From positions 62,001 through 126,000 of the forward strand of contig JABJJW010000004.1 in assembly GCA_018660685.1 (NCBI GenBank): a stretch of DNA of 64,000 nt, in the 5' to 3' direction. Positions within the stretch are counted from its first letter, which is position 1. Each line of letters opens with the position of its first letter. Both the position numbers and the translations under genes were made by a program. This document shows, piece by piece, positions 1 to 64,000 of the stretch. The notes under the pieces were generated by a model. The model worked only from the letters and a program-made list of their open reading frames with translations, ran no database searches and had not been told where the DNA came from. Source of the stretch: Flavobacteriales bacterium (GTDB lineage Bacteria; Bacteroidota; Bacteroidia; Flavobacteriales_G; Salibacteraceae).

Positions 1-2594
1 TCATAAGGAGGAATGATGATGATGTCGACCGTATCGGTGAATGTCCCACAAACGTTCGTAACCTCAAGCCAATACTGACCCGATGTGGTTATCTCAATCG
101 TTTGACTAACCTCTCCTGTAGACCAAGTATAATTTGAGAATGAGCTGGTTGTAGTCAATTCTACAGTCTCAACGCACTCGAGTGGACCGTTTAATATTTC
201 TATCGCACTGGTATCATACACTGTTACGATTAGGATGGCTGTGTCACTTAGCACACAACCGATCGTATCAAAGATTACGTACTTGACCTCATAGTTTCCA
301 GGGGTAGTGAACGTATGACTAGGCGCTTCGAGGTTTGACGTGTCACCATCCCCAAAATCCCAATAATGGCTGAGACCAAGACTGCCGAAATTGGTAAATT
401 GGGTTGTATATGGCACACATCCGGCGCTGTTAGGAGCAACTTGTGCGTTGGCAACTGCTGCTTGCACTTCCATATCTACTTTGAAAACTGTTAGATCATA
501 AGTACCTCCATTTTGGTTCCCGGAATAAGCGTTTCCAGTAAGTGGAAAATACCCATTCGTACAAGTGGCTTGGTAGACAGCTCCCCTTTTATCAAATCGA
601 CTTGTTCCACCATCAACATGTGAACCACCAGATCCGTAGTACGAACCCATCAGAATAGTGTCAGCCTCCGGCGATAAAACCAAAAGATAAAAGCCCCCTT
701 GAGCCACCTGAACAGCATCTAAAGTGTCGAGACCTGAAGTTGCTCCATTTCCAGCGGCATAAATGTTCTTGCAATTGTCAACAAGAAATGCAGAGTGCGA
801 CAAGTTTGTAAATGTCGTGGTCCAAAGCAGTGTGTCAAGGACATCTGAATACTTTCTGATATATGAATAAGTACCGGCGATTGGCCCAGCATATTTCCCA
901 GAGTCAGCTACAATGTTGCTTGCAGTATTTGTGGACCCGAGGATGTATACGTCTCCGTGACGATCCAGTTGAAGGAAAAACGCCTTGTCATCGCCATTTG
1001 AGTCTGATTCTACAAGTGTGCTTTGGAGGATTTGTTCGCCATCTTCATCAAAGCGAGTAATGAAGGCATCGTGGCTTCCACTATTCCATGTCTCGTCATG
1101 AGCACCGGTGGTTGTCGGAAACTCAGGGCTGGCGGTAATTCCGCATACATAGACTGAATTATCCTTTGCTGGTTTTAAGTTGAAAGCACCGTCATTCATT
1201 GATCCACCTAGATATGTCGACCATTCCATCTGACTCAGATTGAAATTCAGCTTAAAGATTGCTCCATCCTGCCCTCCCCCTAAAGTATCCTGGTATGCAT
1301 TAGTAGTCACAGGAAAATCACTACTACTCGTTGTACTTGCTATAAAGACATTACTGTACACATCACAAACAACTTCACCCTTAAATCCTGAATATGAGGA
1401 TGAGATTACATTTTGGCCGTCATTATCGGCTCCGCCAATGTAGGTAGACCCAATTAATGAATCGCCGCTATCAGAAAGTACCGTTATACAGATATCCTGA
1501 GCTCCACCGAGGCTGTCCTGAAAAGCATTTGTCGAAGTAGGGTAATCTGTAGAGGCCGTTTTCCCTAAAACAATCACACTGTTGAATCCATTTACAACAA
1601 TGCTATGAACATATTCCGCTCCTGATCCGCCAATGTATGTGCTCCACAATAGATCGGAACCATCCTCATTCAATTTACTCAGTCCGATGTCCGTTCCTCC
1701 AGCGGCAAAATTCATCTGGAACGAACCAGAGTCTACTGGATATCCTGTTCCGAATGGCCGTCCTCCACCATAAATGTTTCCAAATTGATCGAAGGTCGCC
1801 GAGTGACCAAAAGTGTTTACGGTTGAACCAACATTTGTTGATGCAACCACAACAGGGTCAATAAATAAGTCGAAATTCTTATCATAGTCTCCTACAGCAT
1901 AGCTAACACGAAAGCCATCGAGTTTGAACGCACAATCAACCTCTACTCTTTCTCCTTTGATGAGTTGGTAAGCAATCGGTGCATGCTCAATCACTTCGAG
2001 ATTTGGCAAGGTGATAATCATGTTTTCATCATGCTTTCTCAACCCTCGAATCGCAGCGTATTGAACGGTAAAGTCATTCAAGTTTGCTCTGGGACTTACC
2101 ACGAAGGTGTACTTCATTCGCCCTTCGCTGATTTCCCAATTGAGATCAATGCCTTCAGCAATCTCGTAATAACCGAGCTTGTCGTAGACTCCGACTCTCT
2201 TTGCCCACTTTGATTTGTCGTTACCTAGGAAGTAGTTGACGTAGTCTTTATGTCTTGATGTTGACTGGGTGACTGTTTCTTCTGTCTTTCCGAAAATCAT
2301 TTCATAAGAATGACCTTCAATCCACATATCCGTATCTGGATTGTCGTGGGCGAATTCTGCTGCTTCGTGATAAACACCTTCTTCGATCAAAGGAAAACGC
2401 ACGCGATCATCCATCATCCAAGCGACGCCATTTGTCAGTTGAAATTGGGCTACGACTTCATCGTCCCATTGCCCTTTATTTTCAATATACCCTCGAGATT
2501 GACCAAAGAATATCAATGGAAAACATAGTAAAAGAACAACGGAGACGAAATGCCTCAATCGTTGACTATTATGAGAATGCAGGTCAGTTTTCAT
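1..2594 (-). CDS. Giant secreted SBBP-repeat/PKD protein, 3' end cut by the window
   Basis: Reading leftward from an ATG at 2594, about 864 codons stay open to the window edge, so the C-terminus is missing. Residues about 10-32 form a signal peptide ending near FFGQS. The next ~250 residues (GYIENKGQW at the start) resemble the N-terminal domain found on Bacteroidota SBBP proteins. A series of beta-propeller-like SBBP repeats follows, each with motifs such as STYIGGS, DYPTS and FQDSLGG. Near the left edge is a PKD domain (HYWDFGDGDTS), then an Ig-like segment. Family members usually end in a type IX secretion sorting domain, which would lie outside the window. The role is inferred to be a cell-surface or secreted adhesin-like protein; no enzymatic motif was seen. 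Confidence 0.85.
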   Translation of the reverse strand, partial: MKTDLHSHNSQRLRHFVSVVLLLCFPLIFFGQSRGYIENKGQWDDEVVAQFQLTNGVAWMMDDRVRFPLIEEGVYHEAAEFAHDNPDTDMWIEGHSYEMIFGKTEETVTQSTSRHKDYVNYFLGNDKSKWAKRVGVYDKLGYYEIAEGIDLNWEISEGRMKYTFVVSPRANLNDFTVQYAAIRGLRKHDENMIITLPNLEVIEHAPIAYQLIKGERVEVDCAFKLDGFRVSYAVGDYDKNFDLFIDPVVVASTNVGSTVNTFGHSATFDQFGNIYGGGRPFGTGYPVDSGSFQMNFAAGGTDIGLSKLNEDGSDLLWSTYIGGSGAEYVHSIVVNGFNSVIVLGKTASTDYPTSTNAFQDSLGGAQDICITVLSDSGDSLIGSTYIGGADNDGQNVISSSYSGFKGEVVCDVYSNVFIASTTSSSDFPVTTNAYQDTLGGGQDGAIFKLNFNLSQMEWSTYLGGSMNDGAFNLKPAKDNSVYVCGITASPEFPTTTGAHDETWNSGSHDAFITRFDEDGEQILQSTLVESDSNGDDKAFFLQLDRHGDVYILGSTNTASNIVADSGKYAGPIAGTYSYIRKYSDVLDTLLWTTTFTNLSHSAFLVDNCKNIYAAGNGATSGLDTLDAVQVAQGGFYLLVLSPEADTILMGSYYGSGGSHVDGGTSRFDKRGAVYQATCTNGYFPLTGNAYSGNQNGGTYDLTVFKVDMEVQAAVANAQVAPNSAGCVPYTTQFTNFGSLGLSHYWDFGDGDTSNLEAPSHTFTTPGNYEVKYVIFDTIGCVLSDTAILIVTVYDTSAIEILNGPLECVETVELTTTSSFSNYTWSTGEVSQTIEITTSGQYWLEVTNVCGTFTDTVDIIIIPPY

Positions 2595-2697
2595 AAAATT
2601 CTACTCAAAGTTACGGCATTTGAAAGTTCTCAAAAGTTTTAAACATTAGCCTTCCTCGCCAAAGGCTGATTTTACATTCGCGGTATACTCCTAAACC

Positions 2698-3543
2698 ATG
2701 GCCGAAATTAACCAGCTCAAGAGTGTAGCTTCCCAAGTAAGACGTGATATTCTTCGAATGGTCCACTCGTTCAGTAGTGGACACCCAGGCGGCTCCCTCG
2801 GCTGCACCGATTACTTCGTTGCGATGTACCAAGAAATCTTACGCTACGACTCAAATAACTTCACAATGGACGGCAAAGGAGAGGACCTATTCTTCCTCTC
2901 TAACGGACACATTAGTCCGGTGTGGTATTCAACGCTTGCGCGAAGTGGGTTCTTTGAGGTTTCCGAGCTTAGCACTTTCAGAGCAATAGACTCACGTCTT
3001 CAAGGTCATCCGACAACAGCAGAAGGTTTACCCGGAGTTCGTATGGCTTCTGGATCACTCGGTCAAGGATTAAGCGTGGCTATTGGCGCCGCACTCGCCA
3101 AGAAATTGAATGGGGACGACAAACTTGTATTTAGTCTCCACGGCGATGGCGAATTACAAGAAGGTCAAATCTGGGAAGCTGCCATTTCTGGAGCTCACCT
3201 GAAAGTTGACAACCTTATTTCGGCCATCGATTACAACAATCGACAGATCGACGGAGATGTAAGTGATGTAATGTCGCTTGGTGATCTCCGAGCAAAATGG
3301 GAAGCCTTTGGTTGGATGGTCTTAAAAATGGATGGAAACAACATGGACGAGGTAGTGTCTGTTCTTCGAACGGCCATTGACAATACTGGTGCTGGAAAAC
3401 CAATCATGATCATCATGAAAACAGAGATGGGACAAGGTGTAGATTTCATGATGGGAACTCACAAGTGGCACGGCGTAGCGCCAAATGATGAGCAACTGGC
3501 ACAAGCTTTGGGTCAACTCGAAGAAACAATCGGCGATTACTAA
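2698..3543 (+). CDS. Transketolase, N-terminal (TPP-binding) subunit
   Basis: This is the first half of a split transketolase (281 aa), which moves two-carbon ketol units in the non-oxidative pentose phosphate pathway in the cytoplasm. The thiamine diphosphate motif is visible as GDGELQEGQ followed by the NN pair of DYNNRQ. Early substrate-site motifs HPGGSLG and SNGHISPV are also present. The length matches the split form used by many Bacteroidota, so this is not a truncated full-length enzyme. The C-terminal half is at 4949-5911, unusually separated by a von Willebrand gene starting 28 bp downstream. The ATG at 2698 fits the family start. Confidence 0.93.
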   Translation: MAEINQLKSVASQVRRDILRMVHSFSSGHPGGSLGCTDYFVAMYQEILRYDSNNFTMDGKGEDLFFLSNGHISPVWYSTLARSGFFEVSELSTFRAIDSRLQGHPTTAEGLPGVRMASGSLGQGLSVAIGAALAKKLNGDDKLVFSLHGDGELQEGQIWEAAISGAHLKVDNLISAIDYNNRQIDGDVSDVMSLGDLRAKWEAFGWMVLKMDGNNMDEVVSVLRTAIDNTGAGKPIMIIMKTEMGQGVDFMMGTHKWHGVAPNDEQLAQALGQLEETIGDY

Positions 3544-3571
3544 AAGGCATGATTGTTCGTTAGTTAACTGT

Positions 3572-4945
3572 ATGAAGAAATTACTGACACTGGCACTTCT
3601 AATCTCTCTGACCTCTGCTTCATTTGGTCAGAAAGAACCACCGCTTACGCGCATCCTATTCATTTTCGACGCTTCGAATAGCATGAATGGCATTTGGAAT
3701 AAAAAACCAAAGATTGATGTTGCGACCCGACTGCTTTCAGCGGCGCTGGACTCGCTTTATGGAGTTGAAAACCTCCAGCTTGGAATGCGTGTTTATGGTC
3801 ATGACAAGTACTACATGAAGGGACAAGATTGCGATGATACCAAGTTGCTCGTTCCTCTTGGATCCAACAAAACGACTCAGATAAAAGCCGAACTCAGAAA
3901 GCTCAAACCAAAGGGGACAACGCCTATTGCCGCCACCCTTGAAAAATCAGCCGATGACTTTCCTCGTTGCCCGAATGGCAATTGCCGAAACATCATCATT
4001 CTGATTACTGATGGCATCGAAGAATGCAGTGGAGATCCATGCGCTGTTTCTATGGCGCTTCAGCGTCGGGGTATTATTCTAAAGCCATTCATCATCGGCA
4101 TTGGACTGAACGTTGAATTTAGAGAGCATTACGAGTGCATGGGTTCGTTCTACGATGCGAGTGATGAAGAACGATTTAAGAATGTGCTGGACATTGTCAT
4201 TTCCCAAGCGCTCAATACTACCACTGCACAGGTCAATTTGATCGATGCGAATGGCAGTCCTACAGAGACGAACATTAACATGACGTTTTATGACCGTAAC
4301 AATGGAGAAACAATTCACAACTACGTTCACACGATGAACGTCAAGGGAAATCCTGATACGCTTGCTCTTGATCCGGTTCACACCTATCGTGTGGTTGCAC
4401 ACACCATTCCACCCCGATCTAATGACAGTGCGAGCATCACCCCTGGCACACACACCATAATTGGAATAAATACGCCTCAAGGAGATCTCGAATTCAAAAT
4501 GCCTGGGAGCAATCGAGAATTGAACAACCTAAAGGTGATCGTTCGTAAAAGCGGTGAAATGAATACGTTGAATATTCAGTCATTCGATGAGACAATTCGA
4601 TATATCACTGGTAAATATGACCTAGAGATTCTGACCATTCCACGCACGTACATCTCTGATGTGGATATTTCACAAAGCCATACCACTACCATTCAGATTC
4701 CACAACCGGGCGTCGTCACGTTCAGCAAACTCGGCTACGGCTATGGGAGTGTCTATGTTGTGAATAAGAACGAACAAGAACTCGTGGCAAACCTGTCCTT
4801 GACCAAGGAGCGCGAGTCGTTGAGCTTACAGCCCGGAGAATACGTCGCAGTGTTTCGTCCGAAACAAGCAAGAGAAAGCATTTTTACTGTCGAAAAGCGA
4901 TTTACCGTTTCAAGTGGAGCGTCGGTCGCAGTCAAACTAAACTAA
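3572..4945 (+). CDS. Secreted von Willebrand factor A domain protein
   Basis: A 457-residue protein with a signal peptide (MKKLLTLALLISL, cleavage near SFGQ). A vWA domain spans about residues 25-210. It carries a complete metal-ion-dependent adhesion site: DASNS at about residues 34-38, a Thr in GTTPIA and an Asp in ITDGIEEC. The remaining ~240 residues are beta-rich with no recognised domain. The ATG at 3572 was chosen over upstream in-frame codons because it gives a clean signal peptide and avoids overlap with the transketolase gene. The gene lies between the two transketolase halves with only 3 bp before the second. That suggests co-transcription but no obvious metabolic link. Its ligand is unknown. 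Confidence 0.85.
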   Translation: MKKLLTLALLISLTSASFGQKEPPLTRILFIFDASNSMNGIWNKKPKIDVATRLLSAALDSLYGVENLQLGMRVYGHDKYYMKGQDCDDTKLLVPLGSNKTTQIKAELRKLKPKGTTPIAATLEKSADDFPRCPNGNCRNIIILITDGIEECSGDPCAVSMALQRRGIILKPFIIGIGLNVEFREHYECMGSFYDASDEERFKNVLDIVISQALNTTTAQVNLIDANGSPTETNINMTFYDRNNGETIHNYVHTMNVKGNPDTLALDPVHTYRVVAHTIPPRSNDSASITPGTHTIIGINTPQGDLEFKMPGSNRELNNLKVIVRKSGEMNTLNIQSFDETIRYITGKYDLEILTIPRTYISDVDISQSHTTTIQIPQPGVVTFSKLGYGYGSVYVVNKNEQELVANLSLTKERESLSLQPGEYVAVFRPKQARESIFTVEKRFTVSSGASVAVKLN

Positions 4946-4948
4946 AGA

Positions 4949-5911
4949 ATGAGCCTAGACCAATTTAACCCTACCGAGAAGAAAGACACAAGAAGTGGAT
5001 TTGGTGACGCTCTTCACGAGCTGGGAAAAGAAGATGATCGCGTCGTTGGTCTATGTGCTGATTTAACCGGCTCGCTCAAAATGAATGCGTTTGCGAATGA
5101 CTTTCCGGATCGATTTTTCCAAACCGGTGTGGCAGAAGCAAACATGATGGGGATGGCCGCTGGGATGACCATTGGAAATAAGATTCCATTCACTGGAACG
5201 TTTGCCAACTTCAGTACTGGAAGAGTTTATGATCAAATCCGACAAAGCATTGCGTATTCCAATAAGAATGTGAAAATCTGTGCGTCCCACGCCGGATTAA
5301 CGCTTGGAGAAGACGGTGCGACACACCAAATATTAGAAGACGTAGGACTGATGCGAATGCTTCCAAACATGACCGTCATTAATCCTTGCGATTACAACCA
5401 AACATTTGCTGCAACGAAGGCCATCAAGGATTTCGATGGCCCAGTATACTTGCGGTTTGGACGACCAAAGTGGCCAATTTTTGCTTCTAAAACAGAATTT
5501 GAAATTGGCAAGGCTTGGAAGATTAATGACGGTTCGGATGTGACCATTATTGCAACTGGTCACATGGTTTGGTATTCCATTCTTGCCGCAAAAGAATTAG
5601 AAGCTTCAGGCATTTCTGTTGATCTAATAAACATCCATACCATCAAGCCAATTGACGAGGAAGCCATTCTGAATTCAGTTTCTAAAACGGGATGCCTTGT
5701 CACTGCTGAGGAGCATAATCGATTTGGCGGGCTGGGAGAAATCGTCGCTCAGGTCTGTGCAACAAACCATCCAGTACCTCAAGAGTTCGTAGCTGTGAAT
5801 GACCAGTTTGGCGAAAGCGGTAAACCAGAGGACTTGCTTAAGAAATATGGGCTCGATGTTGAGGACATTGTGAGAGCCTCGAAGAAGGTTACCAATCGAA
5901 AGCTGTCGTAA
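4949..5911 (+). CDS. Transketolase, C-terminal (pyrimidine-binding) subunit
   Basis: The second half of the split transketolase, 320 aa. It covers the pyrimidine-binding domain (about residues 10-175; [16 protein letters not shown] contains the conserved Glu) and the transketolase C domain (about 190-310; [14 protein letters not shown]). It should pair with the product of 2698-3543 to make an active enzyme with shared active sites. The ATG lies 3 bp after the vWA stop, so translation is probably coupled to that gene. 1-deoxyxylulose-5-phosphate synthase is a related alternative, but the split architecture and lengths favour transketolase. Confidence 0.92.
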
Positions 5912-6072
5912 AACTTCCATACCGGCGGGCTTCAGCAACCTCTTGACTTCTTGAGTGGATTGTCACAGTCTCCATCACTGATCTTTTCCTTATTGAATCT
6001 TCGAATGGTTGATTAGAGTTGGTTTCGTAGGCTCACGGTTCCAATATCAATTTGCGTACATTTCTCTTCTAT

Positions 6073-6495
6073 ATGAATAGATACCTTTTCATTGGACTTT
6101 TAGTTGTACTCCACTTTTTGTTTCAAACAAACCTATTAAGTCAATCAAATCCGTTCAACTGTGGAGGTGAACTGATATTGAAGTATAGTTCAGGTAATGG
6201 GAATATTCTGATTGGTTCGATCGACTCTTTAAATCTCAATTTTGACGTTATAGCAAACAACAATCAACTCAGTTTAAATTTGATAGCTTACAACGTTCAA
6301 GACAATTTCATTTACACTGTCACTCATGACAGAAAATTATACAGAATCGATTCAGAGGGAATTTTTACTTCGCTTGGAACCGTGACTGGGTTAAGCTCTC
6401 AAGATCAGTATGTTGTCGAGGCATTCAATTCTAATGGACGTCTTTTTATTGCTGATTCTAATGGGTCATCAATTAAAGTAATCAACATAACATCC
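6073..6495 (+). pseudogene. 5' fragment of a secreted protein gene, truncated at a junction
   Basis: From the ATG at 6073 a signal peptide (YLFIGLLVVLHFLFQ) is followed by about 115 residues of beta-propeller-like sequence (NFIYTVTHDRKLYRIDSEG), like the N-terminal part of secreted proteins with DUF6923-type repeats. Around 6490-6500 this reading stops making sense: from there the same DNA encodes, on the other strand, the conserved catalytic region of a nucleotide cyclase. The open frame runs on to 6588 only as read-through of that antisense sequence. The gene has therefore lost its 3' part. It is more A/T-rich than its neighbours. An upstream in-frame TTG at 6052 is a less likely start. Confidence 0.7.
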
Positions 6496-7433
6496 TCTCC
6501 ACCGACGCACATGTATGCATCTCCCATGGTTTTGATTTTTTCCAATCCGCGTGCTGCAATGAGTCGATCAAAATTTTTAAACGCATAATCCAAGTCTGTG
6601 ATCAACTGTTCTGTGGTGAGCTCCTTACTCAACCTACTGAAGTTTTTAAAGTCAATCATCATCACCGTTGCGCTGCTGTAATGACGAGGCTTAACCTTAC
6701 CCGTGGTTTTGAGTTCGTGAGAAATTTCTTCGGGAAGTATGTTATTCAGTAGGTTGTCGCTTTTCTTCTTTTCTGTGGAAATTTCATCATTCTTCAACTC
6801 AATCAGCTTCTCGCTGTGAATCTCTTGCACGTATGAATTAAAAAAAACTGTAGAGACAATGAACGATGTACCTGTCACACCAACAGCATCTAAGAAGTGG
6901 ATCTACATTCCCTCTAGATCGTCAAAATAAAGCGTGGTAATCGCGATCATGATGACAAGAAAGCTGAGCAGGTTGAGATAGATCCGCTCTCTGTGTCTCA
7001 TGACAATTGATAAATTGATCACCAAGATGTAGATGGCATAAAGGCTAAGTGATCCCCTTTCAAACAGGCTCAAAACAGACATAAAGGTTAATAGGACACT
7101 TAGATAAATCGTCCATGCGTAGATGTAGTACATGGCATATTCAGATTTGCCAGATAGAAATGCATTACGCTGAATTCGGAAGATTACAATCGGGATGATA
7201 AACAGAGCAAAGAGTAAGTGGGTAATGAATAGCGTGAAGTAGATGCCGCCATATTCAATTTTGCCTCCTTGAAAGCGGATAACATCCAAGGCTATGAACA
7301 GAAAAAGGAAAATAAATCCAATCCACGACAACAGGTAAATGCGACGACTGTTGTCGATTTTCATTCGAATCAACAAGCGCTTACGGATGAGGTCAGGAAT
7401 TCTATCGAACGTAACTAGACGTTTTAATCCCAT
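6496..7433 (-). pseudogene. Membrane-anchored adenylate/guanylate cyclase, internal stop and lost 3' end
   Basis: Reading leftward from 7433, the frame encodes about 176 residues with several membrane helices (RIYLLSWIGFIFLFLFI onward). It meets an in-frame TAG at 6903-6905, then continues in the same frame through a short linker (NNILPEEISHELK) into a class III cyclase domain (VMMIDFKNFSRLS, with metal-binding Asp; KTMGDAYMCVGG). Just after VGG the homology ends at about 6496 where sequence from another gene begins. Roughly the last third of the catalytic domain is missing. Even with readthrough of the stop, the product would be inactive. The original role would have been cAMP or cGMP synthesis coupled to a membrane sensor. 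Confidence 0.8.
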
Positions 7434-7599
7434 GGGTCAGAGTAGGTTGGCGCCGAAAAAGATAGGGTTTTGCTGCGGTTAGATCGCAAGATATATCAAG
7501 TGCCACTATTTCTGCAATAGCTGATAACCCCCAAATCGTGCTGTCCTTTGATTCCGATCTCTTAGGATAAATCAGTATTCGAAATGTGCAATGGAAATT

Positions 7600-7607
7600 C
7601 ATCTTTG
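7600..7607 (+). promoter_or_regulatory. Candidate -7 box of the aminotransferase gene
   Basis: CATCTTTG matches the Bacteroidota -7 consensus TAnnTTTG except for the first base and ends 4 bp before the ATG at 7612. If it is used, the mRNA would begin at or next to the start codon (leaderless or nearly so). No convincing -33 TTTG at normal spacing was found. Confidence 0.35.
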
Positions 7608-7611
7608 CACC

Positions 7612-8778
7612 ATGTCATTCTCAGATCATCTCGCTCAGACAAGTCCATTTCCAATGGGGGTTGAAGTAGATTATGCTGAAGGATGCTATATCTATGACAA
7701 GAAGGGTAAGAAATATGTGGATTTGGTATCTGGAATTGCCGTGGCCAACATTGGCCATCGACATCCGGAGGTGATTGCTGCGATTAAGGTCCAACTCGAT
7801 CGCTACCAACACGTAATTCCATTCGGGGAATTCCCGCAAGAACCACAGAACAAACTAGCCGACAAATTGGCCTCTCTCCTGCCTGACCAAATGAACTGTA
7901 GCTATTTTGTGAATAGTGGAACGGAGGCAAATGAAGCGGCGTTAAAACTTGCGAAGCGCATTACGGGACGGCATGAGGTCGTTGGGATGAAAAACAGTTA
8001 TCACGGTGCGACCCACGGATCAATGAGCGTTAGTGGTAACGAGGTGAAGAAGCAGCAATATCGACCCTTTGTACCCGGCACCACCTTCATCGACTTCAAT
8101 GAAAAAGATGAATTAGATCGCATAACGACAAGTACAGCAGCAGTCATCGTGGAACCAATTCAAGGTGATGCCGGCGTGCGCATCCCGTCGAAAGAATACA
8201 TGCTTGCCCTGCGTCACCGATGTGACGAGACGGGTGCGCAGCTCATCTTCGATGAGATACAAACGGGTATGGGAAGAACTGGTAAGTTCTTTGCATTCGA
8301 ACATTTTGATGTTGTCCCGGACATTCTAACCATCGCGAAAGCTTTCGGTGGAGGAATGCCAATTGGCGCTTTTATTTCTTCAAAAAAGAAAATGGAGCAA
8401 TTAACCCATGATCCCGTTCTGGGTCACATTACCACATTCGGAGGTCATCCCGTTTGCTGTGCAGCAGCCCTCGCTTCTTTGGAAGTACTGTCTACAGAAA
8501 ACTGGATCGCTCAAGCCGAATCCAAAGGGCAAAAGCTAAAAGACATCCTCGGAAAATCCAAGGCTAAACAAGTCCGCCAAATCGGGCTTATGCTGGCCGT
8601 TGAATTGGACTCTGCCGAAGAAGTCGACCGTGTAATAAACGAGCTTCTTAAGCGTGGCTACATCACATTTTACTTCCTGAGCACGCGGAACGCATTCAGA
8701 CTAGCGCCTCCCCTAAGCATTACGGATGATGTCCTTGTTGAAGCAGGAAATCAGATTTCCGAAGTCATAGGAATATAG
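7612..8778 (+). CDS. Class III PLP aminotransferase (acetylornithine/ornithine type)
   Basis: A 388-residue PLP-dependent aminotransferase of the ArgD/4-aminobutyrate family, full length for the group. Visible motifs are the phosphate-binding NSGTEANEAALKLAKR, the FDEIQTGMGRTG segment with the cofactor-ring Asp, and the Schiff-base lysine in TIAKAFGGGMPIGAF. The substrate cannot be fixed from sequence; in Bacteroidota such genes are often called aspartate aminotransferase family and act on ornithine-like amines. No arginine biosynthesis genes flank it. ATG 7612 was chosen over 7591 because the -7-like box lies between them and family members start near MSFSDHL. Confidence 0.88.
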   Translation: MSFSDHLAQTSPFPMGVEVDYAEGCYIYDKKGKKYVDLVSGIAVANIGHRHPEVIAAIKVQLDRYQHVIPFGEFPQEPQNKLADKLASLLPDQMNCSYFVNSGTEANEAALKLAKRITGRHEVVGMKNSYHGATHGSMSVSGNEVKKQQYRPFVPGTTFIDFNEKDELDRITTSTAAVIVEPIQGDAGVRIPSKEYMLALRHRCDETGAQLIFDEIQTGMGRTGKFFAFEHFDVVPDILTIAKAFGGGMPIGAFISSKKKMEQLTHDPVLGHITTFGGHPVCCAAALASLEVLSTENWIAQAESKGQKLKDILGKSKAKQVRQIGLMLAVELDSAEEVDRVINELLKRGYITFYFLSTRNAFRLAPPLSITDDVLVEAGNQISEVIGI

Positions 8779-8841
8779 ACAAAGTCAATCTTCAATCATC
8801 CGGTAACCCCAGCCCTTGTCGGGTAGAAAATTAGTCGTATA

Positions 8842-8855
8842 TATGTACCTACATA
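8842..8855. promoter_or_regulatory. Perfect inverted repeat upstream of pirin, candidate operator
   Basis: TATGTA-CC-TACATA is a perfect 6-bp inverted repeat with a 2-bp spacer, 18 bp before the pirin ATG at 8874. Its size and placement fit a dimeric repressor site (for example of MarR or HxlR type). No such regulator gene is adjacent. Confidence 0.4.
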
Positions 8856-8873
8856 CATTTTAATGGTAGAGTA

Positions 8874-9749
8874 ATGAAATTGCGTAGTATCAACAGAATT
8901 GAACCCAGTCAAAAGGTCAATATGGGAGGAAACATCCTCGATCAACCACTTCCTTCTAGAAAGACAGACATGCTCGATCCATTCTTGCTCATACATCATT
9001 GGGCAGAGACAATGCCAGGTGGACAAAAACAACAAAATGTAGGAGTGGGCCCTCATCCACACCGAGGATTTGCACCGGTCTCGTTCATTTTCGAGGGCGG
9101 AGTTCATCATAGAGATTCATTAGGCACAGAAAGCATCATCTATAAAGGTGGAACACAATGGATGAATAGTGGATATGGAATCGTTCACAGCGAAAGGCCT
9201 CCTAAGGAATTAGCTGAGAAAGGTGGTTTCGTTGAGTTTATTCAGTTTTGGGTCAACTCACCCGCAAAGCACAAAATGGATTCTGCCAAGTATCAGCCGT
9301 TGACGAATGAGGACACTCCTAAAGTATACAGCGATGACCAACTCGTTGAAGTCGGTGTAGTCGCAGGAGAACTGGAAGGCCAAAAAGGTCCGATCGACGT
9401 GGACAATCCTCTGCTCACGCTGCGGCTTGTCGGCAAAAAAGGAGGAAAAAAGACTGTCTCTATTCCGAGCAACTACAACGCTCTCTTATATCCGTTGAAT
9501 GGTGGAATGACGATTAACGGTGAGACTGCGGTGAATGCAAAAGACATGGTTGTCTTCAAATTGGATGGTGAAGGGGTTGATCTTGAATTTTCGGAAGACG
9601 CAACCGCCATTCTTCTTTGTGGGGAACCCATCAACGAACCAGTTGCTACCTACGGTCCGTTTGTCATGAATTCTCAGTCTGAGATCATGGAGGCCATCAA
9701 AGATTATCAAGAAGGAAAGTTGGGCGAATTAGAAGAAAATTTCAGCTAG
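8874..9749 (+). CDS. Pirin family protein (bicupin)
   Basis: A 291-residue pirin-like protein. The N-terminal cupin has the metal-binding pattern HPHRGFAPVSFIFEG (two His), a further His in HHRDS, and the HSERPP motif, as in pirins that bind iron and in some cases oxidise quercetin. The C-terminal cupin spans about residues 175-270 (YPLNGGMTINGE). Its function here is unknown; pirins are commonly induced by stress or electrophiles. It overlaps the next gene by one base, so the two are probably co-translated. A palindrome lies just upstream. Confidence 0.9.
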   Translation: MKLRSINRIEPSQKVNMGGNILDQPLPSRKTDMLDPFLLIHHWAETMPGGQKQQNVGVGPHPHRGFAPVSFIFEGGVHHRDSLGTESIIYKGGTQWMNSGYGIVHSERPPKELAEKGGFVEFIQFWVNSPAKHKMDSAKYQPLTNEDTPKVYSDDQLVEVGVVAGELEGQKGPIDVDNPLLTLRLVGKKGGKKTVSIPSNYNALLYPLNGGMTINGETAVNAKDMVVFKLDGEGVDLEFSEDATAILLCGEPINEPVATYGPFVMNSQSEIMEAIKDYQEGKLGELEENFS

Positions 9750-10327
9750 TGGAACGACGAGATTTTATAGTTCGATCTGCCTTAGCAACAGGCGCAATGG
9801 CTTTGGCCAACCATATCACATTGGCTTCAAATGCCGGGTTGGACTCCATTTTCTCCTCTACCCTTTCGCAATCATCTCCACAAGTTAGGCATGGTTTGTT
9901 TCAATTGAGAGCCCTAACTAACTTGTCATTTCCTAAATGGCTCAACGTTTATGAAAAGCAGCATTTAACGGCAAATGGGATTGAATCTTCGAAAGATGAT
10001 CTCGAGGTTGTCATGCTTGAAATCAAAAACGAAGCCCTGACGATCGGAATTCAAGGAGAACAATTCTTCTACACAACAGATCAAGGCATTGAATCTGCCG
10101 AAATCGGAAGCTCGAAACAACTCGACGTGGCGGGTCGTCAACAACGAATTCTTAGTACAAGGGAGCGGCAAGCAAATGGAGTCATCGCCGCCGATGAATT
10201 CTGTTTCTGTCTGAAGGGAGAAGCGTCGTTCGCGTCGGACAAACTGGAAGTAAATGACTTTGCTCGATTTCAAAAGGAAGAGCAGGTTAAGCTAAGCCCG
10301 AATTCAATTCTCTTGCTCATAAGCTAA
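9749..10327 (+). CDS. Exported (Tat-like) small protein with a cupin-like C-terminus
   Basis: A 192-residue product starting with GTG, whose first base is the last base of the pirin stop codon. The N-terminus RRDFIVRSALATGAMALA resembles a twin-arginine signal. The last ~45 residues (FCFCLKGEASFASDKLEVND onward) align by eye with the C-terminal cupin of the preceding pirin (LLYPLNGGMTINGE region). This suggests a diverged half-pirin sent to the periplasm. No metal-binding histidine cluster is visible, so an enzymatic role is doubtful. Function unknown. Confidence 0.7.
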   Translation: MERRDFIVRSALATGAMALANHITLASNAGLDSIFSSTLSQSSPQVRHGLFQLRALTNLSFPKWLNVYEKQHLTANGIESSKDDLEVVMLEIKNEALTIGIQGEQFFYTTDQGIESAEIGSSKQLDVAGRQQRILSTRERQANGVIAADEFCFCLKGEASFASDKLEVNDFARFQKEEQVKLSPNSILLLIS

Positions 10328-10333
10328 AGAGTA

Positions 10334-11141
10334 TTATTCATCATTCTTTCGCTTCCGAGCTGGAGCGGCACCCATTCCTTCTAACTGAATTTCAGAATAG
10401 AGTTCATAGTCATACTCCTTTTCCACCCGTTCTCCAGTTGGTTGGAGTAATTCCAATCCATGAACCCTCGGATTTTTTATATCCGTTGAAATTGGATAGG
10501 CGTTCATGTATTCTCCTGGTAAAGGATTCAACAACGCCGTTACATCATTCAATGGAATTCCTTCATCGAGCCAGAGTCGTTCTTCAGATTGCTCAAGGAT
10601 CACTGGTGATCGATGGTGCCCTATTTTTTGAAGCAATGAATTGGGTGTTGTGGTGATGATGGCAAAGGAGTCAATGATCTCGCCTGTTTCTTTGTCTGTC
10701 CATCGATCCCAAAGTCCTGCAAAAGCAAAGGGTCGTTGTCCATCTTTCATATAAACACAATAAGGCTTGCTCAGCCTCTCTTTTTTTTGGCCCTTCGATG
10801 AATGCATCCGCAATAACCAAACACCTCTTCTTTCGAATCGATGTCCTAAAAAATGGCTTATTAATGATTCCTTTGGCTCCATTATAGGCAGGGTCATCTT
10901 CCTTGTTATGATCGCCTTCGCTGCGAGCATTGATCACATACATCTGCTTCTTAGCCCAAAATGGGGTGAAACCAAATTTGAGGAAGTCAATCGTTTGCGG
11001 ATTTTCGCTGGTGATCACAGGCGCATATTGCCCCGGGGTCACATTCGCATTAACTTCGTAGCGCTCAGGCTCAACCACAGTTGCCCCGAATCGCTTCTCG
11101 ATCTCCTTGATTTTGGTAATAGTTACGTATCGTCCGCACAT
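10334..11141 (-). pseudogene. SRAP (YedK/HMCES-like) protein gene with a 1-nt frameshift
   Basis: Reading leftward, the start at 11141 gives MCGRY, with Cys2 being the catalytic residue that crosslinks abasic sites in single-stranded DNA. The frame matches SRAP proteins through VIADAFIEGPKK and then breaks at a run of eight A (10781-10788, T on the plus strand). The rest of the domain (ERLSKPYCVY, FAFAGLWDRW, the HHRSPVIL motif with the catalytic His) continues in another frame to 10334. With seven A the whole gene would read as one ~268-residue SRAP protein. So this is a homopolymer indel: a sequencing error, a phase-variable state or a true mutation. Confidence 0.85.
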
Positions 11142-11183
11142 TCAAGCGAATATGAGACATAGATTTGAGAATGAGAAATGGGC

Positions 11184-11738
11184 TTAAATCTCAGCCTTGT
11201 TCTCTTGAAGTGAGGATTTGAAATACCATTGGTAAGCCATAAACATCACTCCGGAGTAGAGTAGATCGCCTGCTATCGTATTGTGAAAAAATGGAACTGC
11301 AGCAGCATAGCAAGTGAGCAGCCCATCAAAGGTCATTGGATACATCGTTCCAGTAAACCACACACCCAAGTTGGATAAGATGAAGAAGATGACGGATGCC
11401 GATAATGCACCACCAATAACTCGCAGAACAGACACCTTTTTAAAGAGAAATCTACCCAAGACAAATATGATCGCCATGGATCCATAGATAAAGAAGGATC
11501 CAAGGGTGAACAGCGTGAATCCTTCTGTTGAATACACAACATTGTTCAAAAACAAATCACTCGCGAACCAAGCTAGAAACACCATTCCCAATCCAATACC
11601 ATTTCGACTTAAATAGGCTGAACCAAAGAGAGCAAGTGCTCCGAGTGGTGCAAAGTTCATTGGGTGGGGAATCAACCTTGTAGCCGCCGCAACAAGTATG
11701 ACGACAGCGATGATCAATGTATTTCTAGATACTTGCAT
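11184..11738 (-). CDS. DUF6580 family integral membrane protein
   Basis: A 184-residue polytopic membrane protein with about five or six helices. The family hallmarks are near the start (TRLIPHPMNFAPLGALALFG), followed by FLAWFASDLFLNN and GVWFTGTMYP. DUF6580 proteins resemble substrate-binding S components of ECF vitamin transporters and often accompany cobalamin genes, but nothing here identifies a substrate. ATG 11738 (MQVSRNTL) is preferred over 11756. It is divergent from the AlkD-like gene and shares a very short promoter region with it; a TACTTTCG box at 11746-11753 on this strand resembles a -7 element. Confidence 0.8.
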   Translation of the reverse strand: MQVSRNTLIIAVVILVAAATRLIPHPMNFAPLGALALFGSAYLSRNGIGLGMVFLAWFASDLFLNNVVYSTEGFTLFTLGSFFIYGSMAIIFVLGRFLFKKVSVLRVIGGALSASVIFFILSNLGVWFTGTMYPMTFDGLLTCYAAAVPFFHNTIAGDLLYSGVMFMAYQWYFKSSLQENKAEI

Positions 11739-11777
11739 AGCACGAAAGTAGTACAATCGTATGGAGAATTAAAGGCT

Positions 11778-12452
11778 GTGACCGAATCTAAAACCATCTA
11801 CCGAACCCTGCTCGAAACGAAGCTCCGCGCCAAACGTAATTCCAACGATTCATCCTCCATGAAGGCATACATGAAGGGGGAATTTGATTTTATAGGAGTT
11901 AAATCAAATGCTCGAAAACTGGCCCTCCGAGAATGCATCTCTGAGTTAGGAGTTCCGAAAGATTCTGAATTCAACGCGGTCATAAAAGAGATGTGGATGT
12001 CTCCCTATCGAGAGGTTCATTATTGCGCTCAAGAGTTGGTGGAAAGAAAAAAGTGGTGGCGACAAGAGGAGTCGATCATTTTGATTGAGCATTTGATTCG
12101 AAATAATCAATGGTGGGACAGTATTGACTTCATCGCCGCCACATTGGTTGGTTCTTACTTCAAATGCCATGGAGTAGACAAAACCCGCATCCGCTCTTGG
12201 AACCAGGAAAATGACATTTGGGTGGTCCGCACGTCCATTCTCTTTCAACTCAAGTATAAGAACGAAGTGGACCTGCCCTTTCTAAGCGAGCTCATACTCC
12301 CGCATCTAGAGTCTCAAGAATTCTTTATTCAAAAGGCCATTGGCTGGATATTGAGGCAAGTTTCGAAGTCGAATCCAGATTTTGTAAGGGGCTTTATGAG
12401 CGAGCATTTACTAAAGCCAACAAGCCATCGAGAAGCGATAAAGTACATCTAG
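11778..12452 (+). CDS. DNA alkylation repair protein, AlkD-like
   Basis: A HEAT-repeat DNA glycosylase of the AlkD family (~224 aa), which removes N3- and N7-alkylated bases without base flipping. Family motifs are visible: MKGEFDFIGVKSNARK near residue 30, ELVERKKWW, the WWDSIDFIA segment carrying the active-site Trp and Asp, and WVVRTSILFQLKYK (the catalytic-site Arg region). GTG 11778 is chosen as start because upstream codons run into the divergent gene and lack homology. The length is normal. Confidence 0.85.
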   Translation: MTESKTIYRTLLETKLRAKRNSNDSSSMKAYMKGEFDFIGVKSNARKLALRECISELGVPKDSEFNAVIKEMWMSPYREVHYCAQELVERKKWWRQEESIILIEHLIRNNQWWDSIDFIAATLVGSYFKCHGVDKTRIRSWNQENDIWVVRTSILFQLKYKNEVDLPFLSELILPHLESQEFFIQKAIGWILRQVSKSNPDFVRGFMSEHLLKPTSHREAIKYI

Positions 12453-12594
12453 CCGCTAACCGAATGTTTCAACAGCGGACAAACCCGCATGAACAAAGAA
12501 TTCCATTAAATCTGCACAGAAGTAAAATATGGGGCTAGTCATTTTATTTGCTTGATTATTTTTGAGCGCTAAGCCAGCAAGAACAGAGAATAGA

Positions 12595-15500
12595 ATGAGT
12601 GAAAAGCTTCTGAAAGCCCTTATGCAACTGTTTGCGATCATCGCAGACGTGGATGGGCTCAGCAATAAGAGCCGGATCGTAGTAGAGAACTTCCTTAAAC
12701 AGAGGCTTTCACATGATCAGGTTGAGGTTTATCTTGGCCACTACGATACGTATCTGGAGACGCATCACAAGGTCAGTAAGAAGAAAGAAGGCAAGCGAAA
12801 GAAGACTTCGCTAAATTCCGTAAAAGTTTTGAAGATCTGTACGCAGATCAATGGAGAGCTAGAACAGCGCCAGAAAATATTCGTTCTACTCCGTGTTGTT
12901 GAGTATGTCAACATTGGTCCTGAACCAACCGAACAGGAGCTAGAGTTTGTTGATACCGTTTCTGATGTCTTCAACATCCCAGCTGAAGAATTAGCAGACA
13001 TCAAGCGATTTGTACAATGCTCAGTAGATAATATAGAAGACACGAGTAAAATATTACTTGTCACTTCTAACCCGGATGTCCCAGGGTACACTCATGTCAA
13101 GCACATCGAGAATGAAACGATGAACGGTACGTTGACCGTGATTTCTGTAGAAAGCGTCGGCATGTATGCACTGAAGTACTTCGGAACCGAAGAACTGCTA
13201 CTCAACGGACAGATCATTGACCCAGAAAGAGTCTACATCTTGACACAGGGTTCTTCTATTCGAAGTTCCAAGGTCAATCCTATTTACTACAGTGATATCA
13301 TTAGCCGTTACCTCACTGACAAAAGTGAGAGCAAGATTGCCTTCGTCGCGAAAGACCTGACTTACAGGTTTAAAGGAGGAAAGATTGGCCTACATCCACT
13401 GAGCTTCTCAGAAGATTCTGGAAAACTCATCGGTATTATGGGTGCCAGTGGTTCTGGTAAGTCTACCCTTCTGAATATTCTTAATGGAAACTACAAACCA
13501 TTCTCTGGGGCGGTTACCATTAACGGGCAAGACATACACGGCGGTTCTGAAGAAGTGAACGGCATGATTGGCTACATCAGCCAAGATGACTTACTTATAG
13601 ACGAACTTACGGTCTACCAAAACCTCTTTTTGAATGCAAAACTCTGCTTCGACGGACTGAGCAATGAAGATATTAGAGAACGTGTAGATGGAACTTTAAC
13701 GGCACTCGGTCTTTTTGAAATCAAGGATATCCAAGTTGGAAATCCCATGAATAAGAAGATCAGTGGTGGACAACGAAAGCGACTGAATTGTGGACTCGAA
13801 TTAATCCGGGAGCCCTCAGTTTTATTTGTTGACGAACCGACCTCTGGTCTTTCCTCTCGCGATTCTGAAAACATCATGGACCTTTTGAAGGAACTTGCAT
13901 TGAAAGGCAAGTTGATCTTCGTGGTTATTCATCAGCCTTCTTCGGAGATCTTCAAGATGTTCGACAAGTTGATGATCATGGATACGGGTGGATTCCCAAT
14001 CTATTACGGAAACCCTTTGGACGCTATCGTTTACTTCAAAACAGAAGTTCAGGCGATCAATCAGAGCCAAAGCGAATGTGTCACATGTGGTAATGTGAAT
14101 CCAGAACAGATATTCAACATCATCGAAGCCAAGGTTGTAGATGAATATGGAAATCACACGGAGTTAAGAAAGACTTCACCCAAGGAATGGAATAAGGTCT
14201 TTCTCGAGAAATTCATATCAGAATTGAACCTCGAAGAACCAGAATTGCCAGAAGTTGAATTCAAAACACCAAACTTCATTAACCAGCTCAAGGTTTTCAT
14301 CACGAGGGACGTTCTTTCAAAAATCACGAACACTCAATACCTAGCAATCAACCTATTGGAGGCGCCGTTGTTAGGATTCATCCTGAGCTTCTTCTTGCGC
14401 TACGTTCTCATCGGAGAAGATCAGAGTGGCGAATATCTATTCTATGAAAATGACAACTTGATTGTCTACATGTTTATGTCTGTCATTGTTGCCTTGTTCT
14501 TAGGGTTAACGGTCAGTGCTGAGGAGATCTTTAAGGACCAGAAGATCCGAAAACGAGAGTCATTCTTGAATTTGAGTAAAGGAAGCTATCTTCTTTCCAA
14601 GATTCTCATCATGTTCACGTTGAGTGCGATTCAGATGTTAACGTTCATCATTATCGGAAACATGATTTTGGGCGTTGAAGGCATGCTCTTGGATTACTGG
14701 CTCATCCTGTTCTCTACTGCTTGTTTCGCAAACATGCTTGGATTGAACATTTCAGCCAGTTTCAATTCAGCTGTCACGATTTACATTCTGATTCCGTTTC
14801 TCATCATTCCACAGATTCTATTCAGTGGAGTTCTAGTGAAGTTCGAGAAACTCAATCCGGTCATCACTTCTCAAAGCGAGGTTCCGATTATCGGTGACAT
14901 CATGGCTTCTAGGTGGTCTTTTGAAGCGTTGGCCGTCAACCAGTTTGTGGTGAACGACTACGAGAACTTGTTCTATGACTACGATCAACAGATGTCCGAA
15001 GCAAACTTTAAGAAGAACTTCTGGATTCCTGCGATGAAGGCCAAGGTTGGCAAGTTCAGCCAGTATTTAAGTGATCCCGGACTATACTCGAACAAGGAAA
15101 TTGATAGAGACTTCAAGACAGTCGTCAACGAGGTAAATGACGAGAACAAACTAGGTCATGAATTTACGTTCGATGAAATTGGTCAATTCAATAGAGAGCA
15201 GCTGACAGCAGAGCTTTTAACTGACTTCGCGACGCATCTGGCTACATTGAACAAGGTCTACATCAGACAGTATAACTGGAACAGCGACGAGAAGGATAGA
15301 ATCATCAGAGATTTTCAATCAACCGAAGAGGGAAAGGCAGAATTCAGTAGTCTTAGAAATAACCATGAGAATGAGAGTTTGACCGACTTGGTAACTAACA
15401 AAAACGAATTCAACCAGATTACCGAATACGACGGTAAGCTGATTCAACGCGCAGATCCTGTATTCAACATTCCGAAAGAAATGGGATCTCATTTCTATGC

Positions 15501-15666
15501 TCCTAAGAAGCTCCTCTTCAACAGGTACTACCCAACGAAGACAGTTAATCTTTGGGTGCTATGGGGCATGTCGATTTTCTTGGCAATCACACTTTACTTC
15601 GACGCATTTCTTGCTTTGATGAACATGTTTGGTAAACTCAGCATTTTCAAAAAGAAAGAATTCTAG
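12595..15666 (+). CDS. ABCG-type ABC transporter with N-terminal TerB-like domain
   Basis: A single 1023-residue polypeptide carrying both nucleotide-binding and membrane parts. Residues about 1-150 look like a TerB-like helical domain (LFAIIADVDGLSNKSR). The ATPase follows, with Walker A GASGSGKST at about 283-290, signature SGGQRKRL near 390 and Walker B FVDEPTSGLS near 410, plus the switch His in VIHQPSSE. After ~560 come about six membrane helices of the ABC2 type. An unusually long extracytoplasmic segment of roughly 200 residues (about 780-980, charged, predicted helical) lies before the last helix. The substrate is unknown; export of a lipid or envelope component is plausible. ATG 12595 (MSEKLLKAL) is the first start matching the family. 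Confidence 0.88.
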   Translation: MSEKLLKALMQLFAIIADVDGLSNKSRIVVENFLKQRLSHDQVEVYLGHYDTYLETHHKVSKKKEGKRKKTSLNSVKVLKICTQINGELEQRQKIFVLLRVVEYVNIGPEPTEQELEFVDTVSDVFNIPAEELADIKRFVQCSVDNIEDTSKILLVTSNPDVPGYTHVKHIENETMNGTLTVISVESVGMYALKYFGTEELLLNGQIIDPERVYILTQGSSIRSSKVNPIYYSDIISRYLTDKSESKIAFVAKDLTYRFKGGKIGLHPLSFSEDSGKLIGIMGASGSGKSTLLNILNGNYKPFSGAVTINGQDIHGGSEEVNGMIGYISQDDLLIDELTVYQNLFLNAKLCFDGLSNEDIRERVDGTLTALGLFEIKDIQVGNPMNKKISGGQRKRLNCGLELIREPSVLFVDEPTSGLSSRDSENIMDLLKELALKGKLIFVVIHQPSSEIFKMFDKLMIMDTGGFPIYYGNPLDAIVYFKTEVQAINQSQSECVTCGNVNPEQIFNIIEAKVVDEYGNHTELRKTSPKEWNKVFLEKFISELNLEEPELPEVEFKTPNFINQLKVFITRDVLSKITNTQYLAINLLEAPLLGFILSFFLRYVLIGEDQSGEYLFYENDNLIVYMFMSVIVALFLGLTVSAEEIFKDQKIRKRESFLNLSKGSYLLSKILIMFTLSAIQMLTFIIIGNMILGVEGMLLDYWLILFSTACFANMLGLNISASFNSAVTIYILIPFLIIPQILFSGVLVKFEKLNPVITSQSEVPIIGDIMASRWSFEALAVNQFVVNDYENLFYDYDQQMSEANFKKNFWIPAMKAKVGKFSQYLSDPGLYSNKEIDRDFKTVVNEVNDENKLGHEFTFDEIGQFNREQLTAELLTDFATHLATLNKVYIRQYNWNSDEKDRIIRDFQSTEEGKAEFSSLRNNHENESLTDLVTNKNEFNQITEYDGKLIQRADPVFNIPKEMGSHFYAPKKLLFNRYYPTKTVNLWVLWGMSIFLAITLYFDAFLALMNMFGKLSIFKKKEF

Positions 15667-15731
15667 AACCGTTTATCTCGCTTGTTTCTGAGCGCCCTTT
15701 GCCCCATCTTCATAGGACTAAAGCACAAGAT

Positions 15732-16034
15732 ATGAAATGGGATATTCAGACCGTTGGCTTTCACGCCAAGGATGAGTTGTTGGAAACGACAAAAGAGAGC
15801 GTAGAGAAATTAGAGAAGTATTATTCACCAATCATCGGAGCTGAAATATATCTGAAGCTGCAGTATGATGATCAAAAGGAGAATAAGAAAGTAGAGATCA
15901 AACTCAATATTCCTGGAGAAGACGTTTTTGGAGAAGACCAATCCGACACGTTCGAACACTCCCTGCATTCTGCTGTTGACAAAGTGAAACGACAGCTTGT
16001 CAAGAGAAAGGAGCTCAAACGAGCCCATAGGTAA
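15732..16034 (+). CDS. hpf: Ribosome hibernation promoting factor, short form (HPF/RaiA)
   Basis: A 100-residue protein of the HPF/YfiA family, which binds the 30S decoding region in stationary phase. The sequence has the typical beta-alpha-beta pattern (MKWDIQTVGFHAKDELLE, later ADKVKRQLVKRKEL-like basic C-terminal helix). It lacks the extra C-terminal dimerisation domain of long HPF, and its length suits the short form. ATG 15732 gives the family start; an upstream in-frame ATG at 15699 is less likely. It stands alone after the ABC transporter. Confidence 0.88.
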   Translation: MKWDIQTVGFHAKDELLETTKESVEKLEKYYSPIIGAEIYLKLQYDDQKENKKVEIKLNIPGEDVFGEDQSDTFEHSLHSAVDKVKRQLVKRKELKRAHR

Positions 16035-16089
16035 TTGGGAGTTTCTTAAACACATCAATGATCAAGAGCGCTCGCTAGCTGTAAAGGAG

Positions 16090-16800
16090 ATGGAAGAAAA
16101 AGAAAAACCAAGGCTTGCGAGGTTAACTGCCATTATCACCCAATTACAATCTAAACGGCTGATCACTGCAAAGCAACTCGCAGAGCGACATCATGTAAGT
16201 GTTCGAACTATTTATAGAGATATTCGGACACTCGAACACTCAGGGATTCCTCTGGTCACTGAAGACGGAAAAGGTTATTCTCTCATGGAGGGCTATCACC
16301 TGCCCCCCGTTCTGTTCACTGAAGAAGAGGCCAATGCGCTCATTACTGTGGAACAACTGGCCATCAAAAACAAGGATCAGTCGTTCAGTGAAAATGTCTC
16401 AAGCGCTGTCGAAAAAATAAAAGCAATTCTCCGGTATTCACAAAAAGGAAATGCCGATTTGTTGGCAGATAGAATCTACTTTGGAGGCAATGACAACGAG
16501 GAGAAGTCAAGTAACAACTTGATGCAAATTCAGTCTGCTATTATCCATTTTCAGGTATTAAAGATTGACTACCAATCTTCTGAGAAAAAGCGAACAACTC
16601 GAAATATCGAACCCTTTGCCGCCTACAGCATCCATGGAAATTTCCTCCTCGTTGCTTTTTGTAGGTTGAGAAAAGAATTCAGAGCCTTCCGAATAGACTT
16701 TATTGAATCCCTCACTCCTCAACAGGAATCATTCTCTCCTCACAACATGACCATCCAACAATATTTTGAAGAATATGTGCAAAACCGAAAACACCCCTGA
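16090..16800 (+). CDS. YafY-type HTH/WYL-domain transcriptional regulator
   Basis: A 236-residue regulator with an N-terminal DeoR-like winged helix-turn-helix (ITAKQLAERHHVSVRTIYRDIRTLEHSGIPL, described here in parts: LAERHHVSVRTIYRDIR is the recognition region). The C-terminal WYL domain (about residues 115-225; FAAYSIHGNFLLVAFC, FRAFRIDFI) replaces the canonical W-Y-L with a diverged set. WYL domains sense ligands or nucleic acids. The start at 16090 is the first Met before homology; an open frame continues upstream to 15997 inside hpf. It probably controls the DUF4345 gene 60 bp downstream. Confidence 0.85.
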   Translation: MEEKEKPRLARLTAIITQLQSKRLITAKQLAERHHVSVRTIYRDIRTLEHSGIPLVTEDGKGYSLMEGYHLPPVLFTEEEANALITVEQLAIKNKDQSFSENVSSAVEKIKAILRYSQKGNADLLADRIYFGGNDNEEKSSNNLMQIQSAIIHFQVLKIDYQSSEKKRTTRNIEPFAAYSIHGNFLLVAFCRLRKEFRAFRIDFIESLTPQQESFSPHNMTIQQYFEEYVQNRKHP

Positions 16801-16860
16801 CACACCTTTGTCACTACCTCACTTTAACATTGCACTATTAAAACTAAAAAGCTACAAAAA

Positions 16861-17247
16861 ATGGAAATCGTAAACATAGTCATACTCTCTATTTCAGGAC
16901 TGTTACTAACAACTGTAGGGGCATTAAGAATGATCAACCCCATAAAAAACTACGCAAAGAATTCGGGAATTGAAATTGACAATGAGGTGAGCTTACTCAA
17001 TGAAGTTTGTGGAGTGGGCTCATTAATGATGTTCAGTGGTATTACAATACTACTTGGCATTGTTCTACCATCGCTGACTCTCGCATCGTTTCTGGTGGCA
17101 ACACTTGTATTTATTGGATTTGCATTCGGAAGATTGCTCAGCATTCGTATGGATGGAAAACCAAATAAGATGATAATTCAGGGATGGGTTTCCGAGTTGG
17201 TTTTAGGCTCAGCCAACGTCTTTTGCCTCTATAACATGGTCTTCTAA
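16861..17247 (+). CDS. DUF4345-type small membrane protein
   Basis: A 128-residue protein with four predicted membrane helices (IVILSISGLLLTTVGALRM; MFSGITILLGIVLPSL; ASFLVATLVFIGFAFG; VLGSANVFCLYNM) and the conserved loop FGRLLSIRMDGKPNK. This layout is that of DUF4345 proteins, which are small four-helix proteins of unknown function often next to WYL or AraC regulators. Here the WYL regulator ends 60 bp upstream on the same strand. Confidence 0.75.
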   Translation: MEIVNIVILSISGLLLTTVGALRMINPIKNYAKNSGIEIDNEVSLLNEVCGVGSLMMFSGITILLGIVLPSLTLASFLVATLVFIGFAFGRLLSIRMDGKPNKMIIQGWVSELVLGSANVFCLYNMVF

Positions 17248-17320
17248 TAAAGCAGCTCTCGAAACAGGAAAAAGTTGGATTATTCCGTGGTCGTTTCACA
17301 GGATGGTCTTTGTTTGCTTT

Positions 17321-17569
17321 ATGCGCAACGTAGGACTGCTGGACCGAATTTTCCGCTTCACTCTTGGAACGTTTCTTTTATTGACAGGGCTCACGATATT
17401 GGATGGGGCTCACGGTAGTATCATTGGAATTATTGTTGCCATATGTAGTCTCCTGCCCTTCTATATGGCATTGACTGCGAGATGCTTTGTGTTCAACTGG
17501 TTTAAAATTCACTCGTTGAATAAAAAAGAGTGTGCGACACACGGCCGTCCGTATCAATCTGAAGTATAG
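17321..17569 (+). CDS. DUF2892 (YgaP-like transmembrane) protein
   Basis: An 82-residue protein starting MRNVGLLDRIFRFTLG, the hallmark of the DUF2892 domain (NxGxxDRxxR). Two membrane helices form a hairpin (LGTFLLLTGLTIL and IIGIIVAICSLLPFY), followed by AxRxCxxN (ALTARCFVFNWF), which in relatives sits near sulfur-transfer domains. No rhodanese domain is attached. It stands alone between two unrelated genes. ATG 17321 fits the family start better than 17303. Confidence 0.8.
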   Translation: MRNVGLLDRIFRFTLGTFLLLTGLTILDGAHGSIIGIIVAICSLLPFYMALTARCFVFNWFKIHSLNKKECATHGRPYQSEV

Positions 17570-17608
17570 GTGTTTTCTGTTTGAGTACTTTAGCCCAAAG
17601 CCTTTGCG

Positions 17609-18775
17609 ATGTTTTTAGTCCGCATTTTTCCGATCTTCTTTCTTTCGTTGGTTGTCACTTTATCATCTTGCAAAAAGGATGAACCTGATCCGATCGATGA
17701 AACAGAGGATGTGCTTGCCGCATTCAGTGGAGACCCAACCACCATCATCTTTGGGGAAAGCGTGCAGTTTACGGATGAATCAACAGGGAACCCTACGTCA
17801 TGGTCTTGGAGTTTCGACGGAGGCACCCCTTCAACTTCTGACGAACAAAACCCTGTAGTCATCTATGATGAACCAGGTGTATTCAATGTGACCCTGGTGG
17901 CGGGAAACGAAGGTTCGGATAATCAAGCTTTAAAGTCAAGTTATATTACCGTGGAAGCACCTTCGTTTTTCACGGACCATATGTTCGACACATATACGAG
18001 TACAACAGACATCATTTATGGGGTGGACGAGGATGAACACACATTGATTGTTTATGAGCCTGAAAATGATCCTCGTACGAATCGACCAGTGATCATTTTA
18101 GCTGGTGATGGTGGGTTTGCAGGAAGCGATTTGAGCTTACTAGAACCATTTGCCGAAGAAATGACCAAGTATGGTTTTGTTGTGGCGATTGCACATTACA
18201 GATCAGGACCTACAAATACGGCATTGGAATATCAAACCATGTTGATTAAAGGTATTCAAGACACGAAGGCAATGGTTCGGTACTTCCGAGAAAAGGCCCA
18301 TGTATGGGGAGTTGACTCCAATCTAATCTTCCGGGGCGGACATGGAACCGGTGCAATTATCAGTTTAAAAGCAACATACTGGGACGAAAATGAACTTGAC
18401 GCAAGCGCACTAACGTTAATCAATAGCCTCGGAGGCCTTGAAGGCGATCAAGGGCATTCCGGTCATTCTAGTGACGTTCTAGGCATTGTTTCTCTTGCAG
18501 GAGGTATGTATGAATCAATTCAAACGATTGACGCCACAGATGCCGGAATATTTGCAGTTCATGGGACTATGGATTTCGATGTGCCATACGACCATGATAC
18601 GACCGCTAATGGCGACGATTTCTACGGCTCTTTACCAATCACACTGAAAGCGGACTCGGTTGGTTTGCCAAATGAACTCTTCACAATTCAAAATGGCTTT
18701 CACGATGCACCGCGCGAAAAAGTCAAGGATTACTCTAGCCTTCTGGCTGAGTTTCTAAAGTCAATTGCCGAATAA
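17609..18775 (+). CDS. Lipoprotein with PKD and alpha/beta-hydrolase domains, nucleophile Ser missing
   Basis: A 388-residue lipoprotein: lipobox TLSSC with Cys21, a PKD domain at about residues 35-115 (WSWSFDGGTPS), then an alpha/beta-hydrolase domain (about 140-385; PVIILAGDGGFAGS as the oxyanion-loop region). In carboxylesterases of this type the elbow reads GGHSAGA. Here it reads GGHGTGA, so the nucleophile position is Gly246. The acid (HGTMDFDVPY) and His (NGFHDAP) segments are retained. It may be a non-catalytic binding protein, or it may use another residue. The -7-like TACTTTAG precedes the gene. Confidence 0.82.
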   Translation: MFLVRIFPIFFLSLVVTLSSCKKDEPDPIDETEDVLAAFSGDPTTIIFGESVQFTDESTGNPTSWSWSFDGGTPSTSDEQNPVVIYDEPGVFNVTLVAGNEGSDNQALKSSYITVEAPSFFTDHMFDTYTSTTDIIYGVDEDEHTLIVYEPENDPRTNRPVIILAGDGGFAGSDLSLLEPFAEEMTKYGFVVAIAHYRSGPTNTALEYQTMLIKGIQDTKAMVRYFREKAHVWGVDSNLIFRGGHGTGAIISLKATYWDENELDASALTLINSLGGLEGDQGHSGHSSDVLGIVSLAGGMYESIQTIDATDAGIFAVHGTMDFDVPYDHDTTANGDDFYGSLPITLKADSVGLPNELFTIQNGFHDAPREKVKDYSSLLAEFLKSIAE

Positions 18776-18842
18776 AGACGATCCACTTTCACTTCGTGAT
18801 CAATGCAATTCATATCCGCTCAAATCATGATTTTAGCCACTC

Positions 18843-18862
18843 ATGTAAAGTATTTTTTACAT
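18843..18862. promoter_or_regulatory. Perfect inverted repeat upstream of the membrane/HTH operon
   Basis: ATGTAAA-N6-TTTACAT is a perfect 7-bp inverted repeat with centre-to-centre spacing close to one helical turn, fitting a dimeric helix-turn-helix protein. It lies 55 bp before the first gene of the operon and overlaps the probable -33 region. A CATCTTTG box at 18878-18885 resembles the Bacteroidota -7 element. The most economical reading is an autoregulatory site for the HTH protein encoded at 19361-19588. Confidence 0.5.
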
Positions 18863-18917
18863 TGTGTATAGTTTTATCATCTTTGTGCCTAATATATTTA
18901 ACTAATAATACACGAAA

Positions 18918-19361
18918 ATGACTTATCATGAAAAGCGGAGTGTCGTCCACATACTCAGCACCATCGCGCTAACAGCCACCTATTTTCCCTATGTAATGAA
19001 CAATTACATGACTCCAGGAATGAATACTGAAGAAATTCTGATCTTCTGGTCGAAAGCAATTCTCGTCCTCATTCCTGTTACGATCGTCGTGAAAATTGTC
19101 ATCATGATTTTGTTCAGCATTTTCAACGCGGTTGCGACGAGGGAAGAACTTCCGAAAACCGATGAACGTGACAGACTGATCGAATTGAAGGCGTCGCGAA
19201 ACTCTCAAATTGCGTTTGGACTCGGATTCGTAGGCGCTCTTGCTGCCATTGCATTGGGCAATTCAGTGACCATAATGTTTGTCTTCATGATTGGTGCGGG
19301 AGTATTCTCTGAGGTCATTGATCACCTCTCCCAGATATACTACTACAGAAGCGGAGTGTAA
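18918..19361 (+). CDS. Four-helix membrane protein paired with an HTH regulator
   Basis: A 147-residue protein with four predicted membrane helices and a cytoplasmic loop containing the conserved stretch [16 protein letters not shown], typical of DUF2178-like proteins. Such proteins are regularly encoded with a small XRE-family regulator, as here: the stop overlaps the ATG of the HTH gene by one base. The family's function is unknown; sensing of membrane state with the HTH as output is an inference from the pairing. Transcription probably starts downstream of the inverted repeat at 18843-18862. Confidence 0.75.
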
Positions 19362-19588
19362 TGGCAAAGCATAAGATTAATAACGAAATACGGAAACTGC
19401 GGTTCCTCACAGATGAGATGACTCAGGAGGAATTAGCAGACAAGGTCGGCGTTACCCGACAGACAATTATGGCCATTGAAAAAGGAAAGTACAGTCCGTC
19501 CCTCGAACTTGCTTTTCGAATTTCTGAAGTTTTCGAGGTCCCCTTAAACGAGGTTTTCACTTACGGGGACACCAAATCCAGTAAATAG
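19361..19588 (+). CDS. Small XRE-family (YozG/YgzD-like) DNA-binding protein
   Basis: A 75-residue protein that is essentially one Cro/CI-type helix-turn-helix. The two helices are [20 protein letters not shown], followed by [17 protein letters not shown] and [10 protein letters not shown], an arrangement diagnostic of the YozG/YgzD group. It has no sensor domain, so activity is probably controlled through its membrane partner encoded one base upstream. It likely binds the palindrome before the operon. Confidence 0.88.
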
Positions 19589-19807
19589 ATGAGCCCCCAC
19601 ATTCTAAAAACCAATATTGGTGAGGCTCGAGAAGTGGCAGAAATTACTGACGCATTTCTCGCGCTTAAGTTCATCAGCAGCTGGTCGATCGATTTGGAAG
19701 ATGTAGACCGCGTGATGAAGATCCATACCCTCAAAGAAATCGATCAAAGCGAAATCATTGGATTTGTGCGAAACCTCGGTTATGAGTGTATGGATTTATC
19801 TGACTAG
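19589..19807 (+). CDS. Small ferredoxin-like-fold protein, unknown function
   Basis: A 72-residue protein whose ATG follows the HTH stop codon with no gap, so it belongs to the same operon. The beta-alpha-beta-like pattern (HILKTNIG, AREVAEITDAFLALKF, SSWSIDLED, RVMKIH, EIIGFVRNLGYECMDL) resembles heavy-metal-associated (HMA) domains, but the metal-binding CxxC loop is absent. It could bind another small ligand or a protein. Convergent with fabI, with a 4-bp gap. Confidence 0.65.
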   Translation: MSPHILKTNIGEAREVAEITDAFLALKFISSWSIDLEDVDRVMKIHTLKEIDQSEIIGFVRNLGYECMDLSD

Positions 19808-19811
19808 GAAT

Positions 19812-20612
19812 CTAAGACCATTTCTCCATGACCTTCGAAGAAATTCCCGTTGTGGAATACCCGCCATCGTGAAATAGATTCTGCATGGTCACGTATCTGC
19901 ACATGTCGCTGAAGAGCGTTACGCAGTAGTCTGCGCAAGAATCAGCATCTGCGTTTCCAAGAGGTGACATGTCTTCTGCAAAGTTGAAGAACTTGTCAAA
20001 ACCAGCGATTCCTGATCCTGCCGACGTCACTGTAGGCGACTGAGAAATCGTATTGACACGCACCTTGTTCCGTACTCCATAGTGATAACCAAAACTTCTT
20101 CCTATTGATTCGAGAGTCGCTTTTGCATCGGCCATGTCACTGTAGAAAGGATAGGCTTCTTGAGCAGCTATGTACGTAAGAGCCAAGATTGACCCCCAAT
20201 CTTTCATCGCATCCTGATCCCAAGCCACTTGCATCGTTTTGTGAAATGACAATGCTGAAATGTCCAATGTTTTTTGAAACCAGTCATGGTTTAGATCTGT
20301 GTAAGCTTTGTTCTTTCTAACGTTCGGCGACATGCCAATGGAATGCAGAACGAAGTCCAATTTTCCGCCAAGTTGCTCTTGTGCTTGAGTGAAGAGGTTG
20401 TTTAAATCCTCCATGCTAGTGGCATCTGCTGGAATTACAGTTGTTCCGCACTTCTCAGCCAATTCGTTGATCTTCCCCATTCGCAACGCAATTGGCGCGT
20501 TGGTCAGAACGAATTTGCCTCCTTGTTCATGAACTTTCTCTGCTACCTTCCAGGCAATTGATCTTTCATCCAGAGCTCCGAAAATGATTCCCTTTTTGTT
20601 CTCCAATAACAT
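19812..20612 (-). CDS. fabI: Enoyl-[acyl-carrier-protein] reductase FabI
   Basis: A 266-residue NADH-dependent enoyl-ACP reductase, which does the last step of each fatty acid elongation cycle. Motifs include the nucleotide-binding GALDERSIAW, the SIGMSP segment and the catalytic pair Tyr157-x6-Lys164 in the FabI spacing (YSDMADAK). The substrate-binding region after TISQSP is complete. It lies 38 bp downstream of recN on the same strand and may be co-transcribed with it. Confidence 0.95.
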   Translation of the reverse strand: MLLENKKGIIFGALDERSIAWKVAEKVHEQGGKFVLTNAPIALRMGKINELAEKCGTTVIPADATSMEDLNNLFTQAQEQLGGKLDFVLHSIGMSPNVRKNKAYTDLNHDWFQKTLDISALSFHKTMQVAWDQDAMKDWGSILALTYIAAQEAYPFYSDMADAKATLESIGRSFGYHYGVRNKVRVNTISQSPTVTSAGSGIAGFDKFFNFAEDMSPLGNADADSCADYCVTLFSDMCRYVTMQNLFHDGGYSTTGISSKVMEKWS

Positions 20613-20650
20613 ACTCCTGCTTGATTTAGTTAGATGGTAAATATAAAATC

Positions 20651-22309
20651 TTAGTTGAGACCGAGTAGCGATTTAGCGCTATCCAAAGCCGATTCATTCA
20701 GCTCATTTCCGCTGAACATACTCGCAATTTCTGAAACCCGCTCATCGCCAGTTAATTCTAATAGTCTCGAAATTGACTTATCCTGTTCTTCAATCTTTTT
20801 AATCTTAATATGATGTTCTCCTTTGGCAGCAACTCCGGGCAAATGTGTAACCGAAATCAATTGATAATTCGCGCTCAATTTCCGCATCAAAGTTCCAATC
20901 CGCTTAGCGACCTCCCCACTCACCCCAGTATCTATCTCATCAAATACCAGAGTAGGTGTTGCATCCGATTCGTTCAATACTCCTTTAATGGCCAAGGTGA
21001 GTCTCGCGACCTCACCACCGGAAGCCACTTTGTTAAGAGGAATGAGAAAATCGGATCCGTTCGCGTTAAACATAAACTGAACGGTATCCCATCCTCGTTG
21101 CCCCAACCGATCGCCTTTCTGAACATCGACGATGAGATGTGCTTTCGGCATTCCCAACTCTCTCACTTGTGACACAATCTTTTCACCAAATACGATACTA
21201 TGCTCCTTCCTTGAACTGTTAAGTTCATCTGCCAATTTGTTGCATGCTATTCGTAACTCGGCTTCCTTCGCTTCGAGAGCGCTCAGTTCTGAATCATACG
21301 ATTCTATTCCTTCAAGTTTGAGTTTGTATTCATCCTTCACTGACATAAGTTCCTCTACGCTTCCAACATTATGCTTATGCATCAATCGATTGAGGTCATC
21401 CAGAATGGTTCTTACCTCCTCCATCCGAGCTGGGTTTGCTTCTAAATTCGATGCTAGGCCGTCCGTTTCCATCTCTACATCATCCATTTCGATTAGAATC
21501 GACTGGAGCCTTGATTGGAGATCTTTGAATTGTTGGGATAGTTCAGCGATAGAATTCATTGAACTCACCGCAATTTTAATGGCTTGTTGTGCCCCTTGAT
21601 CCTCAGAACCCAGGGCATCTTTCACCGTGCTAAGTGCTCTCTTAATGTCTTCTGCGTGCTCGAGTTGATTGAACTCCTCTTCCGCTTTTAGTGCACCATC
21701 CCCGTCTAGAGAAGCCTCTTGAAGCTCATCAAACTGAAACTGGAAATAATCCTGATCCCTTCTTACTTGAGCAGCCGCGTCCTTCATTTGCTCGATCTGC
21801 TTGCCAAGGGATTGCAAAGAGCGATAACTCTGCTTATACAGATCCAGATTGTTGAGGTTTCCAGCGAACAGATCTAATTTTTCCACTTGATATTCCGTGG
21901 AAAGCAATTCCAAATTTTCAGATTGACCGTGAATGTCTACTAGCAAAACGCCAACCTGTTTTAATGTGGCGAGGCTCACTGGACTATCATTCACAAAAGC
22001 CCTGCTTCTACCTGTTCGAAGAAGTTCTCTTCTCAAAATCAGCTCGCTGAGATTGTCGAGGCCATTCTCTTCTAAGAAGTGTTCGACCAATTCCGAAAAA
22101 CTACTGAACGTCGCTTCGACAACACACTTCTCCTGGCCGTGCCTTATAGAGTCGTAATTGGCACGGCTTCCAAGAACAAGCGAAAATGCTTCGAGTAGGA
22201 TGGACTTTCCTGCACCTGTTTCCCCAGTAATAACCGTGAAGCCATTCTTGAATTCGAGCTCTGATTGCTCGATCAGCGCATAATTCCGTATGGATAACCT
22301 GCTCAACAT
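20651..22309 (-). CDS. recN: DNA repair protein RecN
   Basis: A 552-residue SMC-like ATPase for double-strand-break repair. The N-terminal part has NYALIEQSELEF and Walker A TGETGAGKS; the middle ~300 residues are coiled coil (EQLEHAEDIKRAL-like charged heptads); the C-terminal part has the signature ASGGEVARLTLAIK and Walker B TLVFDEIDTGVSGE. Start at ATG 22309 (MLSRLSIRNYAL), which matches RecN; the frame is open upstream to 22342 without homology. Divergent from the acyltransferase gene. Confidence 0.95.
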   Translation of the reverse strand: MLSRLSIRNYALIEQSELEFKNGFTVITGETGAGKSILLEAFSLVLGSRANYDSIRHGQEKCVVEATFSSFSELVEHFLEENGLDNLSELILRRELLRTGRSRAFVNDSPVSLATLKQVGVLLVDIHGQSENLELLSTEYQVEKLDLFAGNLNNLDLYKQSYRSLQSLGKQIEQMKDAAAQVRRDQDYFQFQFDELQEASLDGDGALKAEEEFNQLEHAEDIKRALSTVKDALGSEDQGAQQAIKIAVSSMNSIAELSQQFKDLQSRLQSILIEMDDVEMETDGLASNLEANPARMEEVRTILDDLNRLMHKHNVGSVEELMSVKDEYKLKLEGIESYDSELSALEAKEAELRIACNKLADELNSSRKEHSIVFGEKIVSQVRELGMPKAHLIVDVQKGDRLGQRGWDTVQFMFNANGSDFLIPLNKVASGGEVARLTLAIKGVLNESDATPTLVFDEIDTGVSGEVAKRIGTLMRKLSANYQLISVTHLPGVAAKGEHHIKIKKIEEQDKSISRLLELTGDERVSEIASMFSGNELNESALDSAKSLLGLN

Positions 22310-22360
22310 TGTGGTTAACAAAGCTAAGTTTAGCGTTATCATTTTGCTGTACTGGAAGAA

Positions 22361-22368
22361 TATTTTTG
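22361..22368 (+). promoter_or_regulatory. Candidate -7 box of the acyltransferase gene
   Basis: TATTTTTG matches TAnnTTTG exactly, 10 bp before the ATG at 22379. A TTTTG at 22342-22346 could serve as the -33 element, although the 14-bp gap is shorter than usual. Confidence 0.4.
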
Positions 22369-22378
22369 CACAATCTTT

Positions 22379-23242
22379 ATGACCATCCTACTACTCCTTT
22401 TCTGGATTCTTTCGAAACTACCAACTCGGGTCCTATATTTTATCAGCGACTTAATTGCCTTTGTGCTGCATACCGTTGTCAAGTACCGTCGCGATGTGGT
22501 AGAGGAGAACTTGAAGTATGCATTTCCTGAAAAAAGTGAATTAGAAAGGAAGGCCATTTCCAAAGAGTTTTACGTCTCGCTTTCAGATCAAATATTGGAG
22601 ACGGTTAAACTTCAGAGCATTGGCGCAGACGAATTGTTGTATCGCTGCCAATTTGTGAATCCTGAAGTGCTCCAAAAGTTTGACGACAACAATGAAAATG
22701 TAATTGTCATGATGGGTCATTCAGGAAACTGGGAATGGTGCGGTGCTGCAACTGAACTTCAGTATGACTTCAAGGTCCTACCGGTATACAGAAGAGTCAA
22801 GAATCGAGTCATCAACCAATATTTCTACCGACTGAGGTCTCGATTTGATTCAAAACCCATTCTCGACAAGGTTGCATTTCAAGCCATTGGCAATGTTAAA
22901 GAGCCGCATGCCGTGGCTTTACTTGCGGATCAAACACCGTCAGCAAGAAAAGGGTGGTGGTTAGACTTCCTAAATCAAAGAACTCCATTTTATCGTGGAG
23001 CGGAAGTGCTGTCGAATCGGCTGAAATATGGCGTTGTTTTCGCCCACATCCGTCATCCGAAAAGAGGGGCGTACGAGATCGTGTTCGAGGAATACAAAGG
23101 AGATGCATCGGAGAGATTTGCACTGACAAAAGCTTTTGTCGAATTTCTTGAGAAGGAAATTGTGCTTCATCCTGCCAACTGGCTTTGGTCACATAAGCGA
23201 TGGAAGCATCAGCCAAACTCGAACAACATAATAATCGACTAG
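22379..23242 (+). CDS. Lysophospholipid/lipid A acyltransferase (LpxL/HtrB family)
   Basis: A 287-residue inner-membrane acyltransferase with one N-terminal membrane helix (LLLLFWILSKLPTRVLYF) and the family pattern HSGNWE (HxxxxE catalytic dyad) near residue 118. Further motifs are VYRRVKNRVINQ and LLADQTPSARKGWW, and a C-terminal WLWSHKRWKH segment. Such enzymes add secondary acyl chains to lipid A in the Gram-negative inner membrane; in Bacteroidota some make ornithine- or amino-lipids, so the acceptor is not certain. The 3' end overlaps the convergent DUF4294 gene by 4 bp. Confidence 0.9.
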   Translation: MTILLLLFWILSKLPTRVLYFISDLIAFVLHTVVKYRRDVVEENLKYAFPEKSELERKAISKEFYVSLSDQILETVKLQSIGADELLYRCQFVNPEVLQKFDDNNENVIVMMGHSGNWEWCGAATELQYDFKVLPVYRRVKNRVINQYFYRLRSRFDSKPILDKVAFQAIGNVKEPHAVALLADQTPSARKGWWLDFLNQRTPFYRGAEVLSNRLKYGVVFAHIRHPKRGAYEIVFEEYKGDASERFALTKAFVEFLEKEIVLHPANWLWSHKRWKHQPNSNNIIID

Positions 23243-23841
23243 ATCACGCCAGCTTCAACGAGATGGATAATGCTTTCAATTTCAGCATCTTCACCACTAG
23301 CGTCATATCTACTCTTGAGGTTTTGACCAAACAGCTTTGAGATGGATTGCCACAGAAAGGCGGATATATTTCCTCGGAACTCTTGTACAATTTCATAACT
23401 CGTTTCGCCAGTTTCACGGTCGATGAGTTTGACTAAGATTCGACCCTGTGTCGTCGTCATGTTCTTGATCTCGTCTCCGTACTGAGAGAGTAATTCCTTC
23501 TCAATCTTCTTGAAATACTTCTTTCGTTCCCGATCGGTTTCCGCTTCTTCAATTTGACCGGAGTACTTCTCCAAGAGTTCAGCCGCCAGTTTAGCATATG
23601 GATAAACCTTTTTGACGTTGAATTTTAATCGTTCCCATCTGCGCTTTTCATAGTCGCTTCTAAAGCGCTTTTCCTCTACAATAGTTACATGTGGTAGGTA
23701 TTTAACTGGGAAAGTATCTCCGTCAATGATCTCGGCCAGAACTGTAAATCCTTGATGAGCGGCTTGAGCATTCAAGGGTTGTGCATCCAGGAATGAGGTG
23801 AAGAGAAATAGAGAAAATGCTATGAACGCGACTTTCGGCAT
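23239..23841 (-). CDS. DUF4294 family secreted protein
   Basis: A 200-residue protein with a signal peptide (VAFIAFSLFLFTSFLDAQ) and a DUF4294 domain over the remainder. Conserved features include DGDTFPVKYLP, the basic stretch YEKRRWERLKFNVKKVYPYAKLA (in part) and FRGNISAFLWQSISKLFG. The family is common in Bacteroidota and has no known function; its export suggests a periplasmic or surface role. ATG 23841 (MPKVAFI) is preferred over 23865. It follows accC on the same strand with a 42-bp gap, so it may be the last gene of that operon. Confidence 0.8.
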   Translation of the reverse strand: MPKVAFIAFSLFLFTSFLDAQPLNAQAAHQGFTVLAEIIDGDTFPVKYLPHVTIVEEKRFRSDYEKRRWERLKFNVKKVYPYAKLAAELLEKYSGQIEEAETDRERKKYFKKIEKELLSQYGDEIKNMTTTQGRILVKLIDRETGETSYEIVQEFRGNISAFLWQSISKLFGQNLKSRYDASGEDAEIESIIHLVEAGVI

Positions 23842-23883
23842 GCCTATATTAGATTCAAAGGTCATACCAAAATAACGAGAGTT

Positions 23884-25368
23884 CTACAATAATCGTTTTC
23901 GGTTGCTCTTCCATTTCGACCGACTACTCGAATCGACAGTCGTGTTGGTTTGCTCCTGTGCTGAATCAATCATTCCAATAAATGCGGCTGCTGCAATAGA
24001 GATGTCCTCATCCTTAGAGTCGAGCATTTCAGGACTAAAGTGATCCTGAACAAAGTGGGTATCAAAATTTCCTGAAGTAAAGGCCTCATGGTTGATCGCC
24101 AACTTGCAAAAGTCCAGCGTGGTTGTGACACCCGTAATTTCGAATTCCTCTATCGCCCGTGTCATTCGATCAATAGCTTCCTCTCTGGTCGATGCATAAG
24201 TGATCAATTTGGCGATCATCGGATCATAGTAAATCGGAATATCCATTCCTTCCTCAAACCCATCATCCACTCTAATTCCTGTGCCTTGAGGTCGTCTGTA
24301 TGTGCTCAGTGTTCCGATGTCTGGTAAAAAGTTGTTTTGTGGATTCTCCGCATAGACACGAACCTCGAGTGCATGACCATTAATTTCTAGGTCGTCTTGC
24401 GAAAATGCAAGCTTTTCTCCTCGGGCCACAAGAATTTGTTGTTTGACAAGGTCGATTCCTGTGATCATTTCTGATACCGGGTGCTCAACTTGTAGCCTCG
24501 TGTTCATTTCAAGGAAGAAAAAGTTGTGTTTGTCATCTAGCAAGAACTCCACCGTACCAGCACCAATATAGTTGCATGCCAACGCCAATTGCACAGCACA
24601 CTCTCCCATCTCTTTTCTGAGCTCAGGAGTTAAGACACTTGATGGCGCTTCTTCCACCACCTTTTGGTGTCGCCGCTGGATGCTGCATTCTCTTTCGAAC
24701 AAATACACACAGTTTCCGTGTTGATCGGCAAGAATTTGAATTTCAATGTGCCGGGGAGATTTCACATATCGTTCGATAAATACACTCGGATCACCAAAGG
24801 CAGATTTGGCTTCGCTCATCGCCAACTTGAGTTGCTCCTCTATTTGGTCAATTTCGTCAACTGCTCGCATTCCTTTTCCTCCTCCACCTGCTGACGCTTT
24901 GATCAAAAGAGGAAACCCAACGCCTTGTGCCACTTTCTTGGCTTCTTCCAAATCACTGATCGCACCTTCGGAACCAGGAACAAGCGGCACCTCACTTTTC
25001 ATTGCTGTTTCTTTCGCAGCAAGCTTATCACCCATCACTTCCATTGACTCCGCTGAAGGGCCAATGAGGATAATTCCTTCTTTTTCTAATCGTCGAGCAA
25101 ATTCTGAATTCTCGGATAGGAAGCCGTAACCAGGATGAACTCCATCCGAGTTGGTTTTTTTCGCAACCTCAATGATCTTATCTATTCTTAAATAAGATTC
25201 AGAAGATGCTGGAGGACCAATGCAAAATGCTTCATCCGCATATTGCACAAAGAGTGCGTTGCGATCTGCTTCTGAAAAAACCGCGACCGTTTGAATTCCC
25301 ATTTCTCGACAAGTACGCATGATACGCAGGGCAATCTCTCCTCTATTTGCTATAAGTATCTTCTTCAT
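23884..25368 (-). CDS. accC: Acetyl-/acyl-CoA carboxylase biotin carboxylase subunit
   Basis: A 494-residue ATP-grasp biotin carboxylase. Seen are IANRGEIALRIMRTCRE, the glycine-rich ASAGGGGKGMR loop, ECSIQRRHQKV, EMNTRLQVEHPVSE with metal-binding Glu and Asn, and a C-terminal domain (VYAENPQNNFLPDIG). It carboxylates biotin on a carrier protein; neither an AccB nor a carboxyltransferase gene lies next to it, so acetyl-CoA versus propionyl-CoA carboxylase is undecided. Its ATG overlaps the preceding outer-membrane protein gene by 4 bp (ATGA). Confidence 0.9.
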   Translation of the reverse strand: MKKILIANRGEIALRIMRTCREMGIQTVAVFSEADRNALFVQYADEAFCIGPPASSESYLRIDKIIEVAKKTNSDGVHPGYGFLSENSEFARRLEKEGIILIGPSAESMEVMGDKLAAKETAMKSEVPLVPGSEGAISDLEEAKKVAQGVGFPLLIKASAGGGGKGMRAVDEIDQIEEQLKLAMSEAKSAFGDPSVFIERYVKSPRHIEIQILADQHGNCVYLFERECSIQRRHQKVVEEAPSSVLTPELRKEMGECAVQLALACNYIGAGTVEFLLDDKHNFFFLEMNTRLQVEHPVSEMITGIDLVKQQILVARGEKLAFSQDDLEINGHALEVRVYAENPQNNFLPDIGTLSTYRRPQGTGIRVDDGFEEGMDIPIYYDPMIAKLITYASTREEAIDRMTRAIEEFEITGVTTTLDFCKLAINHEAFTSGNFDTHFVQDHFSPEMLDSKDEDISIAAAAFIGMIDSAQEQTNTTVDSSSRSKWKSNRKRLL

Positions 25369-26156
25369 TGTCCAAGTCTAAATGAGATGCTAAACCGGTT
25401 ATAATTATTGACAAACACGCTAGTGCTTGTATTGGAATTCACATCTGTAAAATAGATGTTGGTGGGATTAACGCCTATCATGTAATTGAATGCAACTCCG
25501 CGAAAATGCAACCCAAATCGGGCAACTGCAAGATTCCAAGCCAACATTCCTTTGTAATCAGTTCTCTTATATCCATACAGAAAGTTCATAAAGAGAGGTG
25601 CCATCACCCTGTTGACTCCAGCGGAAAAAGTCAATCCAAAACCTTTCGTGTTTTCTAGAGTCGATCCTTGAAGTAAATTCAGACTGAGCAAGGCGCCAAT
25701 TTCAGAATGGAAAATGCCAATATCCCCTTCTCTTGTGTTAAAGTAGATACCCGAGTTGAACTCGGCATCGGTTACAGGAACTGGAGAATACTGAACCTCC
25801 CTAGTCTTATTCGTAATGTCTACGAGAGACAATGAAACGTTTAGCGGGATATCTAACGAAAGCGAGGCACTATTACCCCATTCTATCATCCTAAGCCGCG
25901 GCTCATAACCTGCTGTGGCAATTCCAAAAACCCTGTTGAAAATCGGTTCTGGATAAGCCAATCCTGATTTTACCTTGTGGATGGTGGCTAATTGAGGAGA
26001 ACGCGTAAAATGGCTGAAAAGGGAAAAATTCAATTCATGACGGATCGCTGACTGTGGGTGCTTTGGATTGAATAAATAGGTCTGTCCAATTCCATCCCCA
26101 ACCCCAAGAAAAAGAAGCACAATTACAAGTCCGATGGCGGTGATGTGATGCTTCAA
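25365..26156 (-). CDS. Putative outer-membrane beta-barrel protein
   Basis: A 263-residue protein with a signal peptide (LVIVLLFLGVGDGIGQ). Alternating amphipathic strands rich in Asn, Gly and aromatics (FNPKHPQSAIRHELNFSLFS in part, GYEPRLRMIEWGNSASLSL) lead to a C-terminus NRFSISFRLGQ, which looks like a terminal barrel strand. No family is recognised. It is translationally coupled to the lipoprotein gene upstream (4-bp overlap) and to accC downstream (4-bp overlap), so it probably acts with the lipoprotein and the protease of the same operon. Confidence 0.7.
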   Translation of the reverse strand: MKHHITAIGLVIVLLFLGVGDGIGQTYLFNPKHPQSAIRHELNFSLFSHFTRSPQLATIHKVKSGLAYPEPIFNRVFGIATAGYEPRLRMIEWGNSASLSLDIPLNVSLSLVDITNKTREVQYSPVPVTDAEFNSGIYFNTREGDIGIFHSEIGALLSLNLLQGSTLENTKGFGLTFSAGVNRVMAPLFMNFLYGYKRTDYKGMLAWNLAVARFGLHFRGVAFNYMIGVNPTNIYFTDVNSNTSTSVFVNNYNRFSISFRLGQ

Positions 26157-27313
26157 AATCGCTCTCCTTCAAATAGTAATCTCGCGTAAGCAGAGACAGA
26201 ATCATTGCTCAGATCATATACCATTAGACCAACGGTAGTGCCGACAAAGGCTTTTCCATCCATAATGTCTAAGTCAGTAATATTCTGCGCCTCTTTAATG
26301 TACTCAGACGTCAACAATGGCAGCACTTGACAATCCTTGGTCTTCATGTTCAGCTTCATATAGTAGCCAATATGTTGCTGTCCACCAACCTCTTCATTTC
26401 CGGCTAATTCTACGTAAACAGTAGCAGTATCTCCTTCGACATGCAGGAGCTTTGAGGGGCCATTTGAACCAGATGGATAAGAGCAGTTTTGAACGAGCGA
26501 CTGCTGATTCACATGTCCTTCAGAAAATTCCGTAGAATACAGCCGACTCACGGCATAAATGGAACCTAGAGGATGATCGAAACCATGGATGGTATTTCCA
26601 ACCGCAATTGGTTCTGCTAACGAACTATAGCCAAATCCCACCCCACTCTTATAGACAGAGTCGTAAACAATATTGTTGAGCTCAATGTTGCTCACCCGAT
26701 ACATCGGATTTGTGGCAATCACTAAGTCCCCATTATCATCAAATGTCGAGTACGGCTGCGATATGAATTGAGTTGAAACCGTAAGCTGCGTTTCAACAAG
26801 ATCCCAAACAAAACTTGAGCTTAACGAAGAGAGTTCATAGATACCGATGTAGAAGTCAGAGTAGAAGCTTTGCCCATCCCACTTCTCTTCATAATATGCG
26901 ATGCGATAAATTGTTCCATCGGGAGCCATTACATCATCCATATATGCGAATGGAAAGAATGTCTGATCGACCCTGGTGGTAAGACTTGTACGAGTTCCAT
27001 GAATGACTCGACTTCCTTCTATTACAGTGAATCTCTCTCGACCATGAAAATAAAACACCTGCGCCGTGGTCCAGTCAATGTTATCTAGTACATCGTATTG
27101 CTCAGACTCGAAACTCGCGGCATCTCCGTCACTAAATCGGAGGTAAAGTCCTCGGTCGCTGGCAACCAACATTGTATTGTACTGTTCAAAGCATTCCACA
27201 CGTCGAATCGCGGTTTGAACGATGTCAGGAAGAGGAAAAGGTTCTAGACGTTCCGTCTTAATGCAACCTCCCACTAAAGCAAGCAACGATATGAAGTATA
27301 TCAGCCTATTCAA
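26153..27313 (-). CDS. Lipoprotein, possibly beta-propeller
   Basis: A 386-residue lipoprotein with lipobox LVGGC (Cys17). The rest has repeating strand patterns (GLYLRFSDGD, GTIYRIAYYEEKWDG, GKAFVGTTVGLMVYDL) suggestive of a beta-propeller, but no family signature is recognised. The start overlaps the upstream protease gene by 8 bp and the stop overlaps the downstream barrel gene by 4 bp, so synthesis of the three is coupled. A role as a surface or periplasmic partner of the protease and barrel is inferred from this arrangement only. Confidence 0.7.
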   Translation of the reverse strand: MNRLIYFISLLALVGGCIKTERLEPFPLPDIVQTAIRRVECFEQYNTMLVASDRGLYLRFSDGDAASFESEQYDVLDNIDWTTAQVFYFHGRERFTVIEGSRVIHGTRTSLTTRVDQTFFPFAYMDDVMAPDGTIYRIAYYEEKWDGQSFYSDFYIGIYELSSLSSSFVWDLVETQLTVSTQFISQPYSTFDDNGDLVIATNPMYRVSNIELNNIVYDSVYKSGVGFGYSSLAEPIAVGNTIHGFDHPLGSIYAVSRLYSTEFSEGHVNQQSLVQNCSYPSGSNGPSKLLHVEGDTATVYVELAGNEEVGGQQHIGYYMKLNMKTKDCQVLPLLTSEYIKEAQNITDLDIMDGKAFVGTTVGLMVYDLSNDSVSAYARLLFEGERF

Positions 27314-28811
27314 TTGTCAATCCTAATACAGTTCTTAGATAGAGTGCATCAATGGCAAAACTGGATACTTCAGGTTTACCGCTAATCTGCTTCTCAGAAA
27401 TTATTCCGATTATTTCACCATTCATGTTTATTAAGGGGCTTCCCGAGTTACCAAGGCCGATGCGAATATCGGTTTGGAATGAGCGAACTTCAGCAGAATC
27501 ATTAATTGCCGTAACCAATCCTTTATTCACGGATTGTTCAAGCTGTTGAGATTGGGTTGTACCCAAGACAAACACCTCCGCCCCATTCTGAACATCAATT
27601 GTTCGATGATTGATAGGAAGTGCGCTGATTTCATCGACGTCTACTTTCAAGAGTGACAGATCGTGTTCTGGAGCGCGTTTCATGATCTTCGCATTCAGCG
27701 TAATACCATTTGAGAATCTAATAATAACATCTTCAGAATCTTGAAAGAAGTGATCGTTGGTCACGATATAACCATCCTTGCTCACAACGATGCCACTTCC
27801 TTGAACTTCGCTATTATTCATTATGGCTACGGTTGCGTTTGCAGCGCTTTGCACCAAGTCTGAAAAATTGCCTGTGTTCGGGGCTTCGACTTTCGAAAAA
27901 ACGATCGGTGTCACTCCAGGTTGAAGGGAGATCAATGTGTCTTTAACAATTGTGTCTGCCAGAACAGTGTCAGGCGCCATTTGTATCGTGTCTTGCGGAA
28001 TTGGTCTGGTGTATGATTTTAGTTCCTGAACCAGCTCTCCGTTGTTATTGAATAGCGAATAGAAGTTCTCGAGAATAGAGTTGAAGAATTCTTCGTTGAT
28101 GAGGCTGGTCGTGAATTCGTAGTTAGACAAAACCTCTTTTTCATGAATAATCTCTTTGGAGTGCTGATCATAGAACTGCCACTTGATTCGAGCTTTGGAT
28201 GTATAGTAATATCCTCCGCTCCAAGACCCTTTTGAGGCTTTCAATAGATCATATCGCATGACACGTCCAGCAACCAGAACATCTGCTACCGCTAAGCTAT
28301 CTGAATCAAGATCGAAAAGATCCTTACTCCTCGGCTCAATTGAATTCAATCCCATTCGTTCAAAAGCGTCGATCACCTTGGACCGTTTGGCTGTCAAGTC
28401 AATGACTTCATCATACCGGTATTTCCATCGTGTTTGAGCACCAACATTAGTCGAATACTCGAGCCCCGAAACGACCTTCTCTAGATCAATGAAGAATTCA
28501 TTCTCTGGAAACACACGTGGGAGTTTTCGTTCCAAGCGAATCGTACGTTCTAAATACCGCGGACCTTCTTGATCAATGGTGATGATCTCATCAACATATC
28601 CTTGAGCAGTAATGACTATTTCGTGGGAAACAAGTCCCTTGCGCTCATTGAATCCAAGAATGATTTTTTGGTTGTTGGCGCTGCCCTTTTCCTTTCCATC
28701 TACGAGCAAAGTAGTCTGAGTAGGTAATGTCCGAAACACAACCCTTTTCTGCTGCCCAAAGGCAGAGAACGAAATAAGACCGATTAAGAGTAAGCCAACT
28801 GTAGGGCGCAT
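27306..28811 (-). CDS. Exported trypsin-like (S1C/DegP-type) serine protease with PEGA-like N-terminus
   Basis: A 501-residue exported protein (signal MRPTVGLLLIGLISFSAFG). Residues about 22-95 resemble a PEGA domain (TTLLVDGKEKGS). Residues 100-260 form an unrecognised region that recalls CsgG/TolB-like envelope lipoproteins (VADVLVAGRVMRYDL). The C-terminal ~190 residues are a trypsin-like protease with a full triad: His354 (TNDHF), Asp384 (EHDLSLL) and Ser456 (GNSGSP). No PDZ domain follows, unlike DegP. It lies 8 bp after sucC and 8 bp into the next gene, so it is part of a tight operon. The target is unknown. Confidence 0.82.
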   Translation of the reverse strand: MRPTVGLLLIGLISFSAFGQQKRVVFRTLPTQTTLLVDGKEKGSANNQKIILGFNERKGLVSHEIVITAQGYVDEIITIDQEGPRYLERTIRLERKLPRVFPENEFFIDLEKVVSGLEYSTNVGAQTRWKYRYDEVIDLTAKRSKVIDAFERMGLNSIEPRSKDLFDLDSDSLAVADVLVAGRVMRYDLLKASKGSWSGGYYYTSKARIKWQFYDQHSKEIIHEKEVLSNYEFTTSLINEEFFNSILENFYSLFNNNGELVQELKSYTRPIPQDTIQMAPDTVLADTIVKDTLISLQPGVTPIVFSKVEAPNTGNFSDLVQSAANATVAIMNNSEVQGSGIVVSKDGYIVTNDHFFQDSEDVIIRFSNGITLNAKIMKRAPEHDLSLLKVDVDEISALPINHRTIDVQNGAEVFVLGTTQSQQLEQSVNKGLVTAINDSAEVRSFQTDIRIGLGNSGSPLINMNGEIIGIISEKQISGKPEVSSFAIDALYLRTVLGLTIE

Positions 28812-28819
28812 AACATTGG

Positions 28820-30031
28820 TTAAGCCAATGCTTCCTTCACACGATCAGCAGCTTCTTGAAGAAGGATTGCCGACATCACCTCAAGGCCTGAATCATCGAT
28901 GATCTTCTTGGCCTCTTCTGCATTGGTTCCTTGTAGACGAACGATTATCGGTACAGGTATATTGCCGATGCTTTTATATGCATCCACAACTCCTTGTGCG
29001 ACTCTATCACATCGTACAATTCCACCAAAAATATTGATAAGGATAGCCTTCACATTCGAATCTTGAAGTATGATGCGAAAAGCATTTTCTACGCGCTCTG
29101 CGTTTGCGGTACCACCAACATCCAAGAAGTTGGCAGGTTCACCTCCGCTCAGTTTGATCATGTCCATCGTCGCCATAGCGAGTCCGGCGCCGTTGACCAT
29201 GCATCCAACATTTCCGTCCAACTTAACATAGTTGAGTTCGAATTTATCGGCTTCCACTTCAGTTGGATCTTCTTCAGAAACGTCGCGCATTTCTGCGTAG
29301 TCCTTGTGGCGGAACAGAGAGTTTCCATCCAGCGTCACTTTCGAATCGACGGCCATGATTTTGTGATCAGATGTCTTTAGAACTGGGTTGATTTCGAACA
29401 TGGATGCATCACACCCGACATAGGCGTTGTATAGTGCAGTGACGAATTTTGTCATGTCCTTGAAGGCAGCTCCTGAAAGACCGAGGTTGTATGCAACTTT
29501 TCGAGCTTGAAACGGCATGAGTCCGACCTTTGGATCAATTTCTTCTTGGAAGATCAAATGAGGTGTATTCTCAGCTACTGACTCAATGTCCACGCCTCCT
29601 TCGGTGCTGTACATAATCATGTTCCTACCACTCTGTCTGTTGAGTAGAACACTCATGTAAAACTCCTTCGTCTCGGTTTCTCCAGGATAGTAAACATCCT
29701 GGGCGATCAAGATTTTATTGACTTGCTTTCCTTCAGCGCTTGTTTGCTTCGTGACAAGCTTGTTGCCAAGGATGTTGTTCGCAATTTGCTCAACGTCTTC
29801 GATGCTCTTCGCAAGTGCAACACCGTGTTGTTCTGATCCTACTATGGTGCCTTTTCCGCGACCACCAGCATGAATTTGAGCTTTGATAACCCACCATCCA
29901 GTACCTGTTTCTTCTTGAAGTTGTTTTGCGACTTCAACGGCCTCCGCTGCAGATGCTGCTACTTTGCCTTCTTGAATTTTCACCCCAAAGCTTTTGAGGA
30001 TCGACTTTCCTTGATATTCGTGTAGGTTCAT
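28820..30031 (-). CDS. sucC: Succinyl-CoA synthetase beta subunit (ADP-forming)
   Basis: A 403-residue ATP-grasp subunit that forms succinyl-CoA or ATP in the TCA cycle together with SucD. The start MNLHEYQGKSILKSFG and the segments AQIHAGGRGKG, FEINPVL, GNVGCMVNGAGLAM and NIFGGIVRCDRVAQG are all typical. The alpha subunit gene sucD is not in the window, which is usual in Bacteroidota where the pair is often split. It heads the compact operon that continues with the protease, lipoprotein, barrel and accC genes. Confidence 0.95.
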   Translation of the reverse strand: MNLHEYQGKSILKSFGVKIQEGKVAASAAEAVEVAKQLQEETGTGWWVIKAQIHAGGRGKGTIVGSEQHGVALAKSIEDVEQIANNILGNKLVTKQTSAEGKQVNKILIAQDVYYPGETETKEFYMSVLLNRQSGRNMIMYSTEGGVDIESVAENTPHLIFQEEIDPKVGLMPFQARKVAYNLGLSGAAFKDMTKFVTALYNAYVGCDASMFEINPVLKTSDHKIMAVDSKVTLDGNSLFRHKDYAEMRDVSEEDPTEVEADKFELNYVKLDGNVGCMVNGAGLAMATMDMIKLSGGEPANFLDVGGTANAERVENAFRIILQDSNVKAILINIFGGIVRCDRVAQGVVDAYKSIGNIPVPIIVRLQGTNAEEAKKIIDDSGLEVMSAILLQEAADRVKEALA

Positions 30032-30110
30032 TTGATCAATTGTGATTTATGGATCGGATGGTAAACGAAGATGCGAACTCTTGCGTAATGCTGAGCAATA
30101 GTTCTCGAGC

Positions 30111-30563
30111 TTACTTGAGTCCAAATTTTTCAAGATGAGCAGTTACAACTGGCATAATGAACAATTGAAACACACTTGAGTGGGCTTGGAAGACCCTGTT
30201 ATAAAGCCCGCGAAGGTCATCGCTAAACTTATGGGCGAAAAGTGGACCTATATCTTCTAAGACAGTTAGACAATCTTTCATCTTTTCAGCAATGAAAGGC
30301 TCTTGTTCGGCTTTGATCCTCGGAAGCGTTGCACTGAAGGCGTCAAAGTCCTTGGTAAAATGATTCTCTAGATGCTCGTAAATAGGCTGAATGTATTCTT
30401 CAGTACTGTACGTTCTGATGTGCGTTTGCTTAATCGCCACCGCCTTCTCTTCTGGTTGGATGATTCCATCTTGGTGGACTGCAGCAAGGATGCATGTCCA
30501 GACTACGGCATCTCCAAGCTTTCTATGTTCCTCTTCTGTGTACTTGTAAACCTCTTTGTGCAT
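30111..30563 (-). CDS. Small helical cytoplasmic protein, unknown function
   Basis: A 150-residue protein without signal or membrane segments, predicted to be all helical (YTEEEHRKLGDAVVWTCILA, HQDGIIQPEEKAVAI). The DGIIQPEEK stretch recalls an EF-hand-like or TerB-like loop, but the match is weak. It stands alone between sucC and msrA, and reads as a real gene because its codon use is like that of its neighbours and no better frame covers the interval. Confidence 0.6.
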   Translation of the reverse strand: MHKEVYKYTEEEHRKLGDAVVWTCILAAVHQDGIIQPEEKAVAIKQTHIRTYSTEEYIQPIYEHLENHFTKDFDAFSATLPRIKAEQEPFIAEKMKDCLTVLEDIGPLFAHKFSDDLRGLYNRVFQAHSSVFQLFIMPVVTAHLEKFGLK

Positions 30564-30713
30564 ATACGTGGATTAAAAGGGCTCCAAAGATCAAAGTTTC
30601 GAAGCTAGATTGATCAACTTTTACAAGATATTTAATCCTCCCCAAAGCCGCAAACATTAGGACTTAGAATATCAGCTCGTCAAGCTCTTGCGATTCAATG
30701 AATTATGAAAAGT

Positions 30714-31370
30714 CTACTTAAGGTTTTGAGAAAATGCCTTCCGGAATTTTTCGAGCTTAGGCTGTATTACAAACGTGCAATACGGTTGCGAACTGTTGTT
30801 TTTGAAGTAGTCTTGATGGTAGTCTTCGGCCACATAGAATTCCGTGAGTTCTTCGATGGTGGTGACAATTGGGTCGGGATACGCTCCCGATTCATCAATT
30901 TGTTTCAAGTAGAATTCGGCCTTCTCCTTCTGTTCGTCGTTATGATAGAATATGGATGACCGATATTGAGTCCCGGTATCATTCCCTTGACGATTTAAAG
31001 TCGTTGGATCGTGTGTTTTCCAAAACACCTCTAAAATCTCTTCAAACTTGAGCACATCTGCATCATACACGATTTGCGCAACCTCAGCATGGCCGGTGGT
31101 TCCATTGCAAACCTCCTTATACGACGGATTCTTTACGAATCCTCCCGCGTAACCTGATTGTACTGATTGCACCCCTTTCAACTCTTGAAAAACGGCCTCT
31201 ACACACCAAAAGCATCCTGCTCCTAATGTTGCGGTATCAAGATTCATTCCGTCATTCATATCCATAAACTTGTCTGTGAATTTATCAGATTCTTTCATTT
31301 CAGCATTCGCGCATGATGAAAGTCCAAACACAGCTGAAAATATTAATCCAATTACTTTATTCATTCTCAT
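30714..31370 (-). CDS. msrA: Peptide methionine (S)-S-oxide reductase MsrA, lipoprotein form
   Basis: A 218-residue MsrA that reduces methionine-S-sulfoxide in proteins. The catalytic motif GAGCFWC is near residue 53, followed by GYAGG, GTTGHAEV and FWKTHDPTTLNRQGNDTG. A signal with lipobox GLSSC (Cys20) indicates that it is a lipoprotein acting in the periplasm or outer membrane rather than the cytoplasm. An MsrB domain is not attached. The start may be 31370 or 31364 (both give the same lipobox). Divergent from the PhoD-like gene. Confidence 0.92.
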   Translation of the reverse strand: MRMNKVIGLIFSAVFGLSSCANAEMKESDKFTDKFMDMNDGMNLDTATLGAGCFWCVEAVFQELKGVQSVQSGYAGGFVKNPSYKEVCNGTTGHAEVAQIVYDADVLKFEEILEVFWKTHDPTTLNRQGNDTGTQYRSSIFYHNDEQKEKAEFYLKQIDESGAYPDPIVTTIEELTEFYVAEDYHQDYFKNNSSQPYCTFVIQPKLEKFRKAFSQNLK

Positions 31371-31471
31371 TGCAATTGATCATGACGATCAAAGTTCTTT
31401 ACAATTACACCACGGAATTAGAATTAACCTCGTTTAACAACGAAGCATTATAATTGGAGCAAATTACGTCG

Positions 31472-32758
31472 ATGCGCGCGATTCTAATTTTCATCATGAT
31501 TGTTCAAGCCATCCTTGGGCATTCTCAAATCATGAGCGGTCCAATGCGCGGCTACGCAACCATGACCGAGGTTGGTCTTTGGATTCAATTAGAATCTGAA
31601 GGCAACATCGAAATCCACTATTGGTTTGAGAACAAGGATGACCATATGGTTTCCACTGCTGATGAGGTTCACCCAAAAGAAGGTGTTTACAAATTCCGCA
31701 TTGGTAATCTCGAACCTGGAACTGAATACAACTACGAGATCGTTTTAAATGAGAATTCGATTGAGCTTGATGGACTCACTTTCAAAACTCAACCACTGTG
31801 GCAGTATCGTGAAGAGCCACCTGCTCTGAAAATCGCCCTAGGTAGTTGTAATTACGTGAATGAAGAAGCGTACGATCGGCCTGGAAAGGTTTATGGAAAT
31901 GATCATGGTATCTTCAACTCCATCGCTGAGACAAGTCCAGATCTCATGTTATGGCTTGGAGACAACATCTATCTAAGGGAAGTCGATTTTTCCTCGTGGA
32001 GCGGCTATGTTCATCGTCACACCCATACTAGGTCTATTCCTGAATTAGAGAAACTCTTGCAATCCACCAACAACTATGCGATTTGGGATGACCATGACTT
32101 CGGACCCAACGATGCCGACGGAAGCTGGATTCATAAAGACTGGGCCCAAGATGCCTTTGAAATGTTCTGGATGAATCCTTCCACAGGACTGCCAGGTGAA
32201 AATGGGATAACAACGGCGTTTCGATATGGCGATATCGATTTCTTCTTACTAGACAATCGCTATTTCAGAACGAGCCGAGATGCCAACCACATAACTCCTC
32301 AAGTCTTAGGAAAAACTCAAATTGAGTGGTTGATTGAAGCCATGAAATATGGAAGAGCACCATTCAAGTTGGTTGCTGTGGGTGGTCAGGTAGTCAATGA
32401 TGCAGCTGTCTACGAGAATCATGCTCAATTTGCAGATGAGAGAATCTATTTGCTTGACCGAATCGCGGAAGAGAAAATTGAGGGAGTCATCTTTTTGACT
32501 GGAGACAGACATCATACCGAGCTTTCGATGATCGAACACCAAGGGGTGAAAATCTACGACCTGACGGTTAGTCCACTTACAGCCGGCACACATAACGCTT
32601 TGGATGAACCTAATTCAAACCGCGTTGAAGGAACGCATGTTGCGGAACATAATTTTGGAATTATTGAAATTACGGGAACTCGACTTGCAAGAGAAATGAA
32701 CATTTCTATTTTTGACAAATCGGGTGAAGAAATTTGGAGTAAAGCAATTGAACGATAA
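31472..32758 (+). CDS. PhoD-like phosphodiesterase/alkaline phosphatase
   Basis: A 428-residue secreted metallophosphoesterase. It has a signal peptide (AILIFIMIVQAILGHSQ), an N-terminal fibronectin-like domain (GNLEPGTEYNYEI) and a PhoD catalytic domain with the metal-binding sets GSCNYVNE, WLGDNIYL, WDDHDFGPND and TGDRHHTELS. PhoD enzymes release phosphate from mono- and diesters. A nearby Pho box was not identified. ATG 31472 is preferred to the upstream in-frame start at 31454 because it gives a compact signal peptide. Confidence 0.9.
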   Translation: MRAILIFIMIVQAILGHSQIMSGPMRGYATMTEVGLWIQLESEGNIEIHYWFENKDDHMVSTADEVHPKEGVYKFRIGNLEPGTEYNYEIVLNENSIELDGLTFKTQPLWQYREEPPALKIALGSCNYVNEEAYDRPGKVYGNDHGIFNSIAETSPDLMLWLGDNIYLREVDFSSWSGYVHRHTHTRSIPELEKLLQSTNNYAIWDDHDFGPNDADGSWIHKDWAQDAFEMFWMNPSTGLPGENGITTAFRYGDIDFFLLDNRYFRTSRDANHITPQVLGKTQIEWLIEAMKYGRAPFKLVAVGGQVVNDAAVYENHAQFADERIYLLDRIAEEKIEGVIFLTGDRHHTELSMIEHQGVKIYDLTVSPLTAGTHNALDEPNSNRVEGTHVAEHNFGIIEITGTRLAREMNISIFDKSGEEIWSKAIER

Positions 32759-32764
32759 ACCCAT

Positions 32765-33292
32765 ATGACGACGAACCACCAGCCCAAAATTTCAATTGAA
32801 GCAGTCTTGCAAGCTTCTGGGCGAACATGGAATCAGTGGTTCTCTGAATTGCAAAAGATTGAGATCGAACATCTCAGTCACAATCAGCTTTGTAGTAAGT
32901 TAGAGGCAGAGTATCAAGTCGACGCTTGGTGGGCACATTTGATTGCTCAGGAATTCGAACGGGCGATGAACATCGATCCTAACAGGAATTCGAACGGTTT
33001 CGATTTATCCGTTACAAAGACCTTCTCCTATCCAATAAAAGAAGTTTACAGCTTTACCAAGGAATGGCTTGAAAGTCAGAATCGAGCTAGGTGTCGAAAA
33101 GATGTAGCAAACAAATCACTCAACTGTGATTGGCTCACTGACAATTCCGAAATCGAGATTAAATTCAAGAAAAAGTCGGCTGGAAAGACTCAACTAGTCA
33201 TTCGGCATCATCAGCTTGAAAACGAAGGCGATGTGGATGTAATGAGAAACTTCTGGAAGGAAAACCTGGAGTTTATGGTTGAATCACTCTGA
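32765..33292 (+). CDS. DUF4287 domain fused to an SRPBCC-like domain
   Basis: A 175-residue cytoplasmic protein. Residues about 8-70 match DUF4287 (SGRTWNQWFSELQK, SHNQL, YQVDAWWAHLIAQEFERA). The C-terminal ~95 residues look like an SRPBCC/AHSA1 helix-grip domain (SVTKTFSYPIKEVYSF, KTQLVIRHHQL, FWKENLEFM). The combination is known for uncharacterised proteins. It follows the PhoD gene by 6 bp and probably shares its transcript. The 3' end overlaps the convergent TPR gene by 9 bp. Confidence 0.78.
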   Translation: MTTNHQPKISIEAVLQASGRTWNQWFSELQKIEIEHLSHNQLCSKLEAEYQVDAWWAHLIAQEFERAMNIDPNRNSNGFDLSVTKTFSYPIKEVYSFTKEWLESQNRARCRKDVANKSLNCDWLTDNSEIEIKFKKKSAGKTQLVIRHHQLENEGDVDVMRNFWKENLEFMVESL

Positions 33293-34372
33293 TTCACTTT
33301 CTGACGAAGAACCGGCTCCTGGTTCCAAATTCAACGCTTCAAGCCAATCAAACATGAAGGAAAGTGCCTCTTGGTTCTCAGCGACCCAGGTGGCAGATTG
33401 TTCGTCCGAATTTTGCCTTACGTATCTACACCAAGTATCAAAATGTTCGCTTCCTGCCAATGCTGCAAAAAGTGGAATGTAATAGGTAGTGTACAGGTCT
33501 GTTTGATCGAGTTCAAGTTCACTGACATATTGAAAAACACTGGCCGTATTATCCTTGAATGCTTCATGCTTTGAATCAGCACCCTTATCCAATGTTCTAG
33601 CAGCTTGCAGCATACTCATCATAAGATCGGCAGAGCGATATCCTCTATCCTCTGTTTTATCGCTTGCGACATTGAGCGTAATATTTATGTTCCCGGTATC
33701 ACCAGCGTTCATAGAAACACCACGCTTCATAAGCCGGTGAATGTCCTGATAAGCCATGATGGAACGATCAGAGTTTGGCTCCAACATTAAAAAGAATGCC
33801 AGCGGATAGAGGGCCTCTACCCTTCTATTTTGACGCATCATCACACTTGCCAATCCATAGTGACTATTCACATGTTCTAAGCGATTCGCAATAGAAGCCA
33901 GAAACGCTTCTTCAGCCAAGTCAAAATCTCTGGCAGTATTCGCGGTCACCCCAAGGTTGAACCAAATGAGATAATAATTTCCGAACTTCTTAATTCCCTT
34001 TTTAAACGCCTTGACAGACTCGTTATAATTCCCCAGTTCGTCGTGTACCGTGCCAATCATAATAGTAGCCTGCACGCCATGCTCAGAATCTTCCTTGACG
34101 GCTTTCTTGGCATACTCAAGTGCCTTGGTTTTATTCCCCATCTGATAGTGGGCCAGAGCAATTTCATAGTTAACAAAACCGCTTTTGGGTTCTATTCCAA
34201 GCGCCTTTTGATACTCAAGCAATGCGAGCTCATAGCTTCCGTCTTCGGAATGATCAATGCCCCTCTTCATTATTTCCATCAATACCGAATCCTGCGAGAA
34301 GGTATTGAGAGAAACCAGAATACCGAGGAGCAAGAAAAAACCGCGAGAAGATATGTTAGTGAGGGTTTTCAT
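33284..34372 (-). CDS. Exported TPR-repeat protein
   Basis: A 362-residue protein with a signal peptide (RGFFLLLGILVSLNTFSQ) and about five tetratricopeptide repeats between residues 30 and 205 (GSYELALLEYQKALGIEP, GNKTKALEYAKKAVKED, GNYNESVKAFKKGIKKFG). The C-terminal half has no known domain and ends in an acidic-Ser tail (SSSESESE). It probably is a periplasmic scaffold. ATG 34372 fits the signal peptide; the frame extends upstream to 34420 inside the next gene. It is 4 bp from the barrel gene on the same strand. Confidence 0.82.
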   Translation of the reverse strand: MKTLTNISSRGFFLLLGILVSLNTFSQDSVLMEIMKRGIDHSEDGSYELALLEYQKALGIEPKSGFVNYEIALAHYQMGNKTKALEYAKKAVKEDSEHGVQATIMIGTVHDELGNYNESVKAFKKGIKKFGNYYLIWFNLGVTANTARDFDLAEEAFLASIANRLEHVNSHYGLASVMMRQNRRVEALYPLAFFLMLEPNSDRSIMAYQDIHRLMKRGVSMNAGDTGNINITLNVASDKTEDRGYRSADLMMSMLQAARTLDKGADSKHEAFKDNTASVFQYVSELELDQTDLYTTYYIPLFAALAGSEHFDTWCRYVRQNSDEQSATWVAENQEALSFMFDWLEALNLEPGAGSSSESESE

Positions 34373-34376
34373 TGTT

Positions 34377-35207
34377 TCACCAAAGTCGGAAATATGTACC
34401 GAACGCGGCATAATACTCAAAGAAACTCAGGTTATGATCGGCCCTGTTTGGCGCGTCGCCTATGATTAGAACCGAAGGCAACGTGGCATATCCGGCTCTT
34501 GCTTCCAACAGAAAATAGAATCGGTCAAAAAAGTCAAATCTGGGTCCAACTTTAGCTGCCATGGTATAGCCAGCCAAGTGAAATCGATTATCCATTCCCT
34601 CACTAAACACAAAGACTCGGGTTTTCGTAACCATAAAAAACCCGCCAACTCCTGCATTTACGCCGAGTCGAAACCTAGGGTCTAATGGCAATGGAATATT
34701 CAAGAGGTAGCTCACATCCAAGCTGACATAGTTGAGTCCATCAGAATGCTCAAAGTCAACAAAATATGGCGTGAGCCGAAACTCTTCGTATAGATAAGTC
34801 CCAGCATACGCATCAGAAGCTTCTGCATCAATCACCCCAGAAAGAGTCACGTCCTGTTCGTCTATCATCACATACTTCATGTGGTCTAACCCACCTGAGA
34901 TGTTGAGTCCACCATCCATAAAATACTCAACTCGATACACGTATTGCGGAATAGAAAGAGTGGTTGGTTTAATATAAACCCACCCTAATTCGGTTGGACG
35001 ATCTGTTGCCTTGACATCATAAAGCGTGAAATCATAATTAGGCCCAGTGAAGTGGATATCACTCTTTGAAAACAGTGATCTGTTGTATCCCCAATAAAAA
35101 CTGAAGGCGCCTTTCTTTTCAGAAAACTTGAGCGAATCAATTTCAACTTGTCCAAAACTGTGGTGTGCTGACATTACCAGACACATCGCTATGACTACAA
35201 GTCGCAT
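34377..35207 (-). CDS. Putative outer-membrane beta-barrel protein
   Basis: A 276-residue protein with a signal peptide (VVIAMCLVMSAHHSFGQ) and amphipathic strands rich in Tyr, Phe and Gly. It ends FFEYYAAFGTYFRLW, a typical barrel-type C-terminus. No family is recognised. It lies between pepD (its ATG abuts the pepD stop) and the TPR gene (4-bp gap); coupling to the TPR protein suggests the two form an envelope pair. The substrate or partner is unknown. Confidence 0.7.
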   Translation of the reverse strand: MRLVVIAMCLVMSAHHSFGQVEIDSLKFSEKKGAFSFYWGYNRSLFSKSDIHFTGPNYDFTLYDVKATDRPTELGWVYIKPTTLSIPQYVYRVEYFMDGGLNISGGLDHMKYVMIDEQDVTLSGVIDAEASDAYAGTYLYEEFRLTPYFVDFEHSDGLNYVSLDVSYLLNIPLPLDPRFRLGVNAGVGGFFMVTKTRVFVFSEGMDNRFHLAGYTMAAKVGPRFDFFDRFYFLLEARAGYATLPSVLIIGDAPNRADHNLSFFEYYAAFGTYFRLW

Positions 35208-36671
35208 CTATACAGAGGCCGGCGTCTCCTCGAGTGTATTTAAAAACAATTTCCAGTATTTCTGCACGGAACTGATTTGGACGCATTCATCAGGCGAGTG
35301 TGCGCCCCGAATATTCGGCCCGAATGAAATCATCTCCATATCAGGATAATTTGTGCCAAGAATTCCACATTCTAGACCTGCATGACAAGCATTCACATGT
35401 GGATCCTCATTGAACGTTTTCTTGTATAGATCACTCATGATCTTGACGATGTCGGCCTCCGGCTTTGGAGTCCATCCTGGGTAGCTACCGCTGTAATCTA
35501 CTTGTGCTCCCATGAGCTCAAATGTTGACTGAATTGAATACGCTTCATCCATTTTCTCCGAATCCACCGAACTTCTAGTCAGGCATTGAATCGAATATGA
35601 TCCATCCTTTACGAGAACTCTTGCGAGGTTGTTAGACGTTTGAACAAGTCCTTCAATTTCTGGGCTCATCCGATATATCCCTATCGGACAGGCATAAACA
35701 GCTCTTAGAAGATCCGCTCCAAATTCATTAGGTAGCATGTTTGCAGGCGTATCACATGCCGATGCACTAGCTGACATATTTGGATCTGTTGAAGCGTGTT
35801 CTGCTTTAAATTCATTTTCAATTTCAGCAAGCCAATTGGCAAAAGCTCCACTAGCAACCTCATTCACCCCGATGATGGCAATTGACTCTCGTGGAATTGC
35901 ATTGCGCAGGCTTCCTCCATCGATGGATGAAACTCTGCTGCCAAACTTCTCCATTGCCATCCATAGAATTCTGTTCATGAGCTTGTTCGCATTTCCCCTT
36001 CCTCGATGAATATCCATTCCCGAGTGACCTCCAGTTAGGCCTTTGACTGAAATCTCATACCAATTCAAATCAGAGGAAGCGGCTGCTTGGGTATATGTCC
36101 CTGTTGCGGTAATGTCAATCCCACCAGCGCATCCAATTGTAATCTCGTCATCGTCCTCTGTATCGAGGTTCAACATTATTGATGCGTCCATTAATCCTCC
36201 TTTGAGACCCATCGCTCCAGTCATACCAGTTTCTTCATCAATGGTAAACAGCGCTTCAATTGGCGGATGGATAATGGTATCGGAGCTCAACACGGCCATG
36301 ATGCTCGCAACGCCGATGCCATTGTCAGCACCAAGCGTGGTTCCATCAGCTCTTACCCAATCGCTGTCGACGTACATCTTAATCCCTTCAGTATTAAAAT
36401 CAAAGTCTGTATCTGCATTCTTCTGATGAACCATATCCAAATGGCTTTGAAGAGCAACCGTCTGTCTTCCTTCAAGACCTGGAGATGCTGGTTTTTTGAT
36501 GATGACATTTCCGACTTCATCAACCGTGGTTGGAAGGTTCAAACTTTTGCCGAAATCAACCATAAATTGAATAACTCTTTCCTCTTTCTTGGAAGGACGA
36601 GGAACGGCATTCAAATCCGCAAAGTGATTCCACATTATAGATGGTTCTAGGGCTCTTACAGCATCGCTCAT
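35208..36671 (-). CDS. pepD: Aminoacyl-histidine dipeptidase (PepD, M20C)
   Basis: A 487-residue dinuclear zinc exopeptidase that hydrolyses Xaa-His and other dipeptides. Seen are LQSHLDMVHQK (His and Asp zinc ligands), LGADNGIGVA (bridging Asp), IDEETGMTGA (catalytic Glu), LNLDTEDDDEI and a C-terminal HAGLECGIL. The dimerisation domain between about 210 and 400 is complete. The start is ATG 36671 (MSDAVRALEP); an in-frame upstream ATG at 36695 would overlap the gap to lgt. Cytoplasmic. Confidence 0.93.
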   Translation of the reverse strand: MSDAVRALEPSIMWNHFADLNAVPRPSKKEERVIQFMVDFGKSLNLPTTVDEVGNVIIKKPASPGLEGRQTVALQSHLDMVHQKNADTDFDFNTEGIKMYVDSDWVRADGTTLGADNGIGVASIMAVLSSDTIIHPPIEALFTIDEETGMTGAMGLKGGLMDASIMLNLDTEDDDEITIGCAGGIDITATGTYTQAAASSDLNWYEISVKGLTGGHSGMDIHRGRGNANKLMNRILWMAMEKFGSRVSSIDGGSLRNAIPRESIAIIGVNEVASGAFANWLAEIENEFKAEHASTDPNMSASASACDTPANMLPNEFGADLLRAVYACPIGIYRMSPEIEGLVQTSNNLARVLVKDGSYSIQCLTRSSVDSEKMDEAYSIQSTFELMGAQVDYSGSYPGWTPKPEADIVKIMSDLYKKTFNEDPHVNACHAGLECGILGTNYPDMEMISFGPNIRGAHSPDECVQISSVQKYWKLFLNTLEETPASV

Positions 36672-36697
36672 TTCTGAATGTTTTTGGTTCGGCAAGT

Positions 36698-37474
36698 TTA
36701 CGGTTTACGCGTGACTCGATATCGGTATACATAGAGGGCCACAACCACAGATATCAGTACCAACGAAATAAATTGGGAGTGGCTCAATATGCCATCAATT
36801 ACATAGCCTCTCGTTTCGTCTCCCCTGAATATTTCGATGATGGATCTTCCGAACGAATAAAGGATGACATACAACAAGAATATTTGCCCATCAAAAGCCT
36901 TCCGATTCTTCTTCCAAAACAGGAATAAGAAGATCGCCAAAAGCATCACCATTGAATATATCTGAGTTGGGTGAAGCGGGGTGTTGAGTGGCTCGGCTTG
37001 ACAAAGTGGATCACTGAATGTTATTCCCAAAATAGAATCTGTCGGGACGCCATGGCAACAACCTACCATTAAACACCCAAGCCTTCCGACAGTGTGAATA
37101 ATCGGTATCGTCATGCCTATCAAGTCAAGCATTCCCCAGACCGGCCAACCGTTTCTGAGAACAAACCAAATGGTGATTGGAATAGAAAATATCAAGGACC
37201 CATAAAACACAAAGCCATTGCCGATGTCTGTATAAAGCCTGGCAGGATGATCGAGGTATTGAGATGGGTTTTCGAGGTAGAAGAACACTTTACCCCCGAC
37301 GAAGGATGCGGCGACAATCCAGATCAACAATGAACTGATTTTATCTGAATCGATGTTATACTCCCTTCTTGCCTGAGTCGAAAGAAAAAAGTATCCAAGA
37401 ACCGCTGCTACTACTAGGAAAAAGCCGTAGGAGAAAATGGTAAAATTGCCGAGCTCGATTAGTTTGGGGTGCAT
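36698..37474 (-). CDS. lgt: Prolipoprotein diacylglyceryl transferase (Lgt family)
   Basis: A 258-residue polytopic inner-membrane enzyme that adds diacylglycerol to the lipobox Cys of pre-lipoproteins. Seven helices are predicted, with the Lgt pattern ITIWFVLRNG and GRLGCLMVGCCHG, then HPTQIYSM and a C-terminal GRSIIEIFRGDE. The central motif has the Cys-rich GCLxxGCCxG form instead of GRIGNFINGE, a known variant group annotated as Lgt. The window encodes several lipoproteins that need this step. Separated by 26 bp from pepD. Confidence 0.85.
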   Translation of the reverse strand: MHPKLIELGNFTIFSYGFFLVVAAVLGYFFLSTQARREYNIDSDKISSLLIWIVAASFVGGKVFFYLENPSQYLDHPARLYTDIGNGFVFYGSLIFSIPITIWFVLRNGWPVWGMLDLIGMTIPIIHTVGRLGCLMVGCCHGVPTDSILGITFSDPLCQAEPLNTPLHPTQIYSMVMLLAIFLFLFWKKNRKAFDGQIFLLYVILYSFGRSIIEIFRGDETRGYVIDGILSHSQFISLVLISVVVALYVYRYRVTRKP

Positions 37475-37540
37475 TTATCAGGTTAGGTTTTGGAATTTCT
37501 TGAAAGACGAATTTGGGAATTCACTGGAAAGTATTGTAAG

Positions 37541-38350
37541 TTAATAATCAACTAAATGATCAATTTCTGGAAGCCACCCAACAATGTTGGGTCCATCACG
37601 ATGACATTGATAATCATGTGCCTTCAATAGGTTTTTCGAAGCTTCCAGATCTTCTTCAGTCAAATGAAAGCATTCATAAGCCACAAGTTTTGGTTTGAAT
37701 GTATGCCATGGAAAGAGTTTGAGAATCTCGAAGTCAAACCCTTCGGTGTCAATCATCAGTATGTCCGCTCCTCCAATGTCGTGCTCATCAAACAGCGATT
37801 TAAATGATCGAACCTTTATATGCTCGCTTTTAATCCATTCATCTTGATTTGATGGGAGTGTTATTCCTTCCTTTCTCAAACGTCTTTCCAACCCACCACT
37901 TGCAATAAGGTGGTGCAAAGATTCTCGACTGAAACGAGCCAATCCAGTCGCCCAGCGATCATCAGAGAAGCCAATCATGTGAATTTCAGCACTTCCATCC
38001 GAATCACCAATTGCTGCGTTCACGGTGCGAATGTCAGGTGTACGTTGATGAAGTGGTTCAAGAAATCGATTAAACACGAATGGTTGAGGCTCGATTAGCA
38101 ATCCACTCCAGTGATCACGCCTAATAAACTTGTGAATGGGATCGTGCGTAATCCCATCATTAGCCCCGACCTGAACCACAATAATTCCATCGCGCTCTTT
38201 CGATATTTTGTCAAGAATTGAATCAAACGAACCGGGGCTTGGCTTGAGAGAAGCCACGTACTTCCTATACAACCAAGAATTATTGGAGCTCAATGAAAAT
38301 ATAGTCTTGAAATAGGCCTTCTTGAAGAATTTCTTGAGTGCTGAGACCAT
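37541..38350 (-). CDS. FkbM family methyltransferase
   Basis: A 269-residue S-adenosylmethionine-dependent methyltransferase. It has the FkbM layout: IIVVQVGANDGITHDP (SAM loop), LLIEPQPFVFNRF, NAAIGDSDG, and IGGADILMIDTEGFDFEILK near residue 210. FkbM enzymes O-methylate sugars or lipids; the acceptor is unknown. It follows the thioesterase gene on the same strand with a 6-bp gap. Residues 5-30 are basic and hydrophobic and may bind membranes. Confidence 0.88.
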   Translation of the reverse strand: MVSALKKFFKKAYFKTIFSLSSNNSWLYRKYVASLKPSPGSFDSILDKISKERDGIIVVQVGANDGITHDPIHKFIRRDHWSGLLIEPQPFVFNRFLEPLHQRTPDIRTVNAAIGDSDGSAEIHMIGFSDDRWATGLARFSRESLHHLIASGGLERRLRKEGITLPSNQDEWIKSEHIKVRSFKSLFDEHDIGGADILMIDTEGFDFEILKLFPWHTFKPKLVAYECFHLTEEDLEASKNLLKAHDYQCHRDGPNIVGWLPEIDHLVDY

Positions 38351-38356
38351 CTACAA

Positions 38357-38800
38357 TTATCTCGTGGTGAACTTCTTCAGCTTAGAACGGAAAACGTTGC
38401 TTATAGCCTCGCTCTTCATTGATTCAAAATCAAAGTTCACGATGACATCGTATTGAAAAGCAGCAATTTTCCCATCTTGGTTTAAAAGAATATGTTCAAA
38501 GGAGTAGGACGAGTTGTTGATGTTTACCACGCGAGTTTTCACCGTAATAATCCCAGGATAATAAAGCGGCTTAAAAAACTGAACTGATGTAGAAGCCACC
38601 ATCGGTTCGACACGAAGCTCACTGAATAACGTCTTCACCCCAGTACGCTCCCATAAGTTGATCCTTGCAGCTTGGAAATACTTGTTGATCATGACATTAT
38701 TCACGTGACCAAGAACGTCCATTTCGCTCCAATCAATCTTTAGTTCGAGCGTACTCGGATAGTCTTTTTCTCGAAGTTTTGAGGGGTCAATTCGCTGCAT
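38357..38800 (-). CDS. Acyl-CoA thioesterase (4HBT hotdog family)
   Basis: A 147-residue hotdog-fold thioesterase of the YbgC/FadM-like group. The catalytic region MDVLGHVNNVMINKYFQ is near residue 27 (active Asp in WSEMDVLGH), followed by VKTRVVNINNSSYSFEH. The substrate is unknown; these enzymes clear medium- or long-chain acyl-CoAs. ATG 38800 (MQRIDPSKL) was chosen because the upstream extension to 38899 has no homology and overlaps the divergent gene. Confidence 0.85.
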   Translation of the reverse strand: MQRIDPSKLREKDYPSTLELKIDWSEMDVLGHVNNVMINKYFQAARINLWERTGVKTLFSELRVEPMVASTSVQFFKPLYYPGIITVKTRVVNINNSSYSFEHILLNQDGKIAAFQYDVIVNFDFESMKSEAISNVFRSKLKKFTTR

Positions 38801-38871
38801 GCACAGCCAAATGTAGAATAGATTTATGCCAAGGTGTCCTTTTATTCTAGGAATGGAAGTATTTTGGTTTC

Positions 38872-39870
38872 GTGATTCGGACCTTGATATTCCTCTCAAT
38901 TATTCTTTGTTCATTTTCAAGCCTCGCACAGAAGCTTAGTCCTATTCAGGCGGTACGAGCTATTGATGAGGCGTTTAGCGATGCCCATGTGGCTGCCATT
39001 GAAGCCAACCGCACTACTTTATACATCGATCAGTGCAACATCGCCAAGAGCTTTGTCCACGCAGATATGAATGAAAAGGCATTGGATGCTTATGCAAAAG
39101 CACTCAACATTGCCTTACCAAATAAGACACATACAACAATGTTGAATGAGGCCAGAAGAATCCTCACGGATGTGGACATGGAACTGGTTTATGATGATCG
39201 AACGAACGGGGTTGATGAAAACCATCAAGCTGTCAAACGTGAAACGGCCTTTGCTCAAGAGAGTTACACGCAAGGTGAAGCGGCAGATAAGATCGATGAG
39301 ATGTTGTCTTTTTTACACGAGAACACGGTACGGGATCCAGCGCGGAAATCACAACTCATAGGTGACTTGAAATATTGCAGAGAGCTAATCCTTGATGGTG
39401 AGTTGGAAGAAGCTAGCAACGAGTACCACGCAACCATCATTCAGTATTTAGACCCACGTTGGACAAGTCAGTTGCTGGGCGATATTGGCAATGTTTTCGA
39501 CAATACTGTTGTAACATTTAGACCCGGAAAGGACAACACCGTCAACGCCATGAATAGTGACATGAACAGCGGCTCAAAAGGGGCAAATGCTGAAGGTAAA
39601 ATGGACGCTGCAGACATGAGCAATACTGCTCAAGCCAAGGGTGGTAGTGACTACATCGCTCTACCAACCGAAGCTGATCCTATCCTTTACTTTAAAGAAG
39701 AAATGGAAGGCCGTGTGATTGAACGAATTCGACTTATGGAAGATCATGAGTTGATGACGTACAAAAAGGTCAAACACAATTGGGGTAAAACATTCTACTT
39801 CATCAACGAAGAGCCATCAACCATTACAGAATGGCTGAGGATCCAGGAATTGTACCATAATATGAAGTGA
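38872..39870 (+). CDS. Exported protein, unknown function
   Basis: A 332-residue protein starting with GTG (reading MIRTLIFLS) and carrying a signal peptide (TLIFLSIILCSFSSLAQ). The mature part is mostly helical and starts with TPR-like segments (LYIDQCNIAKSFVHADM, EKALDAYAKALNIALP). A Gly/Asn/Met/Ala-rich linker follows at about residues 225-260, then a folded C-terminus (KVKHNWGKTFYFINEEP). No family recognised. It is followed by the DCC-family gene after 22 bp. Confidence 0.7.
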   Translation: MIRTLIFLSIILCSFSSLAQKLSPIQAVRAIDEAFSDAHVAAIEANRTTLYIDQCNIAKSFVHADMNEKALDAYAKALNIALPNKTHTTMLNEARRILTDVDMELVYDDRTNGVDENHQAVKRETAFAQESYTQGEAADKIDEMLSFLHENTVRDPARKSQLIGDLKYCRELILDGELEEASNEYHATIIQYLDPRWTSQLLGDIGNVFDNTVVTFRPGKDNTVNAMNSDMNSGSKGANAEGKMDAADMSNTAQAKGGSDYIALPTEADPILYFKEEMEGRVIERIRLMEDHELMTYKKVKHNWGKTFYFINEEPSTITEWLRIQELYHNMK

Positions 39871-39891
39871 TTCTGAATTACCTTCACTTTC

Positions 39892-40296
39892 TTGGATCAA
39901 GAGCGTGTAATACTATTTGACGGCGTTTGTAACCTCTGCAACGCTTCAGTTCAAATTCTTATTAGTAAGGATAAAAACCGGTCGTTGAAATACGCCTCCC
40001 TCCAATCTCCGTATGGTCAAAGACTCCTAGAGCAGCAAGGTTGGTCCCAATCCGTTTTCGACTCATTTGTCTACAAACGAAACGAGCAAATTCATCAGAG
40101 ATCATCGGCTTTTTTAATGGTGATGAAAGATCTAGGAAGCTGGTACCAATTGCTCTACGGCTTCATTATTATACCCAGCGTTCTTCGCGATCCATTCTAC
40201 AACTTAGTAGCTAAATTCAGGTATCGAATTTGGGGAAAGAGAAGTGAATGCTATGTCCCAACTCCTGAATTGGAATCGCTGTTTTTAGAAGACTAG
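39892..40296 (+). CDS. DCC family thiol-disulfide oxidoreductase-like protein (DUF393)
   Basis: A 134-residue protein with the family signature LFDGVCNLCNASVQ: Asp-Gly followed by a CxxC motif within the first 20 residues. Later come FASLQS-like segments (YASLQSPYGQRLL), RSSAFLMVM and a C-terminal YRIWGKRSECYVP. The family is named for the DCC motif and is predicted to exchange thiols; the biological role is unknown. The start is TTG 39892. The stop overlaps the convergent epimerase gene by 4 bp. Confidence 0.85.
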   Translation: MDQERVILFDGVCNLCNASVQILISKDKNRSLKYASLQSPYGQRLLEQQGWSQSVFDSFVYKRNEQIHQRSSAFLMVMKDLGSWYQLLYGFIIIPSVLRDPFYNLVAKFRYRIWGKRSECYVPTPELESLFLED

Positions 40297-41285
40297 CTCT
40301 TCAAATTTTCCCAATACCATTTGATGGCACGTTCAAGGCCCTGACGCAAGTCGTATTCCGGTTTATAACCGAGAATGGTACTTGCCTTGACAATGCTCGC
40401 GAGAGAATGCCTTACATCTCCTATTCGCTCGGGCCCATACTTTACATCAACATCGGCTATGGCTGGATCAAACTCAGATAGCAATTACTTCAACACCTCA
40501 ACCAATTCATCGAGATTGGTGCTTTCTCCATAAGCCACATTGTATGTCTCGTTCAACGCCACAGGGTTAGTTGATAAGGCTGCAATATGATTTGCCTGGA
40601 TTACATTATCGATGTATGTGAAATCACGCGATTGAGTGCCGTCTCCATGAATGGTCGGGGACTCGTGATCAATGAAGTGTCGAACAAACTTCGGAATAGC
40701 CGCAGCATAAGCGCCGTCCGGATCTTGTCTTGCACCAAATACATTGAAGTAGCGGAGTCCAATGTTTTCCAATCCATAGAGATCTCCAAATACCCGTGCA
40801 TATTGCTCGTTTACTCCCTTGCTTACTGCATAAGGAGAAAGTGGTTTCCCAATTTTTGCTTCGACTTTAGGAAGACGCTTTTCATCACCATAGACCGAAC
40901 TGCTGGTCGCGTAAACAAAACGCTGAACCCCTTCATCTCGAGAAGCAACAAGCATATTCAAGAAGCCATTGACGTTGACTTCATTTGTGGTGATTGGATC
41001 TTTGATCGAACGAGGAACAGACCCTAATGCCGCTTGATGAAGAACATACTGAGCACCTTTCACTGCCAGTTTACATGATTCAAGATCTCGGATATCTCCA
41101 TTGATGAACTGATAGTTTGGATGATCCTTAAACTCATTGACATTCCGTTCAAAACCAGTCGAGAGGTTGTCCAGAGCTACGACCTTATTATCGTGCTGGA
41201 GAAGGTCCTCTACTAAACTGCTTCCGATGAAACCTGCGGCGCCCGTGACGAGCACATTTGAATTGGTAATTTTTCTTTCGAGCAT
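40293..41285 (-). pseudogene. UDP-N-acetylglucosamine C4-epimerase (WbpP-like), in-frame stop
   Basis: A short-chain dehydrogenase-type sugar epimerase. From 41285 the frame encodes [15 protein letters not shown] (NAD loop), [27 protein letters not shown], the catalytic YAVSK pair and a substrate region ([20 protein letters not shown]) that closely follows WbpP/TviC. At 40485-40487 an in-frame TAA follows ELVEVLK. Reading on in the same frame gives the missing ~63 residues (LLSEFDPAIADV, YGPERIGDVRHS, WYWENLKS) to the true stop at 40293. GAA to TAA is the simplest change. The truncated product would lack the C-terminal substrate-binding cap. Confidence 0.85.
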
Positions 41286-41337
41286 TACAGTCTTATTAAT
41301 CTTTCAAAGTGGCTTGTCCTTTCATAACTCTCATTTC

Positions 41338-42876
41338 TTATCTCGCAATCGATGTTGCTCTCATTTCTCGAATCACCGTTACCTGTACTTGGCCCGGATA
41401 GGTCATTTCTTCTTGGATCTTTTGGGAAATCTGAAACGCCAGATCACTGGCTTGTTCATCCTTCACTTTTTCCGCAGAGACAATTACGCGAAGCTCTCGT
41501 CCTGCCTGAATTGCATAGCTCTTCTCTACCCCAGGATATTCAAGAGGAATTCCCTCTAACTCTTGAATTCGTTTGATATAGGACTCCATGATTTCCCGGC
41601 GAGCACCTGGCCGCGCGCCGCTGACTGCATCGCAGACTTGAACGATGGGAGATATGAGATTTGTCATTTCGATTTCATCATGGTGCGCTCCGATCGCGTT
41701 GCAGACATCACCATTCTCTTTGTATTTCTCAGCCAGTTTCATACCCAAAATTGCATGCGGCATTTCGCTCTCTTCATCAGGTACTTTCCCAATGTCATGC
41801 AACAAACCCGCTCGCTTGGCCACCTTAGCATTAAGACCAAGTTCAGAAGCCATAATTGCACACAAATTGGCCACTTCCCTGCTGTGTTGCAGAAGGTTTT
41901 GCCCATAAGATGAGCGAAACTTCATTCGCCCGACCATCTTGATCAACTCTGGATGGAGCCCATGAATGTTCAAGTCTATACACGTGCGTTTTCCCGTTTC
42001 AACAATTTCTTCATCCAACCTCTTTTTGGTCTTCTCAACCACCTCTTCAATTTTTGCTGGATGGATCCGGCCATCCGTAACCAATTGGTGCAAGGCAAGT
42101 CGAGCAATTTCTCGTCTTACCGGATCGAAGCACGACAAGACGATGGCTTCAGGAGTGTCGTCCACAATTATCTCAACACCCGTTGCGGCTTCAAGTGCGC
42201 GAATGTTACGGCCTTCTCTACCGATTATGCGTCCTTTGATTTCATCTCCTTCAATGTTGAAAACCGAAACTGCGTTTTCTACTGCTTGTTCCGTCGCAAC
42301 CCTTTGTATGGTCTGGATCACAATCTTCTTGGCGTCACGGCTGGCATTGATTTTTGCCTCGTCTACGATATCCTTGACCAAACTCATGGCCTCGGTTTTG
42401 GCCTCAGCGACCAATTCATCCTTCAATTGATCCTTCGCTTCTTCAGCAGTGATATTTGCGATGGACTCAAGTTGTTTCACTTGCTTAGAAGTCAATGAAT
42501 TGAGTTCGATTTGCTTCTTGTCCATGGCTTCACGCTGAAATTCTAAACTCTCTCTCAGTTCATTCAGCTTGTGATCCTTTTTTTTGGCCTCCCCTAGTTT
42601 GTTGTTGAGCGAATGTTCCTTTTGTTTGACTCTTGACTCTGATTCTCCAATCTTCCGATTCTTATCCTGAATGACCTTTTCATGGTCTTCTTTCAATTGC
42701 AGGAATTTTTCTTTGGCTTGCATGAGCTTTTCCTTTTTAATAAGCTCACCGTCTTTCTGGGCCTCTGATATGATTGAATTGCGCTGGGATTGTAGGGTAC
42801 GCCGCTGAACGATGTACATCAACGTGGCACCAAGAGCCAAAGCCCCAATGATCAATCCTATAGTTATAAATTCCAT
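41338..42876 (-). CDS. rny: Ribonuclease Y
   Basis: A 512-residue membrane-anchored endoribonuclease that starts mRNA decay. It has an N-terminal membrane helix ([20 protein letters not shown]), a long coiled coil (about 25-190), a KH domain (about 200-265; [15 protein letters not shown]) and an HD domain with the catalytic motif LLHDIGK, plus IGAHHDE. The C-terminus is complete. In this group RNase Y is usually close to zapA, as here, separated by the region that likely encodes 6S RNA. Confidence 0.95.
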
Positions 42877-42905
42877 TTCAATGCATTAAAAATCCCGCAC
42901 AGACC

Positions 42906-43080
42906 ATGGTTGTTGTAACCTCAATAAAAGCTAAAATTTGGGGTCAGCCGGTTTCTCGCAAACGTCCAGTGTCTCTACCTAAGGCAGAAATCTCACGCAA
43001 AACGTGATAAACAGGCCTGCTTTTGAATAACACTAAGTCCAACCCCAGCGAAATAAGTGTTCAGGTTACAAACAGTTTGG
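42906..43080 (-). ncRNA. ssrS: 6S RNA, probable
   Basis: The 240-bp gap between zapA and rny has no open frame but can fold as a long rod on the minus strand. Outer arms TTGTAACCTGAA (43060-43071) and TTGAGGTTACAA (42913-42924) pair over 12 bp with one mismatch. A second stem pairs GCTGGGGTT (43041-43049) with GACCCCA (42940-42946). The centre ends in a TCACG-TTTTG-CGTGA hairpin. Two outer stems, an internal bubble and an apical hairpin are the design of 6S RNA, which binds RNA polymerase holoenzyme. From memory, Flavobacteria carry 6S RNA at this zapA-rny position. The exact ends are estimates. Confidence 0.68.
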
Positions 43081-43116
43081 TCCATACGGGACTAAGCTTT
43101 AAAGAACGTTGGGTGA

Positions 43117-43401
43117 TTAGGATGAAAGCGCAGAATCGATCTTCTCGATGAACTTTTCCAGGGAGCCAGCCAGCTGGTCATTCTGAAGTTCCTCTTTGCC
43201 ATGACCTTTTTCTAAAGTCATTTCTAAGGCAAGCATCGCCAGCAAGTCAGTATTATCCTTAACAGCAAAGCTGGAACCCAAATCAGTGATCCGCTCATTA
43301 ATATATTTAGCTGCCTTTCGGACTTCCTCCTCTTCGTCGCGTTGTACCGTTAGCGGGTAAACACGATTAGCAATTGTCACCTTTATAGAGAGTTCGCTCA
43401 T
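43117..43401 (-). CDS. zapA: Cell division protein ZapA
   Basis: A 94-residue FtsZ-ring-stabilising protein. The N-terminal beta strands (LSIKVTIANRVYPLTV) are followed by RDEEEEVRKAAKYINERI and a long helix with LAMLALEMTLE. The length and layout fit ZapA, and the position between a coiled-coil gene and the 6S RNA/rny region supports this. It starts 4 bp after the end of the upstream coiled-coil gene, so the two are co-translated. Confidence 0.9.
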   Translation of the reverse strand: MSELSIKVTIANRVYPLTVQRDEEEEVRKAAKYINERITDLGSSFAVKDNTDLLAMLALEMTLEKGHGKEELQNDQLAGSLEKFIEKIDSALSS

Positions 43402-43405
43402 TCAA

Positions 43406-43723
43406 TTAGTCGTTCAACAGCGCTATGCACCTGTCAATTTCCCGTACAATCTGGCTGATCTTTCGCTTCGACTCAGACACTGTTCCCTCATCACCTTTAA
43501 TCGCCGAAGCCATTTTCAACACTTTATTTTCTTCACGCATACGCTTCAGGTCTTCATTCAACCCCTCCATCTTATCCTGAAGTTTCTGCTTTTCTTGTTC
43601 CAACGAATCAATTTTATGTTGATACCCATCACTGGTTCCGATCAACGAATCGATCTTTTTACCAAGGGTTTCAACAGTTGTGCTTAAATCTTTCACATTC
43701 AATTGATTAATGGGAGCTTGCAA
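43406..43723 (-). CDS. Small coiled-coil protein upstream of zapA
   Basis: A 105-residue protein that is almost entirely coiled coil (VETLGKKIDSLIGTS, HKIDSLEQEKQKLQDKMEG, LKRMREENKVL), with a C-terminal helix KRKISQIVREIDRCIALL. This gene regularly precedes zapA in Bacteroidota and looks like a ZapB-like or ZapA-binding division factor, though this role is inferred. It ends 4 bp before zapA. The start ATG is at 43723. Confidence 0.78.
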   Translation of the reverse strand: MQAPINQLNVKDLSTTVETLGKKIDSLIGTSDGYQHKIDSLEQEKQKLQDKMEGLNEDLKRMREENKVLKMASAIKGDEGTVSESKRKISQIVREIDRCIALLND

Positions 43724-43831
43724 TGCTTATCCACTGCCTTTCAAAGATTGATAAAAATTATAAACCGATTGTTTAAAACAGGATTTTTATTTGGTCAATT
43801 CAGCTAGGAGCTGGAATTACATTCGCACCAG

Positions 43832-45517
43832 ATGATTCGGTATCTGGTATTCTCAATATTGCTGACCCTGGTTTTAACAAATTCCTTTGCTCAAGAGTTT
43901 AAGGTCATAAATCCACTGCCTATTGAGCCCGCGCTTTCTGGAAACTATGGTGAGCTAAGAAGCAACCACTTCCACGGTGGGCTCGATCTAAAAACGGGTG
44001 GTCAGGAAGGGCTCGATGTACTAGCTGCTGGAGGTGGATATGTATCACGCATCAAGATTTCACCTTGGGGTTACGGCAAGGCTGTGTACATCGATCACCC
44101 AGAAGGATATACGACAGTTTATGGACACTTAAAATCCTTGAATGATACCATCGATCGCTATGTAAAACGCATTCAACGTGAACAAAAATCATTTGAAATT
44201 GATGTATATCCAGGTCAATCAGATTTACAGGTGAAAACGGGAGATGTCATTGCTGCTTCAGGGAACACTGGCGGTTCAGGTGGGCCTCATTTGCATTTTG
44301 AAGTGCGCGAAACAAAGACCGAAGTTCCAAGAAATCCATTGCTCCTTGGATTTCCGCTATCGGACACGAAAAGACCTCACATTGAAGCAATTGCCCTTCG
44401 ACCGCTTGATGAAACTTCGCGTGTGAACGGCTCAACCAAGTCATTTCGCACAAGAATAAATGGATATACTTCTCCGAAAGTAGCGGCGGCTCAACCAATT
44501 AAGGTCAATGGCACATTTGGCGTTGAGGTCCGGGGATATGATCAGCAGAACGGGTCAGGAAATCAGAATGGGATCTATAAGCTGAATTGCTGGGTGGATG
44601 ATGAACTCATTTCCCAATTTACAGCTGACAGCGTGAGCTTTGCGCTAAGTCGTCATCTAAATGCCCTCATAGATTACAACTACTACTATTATAATAAGAG
44701 CAGGTACATTCGGTTGTATCGACTGCCTGGAAATCGACTGGAGAATATCGATTACAAAAACGATGGCAAGATTTCGCTCTCCAACGGTACTCACCAAATA
44801 AAGGTTCAGGCCTTGGACGTTCATGGCAATTCATCCGAAATAAACTTCTCAGTCTTAGTCGATGATCCAGTTACTCAATTGGCAGAGCCGGTCGAAAATA
44901 TTCCGTGGGACATTGACTACTTATATGAAAGCAAGAATGTCAAGCTCCACTTTCCTGCCTCTACCATGTACGAGTCGCTTCCTCTAGACATAGAAGAAAA
45001 GCAAGCCGCTCCTTCTCAACTGAGCAACGCGGTCAAGGTTCTACATCCAAGTAATCCGGTGCAACATCCATATGAAATCCAGATCAAGCCAAACATTGAA
45101 GACACATCGTCTCAATACATCATCGCCCAGATTAACTCCTCTGGACGCCCTTCAAGAGCCCTTGACACCAAATGGGAAGGAGGTTGGCTAAGAGCGGAAT
45201 CGAGATCGTTTGGGACCTTTAAAGTATTCAGAGATGATGACACTCCCACGATTACAAGTCTGAACTTTAAAAATGGAATGAGTTGGTCTTCTGGTAGAAT
45301 GAAGTTTCGGGTGCGCGATGGATTTTCAGGAATCTATCGTTACGAGGCCTTATCAAACGGGATTTGGATAATAATGGAATACGAGCCTAAACAAGATTTA
45401 ATGTTTATCGACGTTAGTGATCTACCCAATTCTGATGAAAAACAAACATTATCAATTCGAATCACGGATAAGGTTGGAAATGTTGCCACATTTGAAGGAT
45501 CATTTTATCATCGATGA
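43832..45517 (+). CDS. Exported M23 family metallopeptidase (LytM-like)
   Basis: A 561-residue protein with a signal peptide (YLVFSILLTLVLTNSFAQ). The LytM/peptidase M23 domain is at about residues 40-180. Zinc ligands are visible as HFHGGLD (His48 and Asp52) and GPHLHFEVR (His155), so it should be an active peptidoglycan endopeptidase. The C-terminal ~380 residues are beta-rich with no named domain (WDIDYLYESKNVKLHFP) and probably provide surface or substrate binding. It overlaps the next gene by 4 bp (ATGA), making a four-gene run with the TonB receptor cluster. Confidence 0.9.
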   Translation: MIRYLVFSILLTLVLTNSFAQEFKVINPLPIEPALSGNYGELRSNHFHGGLDLKTGGQEGLDVLAAGGGYVSRIKISPWGYGKAVYIDHPEGYTTVYGHLKSLNDTIDRYVKRIQREQKSFEIDVYPGQSDLQVKTGDVIAASGNTGGSGGPHLHFEVRETKTEVPRNPLLLGFPLSDTKRPHIEAIALRPLDETSRVNGSTKSFRTRINGYTSPKVAAAQPIKVNGTFGVEVRGYDQQNGSGNQNGIYKLNCWVDDELISQFTADSVSFALSRHLNALIDYNYYYYNKSRYIRLYRLPGNRLENIDYKNDGKISLSNGTHQIKVQALDVHGNSSEINFSVLVDDPVTQLAEPVENIPWDIDYLYESKNVKLHFPASTMYESLPLDIEEKQAAPSQLSNAVKVLHPSNPVQHPYEIQIKPNIEDTSSQYIIAQINSSGRPSRALDTKWEGGWLRAESRSFGTFKVFRDDDTPTITSLNFKNGMSWSSGRMKFRVRDGFSGIYRYEALSNGIWIIMEYEPKQDLMFIDVSDLPNSDEKQTLSIRITDKVGNVATFEGSFYHR

Positions 45518-46137
45518 AGTACTTAATCGCACTCTTTTTAGCACTAGTTACTCTAAGTAGCTTTTCTCAGTCCAACAAAAAACTCGTTCAACTATCTGGA
45601 GTCGTTGTCTCCGGTGACAGTTTATCCCCAGTACCCTTCACAAGCGTTCTGGTAAAAGGAACAAGCAGAGGAACGATTGCCGACTATTTCGGCTTTTTCT
45701 CACTCGTCACAGGCATTTCAGATACGATTGTCTTTTCTAGTGTAGGATATGAAAAGTCGGAGTTTGTCGTTCCAGACACTTTGTCCCATTCTAGATATTC
45801 GGTGATACAGCTTCTTAAAAAAGATACCATCCTTCTGGATCCGCAGATCGTGTACCCGTGGCCGAGCAAAGAACAATTTAGAGAAGCTTTTCTAAGTCTG
45901 AATGCCCCAAAAGATGACTACGACAGGGCATTTGAAAACATGACTCGAGAAGACGTGAGGCTAGCTTTACAAGGTGTTCCGATGAGCGCTCAAGGAAATC
46001 ACAATTACACGGTACAGCGTGAATACACAAGGCTGTACAATCAAGGCCTTATGCCTCAAATCAGCTTGCTTAATCCGCTAGCTTGGGCTCAATTTATTGA
46101 GGCCTGGAAGAAAGGAGATTTTAAAAAGAAAGAGTAA
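45514..46137 (+). CDS. Exported protein with carboxypeptidase-regulatory-like domain
   Basis: A 207-residue protein with a signal peptide (YLIALFLALVTLSSFSQ) and a CarboxypepD_reg-like fold at about residues 25-105 (LSGVVVSGDSLSPVPFTSVLVKG in part; FGFFSLVTG). These modules bear the look of the plug-adjacent domain of TonB receptors but occur alone as here. The C-terminal ~95 residues (EQFREAFLSLNAPKDDY) are helical and unrecognised. Coupled to the M23 gene by a 4-bp overlap and followed by the TonB receptor. Confidence 0.82.
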   Translation: MKYLIALFLALVTLSSFSQSNKKLVQLSGVVVSGDSLSPVPFTSVLVKGTSRGTIADYFGFFSLVTGISDTIVFSSVGYEKSEFVVPDTLSHSRYSVIQLLKKDTILLDPQIVYPWPSKEQFREAFLSLNAPKDDYDRAFENMTREDVRLALQGVPMSAQGNHNYTVQREYTRLYNQGLMPQISLLNPLAWAQFIEAWKKGDFKKKE

Positions 46138-46140
46138 GCA

Positions 46141-48636
46141 CTGAACAGGATAGCGCACATATTGCTTTTCCTAGGGTTGATTTCCATTAGTGATTTCAGC
46201 TATTCGCAGGCCCTTGTTAAGGGGGAATTGGTAGACGAAACTGGCAAACCAATCGAATCGGCTACAATCGGTATTCCCGGAACAACCACAGGCGTGTCTT
46301 CCAATAAGAATGGAAAATACGAGCTCACCATACCAAGCGATCAAGAAGTCCTCGTCGTATTCCGACATCTTTCATTTGAAGAATACAAAAAGGCGATCAA
46401 TGCTAGGCAGGGCGAAACAGTTGAGCTCAACCCGAAATTAAAACGTTCTGCTTTCGAGTTTGGTGAATTTGAAGTAGAGACTGAACGGGATCGAGACAAG
46501 CCAATGCGGAAAATTGATGTGGAGATTGCTAAGTTCAATCCGTCTGTAACCGGTAGCGTCGAATCACTCCTCCCTGCACAAGCTTTGGGCGTCAGTCAAA
46601 ATAATGAGTTGAGCTCTCAATACTCCGTTCGAGGGGGAAACTTCGATGAAAACCTCGTGTATGTAAACGGAATTGAGGTCTATCGTCCGTTCCTCATTCG
46701 AAGTGGACAGCAAGAAGGCCTAAGCTTCATCAATAGTGACCTTGTTTCAGATCTCTCATTCTCATCTGGCGGGTTCGAATCCAAATATGGAGACAAGCTC
46801 AGCAGTGTATTGGACATCACGTATAAGAAGCCTGAAAAGTTTGCAGGATCGGTTTCGGGCAGCTTGCTCGGTGGAAGCATTCACATCGAAAACGCAAGTG
46901 ATAATAAACGATTCACTCAAATTCATGGAGTTCGATACTACTCCAATCAGTATTTACTTGGAAGCCTTGACACAGAAGGCGATTACCGTCCGAGGTTTAT
47001 TGATTACCAGACGTTTTTGACCTATGGGATTAATACCGAATGGGAATTATCCTTTCTCGGAAACTACTCTCAGAATTCCTATCGTTTCGCACCTGAAAAT
47101 CGAAAAGCATCATTTGGCACGGTGAGCAGTGCATTGGGATTGAACGTCTTTTTTGACGGACAAGAGATTGACCAATATCAGACAGCGTTTGGCGCTATGA
47201 CCCTTCAATGGACTCCGCGCTATGACCTTAAAATGAGGCTCATTGGTTCGGCATTTCAAACGACGGAGGAAGAGACTTTTGACATTGAGGCATTTTATCG
47301 CCTGTCCGAATTGGAGACAGATTTAAGCAAACCCTCATTCGGCGATGAAACTTTTGTCATCGGAGTTGGTTCGTACTTGGATCATGCAAGAAACTACCTC
47401 GACGCAATCGTTTCGACTGTGGAATTTCAAGGTGAGTTCTTCCCAAATGACCACAAATGGTTGTGGGGAGCAAAATATCGTCGTGATGACATTCAAGACA
47501 AGTTGAGCGAGTGGTCGTTGGTAGACTCGGTTGGGTATTCAGTTCCTTATAACGGCTCTTCCGTTGCGCTTTTCGAGACGATCAAGTCTGACAACCGGAT
47601 CGCTACCAACCGTGTGATGGGATACTTGCAGCGAGATTGGTTTTTTGACCTTGACTCAAACGAGCTTTCAATATCAACCGGGATTCGGTTCAACTATTGG
47701 GACCTGAATAACCAAACAACCATTAGTCCACGGATTACTGCTGCCTTTAAACCCAACTGGAAATCTGATTGGTTATTTAGAGCAAGTTGGGGCTATTACC
47801 ACCAACCTGCATTCTATCGCGAGATGCGTGATCTGTTCGGCGCTGTCAATACGGAGATTAGAGCTCAGACTTCCATCCACTATGTAGCCGGTGCAGATCT
47901 CAATTTCGAGATGTTCGAACGCCCTTTCAAGTTTGTCGGCGAAGCGTATTACAAGCAGTTGAGCGACATTATCCCTTACGAGCTTGACAACGTCCGGATC
48001 CGGTACTATGCGAAGAACAATGCCAAAGGTTATGCAACAGGAATTGACTTAAAGCTCAATGGTGAATTCGTCAAAGGAGTAGAATCCTGGGTAAGTATTT
48101 CAATAATGAAAACCGAAGAAGACTTACTTGACGACTTTTACACGCTGTACTTGAATGCTGCCGGTGACACCATCGTTCGAGGTGTGACAGCCGACCCTGT
48201 AAAGGTTGATAGCCAAGTGGTCTACCCCGGTTACGTTCCACGACCGACGGATCAGCGCGTGAATTTCGCCTTGACTTTTCAAGACTACGTTCCAACTATG
48301 GAACAACTCAAAGTTCACTTGAGCTTGCTTTATGGCACAGGATTACCAACAGGCCCGCCAAGCTACACTCGCTGGAAGGATGTATTCAGAATGGCCCCTT
48401 ACCGTCGGGTAGACATTGGTTTCTCTGCTCGCCTCAAAGCAGAAGGTCAAGAGTCCAAAGTTGCGCTTCTCAACCATCTTCAATCTGCTTGGTTGACGCT
48501 TGAAGTATTCAATCTCCTGGCGGTCAACAACACCATCTCATACCTTTGGATCAAGGACAGTCGAAATATTGAATATGGCGTCCCCAACTTTCTAACAGCT
48601 AGAAGGGTTAATTTGAAACTGATCGTGAGGTTTTGA
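46141..48636 (+). CDS. TonB-dependent receptor with N-terminal carboxypeptidase-regulatory domain
   Basis: About 831 residues of outer-membrane transporter. A CarboxypepD_reg domain (VKGELVDETGKPIESATIGI) is followed by a plug domain (SSQYSVRGGNFDENLVYVNGIEVYRP in parts) and a 22-strand-type barrel ending in RRVNLKLIVRF, a canonical C-terminal aromatic. Start: the standard ORF begins with TTG 46162, but CTG 46141 gives MNRIAHILLFLGLISISD, a complete signal peptide with a positive n-region, and is preferred here. The substrate is unknown. It overlaps the following lipoprotein gene by 4 bp. Confidence 0.85.
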   Translation: MNRIAHILLFLGLISISDFSYSQALVKGELVDETGKPIESATIGIPGTTTGVSSNKNGKYELTIPSDQEVLVVFRHLSFEEYKKAINARQGETVELNPKLKRSAFEFGEFEVETERDRDKPMRKIDVEIAKFNPSVTGSVESLLPAQALGVSQNNELSSQYSVRGGNFDENLVYVNGIEVYRPFLIRSGQQEGLSFINSDLVSDLSFSSGGFESKYGDKLSSVLDITYKKPEKFAGSVSGSLLGGSIHIENASDNKRFTQIHGVRYYSNQYLLGSLDTEGDYRPRFIDYQTFLTYGINTEWELSFLGNYSQNSYRFAPENRKASFGTVSSALGLNVFFDGQEIDQYQTAFGAMTLQWTPRYDLKMRLIGSAFQTTEEETFDIEAFYRLSELETDLSKPSFGDETFVIGVGSYLDHARNYLDAIVSTVEFQGEFFPNDHKWLWGAKYRRDDIQDKLSEWSLVDSVGYSVPYNGSSVALFETIKSDNRIATNRVMGYLQRDWFFDLDSNELSISTGIRFNYWDLNNQTTISPRITAAFKPNWKSDWLFRASWGYYHQPAFYREMRDLFGAVNTEIRAQTSIHYVAGADLNFEMFERPFKFVGEAYYKQLSDIIPYELDNVRIRYYAKNNAKGYATGIDLKLNGEFVKGVESWVSISIMKTEEDLLDDFYTLYLNAAGDTIVRGVTADPVKVDSQVVYPGYVPRPTDQRVNFALTFQDYVPTMEQLKVHLSLLYGTGLPTGPPSYTRWKDVFRMAPYRRVDIGFSARLKAEGQESKVALLNHLQSAWLTLEVFNLLAVNNTISYLWIKDSRNIEYGVPNFLTARRVNLKLIVRF

Positions 48637-49400
48637 TAAATAAGACGGCAACATTCATTCTCATCTTGCTGTTCATCGGCTGTGCTGAGGACATTCAAGT
48701 GAATAACTCAGCATCCGAGGGGACACTTCAGCACTTTGTAGACGAATCGGTCCAGTCCGTTTCTATCGGTGTATTCAGCCTTCAAACTGGAAATCACCCG
48801 AGCTTCGAAGAGGAAGTGGATAACCATCCGGTTTTAGCAATTCTGGACGCTCCGGATTCAGCATATGACTTTCGCTTGTATTTGAGTGACTCCCTCCGAT
48901 TCCCAGATAGCCTGGGAACATTTCAAAGGATCCTCATGGATGTAGATCCAGAAATGAGGGGCATATTCAGACTTTTTAGACTGCGGGACATCAAACAAGA
49001 CCGGTTCATGAGAGCAACCTATCGAGTTGGGGATAGTATTCGAATGAGTGTACCCATTACACTCCGAAATGGAAGCCTACGAACAAAGGATATCGACGCT
49101 ATCATGGTCGAAGAAACTGAGGAGACGCTCAATCTTAATTGGGAAAGCGTTGCTGGGTCGGATTTATACCTCGTTACCATCAAAGATGCATTTGGAGACA
49201 TTGTGAGCTCGCTTTATACATATCGAAACTCCTTTCGGTTTTACGATCTGCGTTTCGCGACTCGAAACCTCTTATCCACGACTATCGACCCCAAACTTGA
49301 AGCGGGAAGCCCATATGAAATTGAAGTGATGGCGATATCTAGGAGAGGTTGGATCAATGCTATAGGCAATCGAAAAATGACATTAGGTTATGGCCACTAA
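48633..49400 (+). CDS. Lipoprotein downstream of the TonB receptor
   Basis: A 255-residue lipoprotein (lipobox LFIGC, Cys17) starting with TTG inside the TonB receptor stop. The first ~150 residues are unrecognised; the C-terminal ~100 (NLNWESVAGSDLYLVTIKD, YEIEVMAISRRGW) look like a fibronectin type III fold. Its position right behind a CarboxypepD_reg TonB receptor is where DUF4249-like surface lipoproteins are often found, but the DUF4249 signature is not visible. Substrate capture for the receptor is plausible. It overlaps lipB by 11 bp. Confidence 0.75.
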   Translation: MINKTATFILILLFIGCAEDIQVNNSASEGTLQHFVDESVQSVSIGVFSLQTGNHPSFEEEVDNHPVLAILDAPDSAYDFRLYLSDSLRFPDSLGTFQRILMDVDPEMRGIFRLFRLRDIKQDRFMRATYRVGDSIRMSVPITLRNGSLRTKDIDAIMVEETEETLNLNWESVAGSDLYLVTIKDAFGDIVSSLYTYRNSFRFYDLRFATRNLLSTTIDPKLEAGSPYEIEVMAISRRGWINAIGNRKMTLGYGH

Positions 49401-50052
49401 GTTCATTGTTGAGGATCTTGGTAAATGCTCCTATTCAGATGCGCTGGTCATCCAGGAAGACCATTTCTATGGCGCCATCAAAGCCAAGCAATCCGGAGAA
49501 ACCTCCTTACACCCGAATCGATTAATCCTCGTCGAGCACGATCCCGTTTACACGTTGGGAAAATCAGGTGATGTTCAAAACCTCAAAGTTGATCCTGTCA
49601 CTGTTGGAGCCACTTTTTTCAAAACAAGTCGTGGCGGAGACATCACCTATCACGGACCAGGGCAGATTGTAGCGTATCCCATTTTTAATCTCGAGCGGTT
49701 TGAAATTGGACTAGCACAATATATCTGGAACCTCGAAGAAGCGGTCCTCAGAGTAATTTCCAAATATGGACTGAAAGGTGAAAGAATCGAGGAAGCCAGT
49801 GGTGTGTGGCTCGATGCCGATCAAGATTCAGTGCGTAAAATTTGTGCAATCGGTGTAAAAGCTAGTCGGTATGTAACCATGCATGGATTGGCATTCAATG
49901 TGAACACGGACTTAAGTTACTTCGAACATATTATTCCCTGTGGCATCGATGACAAGGACGTTACATCCATGGCCAAAGAATTAGGTAAAGAAGTAGACTT
50001 TGATATTGTAAAAACCCTCTTGGTCGAAGAATTCGAAGCTGTGTTTACTTAA
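49390..50052 (+). CDS. lipB: Octanoyltransferase LipB
   Basis: A 220-residue enzyme that moves octanoyl from acyl-carrier protein to lipoate-dependent proteins. The conserved stretch SRGGDITYHGPGQ is at about residues 79-91, with the catalytic Lys157 (IGVKASR) and Cys184 (IIPCGI). The length and motifs are complete. LipA is not in the window. Its ATG lies 11 bp before the end of the upstream lipoprotein gene and its stop overlaps the AsmA gene by 8 bp, so the locus is densely packed on both sides. Confidence 0.94.
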   Translation: MATKFIVEDLGKCSYSDALVIQEDHFYGAIKAKQSGETSLHPNRLILVEHDPVYTLGKSGDVQNLKVDPVTVGATFFKTSRGGDITYHGPGQIVAYPIFNLERFEIGLAQYIWNLEEAVLRVISKYGLKGERIEEASGVWLDADQDSVRKICAIGVKASRYVTMHGLAFNVNTDLSYFEHIIPCGIDDKDVTSMAKELGKEVDFDIVKTLLVEEFEAVFT

Positions 50053-52792
50053 AAAGACCTTTCAACTTTTTCTTAGCCTCTTCTGCCGCCTTCTTTTTCG
50101 CTTCTTCCTCTAGCCTTTTCTTCTCGGCTTCTACTTTTCTCTTGGCCTCGTCAGTTCTTCGTTTTGCTTCTTCCTCGGCTTTATTTTTGGCTTTATCAGC
50201 TTCATTCTTGGCCTTCTGCTTCGCTTTATCGGCTTCTTCCCTAGCCTTCTTTTCAGCGTCCGCTTTAGCATTGTCCAATTCTTCCTTCGCTTGGTTCTCC
50301 AACTCGTCCTTCTTCTTATTGAGCTCGTCTTTGGCGCGGTCTTTCAAATCATCAGTAATGCTACCAGCAGTTGCGCCACCAATGCTTGGTGTGATTTTGG
50401 GGTCAGTTGAGGTGCCTTCAATCTTTAAATCAACATCAACACGTTCTGGCATCGAAGCGTTTGTTCCAGCGGTAGAATTGACTTGTGAAAAGAGCCCGCC
50501 GATGGCTTTGTTTGCAGCGCCACCGAGAAGCTCAGAAGGAACATCCAAATTGAGCATGTAGTCTAGACTTTGGTCGAATCCATGACTTCCACCGATCACC
50601 GATGGAATCTCCTTTCCGATGACAAAGTCACTCGGCTCGATGACTACCCTTCCATTCTCAAAGCGGAATTCATACTCGCTGTCATCAATATCAAAACTCT
50701 TCAAGCCATCATATTTGATCGCGTCAGCCGCTTTTTCAAGAACTGGCGGTTTATCAATCGATGCATTTCGCGTGGTAAGTAATCCACCTCCATCAAGTGT
50801 ATTGTAGAGAGGATCCATGTTGGCATCCATTTTTCCTTTAATCTTCATGGAAGAGGAAAATTTGCCGGTCGCATACTTCATGATTGGAGCCATTTTTTGG
50901 GCCATATCAACGTATTCATAAGTCTTAGGGATGTCCCATCCAATAACGTCAAGATTGAAGTCAAAATCAGGCTGCACCGGATTTGGAGTAGCATAGAATC
51001 CACTCATCGTGAGCGAACCATCGAGAAGTTGCATCGCCAATCGATCTAAACTGAGTTTTTGATCTCGCATCACAACACTTCCTCGGGTGCTGATGATTTC
51101 GAGGTTATCATAAATCATTTTTTGAATGGAGGTATTCAACACGAAGTCGTAACCAGCAGGCACCTCAAAAACACCATATGATTCATCCTCCTCGTCCTCT
51201 TGCTCTTCCTCCCCTTCTTCGGTCATGAATTCATTTAAATCCAATAATTGAGATGAGAAATTGAATTGACCGGAGAGCGGAGCATTTGCGACATACCATT
51301 CGACAATGTTGTTGACTCGTCCCGTCATACTGATGTCCGACTTTCCAACCTTCATATCGAACTGTGTGAGCTCAGCATATCGGGGAGAAAAATTCAATGA
51401 CATCTGCTCTATCAATGTAGCATATGGCAATTCTGGATCTTGGTAATCGAAATTGCTCAACTTCAGACTTCCTCCAGCATGAAAATCCGCGTAGCGCTCT
51501 TGATCCAAAGCGCTTTGATTTCCTTCAAGATTGATGTCCGATTCAATTTGCCCAGTCAAACTTTGTCCTTCTTCTAAAGGAATCACATCCTTCATACTCT
51601 CCAGGTCTAAATTCATTTTGATGTTTGCATCGATGAACGGGTCGCTGATTGGAGTCCTCATGTGGAGGCTCATGTCCACTGGGTTATTGGCTAACTCAAC
51701 ATGAAACTTGTTGAGATCGACTATAGTATTGTCTTCACTTCCTCCAGGATTCTTGACATGGAGGTCAATAGCAATGTTCTCAGCCGCCTTTGGCAGATCT
51801 GGATAATGAAACATGGCATCAGACACGGTCAAATTGAGTCCAAATGCTGGAAGCTGTTCTCCAACCATTCTACCCTTCGCATGGCCATCAAGTGCAAATG
51901 AACCAGCGGTCTCGACATCTAAAAAATCGGTTAGATAGATCGCAGGTATAAGCGAAAGAATACTCTTAAATGTTGTTTCCGTGGTGTTGAATGTCAAATC
52001 AAGATCGATTGGACCCGTTTCCTCATCTGGCATCGCAACCGAACCATCAAAACCAAGTTGGAGAGCATTTAATCGAACGTAGTTCTCGACAAACTCAAAA
52101 CGCATGTTGGGCAGATTCATGTTCATGTCAAAATCAGACTCAAGCTCTGTGCGATTGAGGTAATTCATGCCTTCCATTTCAAAGGTCAACTCATCTACCC
52201 AAGTATAGGTGCGGAGTAGAAAATCATCTTGCGTAAAGTCACCACTTCCTTCATGGGTCAAGTTTTTAAGCTCTGCATACATATCGCCTGATCGATCGTC
52301 GTAGATAAGCGTGGCATTTCGAATGTAGTATTCCCTGAGACCTACGCTGAAAGAAGTCTCTTCGGTAGATTCCTCCGTCGCTTCTTCTTCCGAACTTGGA
52401 GCAATGTCATAGTTAGCCGTACCATCTTCAAGCACGATCACGTGCAATTTTGGACTGACTAAGCCAATCGTATTGACTTGAATTGTTCCTCCATTGATAA
52501 CGCTCATTAAGTCAAGGCTCAGCTTCAATTCTTCGATGTCGGCTAGCGCAACTCCACTAAATTCTTCCCTGCCTATGACGCTAAGCTCGTCTACGGTCAG
52601 CGTAAAATCAGGAAAACTCTCCAAAAGCGATAAGCCAATATCACCAAACTTCACATCAGCATTCAAATTGGCATTCGCCTGGTCTTCAACCAGCACAATC
52701 AAATCGTCCTTGAATAAGATTGGGAGAACAATGGCTGATCCAATCACCAGCACAATGAGAGAGACGACTACGAGTAAAACTTTACGAAGCAT
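50045..52792 (-). CDS. AsmA family envelope protein with a long charged C-terminal helix
   Basis: A 915-residue protein with one N-terminal membrane helix (VLLVVVSLIVLVIGSAIVLP) and a long beta-rich periplasmic body typical of AsmA-like bridge proteins that move lipids between the membranes (VKFGDIGLSLLESFPDF; SLKLSNFDY; GGGLLTTRNASI). The last ~100 residues are an Ala/Lys/Glu/Asp helix with repeating AKxxADKAKxKA patterns, predicted to be a free single alpha-helix or coiled coil. This tail is unusual and its function is unknown. The stop overlaps lipB on the opposite strand. Confidence 0.85.
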   Translation of the reverse strand: MLRKVLLVVVSLIVLVIGSAIVLPILFKDDLIVLVEDQANANLNADVKFGDIGLSLLESFPDFTLTVDELSVIGREEFSGVALADIEELKLSLDLMSVINGGTIQVNTIGLVSPKLHVIVLEDGTANYDIAPSSEEEATEESTEETSFSVGLREYYIRNATLIYDDRSGDMYAELKNLTHEGSGDFTQDDFLLRTYTWVDELTFEMEGMNYLNRTELESDFDMNMNLPNMRFEFVENYVRLNALQLGFDGSVAMPDEETGPIDLDLTFNTTETTFKSILSLIPAIYLTDFLDVETAGSFALDGHAKGRMVGEQLPAFGLNLTVSDAMFHYPDLPKAAENIAIDLHVKNPGGSEDNTIVDLNKFHVELANNPVDMSLHMRTPISDPFIDANIKMNLDLESMKDVIPLEEGQSLTGQIESDINLEGNQSALDQERYADFHAGGSLKLSNFDYQDPELPYATLIEQMSLNFSPRYAELTQFDMKVGKSDISMTGRVNNIVEWYVANAPLSGQFNFSSQLLDLNEFMTEEGEEEQEDEEDESYGVFEVPAGYDFVLNTSIQKMIYDNLEIISTRGSVVMRDQKLSLDRLAMQLLDGSLTMSGFYATPNPVQPDFDFNLDVIGWDIPKTYEYVDMAQKMAPIMKYATGKFSSSMKIKGKMDANMDPLYNTLDGGGLLTTRNASIDKPPVLEKAADAIKYDGLKSFDIDDSEYEFRFENGRVVIEPSDFVIGKEIPSVIGGSHGFDQSLDYMLNLDVPSELLGGAANKAIGGLFSQVNSTAGTNASMPERVDVDLKIEGTSTDPKITPSIGGATAGSITDDLKDRAKDELNKKKDELENQAKEELDNAKADAEKKAREEADKAKQKAKNEADKAKNKAEEEAKRRTDEAKRKVEAEKKRLEEEAKKKAAEEAKKKLKGLFK

Positions 52793-52861
52793 GGAAAATG
52801 ATTTATGTCAAAAATTTCGTTCAATGAATGTTGAAACCCGAGAAGCAGTGAATTTATTGTA

Positions 52862-52911
52862 CCAAAATAAAACACCCTCCACTTCCGACAGAAATCGGAA
52901 TGCGAAGGGTG
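52862..52911 (-). terminator. Rho-independent terminator after the lipoprotein gene
   Basis: On the minus strand an inverted repeat pairs CACCCTTCGCATTCCGA with TCGGAAGTGGAGGGTG around a short ATTTCTG loop (52873-52911), followed by TTTTATTTT. It lies just past the stop of the lipoprotein gene at 52931 and precedes the AsmA start, so the two genes are separately transcribed. The plus-strand side carries nine A, so it could also stop antisense transcripts only poorly. Confidence 0.75.
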
Positions 52912-52930
52912 AAAAAAAAATCTCGTGAGA

Positions 52931-53788
52931 TTATGCTAGGAGCAATCCTTTCAACCGTGAAAGCTTATTCTCAAGTTCAGATAGATCATCTTGAGAAATG
53001 CTCTCCACATCGCTAAAACCTGCGTAAAACATCATAAGTTCTTCAACAGCCTCGTACACATCAGGACTTATTTCTGAATCGATTTCCCCTAAAACATTGA
53101 TCAAATCTGAAGCGTGTCTTTTTTGAGAAAATATCCCTTCATAGACCGGTCGAGTGTCATCATTCAACTCTCTTCCTTGTAATATCCCTGCCGCAATAAC
53201 TTGGCTTTCAACCCAACTACCAAGAAAGATCTCGGTCGCATTTACGAAACGCTCATTGTCAACCATGTACTGATCCATCTCGTTGAAAGCATGGTCCATC
53301 ATTTTGACAAATTTCTCCTGGCTGGTCGTATTCTCTTCGAAGTTGGTCGTGATCGTTCGATCAAACACTTCACCCGCGCCGAGCTCGTTCGACAAACCTC
53401 TACAGACGTTGAAGTAGTCCAATGTTTTCTGATTTTGGTGCTCATAAGCCATGAACCCCATATCGGTCATAAAAACTCCATAGCCATATGCCCTCGCCAT
53501 TGCAGTCGAGAGATCATGCACCCCGCTAGTTGGCGTCAGCTTGATTTCATCGGTATACAAGTTCACCTGCTCAATGATGTGGAATGTCTCCAATGGAGAA
53601 GGCAGGTTCGCAATCATTGTATGAAACTTGAAGTCAGCAAGTGGATTCACTCCGCTTTCGGCTGGTTGCTCTGTAACCTCATCGAGGGCAGTGTCATCAC
53701 CAGAATGATCATGCTTTTCTTCACTATCCCCACAAGATGCAAGGAGGAAAACACCAACGAATAGGATCGCAAAGTGTCTGATTTTCAT
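52931..53788 (-). CDS. Lipoprotein, unknown function
   Basis: A 285-residue lipoprotein with lipobox LLASC (Cys19), followed by a His/Asp-rich linker (DSEEKHDHSGDD) and an all-helical body (LSTAMARAYGYGVFMTDMGF; EKFVKMMDHAFNEMDQYMVD). No known family was recognised; similar helical lipoproteins of this length are widespread in Bacteroidota. ATG 53788 gives the proper signal peptide. It is divergent from the tetR-efflux operon with a 173-bp intergenic region and is followed by a terminator. Confidence 0.78.
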   Translation of the reverse strand: MKIRHFAILFVGVFLLASCGDSEEKHDHSGDDTALDEVTEQPAESGVNPLADFKFHTMIANLPSPLETFHIIEQVNLYTDEIKLTPTSGVHDLSTAMARAYGYGVFMTDMGFMAYEHQNQKTLDYFNVCRGLSNELGAGEVFDRTITTNFEENTTSQEKFVKMMDHAFNEMDQYMVDNERFVNATEIFLGSWVESQVIAAGILQGRELNDDTRPVYEGIFSQKRHASDLINVLGEIDSEISPDVYEAVEELMMFYAGFSDVESISQDDLSELENKLSRLKGLLLA

Positions 53789-53884
53789 AGGTATTTGAGT
53801 TTGAGTGAACAACAAATATAGTCGACTGCCTATTCTATCAAAATGGATTTTATCGAAGCTGGAGTATTATCCAAATTGTTAAAA

Positions 53885-53962
53885 TTTACCCAAATGACTA
53901 AACTTCCTTGGTAGTTAGTTCGCATGTACTTACACTTGCACTTTATTACCCAAACGGATAAA
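53885..53962 (+). repeat. Two direct repeats upstream of tetR, candidate operators
   Basis: Two 17-bp copies, TTACCCAAATGACTAAA (53885-53901) and TTACCCAAACGGATAAA (53946-53962), agree in 14 of 17 positions and share their first nine bases. They are 61 bp apart start to start, close to six helical turns. The second ends on the A of the tetR ATG. They are good candidates for autoregulatory binding of the TetR protein that follows. The repeats are not internally palindromic, which is unusual for TetR sites. Confidence 0.45.
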
Positions 53963-54570
53963 TGAGTAAAGAAGAGAAAATACTAGAGGCCGCGACGGAC
54001 GAATTTCTTACCAAAGGATACGACGGTGCGCGTATGCGCAGTATCGCGGAAAGCGCCGGAATCAACAAAGGCCTACTCCACTATTATTTCAAGAGCAAGG
54101 AGGCGCTCATACTCAAAGTGTTCCATAGTTTGTTCCGTGAGATTTTCAGCGAGCTATCAGATATTTTCAATTCGGAACTGAGTCTGTTCGAGCAGATTGA
54201 GCGCGGCATAGGCACTTACATCGAGTTCCTTATCCAGAATCCGCGGATTCCCTTTTTTGTTGTCGGCGAACTCAACCGAGATAAAAAAGCGCACTTGCGC
54301 CGGATGAAGGAAGCAAAGGTTCCCCCACCCTTCATGGAGCTTGGTCGATCGATCGAAGAAGCAAGAAAGAGGAAAGAAGTTAAATCAGATACGACCAGTC
54401 GGGAGTTTATACTCAACATGATGAGCTTAATGCTCTTCCCATTTGTTGCACGCGAAATGATCATGTTCACCCAGCAGATCAACGAGAAAGAATTTGAGGC
54501 CATGTTGCGAAACAGAAAGAAGCAAGTGGCACAATTACTAATCATGGACTTAAAAGTTAAAGCCAAATAA
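53962..54570 (+). CDS. TetR/AcrR family transcriptional regulator
   Basis: A 202-residue repressor with an N-terminal three-helix DNA-binding domain (KILEAATDEFLTKGYDGARM, IAESAGINKGLLHYYFKSKEALI in parts) and a ligand-binding domain with family features FKSKEALILKVFHSLF and, later, FFVVGELNRDKK. It overlaps the adaptor gene by one base, so it is co-transcribed with the efflux system it probably controls. The inducer is unknown. Confidence 0.92.
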   Translation: MSKEEKILEAATDEFLTKGYDGARMRSIAESAGINKGLLHYYFKSKEALILKVFHSLFREIFSELSDIFNSELSLFEQIERGIGTYIEFLIQNPRIPFFVVGELNRDKKAHLRRMKEAKVPPPFMELGRSIEEARKRKEVKSDTTSREFILNMMSLMLFPFVAREMIMFTQQINEKEFEAMLRNRKKQVAQLLIMDLKVKAK

Positions 54571-55691
54571 TGAAAGCTTTTGAAATCAGGAGATACTCCG
54601 TAGTCGCAGGTATCGCAATTTTAATCGGGGCCGTTGTTCTCAACAATGTGCTAGCCGGCATGAAGGAACCACCGAAAGAAGAGCCACCTAGTGATTTTGT
54701 GGTTCCCGTCAAAGTATTGGCAGTGTCCAACATCACAGAAACAGCGGATGTGTCCATCAACGGGCGCATAATCTCCCAGCGAAAATTTGACGTTTTCACG
54801 GAGGTAAATGGACGGCTCATACCTACAACGAAGGAATTTAAGAATGGCGTCTCCTTCAGTAAAGGAGATGTGCTACTTCAGATGGATGATACCGATGTCA
54901 GGATGAATCTTGTTTCCAGTCGGAGTGCGTTTCAAACCTTGTTGAATTCACTGTTAGCAGATCTGAAGATTGACTACTCGAACAACTTTGAGCTGTGGCA
55001 ATCATTCATCTTGCAGCTAGATCCAGCGAAGATTCTATCAGAGCTTCCCGCTGTTACCGATGTCAAGCTAAAAGGGTTTCTCGTTTCTAGAAACGTGTAC
55101 AACCAATACTACGCGATCAAGGGTCAGGAAGCTCAATTGGCCAAATTCACGGTTACAGCACCGTTTGATGGCGTAGTAAATCAAGCCTCGATTAATCCGA
55201 ACACCATCCTCAGAGCAGGTCAAAGAGTTGGGGTTTTCGTCGACCCGACGAACTACGAATTGGAAGCTGGCATCAGTCTATCGTTGAACGACAGAATATC
55301 AATTGGCAACACAGTCCAACTCCACTCAAATGACGTCAAGGGCAGATGGAAGGGAGTTGTTTCACGCAAAAGCGAAAGTCTGGACCCAAGCACCCAAAAT
55401 CTGAAAGTCTACATAAATGTAAAAGGATCCAACCTGTTTGAAGGCGCCTATCTGAATGGTGTAATCATGGGTCAAAGTCTTGACTCTGCCATTTCCATTC
55501 CCCGTTACTTGATTGTCAACAACAATCAAGTTTATGTCCTCAACGATGATAAGCTTGGCTTAACCACTGTCGATATCATCCATGAAAACCGAGATTCTAT
55601 GCTGGTTTCAGGATTAGCTGATGGAATTGAGCTGGTTAATCAGGTGGTTCCAGGAGCACACGAAGGAATGAAGGTTCAAAAGGTGAATTGA
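54570..55691 (+). CDS. RND efflux periplasmic adaptor (HlyD/AcrA-like)
   Basis: A 373-residue membrane-fusion protein that links the inner-membrane pump to the TolC-like channel. It has an N-terminal helix (VVAGIAILIGAVVLNNVLA), a lipoyl-like half (INGRIISQRKFDVFTEVNG in parts; FSKGDVLLQMDDTD), a helical hairpin, a second lipoyl half (FTVTAPFDGVVNQASINPN) and a beta-barrel domain (GNTVQLHSNDVKG). It overlaps tetR by one base and ends 1 bp before the permease. Confidence 0.9.
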   Translation: MKAFEIRRYSVVAGIAILIGAVVLNNVLAGMKEPPKEEPPSDFVVPVKVLAVSNITETADVSINGRIISQRKFDVFTEVNGRLIPTTKEFKNGVSFSKGDVLLQMDDTDVRMNLVSSRSAFQTLLNSLLADLKIDYSNNFELWQSFILQLDPAKILSELPAVTDVKLKGFLVSRNVYNQYYAIKGQEAQLAKFTVTAPFDGVVNQASINPNTILRAGQRVGVFVDPTNYELEAGISLSLNDRISIGNTVQLHSNDVKGRWKGVVSRKSESLDPSTQNLKVYINVKGSNLFEGAYLNGVIMGQSLDSAISIPRYLIVNNNQVYVLNDDKLGLTTVDIIHENRDSMLVSGLADGIELVNQVVPGAHEGMKVQKVN

Positions 55692-55692
55692 G

Positions 55693-58600
55693 ATGAGAGC
55701 ATTGATTGAATATTTCATCAAGTACGCGATTTCAGGAAATGTACTCCTATTTCTCATCTTGATCTTTGGGTTCTTTGGACTGAATAGTCTGAGAAGAACG
55801 TTTTTCCCGGAGATTCCAAGCCGACTCATTACAGTTCAGGCTGTTTATCCAGGTGCCTCACCCGAGGAGATTGAAGAGTCGATTGTCCTTAAAATCGAGG
55901 ATAATTTAAAGGGCGTAACAGGAATTGATAGGGTAAGATCGGTCTCTAGCGAAAACCTTGCGAGCATTAGCGTTGAGCTAACTCAAAACGCCGACATCGA
56001 CTTGCTCCTCATGGACGTCAAAAATGCCGTTGACAGGATTACTTCTTTCCCTGTAGGATTGGAATCTGTCGATGTCTATAAACGCGAAGCCATCAGTCGA
56101 GCAATGTCCTTTGCCATTTATGGTGACGTTGATCTTAAAACACTGAAAGGAGAAGCCCGAAAGGTAGAACGAGACCTGCTCGCCATTGAAGGAATTTCAA
56201 AGGTTGCACTCAGCGGTTTCCCTGCTGAAGAAATTGTAATTGAAATTCAAGAACACAAGCTTGAATCTTATGGAATCTCGTTCCAGCAAGTGCTCCAGGC
56301 AATTGCTTCCAATAACATCGAACTAACCGGCGGAACAGTAAAAGGTGTGAACGAAGAATTAAAAATACGTTCTTCATCCAAAGCTTATTACGCCGTTGAT
56401 CTTGAGAATTTAGTCATTCGAGCCAGCAAGGATGGGTCGGTTACACTTTTAAAGGATTTAGCCACGGTAGAAGATCGATGGGCGGAAGAACCGAATCGAA
56501 ACTATTTCAATGGACGGCCCGCCGTCACAATTGATGTATCCAACACGAACAGCGAAGATCTGCTCTTCATCGCCGAGCAATTGAAGGCTTATCTAGAATC
56601 GTTTAATGAAAAAAAACCCGCGATCCAAGCCAGCATTACTAATGATGCTTCAAATACAGTGGTTCAACGAATTGATCTGTTAGTTGAGAATGGAATCATC
56701 GGATTCTTTCTCGTCTTCTTCTTTCTAGCTCTTTTCTTACACTACCGACTCGCATTGTGGGTAGCACTTGCAATTCCGATATGCTTCGGTGGAGCATTCG
56801 TACTGGCGCCCTTCTTTGGAATAACTATCAACGTCATTTCTTTATTTGGGATGATTACGGTAATTGGTATTCTGGTAGACGATGGGGTGGTAATCAGTGA
56901 GAACATTTACCGGCATTACGAACGCGGAGAAGATCGAGTGACAGCAGCTGTCAACGGTACCTTGGAAGTGCTGCCGGCTGTATTCTCTGCAATCCTGACA
57001 ACAGTTGTAGCCTTTAGCACATTCTTCTTTCTTGATGGAATACTAGGAGATTTCTTTAGTGAAATGGCGTTCATTGTCATTGCCACACTCATATTCTCTC
57101 TTGTAGAAGGGGTTTTTATCCTCCCAGCTCATGTGGCTCATTCAAAAGCACTCGATCGAGAAGTGAAACCTAATAAACTCACGAGGGTATCTACTCAAAT
57201 TTTGGATTGGATGAAGAACAAAGCCTACAAACCGGCTTTGGAGTTTTGTATGGAAAACAAATTCTTAGCCGTTGCTTTTCCTCTCGCGCTCTTCATTATC
57301 ACCATTGGAGCGATTAAAGGAGGAATCATCACAACAACGTTTTTCCCATTCATCGAGAGTGAAGAAATCACCATTTCACTTAAAATGCCATCTGGCACAC
57401 CAGAAGATCAAACGCTAAACCTTCTAGATCAACTAGAAGAGGCGGCGTGGATGACTAATGATGAAATCAAATCCACTCGCGAAGATGGACTCGATGTCAT
57501 ATTGGCCGTCGATAAGCGTCTAGGCCAAAAAACGAATGAAGGCACAATGCGGATCAAGCTTCTGGATAATGAAGCTCGTCAGATGGCTACACTAGGAATT
57601 AGTGGCCAAATCAGGGAAAAGGTCAGCAATTTGGTTGGTGTAGAACAAATGTCCTTCGGCACAGGTGGACCTTTTGGAAAACCAGTCTCTGTGGCTCTAA
57701 AAGGTGTGGATCAAGAAGAAGTCCGACTAGTCGTAGAAAAGCTCAAAGACAAACTCAATGGGTTAAGTGACTTGAAAGACATCACCGATGATGATCTTGA
57801 AGGAGAGCGTGAGATCAGAATCAAGCTCAAAGAAAAGGCCTATCTCCTTGGACTTTCGGAACAACAAATATTGCTTCAGGTTCGCCAGGGCTTTTTCGGA
57901 GGCGAAATACAGAGGTTACAACGAGGCTTAGATGAAGTGAAAGTGTGGGTGAAGTATGACCGAAGTGAACGATCTAGCCAAAGTCGATTGGAAGACATGA
58001 AAATTCGAACCGCGAATGGTGAGCAATACAATTTAAAGGACTTAGCAACCTTCGAAATTGCAAGAGGAGTTGTTGGAATTAATCACACCGATGGTGAACG
58101 AAATATTCTCGTTCAAGCCGACATTTCTAATTCTGAAGTTTCCGTCACGGACATTCTCGGAACTCTAGAAAGCGACATTATTCCGGAGATTTTGGCGGAA
58201 CATCCTGACATCAATTACTCGTTTGAGGGGCAATATCGACAGCAACTAAAAACGGCGTCCTCAGCTAAAAAAGTAGCGCCTATAGTACTACTTCTAATGC
58301 TAGCTATTATAGTACTGACTTTCAGATCTTTTACTCAAACTTTTGCCGTGCTTTTATTGATACCATTTAGCTTCATTGGAGTGGCTTGGGGACATTGGGT
58401 ACATGGACTTCAACTATCACTTTTCAGTTATTTAGGGATGATTGCGTTGATGGGAATCATTGTGAACGATGCCTTGGTATTTGTGAACGCATTTAATCTC
58501 AACATCAAGGATGGGATGAGCTTTCGAGACAGCATGAAAGAAGCTGCATTATCTCGATTTAGGCCTATCCTCCTAACATCGATTACAACGGTGGCTGGAC

Positions 58601-58827
58601 TTGCTCCGCTCATTTTTGAAACCAGCATGCAAGCGCAGTTTTTAATCCCAATGGCCATTACGATTGCCTACGGACTTGGAATTGCCACGCTGATCATTTT
58701 GATTCTGCTTCCGGTCCTTCTGATCACGATGAACAGACTAAAGTTATTTATTGAATGGTACTGGAATGGAAAGACGCCAAAGCCGAAGGAAGTTGAACCT
58801 GCTTATAAAGAGATGAAATATGAATAA
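55693..58827 (+). CDS. RND family efflux transporter, inner-membrane permease
   Basis: A 1044-residue proton-driven trimeric efflux pump of the AcrB superfamily, with 12 predicted helices and two large periplasmic loops. The proton-relay pair of aspartates is visible in GILVDDGVVISENIYRHYE, and the second half has the equivalent LMGIIVNDALVFVNAFN. The periplasmic part begins with FPEIPSRLITVQAVYPGASPEE (in parts). The substrate cannot be predicted. It forms an operon with the adaptor and the outer-membrane channel (8-bp overlap downstream). Confidence 0.93.
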   Translation: MRALIEYFIKYAISGNVLLFLILIFGFFGLNSLRRTFFPEIPSRLITVQAVYPGASPEEIEESIVLKIEDNLKGVTGIDRVRSVSSENLASISVELTQNADIDLLLMDVKNAVDRITSFPVGLESVDVYKREAISRAMSFAIYGDVDLKTLKGEARKVERDLLAIEGISKVALSGFPAEEIVIEIQEHKLESYGISFQQVLQAIASNNIELTGGTVKGVNEELKIRSSSKAYYAVDLENLVIRASKDGSVTLLKDLATVEDRWAEEPNRNYFNGRPAVTIDVSNTNSEDLLFIAEQLKAYLESFNEKKPAIQASITNDASNTVVQRIDLLVENGIIGFFLVFFFLALFLHYRLALWVALAIPICFGGAFVLAPFFGITINVISLFGMITVIGILVDDGVVISENIYRHYERGEDRVTAAVNGTLEVLPAVFSAILTTVVAFSTFFFLDGILGDFFSEMAFIVIATLIFSLVEGVFILPAHVAHSKALDREVKPNKLTRVSTQILDWMKNKAYKPALEFCMENKFLAVAFPLALFIITIGAIKGGIITTTFFPFIESEEITISLKMPSGTPEDQTLNLLDQLEEAAWMTNDEIKSTREDGLDVILAVDKRLGQKTNEGTMRIKLLDNEARQMATLGISGQIREKVSNLVGVEQMSFGTGGPFGKPVSVALKGVDQEEVRLVVEKLKDKLNGLSDLKDITDDDLEGEREIRIKLKEKAYLLGLSEQQILLQVRQGFFGGEIQRLQRGLDEVKVWVKYDRSERSSQSRLEDMKIRTANGEQYNLKDLATFEIARGVVGINHTDGERNILVQADISNSEVSVTDILGTLESDIIPEILAEHPDINYSFEGQYRQQLKTASSAKKVAPIVLLLMLAIIVLTFRSFTQTFAVLLLIPFSFIGVAWGHWVHGLQLSLFSYLGMIALMGIIVNDALVFVNAFNLNIKDGMSFRDSMKEAALSRFRPILLTSITTVAGLAPLIFETSMQAQFLIPMAITIAYGLGIATLIILILLPVLLITMNRLKLFIEWYWNGKTPKPKEVEPAYKEMKYE

Positions 58828-60127
58828 AAGAATAATATTCTTCCTAGCAGGAACGCTGATCTCTGGATTGACCTTGGCCCAAGATGGTTTGAGCGTTCAG
58901 TCCGCTATTGAAGAAGCTCTGTCTAACAATCCTAACATTCGGATTTCTCGTTCAAGAGTTGAGATAGCAGAAAACAACGCGTCGTTGGGAAATGCAGGCT
59001 TACTCCCTACTCTTTCAGCAGGTGCTGGAGTGAATTATGACGTTGACGACGTGAGCATTCAGCTCGCTGGAAGTCCTGACCCCATTGAAACTACAGGCGC
59101 AGCTACAAACGCGTTGAATGCCAACCTCAATTTGAATTATCAAGTATTCTCTGGATTCAACAACAAGCGCACGTATTCGAAGCTGCAATTAGCTGCGGCA
59201 CAAAGTGAAATGCAAAGTCAGTTGGAGGTTGAAGGAATCATTCTGCAAGTAGCAGCCGCTTTCTACAACGTTCTAAGAGCAGAGAACAACCTTCAGATTT
59301 TGAGAAACAGCAAGGCAATATCAGAATCAAGAGTAGAGCGTTCACAAGCAGCAAAGGACTTGTCTGGCGGCAGCTCGATTGCATTACTCAATGCTAAAGT
59401 GGATTTGAATCAAGATAGCGTTGAACTACTGAATGCGAATCAGGCATTGACAGAGGCTCGAATCAACTTTAACCAGCTACTTGGGAGAGATCTAGTGAAT
59501 GAAGTTGTACTTACCGCCGTAGAAGAGCTTCCCGAACTTGAAGGGCATGAAGCTCTCAAAGAGAAGATGATGAGCCAAAACCCTACTCAGATTAATGCTC
59601 GGCTTACTGAACAAAGCTCATTACTCGACTACAAAATCTCGAATTCGTCCTATTTGCCGCAGCTCAATTTTTCGGGTTCCTACTCCTATTTCAGAAATGA
59701 ATCCGAGGGTTCCTTTCTTCAGCTTAATGAAACGCTTGGATATGGTTTGGGGTTAACGCTCTCCGTTCCACTGTTTACTGGTGGCACAAGACGAAGCGCA
59801 CAGAAGAATGCTAAAATCTTGATGGAGAATTCAAAGATTTTGAACGAAGAGACATCCAGAACGCTTGAAAAGCAGCTACTGATTGCGTATCGAGACTACC
59901 AGAACTCAATGCAGGCCTTCGAACTAGAACAAACAAGTCTCGAGACGGCAGAATTGAACTTTGAACTGAGTGAGGAGCGATTCGCAATAGGCCAAATCAG
60001 CAATGTAGATTTCCGGACTGCACAGCTCAATTTACTGATGAGTCAAAACAATCTCAACAACTTACAGTACAACACACAGCTCACTGCATTGGAGGTTCTG
60101 AGACTTTCAGGACAATTGATGAAGTGA
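58820..60127 (+). CDS. TolC-family outer-membrane efflux protein
   Basis: A 435-residue outer-membrane channel with a signal peptide (IIFFLAGTLISGLTLAQ) and two repeated OEP modules (about 20-220 and 240-430). Hallmarks are long periplasmic helices (LQVAAAFYNVLRAENNLQIL; ATELNFELSEERFAIGQISN-like segments) and YQVFSGF and LSVPLFTGG motifs. It completes the tetR-adaptor-pump-channel operon. Its start overlaps the pump gene by 8 bp. No other outer-membrane partner is present, so this should be the dedicated channel. Confidence 0.92.
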   Translation: MNKRIIFFLAGTLISGLTLAQDGLSVQSAIEEALSNNPNIRISRSRVEIAENNASLGNAGLLPTLSAGAGVNYDVDDVSIQLAGSPDPIETTGAATNALNANLNLNYQVFSGFNNKRTYSKLQLAAAQSEMQSQLEVEGIILQVAAAFYNVLRAENNLQILRNSKAISESRVERSQAAKDLSGGSSIALLNAKVDLNQDSVELLNANQALTEARINFNQLLGRDLVNEVVLTAVEELPELEGHEALKEKMMSQNPTQINARLTEQSSLLDYKISNSSYLPQLNFSGSYSYFRNESEGSFLQLNETLGYGLGLTLSVPLFTGGTRRSAQKNAKILMENSKILNEETSRTLEKQLLIAYRDYQNSMQAFELEQTSLETAELNFELSEERFAIGQISNVDFRTAQLNLLMSQNNLNNLQYNTQLTALEVLRLSGQLMK

Positions 60128-60144
60128 TGATTTCATCATAGAAT

Positions 60145-60152
60145 TAAATTTG
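60145..60152 (+). promoter_or_regulatory. Candidate -7 box before the sigma-factor remnant
   Basis: TAAATTTG matches the Bacteroidota -7 consensus TAnnTTTG exactly, 16 bp before the ATG at 60169. It suggests that the promoter of the broken sigma gene is still intact. Confidence 0.45.
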
Positions 60153-60168
60153 CTGACTTTCAACCACC

Positions 60169-60360
60169 ATGTCAGCCACCTTTCATAGCCGTTCAGAATT
60201 TGAACTCATATTCAAAGAGCACTACGCGTCTCTCGTGAATTATGCGGTGAGAATGGTGAAAGACCCTGACTCTGCCGAAGATGTGACGCAACAGGTTTTT
60301 GTCTCGCTATGGGAAAAGCGAGAATCAATCGAAATCGAAGGAAGTCTAAAGAGCTACCTG
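60169..60360 (+). pseudogene. 5' fragment of an ECF RNA polymerase sigma factor gene
   Basis: 64 residues of a sigma-70 region 2 (FELIFKEHYASLVNYAVRMV, SAEDVTQQVFVSLWEKRE, SLKSYL), the typical beginning of Bacteroidota ECF sigma factors linked to FecR-type anti-sigma genes. Right after SYL, where a YTAVRNR-like stretch is expected, the frame turns into unrelated sequence and ends at 60417. Region 4 (DNA -35 binding) is absent, so the gene is inactive. The break coincides with the start of TonB-receptor coding sequence in another frame. Confidence 0.82.
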
Positions 60361-60542
60361 ATGTGCAACTCACTTACCGCATCAATCAGGAGAAGGTTAC
60401 CCACGTATTCAAGTTAGACGTACAAAACGCCATCAATCGTGAAAATCCTTGGTGGGACTATTACAACCCTGAAAGAGATCAGGTCGAAACAGATTTTCAA
60501 GTAGGAGTACTTCCAATACTCACATACAAACTTCAATTCTAA
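60361..60542 (+). pseudogene. 3' fragment of a TonB-dependent receptor gene
   Basis: In the second frame the sequence DVQLTYRINQEKVTHVFKL, DVQNAINRENPW and LPILTYKLQF (to the stop at 60540-60542) reads as the last ~60 residues of a TonB-dependent receptor barrel. It ends in the aromatic Phe typical of outer-membrane proteins. No start or upstream barrel is present. Joined directly to the sigma-factor fragment, it is best explained as the far end of a lost sigma/anti-sigma/receptor operon. A terminator follows. Confidence 0.8.
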
Positions 60543-60562
60543 GTTTAGGTAGGTTGTCGGAG

Positions 60563-60591
60563 AGCCTCGTTCGTTGCGGACGGGGCTTTTT
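60563..60591 (+). terminator. Rho-independent terminator after the TonB receptor remnant
   Basis: AGCCTCGT (60563-60570) pairs with ACGGGGCT (60580-60587) over 8 bp including one G-T wobble, with a 9-base loop and a T run to 60591. It abuts the convergent rseP stop codon at 60593. It probably terminated the former receptor operon. Confidence 0.82.
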
Positions 60592-60592
60592 G

Positions 60593-61915
60593 CTATCCGC
60601 TAATTGCCCGAATGATGTCATTCCCATTGGCGTAGACCAACAACGTCAACAACAGGATCATCCCGGTCGCTTGAGCATATTCCATGAACTTATCGCCAGG
60701 TTTTCTGCCCGTGACCATTTCATAGATGAGGAACATGACATGACCGCCGTCCAAGGCTGGAATCGGCAGGATGTTCATGAAGGCGAGAATCAATGATAAG
60801 AACGCCGTCATCGTCCAGAATGCCTGCCAGTTCCAAGTTGCTGGGAAAAGACCTCCAATCGCGCCAAAACCACCAATTGAGGATGCTCCCTCTTTGGTGA
60901 AGACCAACTTCAAACTGGATATGTAGCTGCTCAATATTTTTCCTGTCTCGAAAAACCCAGCCGGAATGGCTTCGAAGAAACCATATCGATACGTCTTTGT
61001 TTCGATGAATGAATCGACCAGCTTCAAACCGATTCCAATTTTACCAGCTTCGCTAATCGAAACTTGCATTTCTACAAGTTCGCCATCGCGATCAATATTG
61101 ATTGATACCGTTTCACCTGGGTGGCCTTGAATCGCCGCAAACCCTTCGAGGTAACCTAACGTGGGCTCGCCGGCGACGGCTAAAATGCGGTCGTTCTTTT
61201 GAAGTCCAGCGCTCTCTGCGGCGGCTCCAGCAATGATGCTGTCCACCTCAAATGGGAATCGGAGGTTGAATAATGACCTCACCTTCTCTCTTAAAAGCAC
61301 TTGGTCAATGGTGTCCGGAAGGGTTACAATTTCAATAACTCCATCTCGATTAACTTCTACTTGACGTGCCTCGCTGATTAGAATCTCCTTCCCAAGATCT
61401 CCCAAAAACTCCGCATTTCCATCAGCCAATCCAACGATGTGATCTCCATCTCTCAATCCGAATGGTTCGAGTGAATCATCCACATATACACCATATTTAA
61501 GGTTTGCGAGTGGCACTTTCTCCTTGCCCCATGTGTACAATACCATGCTGTAGATGAGGAATGCTAGAATGATGTTGACCGTAACGCCACCAACCATGAT
61601 GATGAGTCGCTGCCACGCTGGCTTGCTTCTAAACTCCCATGGCTCAGCTGGTTTCGACATGGCTTCTTTATCCATGCTCTCATCGATCATTCCTGATATT
61701 TTGACGTAGCCACCAAGCGGCAACCAACCGATTCCATACTGTGTATCGCCTCGCTTGAACTTGATCAACGAAAACCAAGGATCGAAGAATAAGTAGAACT
61801 TCTCTACTCTGGTTTTGAACAGCTTGGCAGGAATGAAATGTCCTAATTCGTGAAGTACGATCAGGATTGAAAGACTCAAAATGAGTTGTGCCGCTTTAAT
61901 AAGAAATACTTCCAT
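60593..61915 (-). CDS. rseP: RseP/site-2 protease family zinc metalloprotease
   Basis: A 440-residue intramembrane protease. The catalytic HELGH is at residues 22-26 in the first helix, and the third zinc ligand lies in LPIPALDGGH near the C-terminus. Two PDZ domains are seen in the middle (AESAGLQKNDRILAVAGE). It cleaves membrane-embedded anti-sigma factors in the periplasmic stress pathway; the substrate is not encoded nearby. The dxr stop codon abuts its ATG, as in many bacteria. Confidence 0.93.
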   Translation of the reverse strand: MEVFLIKAAQLILSLSILIVLHELGHFIPAKLFKTRVEKFYLFFDPWFSLIKFKRGDTQYGIGWLPLGGYVKISGMIDESMDKEAMSKPAEPWEFRSKPAWQRLIIMVGGVTVNIILAFLIYSMVLYTWGKEKVPLANLKYGVYVDDSLEPFGLRDGDHIVGLADGNAEFLGDLGKEILISEARQVEVNRDGVIEIVTLPDTIDQVLLREKVRSLFNLRFPFEVDSIIAGAAAESAGLQKNDRILAVAGEPTLGYLEGFAAIQGHPGETVSINIDRDGELVEMQVSISEAGKIGIGLKLVDSFIETKTYRYGFFEAIPAGFFETGKILSSYISSLKLVFTKEGASSIGGFGAIGGLFPATWNWQAFWTMTAFLSLILAFMNILPIPALDGGHVMFLIYEMVTGRKPGDKFMEYAQATGMILLLTLLVYANGNDIIRAISG

Positions 61916-63079
61916 CTATTTAATCAATTCTCTTGTAGTCGCTCTCGCTTCTCTATCTATTTCAATGTATTCATCCACGGATGGATGCTCTACTTTCTTT
62001 GTCTTTTGCATCGTTTCTTCAATGACCGCTTGGATCTGAAGAAACTTGATCTTATCATTTAAAAAGGCATCAACCGCGACTTCGTTGGCTGCGTTCAAAA
62101 CGCATGGCATCGAGCCACCTTCTTCCATCGCTTTAAAAGCTAGGGCGAGATTACCAAAGGTTTCTGTATCCGGTGCTTCAAATGTGAGCGACGGATAATC
62201 CATGAAGTTGAATCGGGGGAAATTGGCCGATAAACGGTTTGGATATGCAAGCGCGTATTGAATCGGCAACTTCATATCAGGCAATCCCATCTGAGCTTTC
62301 ATGCTGCCGTCTTCAAATTGAACGGCGCTGTGAATGATGCTTTGTGGATGAACAATGACGTCAATCTGCTCAGGCTTCAAGTTGAACAGCCACTTGGCTT
62401 CAATGACCTCCAACCCCTTGTTCATCATCGTAGCGGAGTCAATGGTGATCTTAGCGCCCATATCCCAATTCGGATGCTTGAGCGCTTGTGCCTTGGTTAC
62501 ATCTGCTAGGGTGGCGCGCGATCGGCCTCTGAATGGACCACCGGATGCGGTGAGGTAAATCTTCTCAATCTTATTGTGAAATTCTCCAGCCAAACATTGG
62601 AATATCGCGCTGTGCTCGGAGTCCACTGGATAGATGTTGACACCGCTTTCGCTCGCGGCCTTTGTGACCAGCTCACCGGCAACAACCAAGGTTTCTTTAT
62701 TGGCGAGTGCAATTTGCTTTCCTGCTGTAATTGCTTTCATCGTAGGACGAAGTCCTGCGAATCCGACTAAACCGGTGAGCACCATGTCGATGTCCTCCAT
62801 CTCAACGCATTGCTCTAGCGCATCAGCTCCTGCAAATACCTTGATTTCATCTTCCCAAAGCGCGTCTGAAACTTCTTTGTACTTGTCTTCATTAACGATG
62901 ACAACCGCGTTCGGCTTGTACTTTTTGGCTTGCTCGATGAGTAATTTGGAATTATTTCCCGCAGTAAGCAACTCCAGTGAGAAATGATCCTCTTGCTCAG
63001 ACAGAACGTCAAGAGCCTGAGTTCCAATGCTCCCAGTAGATCCAAGTATTGCTAATCCGCGTCTTTTTTCCTCACTCAT
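61916..63079 (-). CDS. dxr: 1-deoxy-D-xylulose-5-phosphate reductoisomerase
   Basis: A 387-residue enzyme of the MEP isoprenoid pathway that makes 2-C-methyl-D-erythritol 4-phosphate with NADPH and a divalent metal. Motifs include LGSTGSIGTQALDVL (nucleotide binding), LANKETLVVAGELV, the metal site PVDSEHSAIFQ, and LTASGGPFRG. The start is ATG 63079 (MSEEKRRGLAI); the frame is open to 63091. The stop abuts the rseP ATG, so both are translated together. Confidence 0.94.
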   Translation of the reverse strand: MSEEKRRGLAILGSTGSIGTQALDVLSEQEDHFSLELLTAGNNSKLLIEQAKKYKPNAVVIVNEDKYKEVSDALWEDEIKVFAGADALEQCVEMEDIDMVLTGLVGFAGLRPTMKAITAGKQIALANKETLVVAGELVTKAASESGVNIYPVDSEHSAIFQCLAGEFHNKIEKIYLTASGGPFRGRSRATLADVTKAQALKHPNWDMGAKITIDSATMMNKGLEVIEAKWLFNLKPEQIDVIVHPQSIIHSAVQFEDGSMKAQMGLPDMKLPIQYALAYPNRLSANFPRFNFMDYPSLTFEAPDTETFGNLALAFKAMEEGGSMPCVLNAANEVAVDAFLNDKIKFLQIQAVIEETMQKTKKVEHPSVDEYIEIDREARATTRELIK

Positions 63080-63123
63080 AAAGGGCTGCAAAGATGTGAG
63101 TTGATAACGAGATAGTTCGCGTA

Positions 63124-64000
63124 TTAACCAACTTTAAACTTGAAAAGTGAATCCGCGATTTTTCGGTCATTCGCCAAGCGCGGCAACTTGTTCTGTCCAC
63201 CCAGTTTTCCGATCGATTCCATGTAGGCATTAAACGCTCCGGAATTGACGTGCGTGATGATCAAGGATCGAAGAACACTCCCTTCAATTAGGTCTTTGTA
63301 ATAGCTGTTGAGCTCGCACATTTTTGCATCAAGCTGGACAGCGAACTCTCCTCCAACGTCCTTCGATGTCTCGACGAACCATTCGTGATACGGAAGTCCA
63401 TCTTCTGGATTCACTTGCGGCGCCACATGAAATTCATTGATCTCCACCTCAAGACTTTGAGCTACTTCCGTCATAGCCTTCTCTACTTCCTCTGCGATGA
63501 CGTGCTCGCCAAAGGCTGAAATGAAATGCTTGATCCTCCCGCTGACCACAATTCGATACGGTTCGGTCGAAACAAACTTGACCGTGTCACCAATCAGGTA
63601 ACCCCACAGACCGCTGCTCGTGTTAAGTACGATAGCGTAGTTCTTCCCTACTTCGACGTCCTTCAACGTTAGTCGCTCTGGGTTTTCATCGTGGATCTTG
63701 TCCAGCGAAATGAATTCATAGAAAATGCCAGCGTCCAGATTGAGCAGCATGCCTTCCTCCTTTTGTGAATCTTGGAACGCAATGAATCCTTCCGATGCTG
63801 GATAGGTTTCAATCGTGTCTACTCCGGGTCCAGTAAGTCTTTCGATGCTGGACTTGTATGGCTCGTAGTTCACCCCGCCGTGCGCAAAGACACTGAGATT
63901 GGGGTACAATTCTTTGATGGTTGATTTACCAGAACGAGCCAGCAGCTTTTCGTAGTACATCTGAATCCAAGGTGGAATTCCGCTGATGAGTCGCATGTCT
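63124..64000 (-). CDS. GH3-family (auxin-responsive promoter-like) protein, 5' end cut by the window
   Basis: About 292 residues of the C-terminal part of a GH3 acyl-acid-amido synthetase-like protein; the frame is open through the right window edge (family length about 500). Seen are ELYPNLSVFAHGGVNYEPYK, YPASEGFIAFQDS, the Gly-rich YAIVLNTSSGLWGYLIGDTVKF (in parts) and SAFGEHVIAEEVE, as in the adenylating-enzyme fold. GH3-like proteins of bacteria have no established function. It lies 45 bp upstream of dxr on the same strand. Confidence 0.88.
   Translation of the reverse strand, partial: DMRLISGIPPWIQMYYEKLLARSGKSTIKELYPNLSVFAHGGVNYEPYKSSIERLTGPGVDTIETYPASEGFIAFQDSQKEEGMLLNLDAGIFYEFISLDKIHDENPERLTLKDVEVGKNYAIVLNTSSGLWGYLIGDTVKFVSTEPYRIVVSGRIKHFISAFGEHVIAEEVEKAMTEVAQSLEVEINEFHVAPQVNPEDGLPYHEWFVETSKDVGGEFAVQLDAKMCELNSYYKDLIEGSVLRSLIITHVNSGAFNAYMESIGKLGGQNKLPRLANDRKIADSLFKFKVG

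Follow-up and report, generated by a model that had tools for sequence, protein, structure and literature searches.

A 21-bp-phased array of putative operators upstream of a membrane protein/Xre regulator operon in a Flavobacteriales genome

We analysed a 64-kb stretch of a Flavobacteriales genome (hereafter the window) and found that the inverted repeat preceding a small membrane protein/HTH operon is the first of three dyads, O1 to O3, whose centres are spaced by 21 bp. Positions 18843-18904 most likely constitute an autoregulatory operator array bound by dimers of the 75-residue HTH protein encoded in the operon, with its membrane partner as a probable antirepressor. Genes for Xre repressors are repeatedly found in genomes paired with one for a small membrane protein, in most cases with no known function; the 2009 survey of Makarova et al., in its accessible part, set such pairs aside (PMC2701414). 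A phased array of this kind predicts the binding sequence of such a repressor, and the targets of the pair can then be listed by sequence search; here the pair apparently targets only itself.

Results

The inverted repeat and the genes behind it

The perfect inverted repeat ATGTAAA-N6-TTTACAT that an earlier note had reported at 18843-18862 is present there exactly, with 7-bp perfect arms around GTATTT (ATGTAAAGTATTTTTTACAT), and the distance of 55 bp that it had given to the operon agrees with the 55 bases between the end of O1 and the ATG at 18918. O1 is the single exact match within the window, and dinucleotide shuffling of the 200 bp upstream produced no equal match in 2000 trials. A search of the 2.58-Mb genome for the motif, which had been proposed as a check, returned one exact match, while the reversed control pattern gave none. 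With up to three mismatches allowed, 10 copies were counted in the window versus 4.7 expected, a number reached in 2 of 100 shuffles. With up to two mismatches, the genome holds 16 copies and the reversed control pattern likewise 16, and the search for a regulon with this degenerate single motif thus found no genome-wide excess over the control. Because of this equality a degenerate single O1-like site carries little meaning, and the uniqueness of the locus therefore rests on the exact site and its neighbours.

The open reading frames of 147 and 75 codons are as previously described. The coordinates of all features are collected in Table 1.

Table 1 Features of the putative operator array and of the operon in the window
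Feature	Position	Strand	Basis and remarks
O1	18843-18862	no strand	exact repeat; matrix rank 1 in the window; in 18/18 related operons with 0-4 mismatches
-33 element, TTTT (putative)	18855-18858	+	inside the right arm of O1; sequence and assumed promoter consensus
O2 (putative)	18864-18883	no strand	weak dyad 21 bp 3' of O1, between -33 and -7
-7 element, CATCTTTG (putative)	18878-18885	+	TAnnTTTG-like; overlaps O2; sequence and assumed promoter consensus
O3 (putative)	18885-18904	no strand	dyad 42 bp 3' of O1; likely transcription start and leader
Membrane protein gene, 147 residues	18918-19361	+	open reading frame; four predicted helices; conserved D-E-x-D loop
Xre/HTH_3 regulator gene, 75 residues, CylR2-like	19361-19588	+	start overlaps the stop of the membrane gene
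Third gene, 72 residues	19589-19807	+	HMA/ferredoxin-like fold, from model; directly after the HTH stop

The 147-residue protein is probably located in the membrane, as judged from its sequence and from an AlphaFold2 model with four helices (pLDDT 88.6). Asp82, Glu83 and Asp85 are invariant in 12 of 12 proteins of an alignment of relatives (alignment A2). No fold match was found in the PDB at E <= 0.001, and no Pfam family, toxin families included, scored above its cut-off for the window's membrane protein; for two of its relatives a sub-threshold DUF2178 was the only Pfam match. The 75-residue protein matches Pfam HTH_3 with 56.1 bits versus a gathering score of 23 (E 3.8e-15), and its nearest solved relatives are 9k3w, of the PbsX family (E 4.5e-12), and CylR2, 1utx (E 9.1e-10, residues 11-68). 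Among the NCBIfam models for it, 25 of 26 were listed and each of these fell below its cut-off. The YozG-type affiliation assumed in the earlier note, after a B. subtilis protein with a YoaS/DUF2975 partner, is a candidate one. The genome encodes no second protein of this kind; the next matches have E about 1e-3.

The absence of a Pfam toxin match bears on the proposal of a toxin-antitoxin unit in which the membrane protein would be the toxin and the array the autoregulatory operator of the antitoxin. Xre proteins do serve as antitoxins in known systems, and a reply to a reviewer in the accessible part of Makarova et al. allows that membrane-protein pairs may be novel toxin-antitoxin systems (PMC2701414). 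The same portion of that paper, however, lists conserved Xre/membrane-protein pairs (YoaS-like and others) and excludes three from its toxin-antitoxin candidates, because its authors knew of no type II system that has a membrane component. We consider this proposal improbable, and it bears on the role of the partner rather than on the operator.

The model of the third, 72-residue protein has a pLDDT of 89.0; its top PDB matches are HMA domains of copper chaperones (best E 3.3e-3, none at E <= 0.001), and the protein carries no CxxC motif. Homologues lie downstream of the HTH gene in five related operons, within about 200 bp in four (L003, L004, L050 and L051) and at about 1.1 kb in L035. In Niallia (L055), the next gene after the pair encodes a DUF4386 protein (E 5.4e-51). 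Immediately upstream of the window's operon lies a PKD-domain and BD-FAE esterase-like gene (17609-18775).

Conservation of the repeat upstream of related operons

Conservation upstream of orthologues was the point on which the earlier note had made its reading depend, and each of the 18 related operons scored carries the 20-mer with at most four mismatches. For this test, the best match to ATGTAAA-N6-TTTACAT was taken within 200 bp upstream of each operon, the 18 operons ranging from the window's own family to a metagenome-assembled genome (MAG) of Spirochaetota and two Bacillota. Over the 14 fixed positions, three loci have no mismatch, four have one, seven have two, three have three and one has four. 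The sites end 42-80 nt upstream of the start codon. Taken singly, 17 of the 18 operons are significant, with at most 51 of 2000 shuffles matching as well (>97% beaten); L009, the locus with four mismatches, is non-significant alone (702 of 2000 shuffles as good). L003 carries the window's 20-mer exactly, in reverse complement.

Across 17 non-redundant loci, which include the window and in which L015 and L017 are merged with L014, the arms of O1 are 83% pairwise identical versus 27% for the upstream flank. The conservation does not stem from recent copying of the region, since the membrane proteins aligned in A2 (12 of 19 proteins) share only 27-45% identity with that of the window. Downstream of the repeat, identity is 53% from +20 to +44 and 41% from +45 to +74, and some of this may reflect a general conservation of promoter or leader. 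L048 (G697), with a partial membrane-gene match that includes a stop, was omitted from all motif counts, and the start codon used for L010 lies 3 bases inside the open reading frame. Several handles refer to the same place, namely L016/L047, L006/L002, L042/L012, L043/L013, L044-L046/L014, L017, L015, L049/L008, L052/L007 and L053/L009.

Three dyads in a 21-bp register

O2 and O3, two weaker dyads in register with O1, had gone unnoticed earlier. In an ungapped alignment of the 17 loci anchored on O1, forward half-sites fall at +1, +22 and +43 and reverse half-sites at +13, +34 and +55; O2 and O3 are unselected in this alignment, because the loci were picked by O1 alone. The mean dyad score, out of 14, is 12.47 at offset 0, 9.76 at +21, 8.18 at +42 and 6.00 at +63. 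When the downstream stretch was shuffled 2000 times by mononucleotides, the maximum over all offsets tried was 6.47, and 1000 sets of 17 control blocks, taken from the window and the rest of its genome and anchored in the same manner, gave maxima of 5.24 at +21 and 5.18 at +42. Both core bases, G and C, are retained in 17 of 17 loci at offset 0, 16 at +21, 15 at +42 and 4 at +63, and in at most 4 of 17 in the shuffles.

A symmetrised matrix built from the O1 sites of the 16 other loci, with the window's own site excluded, ranks O1 first in the window (28.6 bits) and O3 second (8.7 bits). O2 of the window is weak, with a score of about 0 and rank 41 of about 64,000 positions. The three-site score is 37.3 at 18843, and the best other non-overlapping place in the window reaches -15.8. 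With locus-excluded matrices, for which the window served as background at every locus and A/T-rich upstream regions are consequently favoured, O2 scores among the top 0.2% of window positions in all 17 loci, and O3 is within the top 0.25% in 15 of them, being absent in L014 and L047; a fourth site at +63 is within the top 0.2% in five loci (L005, L008, L012, L050 and L051). On this evidence the earlier proposal of an operator for the membrane/HTH operon holds up, with the 18 related operons behind it, but is incomplete, O1 being the first of three putative operators. The reading as a single site was dropped, since the phasing analysis places the further dyads at exactly +21 and +42.

Could the array belong to another, global regulator with further target genes? 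The half-site TGTAAA is simple and occurs in the 16 genomic near-matches mentioned above, a count that nevertheless equals that of the control pattern. Moreover, no partners at +/-21 or +/-42 were found at 14 scanned sites of the 15 other two-mismatch sites in the genome, and the array travels with the gene pair in the window's phylum, in Spirochaetota and in Bacillota. A global regulator thus seems improbable to us, slightly more so than a toxin-antitoxin unit. The phased repetition of dyads also speaks against an RNA hairpin or attenuator in place of a DNA operator. An inverted repeat is able to form a hairpin; O1, however, lies upstream of the putative -7 box and would be untranscribed from that promoter, and no Rfam match was obtained in 18500-20000. 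An RNA element is by far the least probable of the alternatives weighed here.

Overlap of the array with the putative promoter

The promoter consensus of Bacteroidota is TTTG-N19-TAnnTTTG. The earlier suggestion that the repeat overlaps the -33 region is plausible, in that the TTTT in the right arm of O1 is followed after 19 bases by CATCTTTG, and we take these two to be the -33 and -7 elements on the strength of that consensus. A sigma-70 scan of 18700-20000 found no promoter on the + strand. The array would therefore be likely to cover the -33/-7 promoter and the start. As judged by eye, many other loci have TTTG, TTTACA or TTGACA at the position of the window's TTTT, and in most a -7/-10-like element containing TA starts at about +35 to +37. 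In L014, L015 and L017, a possible sigma-70-like promoter is seen by eye farther upstream, and the overlap of operator and promoter may differ there.

An alternative is that the conservation reflects a promoter only, with TTTACA/TTGACA as the -33/-35 element and the left arm arising by chance or as an UP-like A/T-rich stretch. The right arm does read TTGACA or TTTACA in many loci, with a TA 15-17 bases behind it in most, and the conservation of O2 may be partly that of the promoter, the right arm of O2 overlapping the -7 box. Yet the left arm is equally conserved, G+2, T+3 and A+6 each being present in 17 of 17 loci, and four columns outside the assumed promoter boxes, G+23, G+44, A+58 and C+59, are each retained in 16 of 17 (P 1e-7 to 1e-11). 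In addition, the promoter appears by eye to be of the Bacteroidota type in some loci and of the sigma-70 type in others, while the 20-mer stays constant. Conservation of a promoter alone is accordingly very unlikely, a little less credible than a global regulator.

Distribution of the gene pair

The HTH gene directly follows the membrane gene in all 18 related operons. The membrane gene itself is patchily distributed: in samples that overlap, use different cut-offs and count the window's genome where it was sampled, it occurs in 3 of 35 genomes of the family, 7 of 395 of the class and 9 of 395 of the phylum, and further in 2 of 245 and 5 of 146 (two class samples) and in 3 of 169 and 2 of 12 (two orders). 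None of 12 other genomes of the same genus carries it. Eight genomes of the class sample have a close match to the HTH protein, and seven of these are the seven with the membrane gene. In L048, the HTH gene is retained beside the partial membrane-gene match with its internal stop.

The sole match to the membrane gene in a collection of genome contigs is the MAG of Spirochaeta sp. UBA5339 (L005), and two matches lie on Bacillota megaplasmids, of Paenibacillus cellulosilyticus and Niallia taxi. At 45%, the L005 membrane protein shows the highest identity to that of the window seen among the relatives. This identity suggests horizontal transfer of the unit together with its putative operator, contamination of the MAG being a possible source of the match. 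An origin in phages or viruses was considered and rejected: a phage collection gave zero matches, and among 566 stretches of IMG/VR matching one peptide pattern, none encodes a relative.

Proposed mechanism and relation to known systems

Judged from the DNA, the inverted repeat is very probably the gene pair's own on/off switch, and the simplest reading of the array is negative autoregulation. We propose that dimers of the 75-residue HTH protein would bind O1, O2 and O3. With centres 21 bp, i.e. two helical turns, apart, the dimers would lie on one face of the DNA and could contact one another. This geometry is consistent with a strong O1 that acts as the nucleating site, from which the weaker O2 and O3 would be filled cooperatively. 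Since the three sites together cover -33, -7 and the transcription start, their occupancy would shut off the operon of the membrane, HTH and 72-residue proteins. The four-helix protein with its invariant acidic residues would most likely be both sensor and antirepressor, by analogy with CylR1; it would sense a condition of the membrane or envelope and release or sequester the HTH protein, as proposed for CylR1/CylR2. The promoter of the array would then be a ready reporter for finding the signal read by the membrane partner.

Restriction-modification controller proteins also use tandem operators over their own promoter, and the HTH protein might, like these, be an activator-repressor, with O1 aiding RNA polymerase and O2/O3 blocking it in a bistable or pulse switch. 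O1, the strongest site, lies across the promoter's upstream edge, and the weaker O2 and O3 lie over -7/+1, as such a scheme would have it. The right arm of O1, however, holds the -33 element, and a dimer bound there should mask it. The window's system differs from the controllers in having a membrane protein as partner. We regard this scheme as unlikely, although it has a better chance than any other alternative to plain autorepression.

The arrangement of a small Xre-type HTH protein beside a small suspected membrane protein is shared with CylR1/CylR2 of Enterococcus faecalis, and the window's HTH protein is homologous to CylR2 by sequence. CylR2 controls a lanthipeptide operon, whereas none is seen at the window locus. 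Lanthipeptide synthetases are about 900 aa in size; no open reading frame of that size was found in 16000-22500, where the longest has 563 aa and the neighbours are the PKD/BD-FAE and HMA-like genes. According to the accessible part of PMC3709268, CylR2 sits on the promoter in the inactive state and induction needs CylR1 by a mechanism that is not understood; CylR1 has three predicted transmembrane helices in that account, as opposed to the four modelled for the window protein. The cytolysin system involves no phosphorylation relay, as stated in the available portion of PMC11343131. The pairs listed in PMC2701414 are of the same type as that of the window, and neither operator nor mechanism is given in the accessible part of that paper. 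Our literature search found no operator for an Xre/membrane pair and no 21-bp array, which is weak evidence of absence given that most subscription papers were beyond reach. The class of gene pair is already known, and the phased operator array appears, within this limited coverage, to be the new part.

The SinR operator is GTTCT-N6-AGAAC, with a G-N14-C spacing equal to that of the window's array. CylR2, SinR, DdrO and ImmR have one common dimer arrangement, as described in the accessible part of PMC8960796; the half-site sequence of SinR, ImmR and DdrO differs from the window's, and a three-fold 21-bp array is not described in that part.

Phasing in other Xre pairs

One may speculate, with rather less than even confidence, that dyads every 21 bp (or 42 bp, with one skipped) serve all phosphorelay-free Xre/membrane switches as a common operator code across bacterial phyla and possibly in archaea, and that the regulator forms a short cooperative filament dismantled by its membrane partner. 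We inspected an extension set of 8 plasmid regions out of 115 matched records, plus two extra loci; L056 (Acaryochloris), in which the membrane partner was not recognised, was left unscored. The occurrence of the same phasing in these pairs is suggestive only. In a model-free test of 8 single loci over lags 15-49, L062 had lag 21 as its sole best, and L060 and L061 had it tied for best with three other lags; in L041, L057, L058, L059 and L063 it was not best. Lag 42 ranked with the best in L057 and L060.

In the consensus scan, Mesobacillus (L060) and Priestia (L061) each showed two dyads with a spacing of 21 bp, and L041 and the second L012 pair each showed two with a spacing of 42 bp; one dyad was seen in L057 and none convincing in L063 (lacticin 3147 plasmid pMRC01), with further weaker matches in several regions of the set. 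Two dyads with a sequence other than the consensus lie 21 bp apart in Halobacterium (L062), and dyad pairs are 45 bp apart in L058 (Rhodococcus) and 44 bp apart in L059 (Carnobacterium). The partner gene was translated in L057, L058, L060, L041 and L012, and taken from annotation as 'hypothetical' in L059, L061 and L063 and as 'transposase' in L062.

Several of these loci have features of their own. A second Xre/membrane family, with a DELQQKIQL motif, is present in L041 (G308, 1097-1698) and on the minus strand of L012 near 809-624; its two dyads 42 bp apart lie upstream and have the same half-site, and in G600 (L012) both Xre/membrane families are adjacent and divergent. In Priestia megaterium (L061) and Mesobacillus foraminis (L060), the two dyads sit before the HTH gene, which is followed by a hypothetical protein, membrane-like in L060, and then by a 'small multi-drug export protein'. 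Upstream of 1495 in Carnobacterium viridans (L059), the two palindromic sites, with TGTAAAGATATCTTTAC in common, precede an HTH/hypothetical-protein pair, and a second such pair lies about 250 bp further on. In Halobacterium salinarum PHS1 (L062), an 'ISNCY family transposase ISH7A' (1096-1491), possibly misannotated, takes the place of the HTH partner.

Follow-up and report, generated by a model that had tools for sequence, protein, structure and literature searches.

6S RNA, generally about 160-200 nt long, imitates a promoter and is believed to sequester RNA polymerase in idle cells. The E. coli gene, ssrS, stands in the order zapA-ssrS-fau, and a zapB-zapA-ssrS arrangement is frequently found among beta- and gamma-proteobacteria (PMC7641849). 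6S RNA has also been detected in Flavobacterium psychrophilum (PMC9723704), and experimentally in Bacteroides thetaiotaomicron, with two classes of pRNA (PMC7366714). Among the Rfam models, RF00013 is one that does not by itself define 6S RNA, and the Bacteroidota 6S RNA is modeled separately as 6S-Flavo (RF01685).

The locus described here lies in a stretch of 64,000 nucleotides from a Flavobacteriales bacterium (the window), in a gap of 240 bases (42877-43116) between zapA and rny, both of which are encoded on the minus strand. The minus strand of this gap folds with -73.4 kcal/mol (z -3.35), a value reached by none of 200 shuffles, and the plus strand showed no unusual structure (z -0.68). 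On the basis of a closing stem followed by a U-run, the 5' end of the RNA is predicted near 43092 and the 3' end within the U-run near 42888. The original prediction of a 6S RNA at 42906-43080 was therefore too short, losing nearly all of the outermost stem, and is corrected to approximately 43092 to 42888 on the minus strand. With these predicted ends, the length of the RNA is close to the general range of 6S RNA. The closing stem and U-run would form a 3' end resembling an intrinsic terminator. A simple terminator scan returned no hit, the loop that separates the two arms of the closing stem being far larger than the scan allows.

In order to examine the conservation of this structure, gap sequences were taken from 108 loci. 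The gaps of 12 close relatives and the window copy align well (13 sequences, A1), and RNAalifold applied to this alignment returned a closing stem and a second stem, together with a bubble, an inner stem and a long arm. An alignment of the core was then made by MAFFT without structure information (A2), in which 22 of the 46 base pairs are changed on both sides and 95.1% of cells are paired, compared with 84.3% after shuffling. Slid controls paired in 32-51% of cells, a comparison that somewhat favors the structure as it was derived from A2 itself. The covariation score of A2 was matched by none of 500 shuffles. Chance folding of AT-rich intergenic DNA, which the lack of an Rfam match described below might suggest, is thus refuted by the covariation and, in view of the fold z-scores as well, has next to no likelihood.

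A covariance model built from the 13 sequences of the close relatives, including the window copy (R1), found exactly one match per genome in 38 of 60 relatives, nearly all of them adjoining zapA. A set of 44 matches (A3) provided the basis of a widened model (R2), which, applied to a sample of 295 genomes from across the class, identified the RNA in 72. Additionally, a separate set of 42 R2 matches not used in building R2 was aligned (A4); double changes were present in 41 of 46 pairs and 85.5% of cells were paired, compared with 63.3% for shuffled and 34-46% for slid controls, although this alignment was fitted to the model and its counts lean towards the structure. Covariation in relatives, the absence of which had been named beforehand as an argument against a 6S RNA, was therefore found in both the close relatives and the separate set. 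The features of the locus are collected in Table 1.

Table 1. Features of the zapA-rny region in window coordinates, with the support for each. A1-A4 are alignments and R1 and R2 covariance models, as described in the text.
Feature	Position	Strand	Support
zapA	43117..43401	-	Pfam ZapA 64.3 bits, cut-off 23.8
rny (RNase Y)	41338..42876	-	TIGR03319 635 bits, cut-off 454
Coiled-coil ORF, possibly ZapB-like, upstream of zapA	43406..43723	-	PF06005 ZapB 23.2 bits, below the cut-off of 31.5
boxA-like GTTCTTT	43101..43107	-	9 nt past the zapA stop; identical 7-mer in own 16S leader
Predicted 6S RNA, ~205 nt	42888..43092	-	-70.7 kcal/mol, fold z -4.28; closing stem and U-run in 13/13 close relatives
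Conserved core matched by R1 and R2	42915..43069	-	R1 141.9 bits (window copy in R1 training set); R2 131.7 bits
Outermost closing stem, 5' arm GUCCCGUAUGGACC	43079..43092	-	Partner of 42892-42905; several pairs of the stem show compensatory changes in A1
Outermost closing stem, 3' arm GGUCUGUGCGGGAU, then U-run 42888-42892	42892..42905	-	CGGG and U-run kept across relatives
Second outer stem, 5' arm GUAACCUGAA	43060..43069	-	Helix 1: 99.7% of cells paired, double changes in 6/7 pairs in A3
Second outer stem, 3' arm AGGUUAC	42915..42921	-	Consensus structure
Central bubble, 5' strand CACUUAUUUCGC	43048..43059	-	Unpaired in consensus structure
Central bubble, 3' strand AAUUUUAGCUUUUAUUG	42922..42938	-	Consensus structure; pairing of a few bases possible
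Inner stem closing the bubble, 5' arm UGGGGU	43042..43047	-	Pairs with ACCCCA 42939-42944; double changes in 5/6 pairs in A3
Apical hairpin 1 of forked apex UCACGUUUUGCGUGA	42993..43007	-	Double changes in 6/6 pairs in A2 and in A4
Apical hairpin 2 of forked apex UUUCUGCCUUAGGUAGAGA	42972..42990	-	Double changes in 5/7 pairs in A2 and 6/7 in A4

The consensus structures, with covariation, show the general shape of a 6S RNA, namely a closing stem, a large central bubble and a long inner or apical stem. The rod with two outer stems and a central bubble anticipated by the original prediction was recovered in full and is backed by covariation. However, the single apical hairpin it proposed is replaced by a three-way junction with two covarying hairpins. 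A forked apex of this kind was also observed in most of the Bacteroidota lineages examined outside Flavobacteriaceae.

No Rfam family was matched at the gathering score anywhere in the window, and at E<=10 only chance matches to unrelated eukaryotic families appeared, with nothing relevant in the gap; the same search of 20 close relatives likewise gave nothing relevant. A search of the whole genome with RF00013 gave no match at E<=10. The window RNA did not reach the gathering threshold of RF01685 (85 bits) and had no match to this model at E<=10. One RF01685 match of 18.5 bits on another contig of the same genome was dismissed as noise, and these two models thus revealed no rival 6S RNA in the genome.

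The connection to 6S-Flavo comes through intermediates. Sub-threshold RF01685 matches were present in three relatives (33.9-36.8 bits, E 0.001-0.005), where they coincide with R1 matches (G052:C12:39085-39212, which is L027; G041:C599:6759-6887; G049:C28:22793-22939). From the opposite direction, RF01685 scores 92-106 bits in the zapA-rny gap of Aquimarina (L082), Wenyingzhuangia (L076), Winogradskyella (L104, L107) and Paenimyroides (L105), and R2 matched 5/5 of the RF01685-positive Flavobacteriaceae loci in register and no more than 4 bases from the Rfam boundaries, with modest scores (25-37 bits, E 1e-4 to 0.06). Because the two models coincide in the three relatives and R2 matches the five RF01685 loci, the window RNA is homologous to members of Rfam 6S-Flavo. 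This membership is transitive, as no Rfam match was found in the window or in the 20 close relatives, and by the rule of Rfam the RNA is not a member of RF01685 but a homolog of its members. The absence of an Rfam hit in the window, one of the outcomes named beforehand as refuting, would by itself have told against the original prediction.

RF01685 fits the reduced-apex form of Flavobacteriaceae, and this probably accounts for its failure to recognize the forked form. Genomes carrying the forked-apex form would seem to have no 6S RNA if annotated by Rfam only, and the alignments made here provide a working model for its detection. Forked-apex 6S RNAs of Bacteroidota may have been described earlier.

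The RNA is conserved and structured, has the shape of 6S RNA, occurs once per genome and is homologous to 6S-Flavo. On the basis of this homology, the 6S architecture and the covariation, the assignment as 6S RNA is supported, and the gap very probably harbors the single ssrS gene of this Bacteroidota genome, whose 6S RNA is a 6S-Flavo homolog with a forked apex. Binding of RNA polymerase by the window RNA would be expected from its homology and architecture.

Two genomes each contain two 6S-like copies, one with L178 (G086:C93:5501-5655) and the other with L179 and L180 (G117), which recalls the 6S-1/6S-2 pair in Bacillus. Closely following zapA are 77 of the 86 homologs, a share that is biased because the set was partly gathered via zapA and rny. 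Separately, a Bacteroidales small SRP RNA (RF04183) was identified near zapA-rny in one Bacteroidales MAG (L071, 1807-1914, minus strand).

As some 11 nt separate the terminator-like stem from the start of rny and most of the homologs are found in front of rny, the RNA could instead be a cis-acting rny leader, either an attenuator or an RNase Y autoregulation site, that is rod-shaped by chance and is not 6S RNA. However, several genomes carry homologs remote from both rny and zapA (L160, L177-L181, L183-L185), second copies exist in two genomes and the RNA is homologous to 6S-Flavo, making such a leader highly improbable. A dual role as 6S RNA and rny leader is possible.

The interval between zapA and the RNA contains a conserved element, (A)CGTTCTT(T)AAA, in nearly every homolog. 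With related sequences weighted equally, GTTCTT[TAG] was found no more than 130 nt upstream in 70 of the 77 zapA-linked homologs, compared with 1/77 on the opposite strand and 2.9% of windows drawn at random on the same strand of these loci. The element occurs in 2 of 35 gaps of less than 120 nt, which have no room for the RNA. The sequence GTTCTTTGAA, which is GTTCTTT followed by GAA, was present in 10/10 16S leaders from six genomes, including that of the window, whose 16S leader reads GTTCTTTGAAG compared with GTTCTTTAAAG before the RNA. The element therefore has the same sequence as the rRNA-leader boxA of its own genome. Similar to the rRNA boxA (the NusB/S10 site), GTTCTTT runs into an A-rich sequence, as it does in the 16S leader of this genome; unlike it, the element precedes a predicted 6S RNA gene. 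The use of boxA outside rRNA is known in Proteobacteria for suhB (PMC5725501). Our literature search found no paper linking boxA with 6S RNA, and a boxA-like element before a 6S RNA looks new. In many families outside the genus, a small variable hairpin follows the boxA-like element and precedes the 5' arm of the RNA (for example L127, L032 and L023).

Since GTTCTTT precedes an RNA whose 5' end is predicted, it might be part of a promoter or a processing site of a 6S RNA rather than a boxA. However, the spacing between it and the RNA is highly variable, whereas it stays near the zapA stop; the same 7-mer with GAA recurs in all the 16S leaders examined, and there is no resemblance to the Bacteroidota -7 box, TAnnTTTG (PMC9723704). 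Free-standing copies usually lack GTTCTT[TAG], which is present in 2/9, and more often have a TAnnTTTG box nearby (5/9 compared with 8/77 zapA-linked copies). We consider a promoter or processing site unlikely on these grounds, while still deserving attention. The two copies in G117 lack a boxA and are preceded by TAnnTTTG boxes. The minus strand of 38816-53812 contains no exact match to the TANNTTTG promoter box, and hence none lies upstream of the window copy; a sigma-70-type promoter scan likewise found no promoter. Across the whole window, the box TANNTTTG of Bacteroidota promoters is strongly underrepresented, with 16 matches compared with 42.5 expected (sd 5.9) and at least as many matches in 100/100 shuffles.

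For the zapA-linked copies, the simplest reading of the element as a boxA is that the RNA arises by read-through and is protected by boxA once translation stops at the end of zapA. The window RNA would thus be transcribed from the zapB-like and zapA genes and not from a consensus promoter of its own, and the boxA-like element just past the zapA stop would recruit NusB/S10 and shield the untranslated transcript from Rho. From what is known of the family, the RNA would mimic an open promoter, its bubble would bind the housekeeping RNA polymerase and repress transcription, and copying of the bubble into short pRNAs by the polymerase would lead to release. From its anatomy, the RNA would terminate at the closing stem with the U-run, which may also attenuate rny a short distance further on. 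We tentatively propose, at somewhat less than even confidence, that many Bacteroidota produce 6S RNA as part of a zapA-6S-rny transcription unit subject to boxA antitermination of the rRNA type. If true, an RNA that silences RNA polymerase would share the Nus-factor machinery with ribosomal RNA, and its terminator would gate the expression of RNase Y. Provided that the boxA-like element works, the synthesis of 6S RNA would be tied to the rRNA antitermination machinery.

Among the known systems, 6S-Flavo (RF01685) shares with the window RNA the zapA-rny site and the bubble with its flanking motifs (CUCAACA, GCAgGCC, CCCCAA and a GGAGUUU-like sequence). The Flavobacteriaceae copies differ in mostly having one short loop or one hairpin where the window copy has two apical hairpins. 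The B. thetaiotaomicron 6S RNA comes from the same phylum and, as stated above, has been detected experimentally together with its pRNAs. In family f16, the R2 homologs (L183 and L184, in G054 and G249) have as their neighbor not zapA but a serC-like gene (phosphoserine aminotransferase, as judged by its sequence), so the 6S gene has another site in that lineage. With E. coli ssrS (RF00013), R2 gave trivial stem matches only, RF00013 was likewise without a match in the window genome, and homology to the proteobacterial 6S RNA is not supported by these comparisons; the 41 nt spacer between zapA and ssrS in E. coli contains no GTTCTTT-like element. E. coli ssrS resembles the window RNA in its rod with a central bubble and its position directly 3' of zapA. 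The parallel with E. coli noted in the original prediction is therefore real, with fau downstream in one case and rny in the other, and the linkage of 6S RNA to zapA occurs in two phyla.
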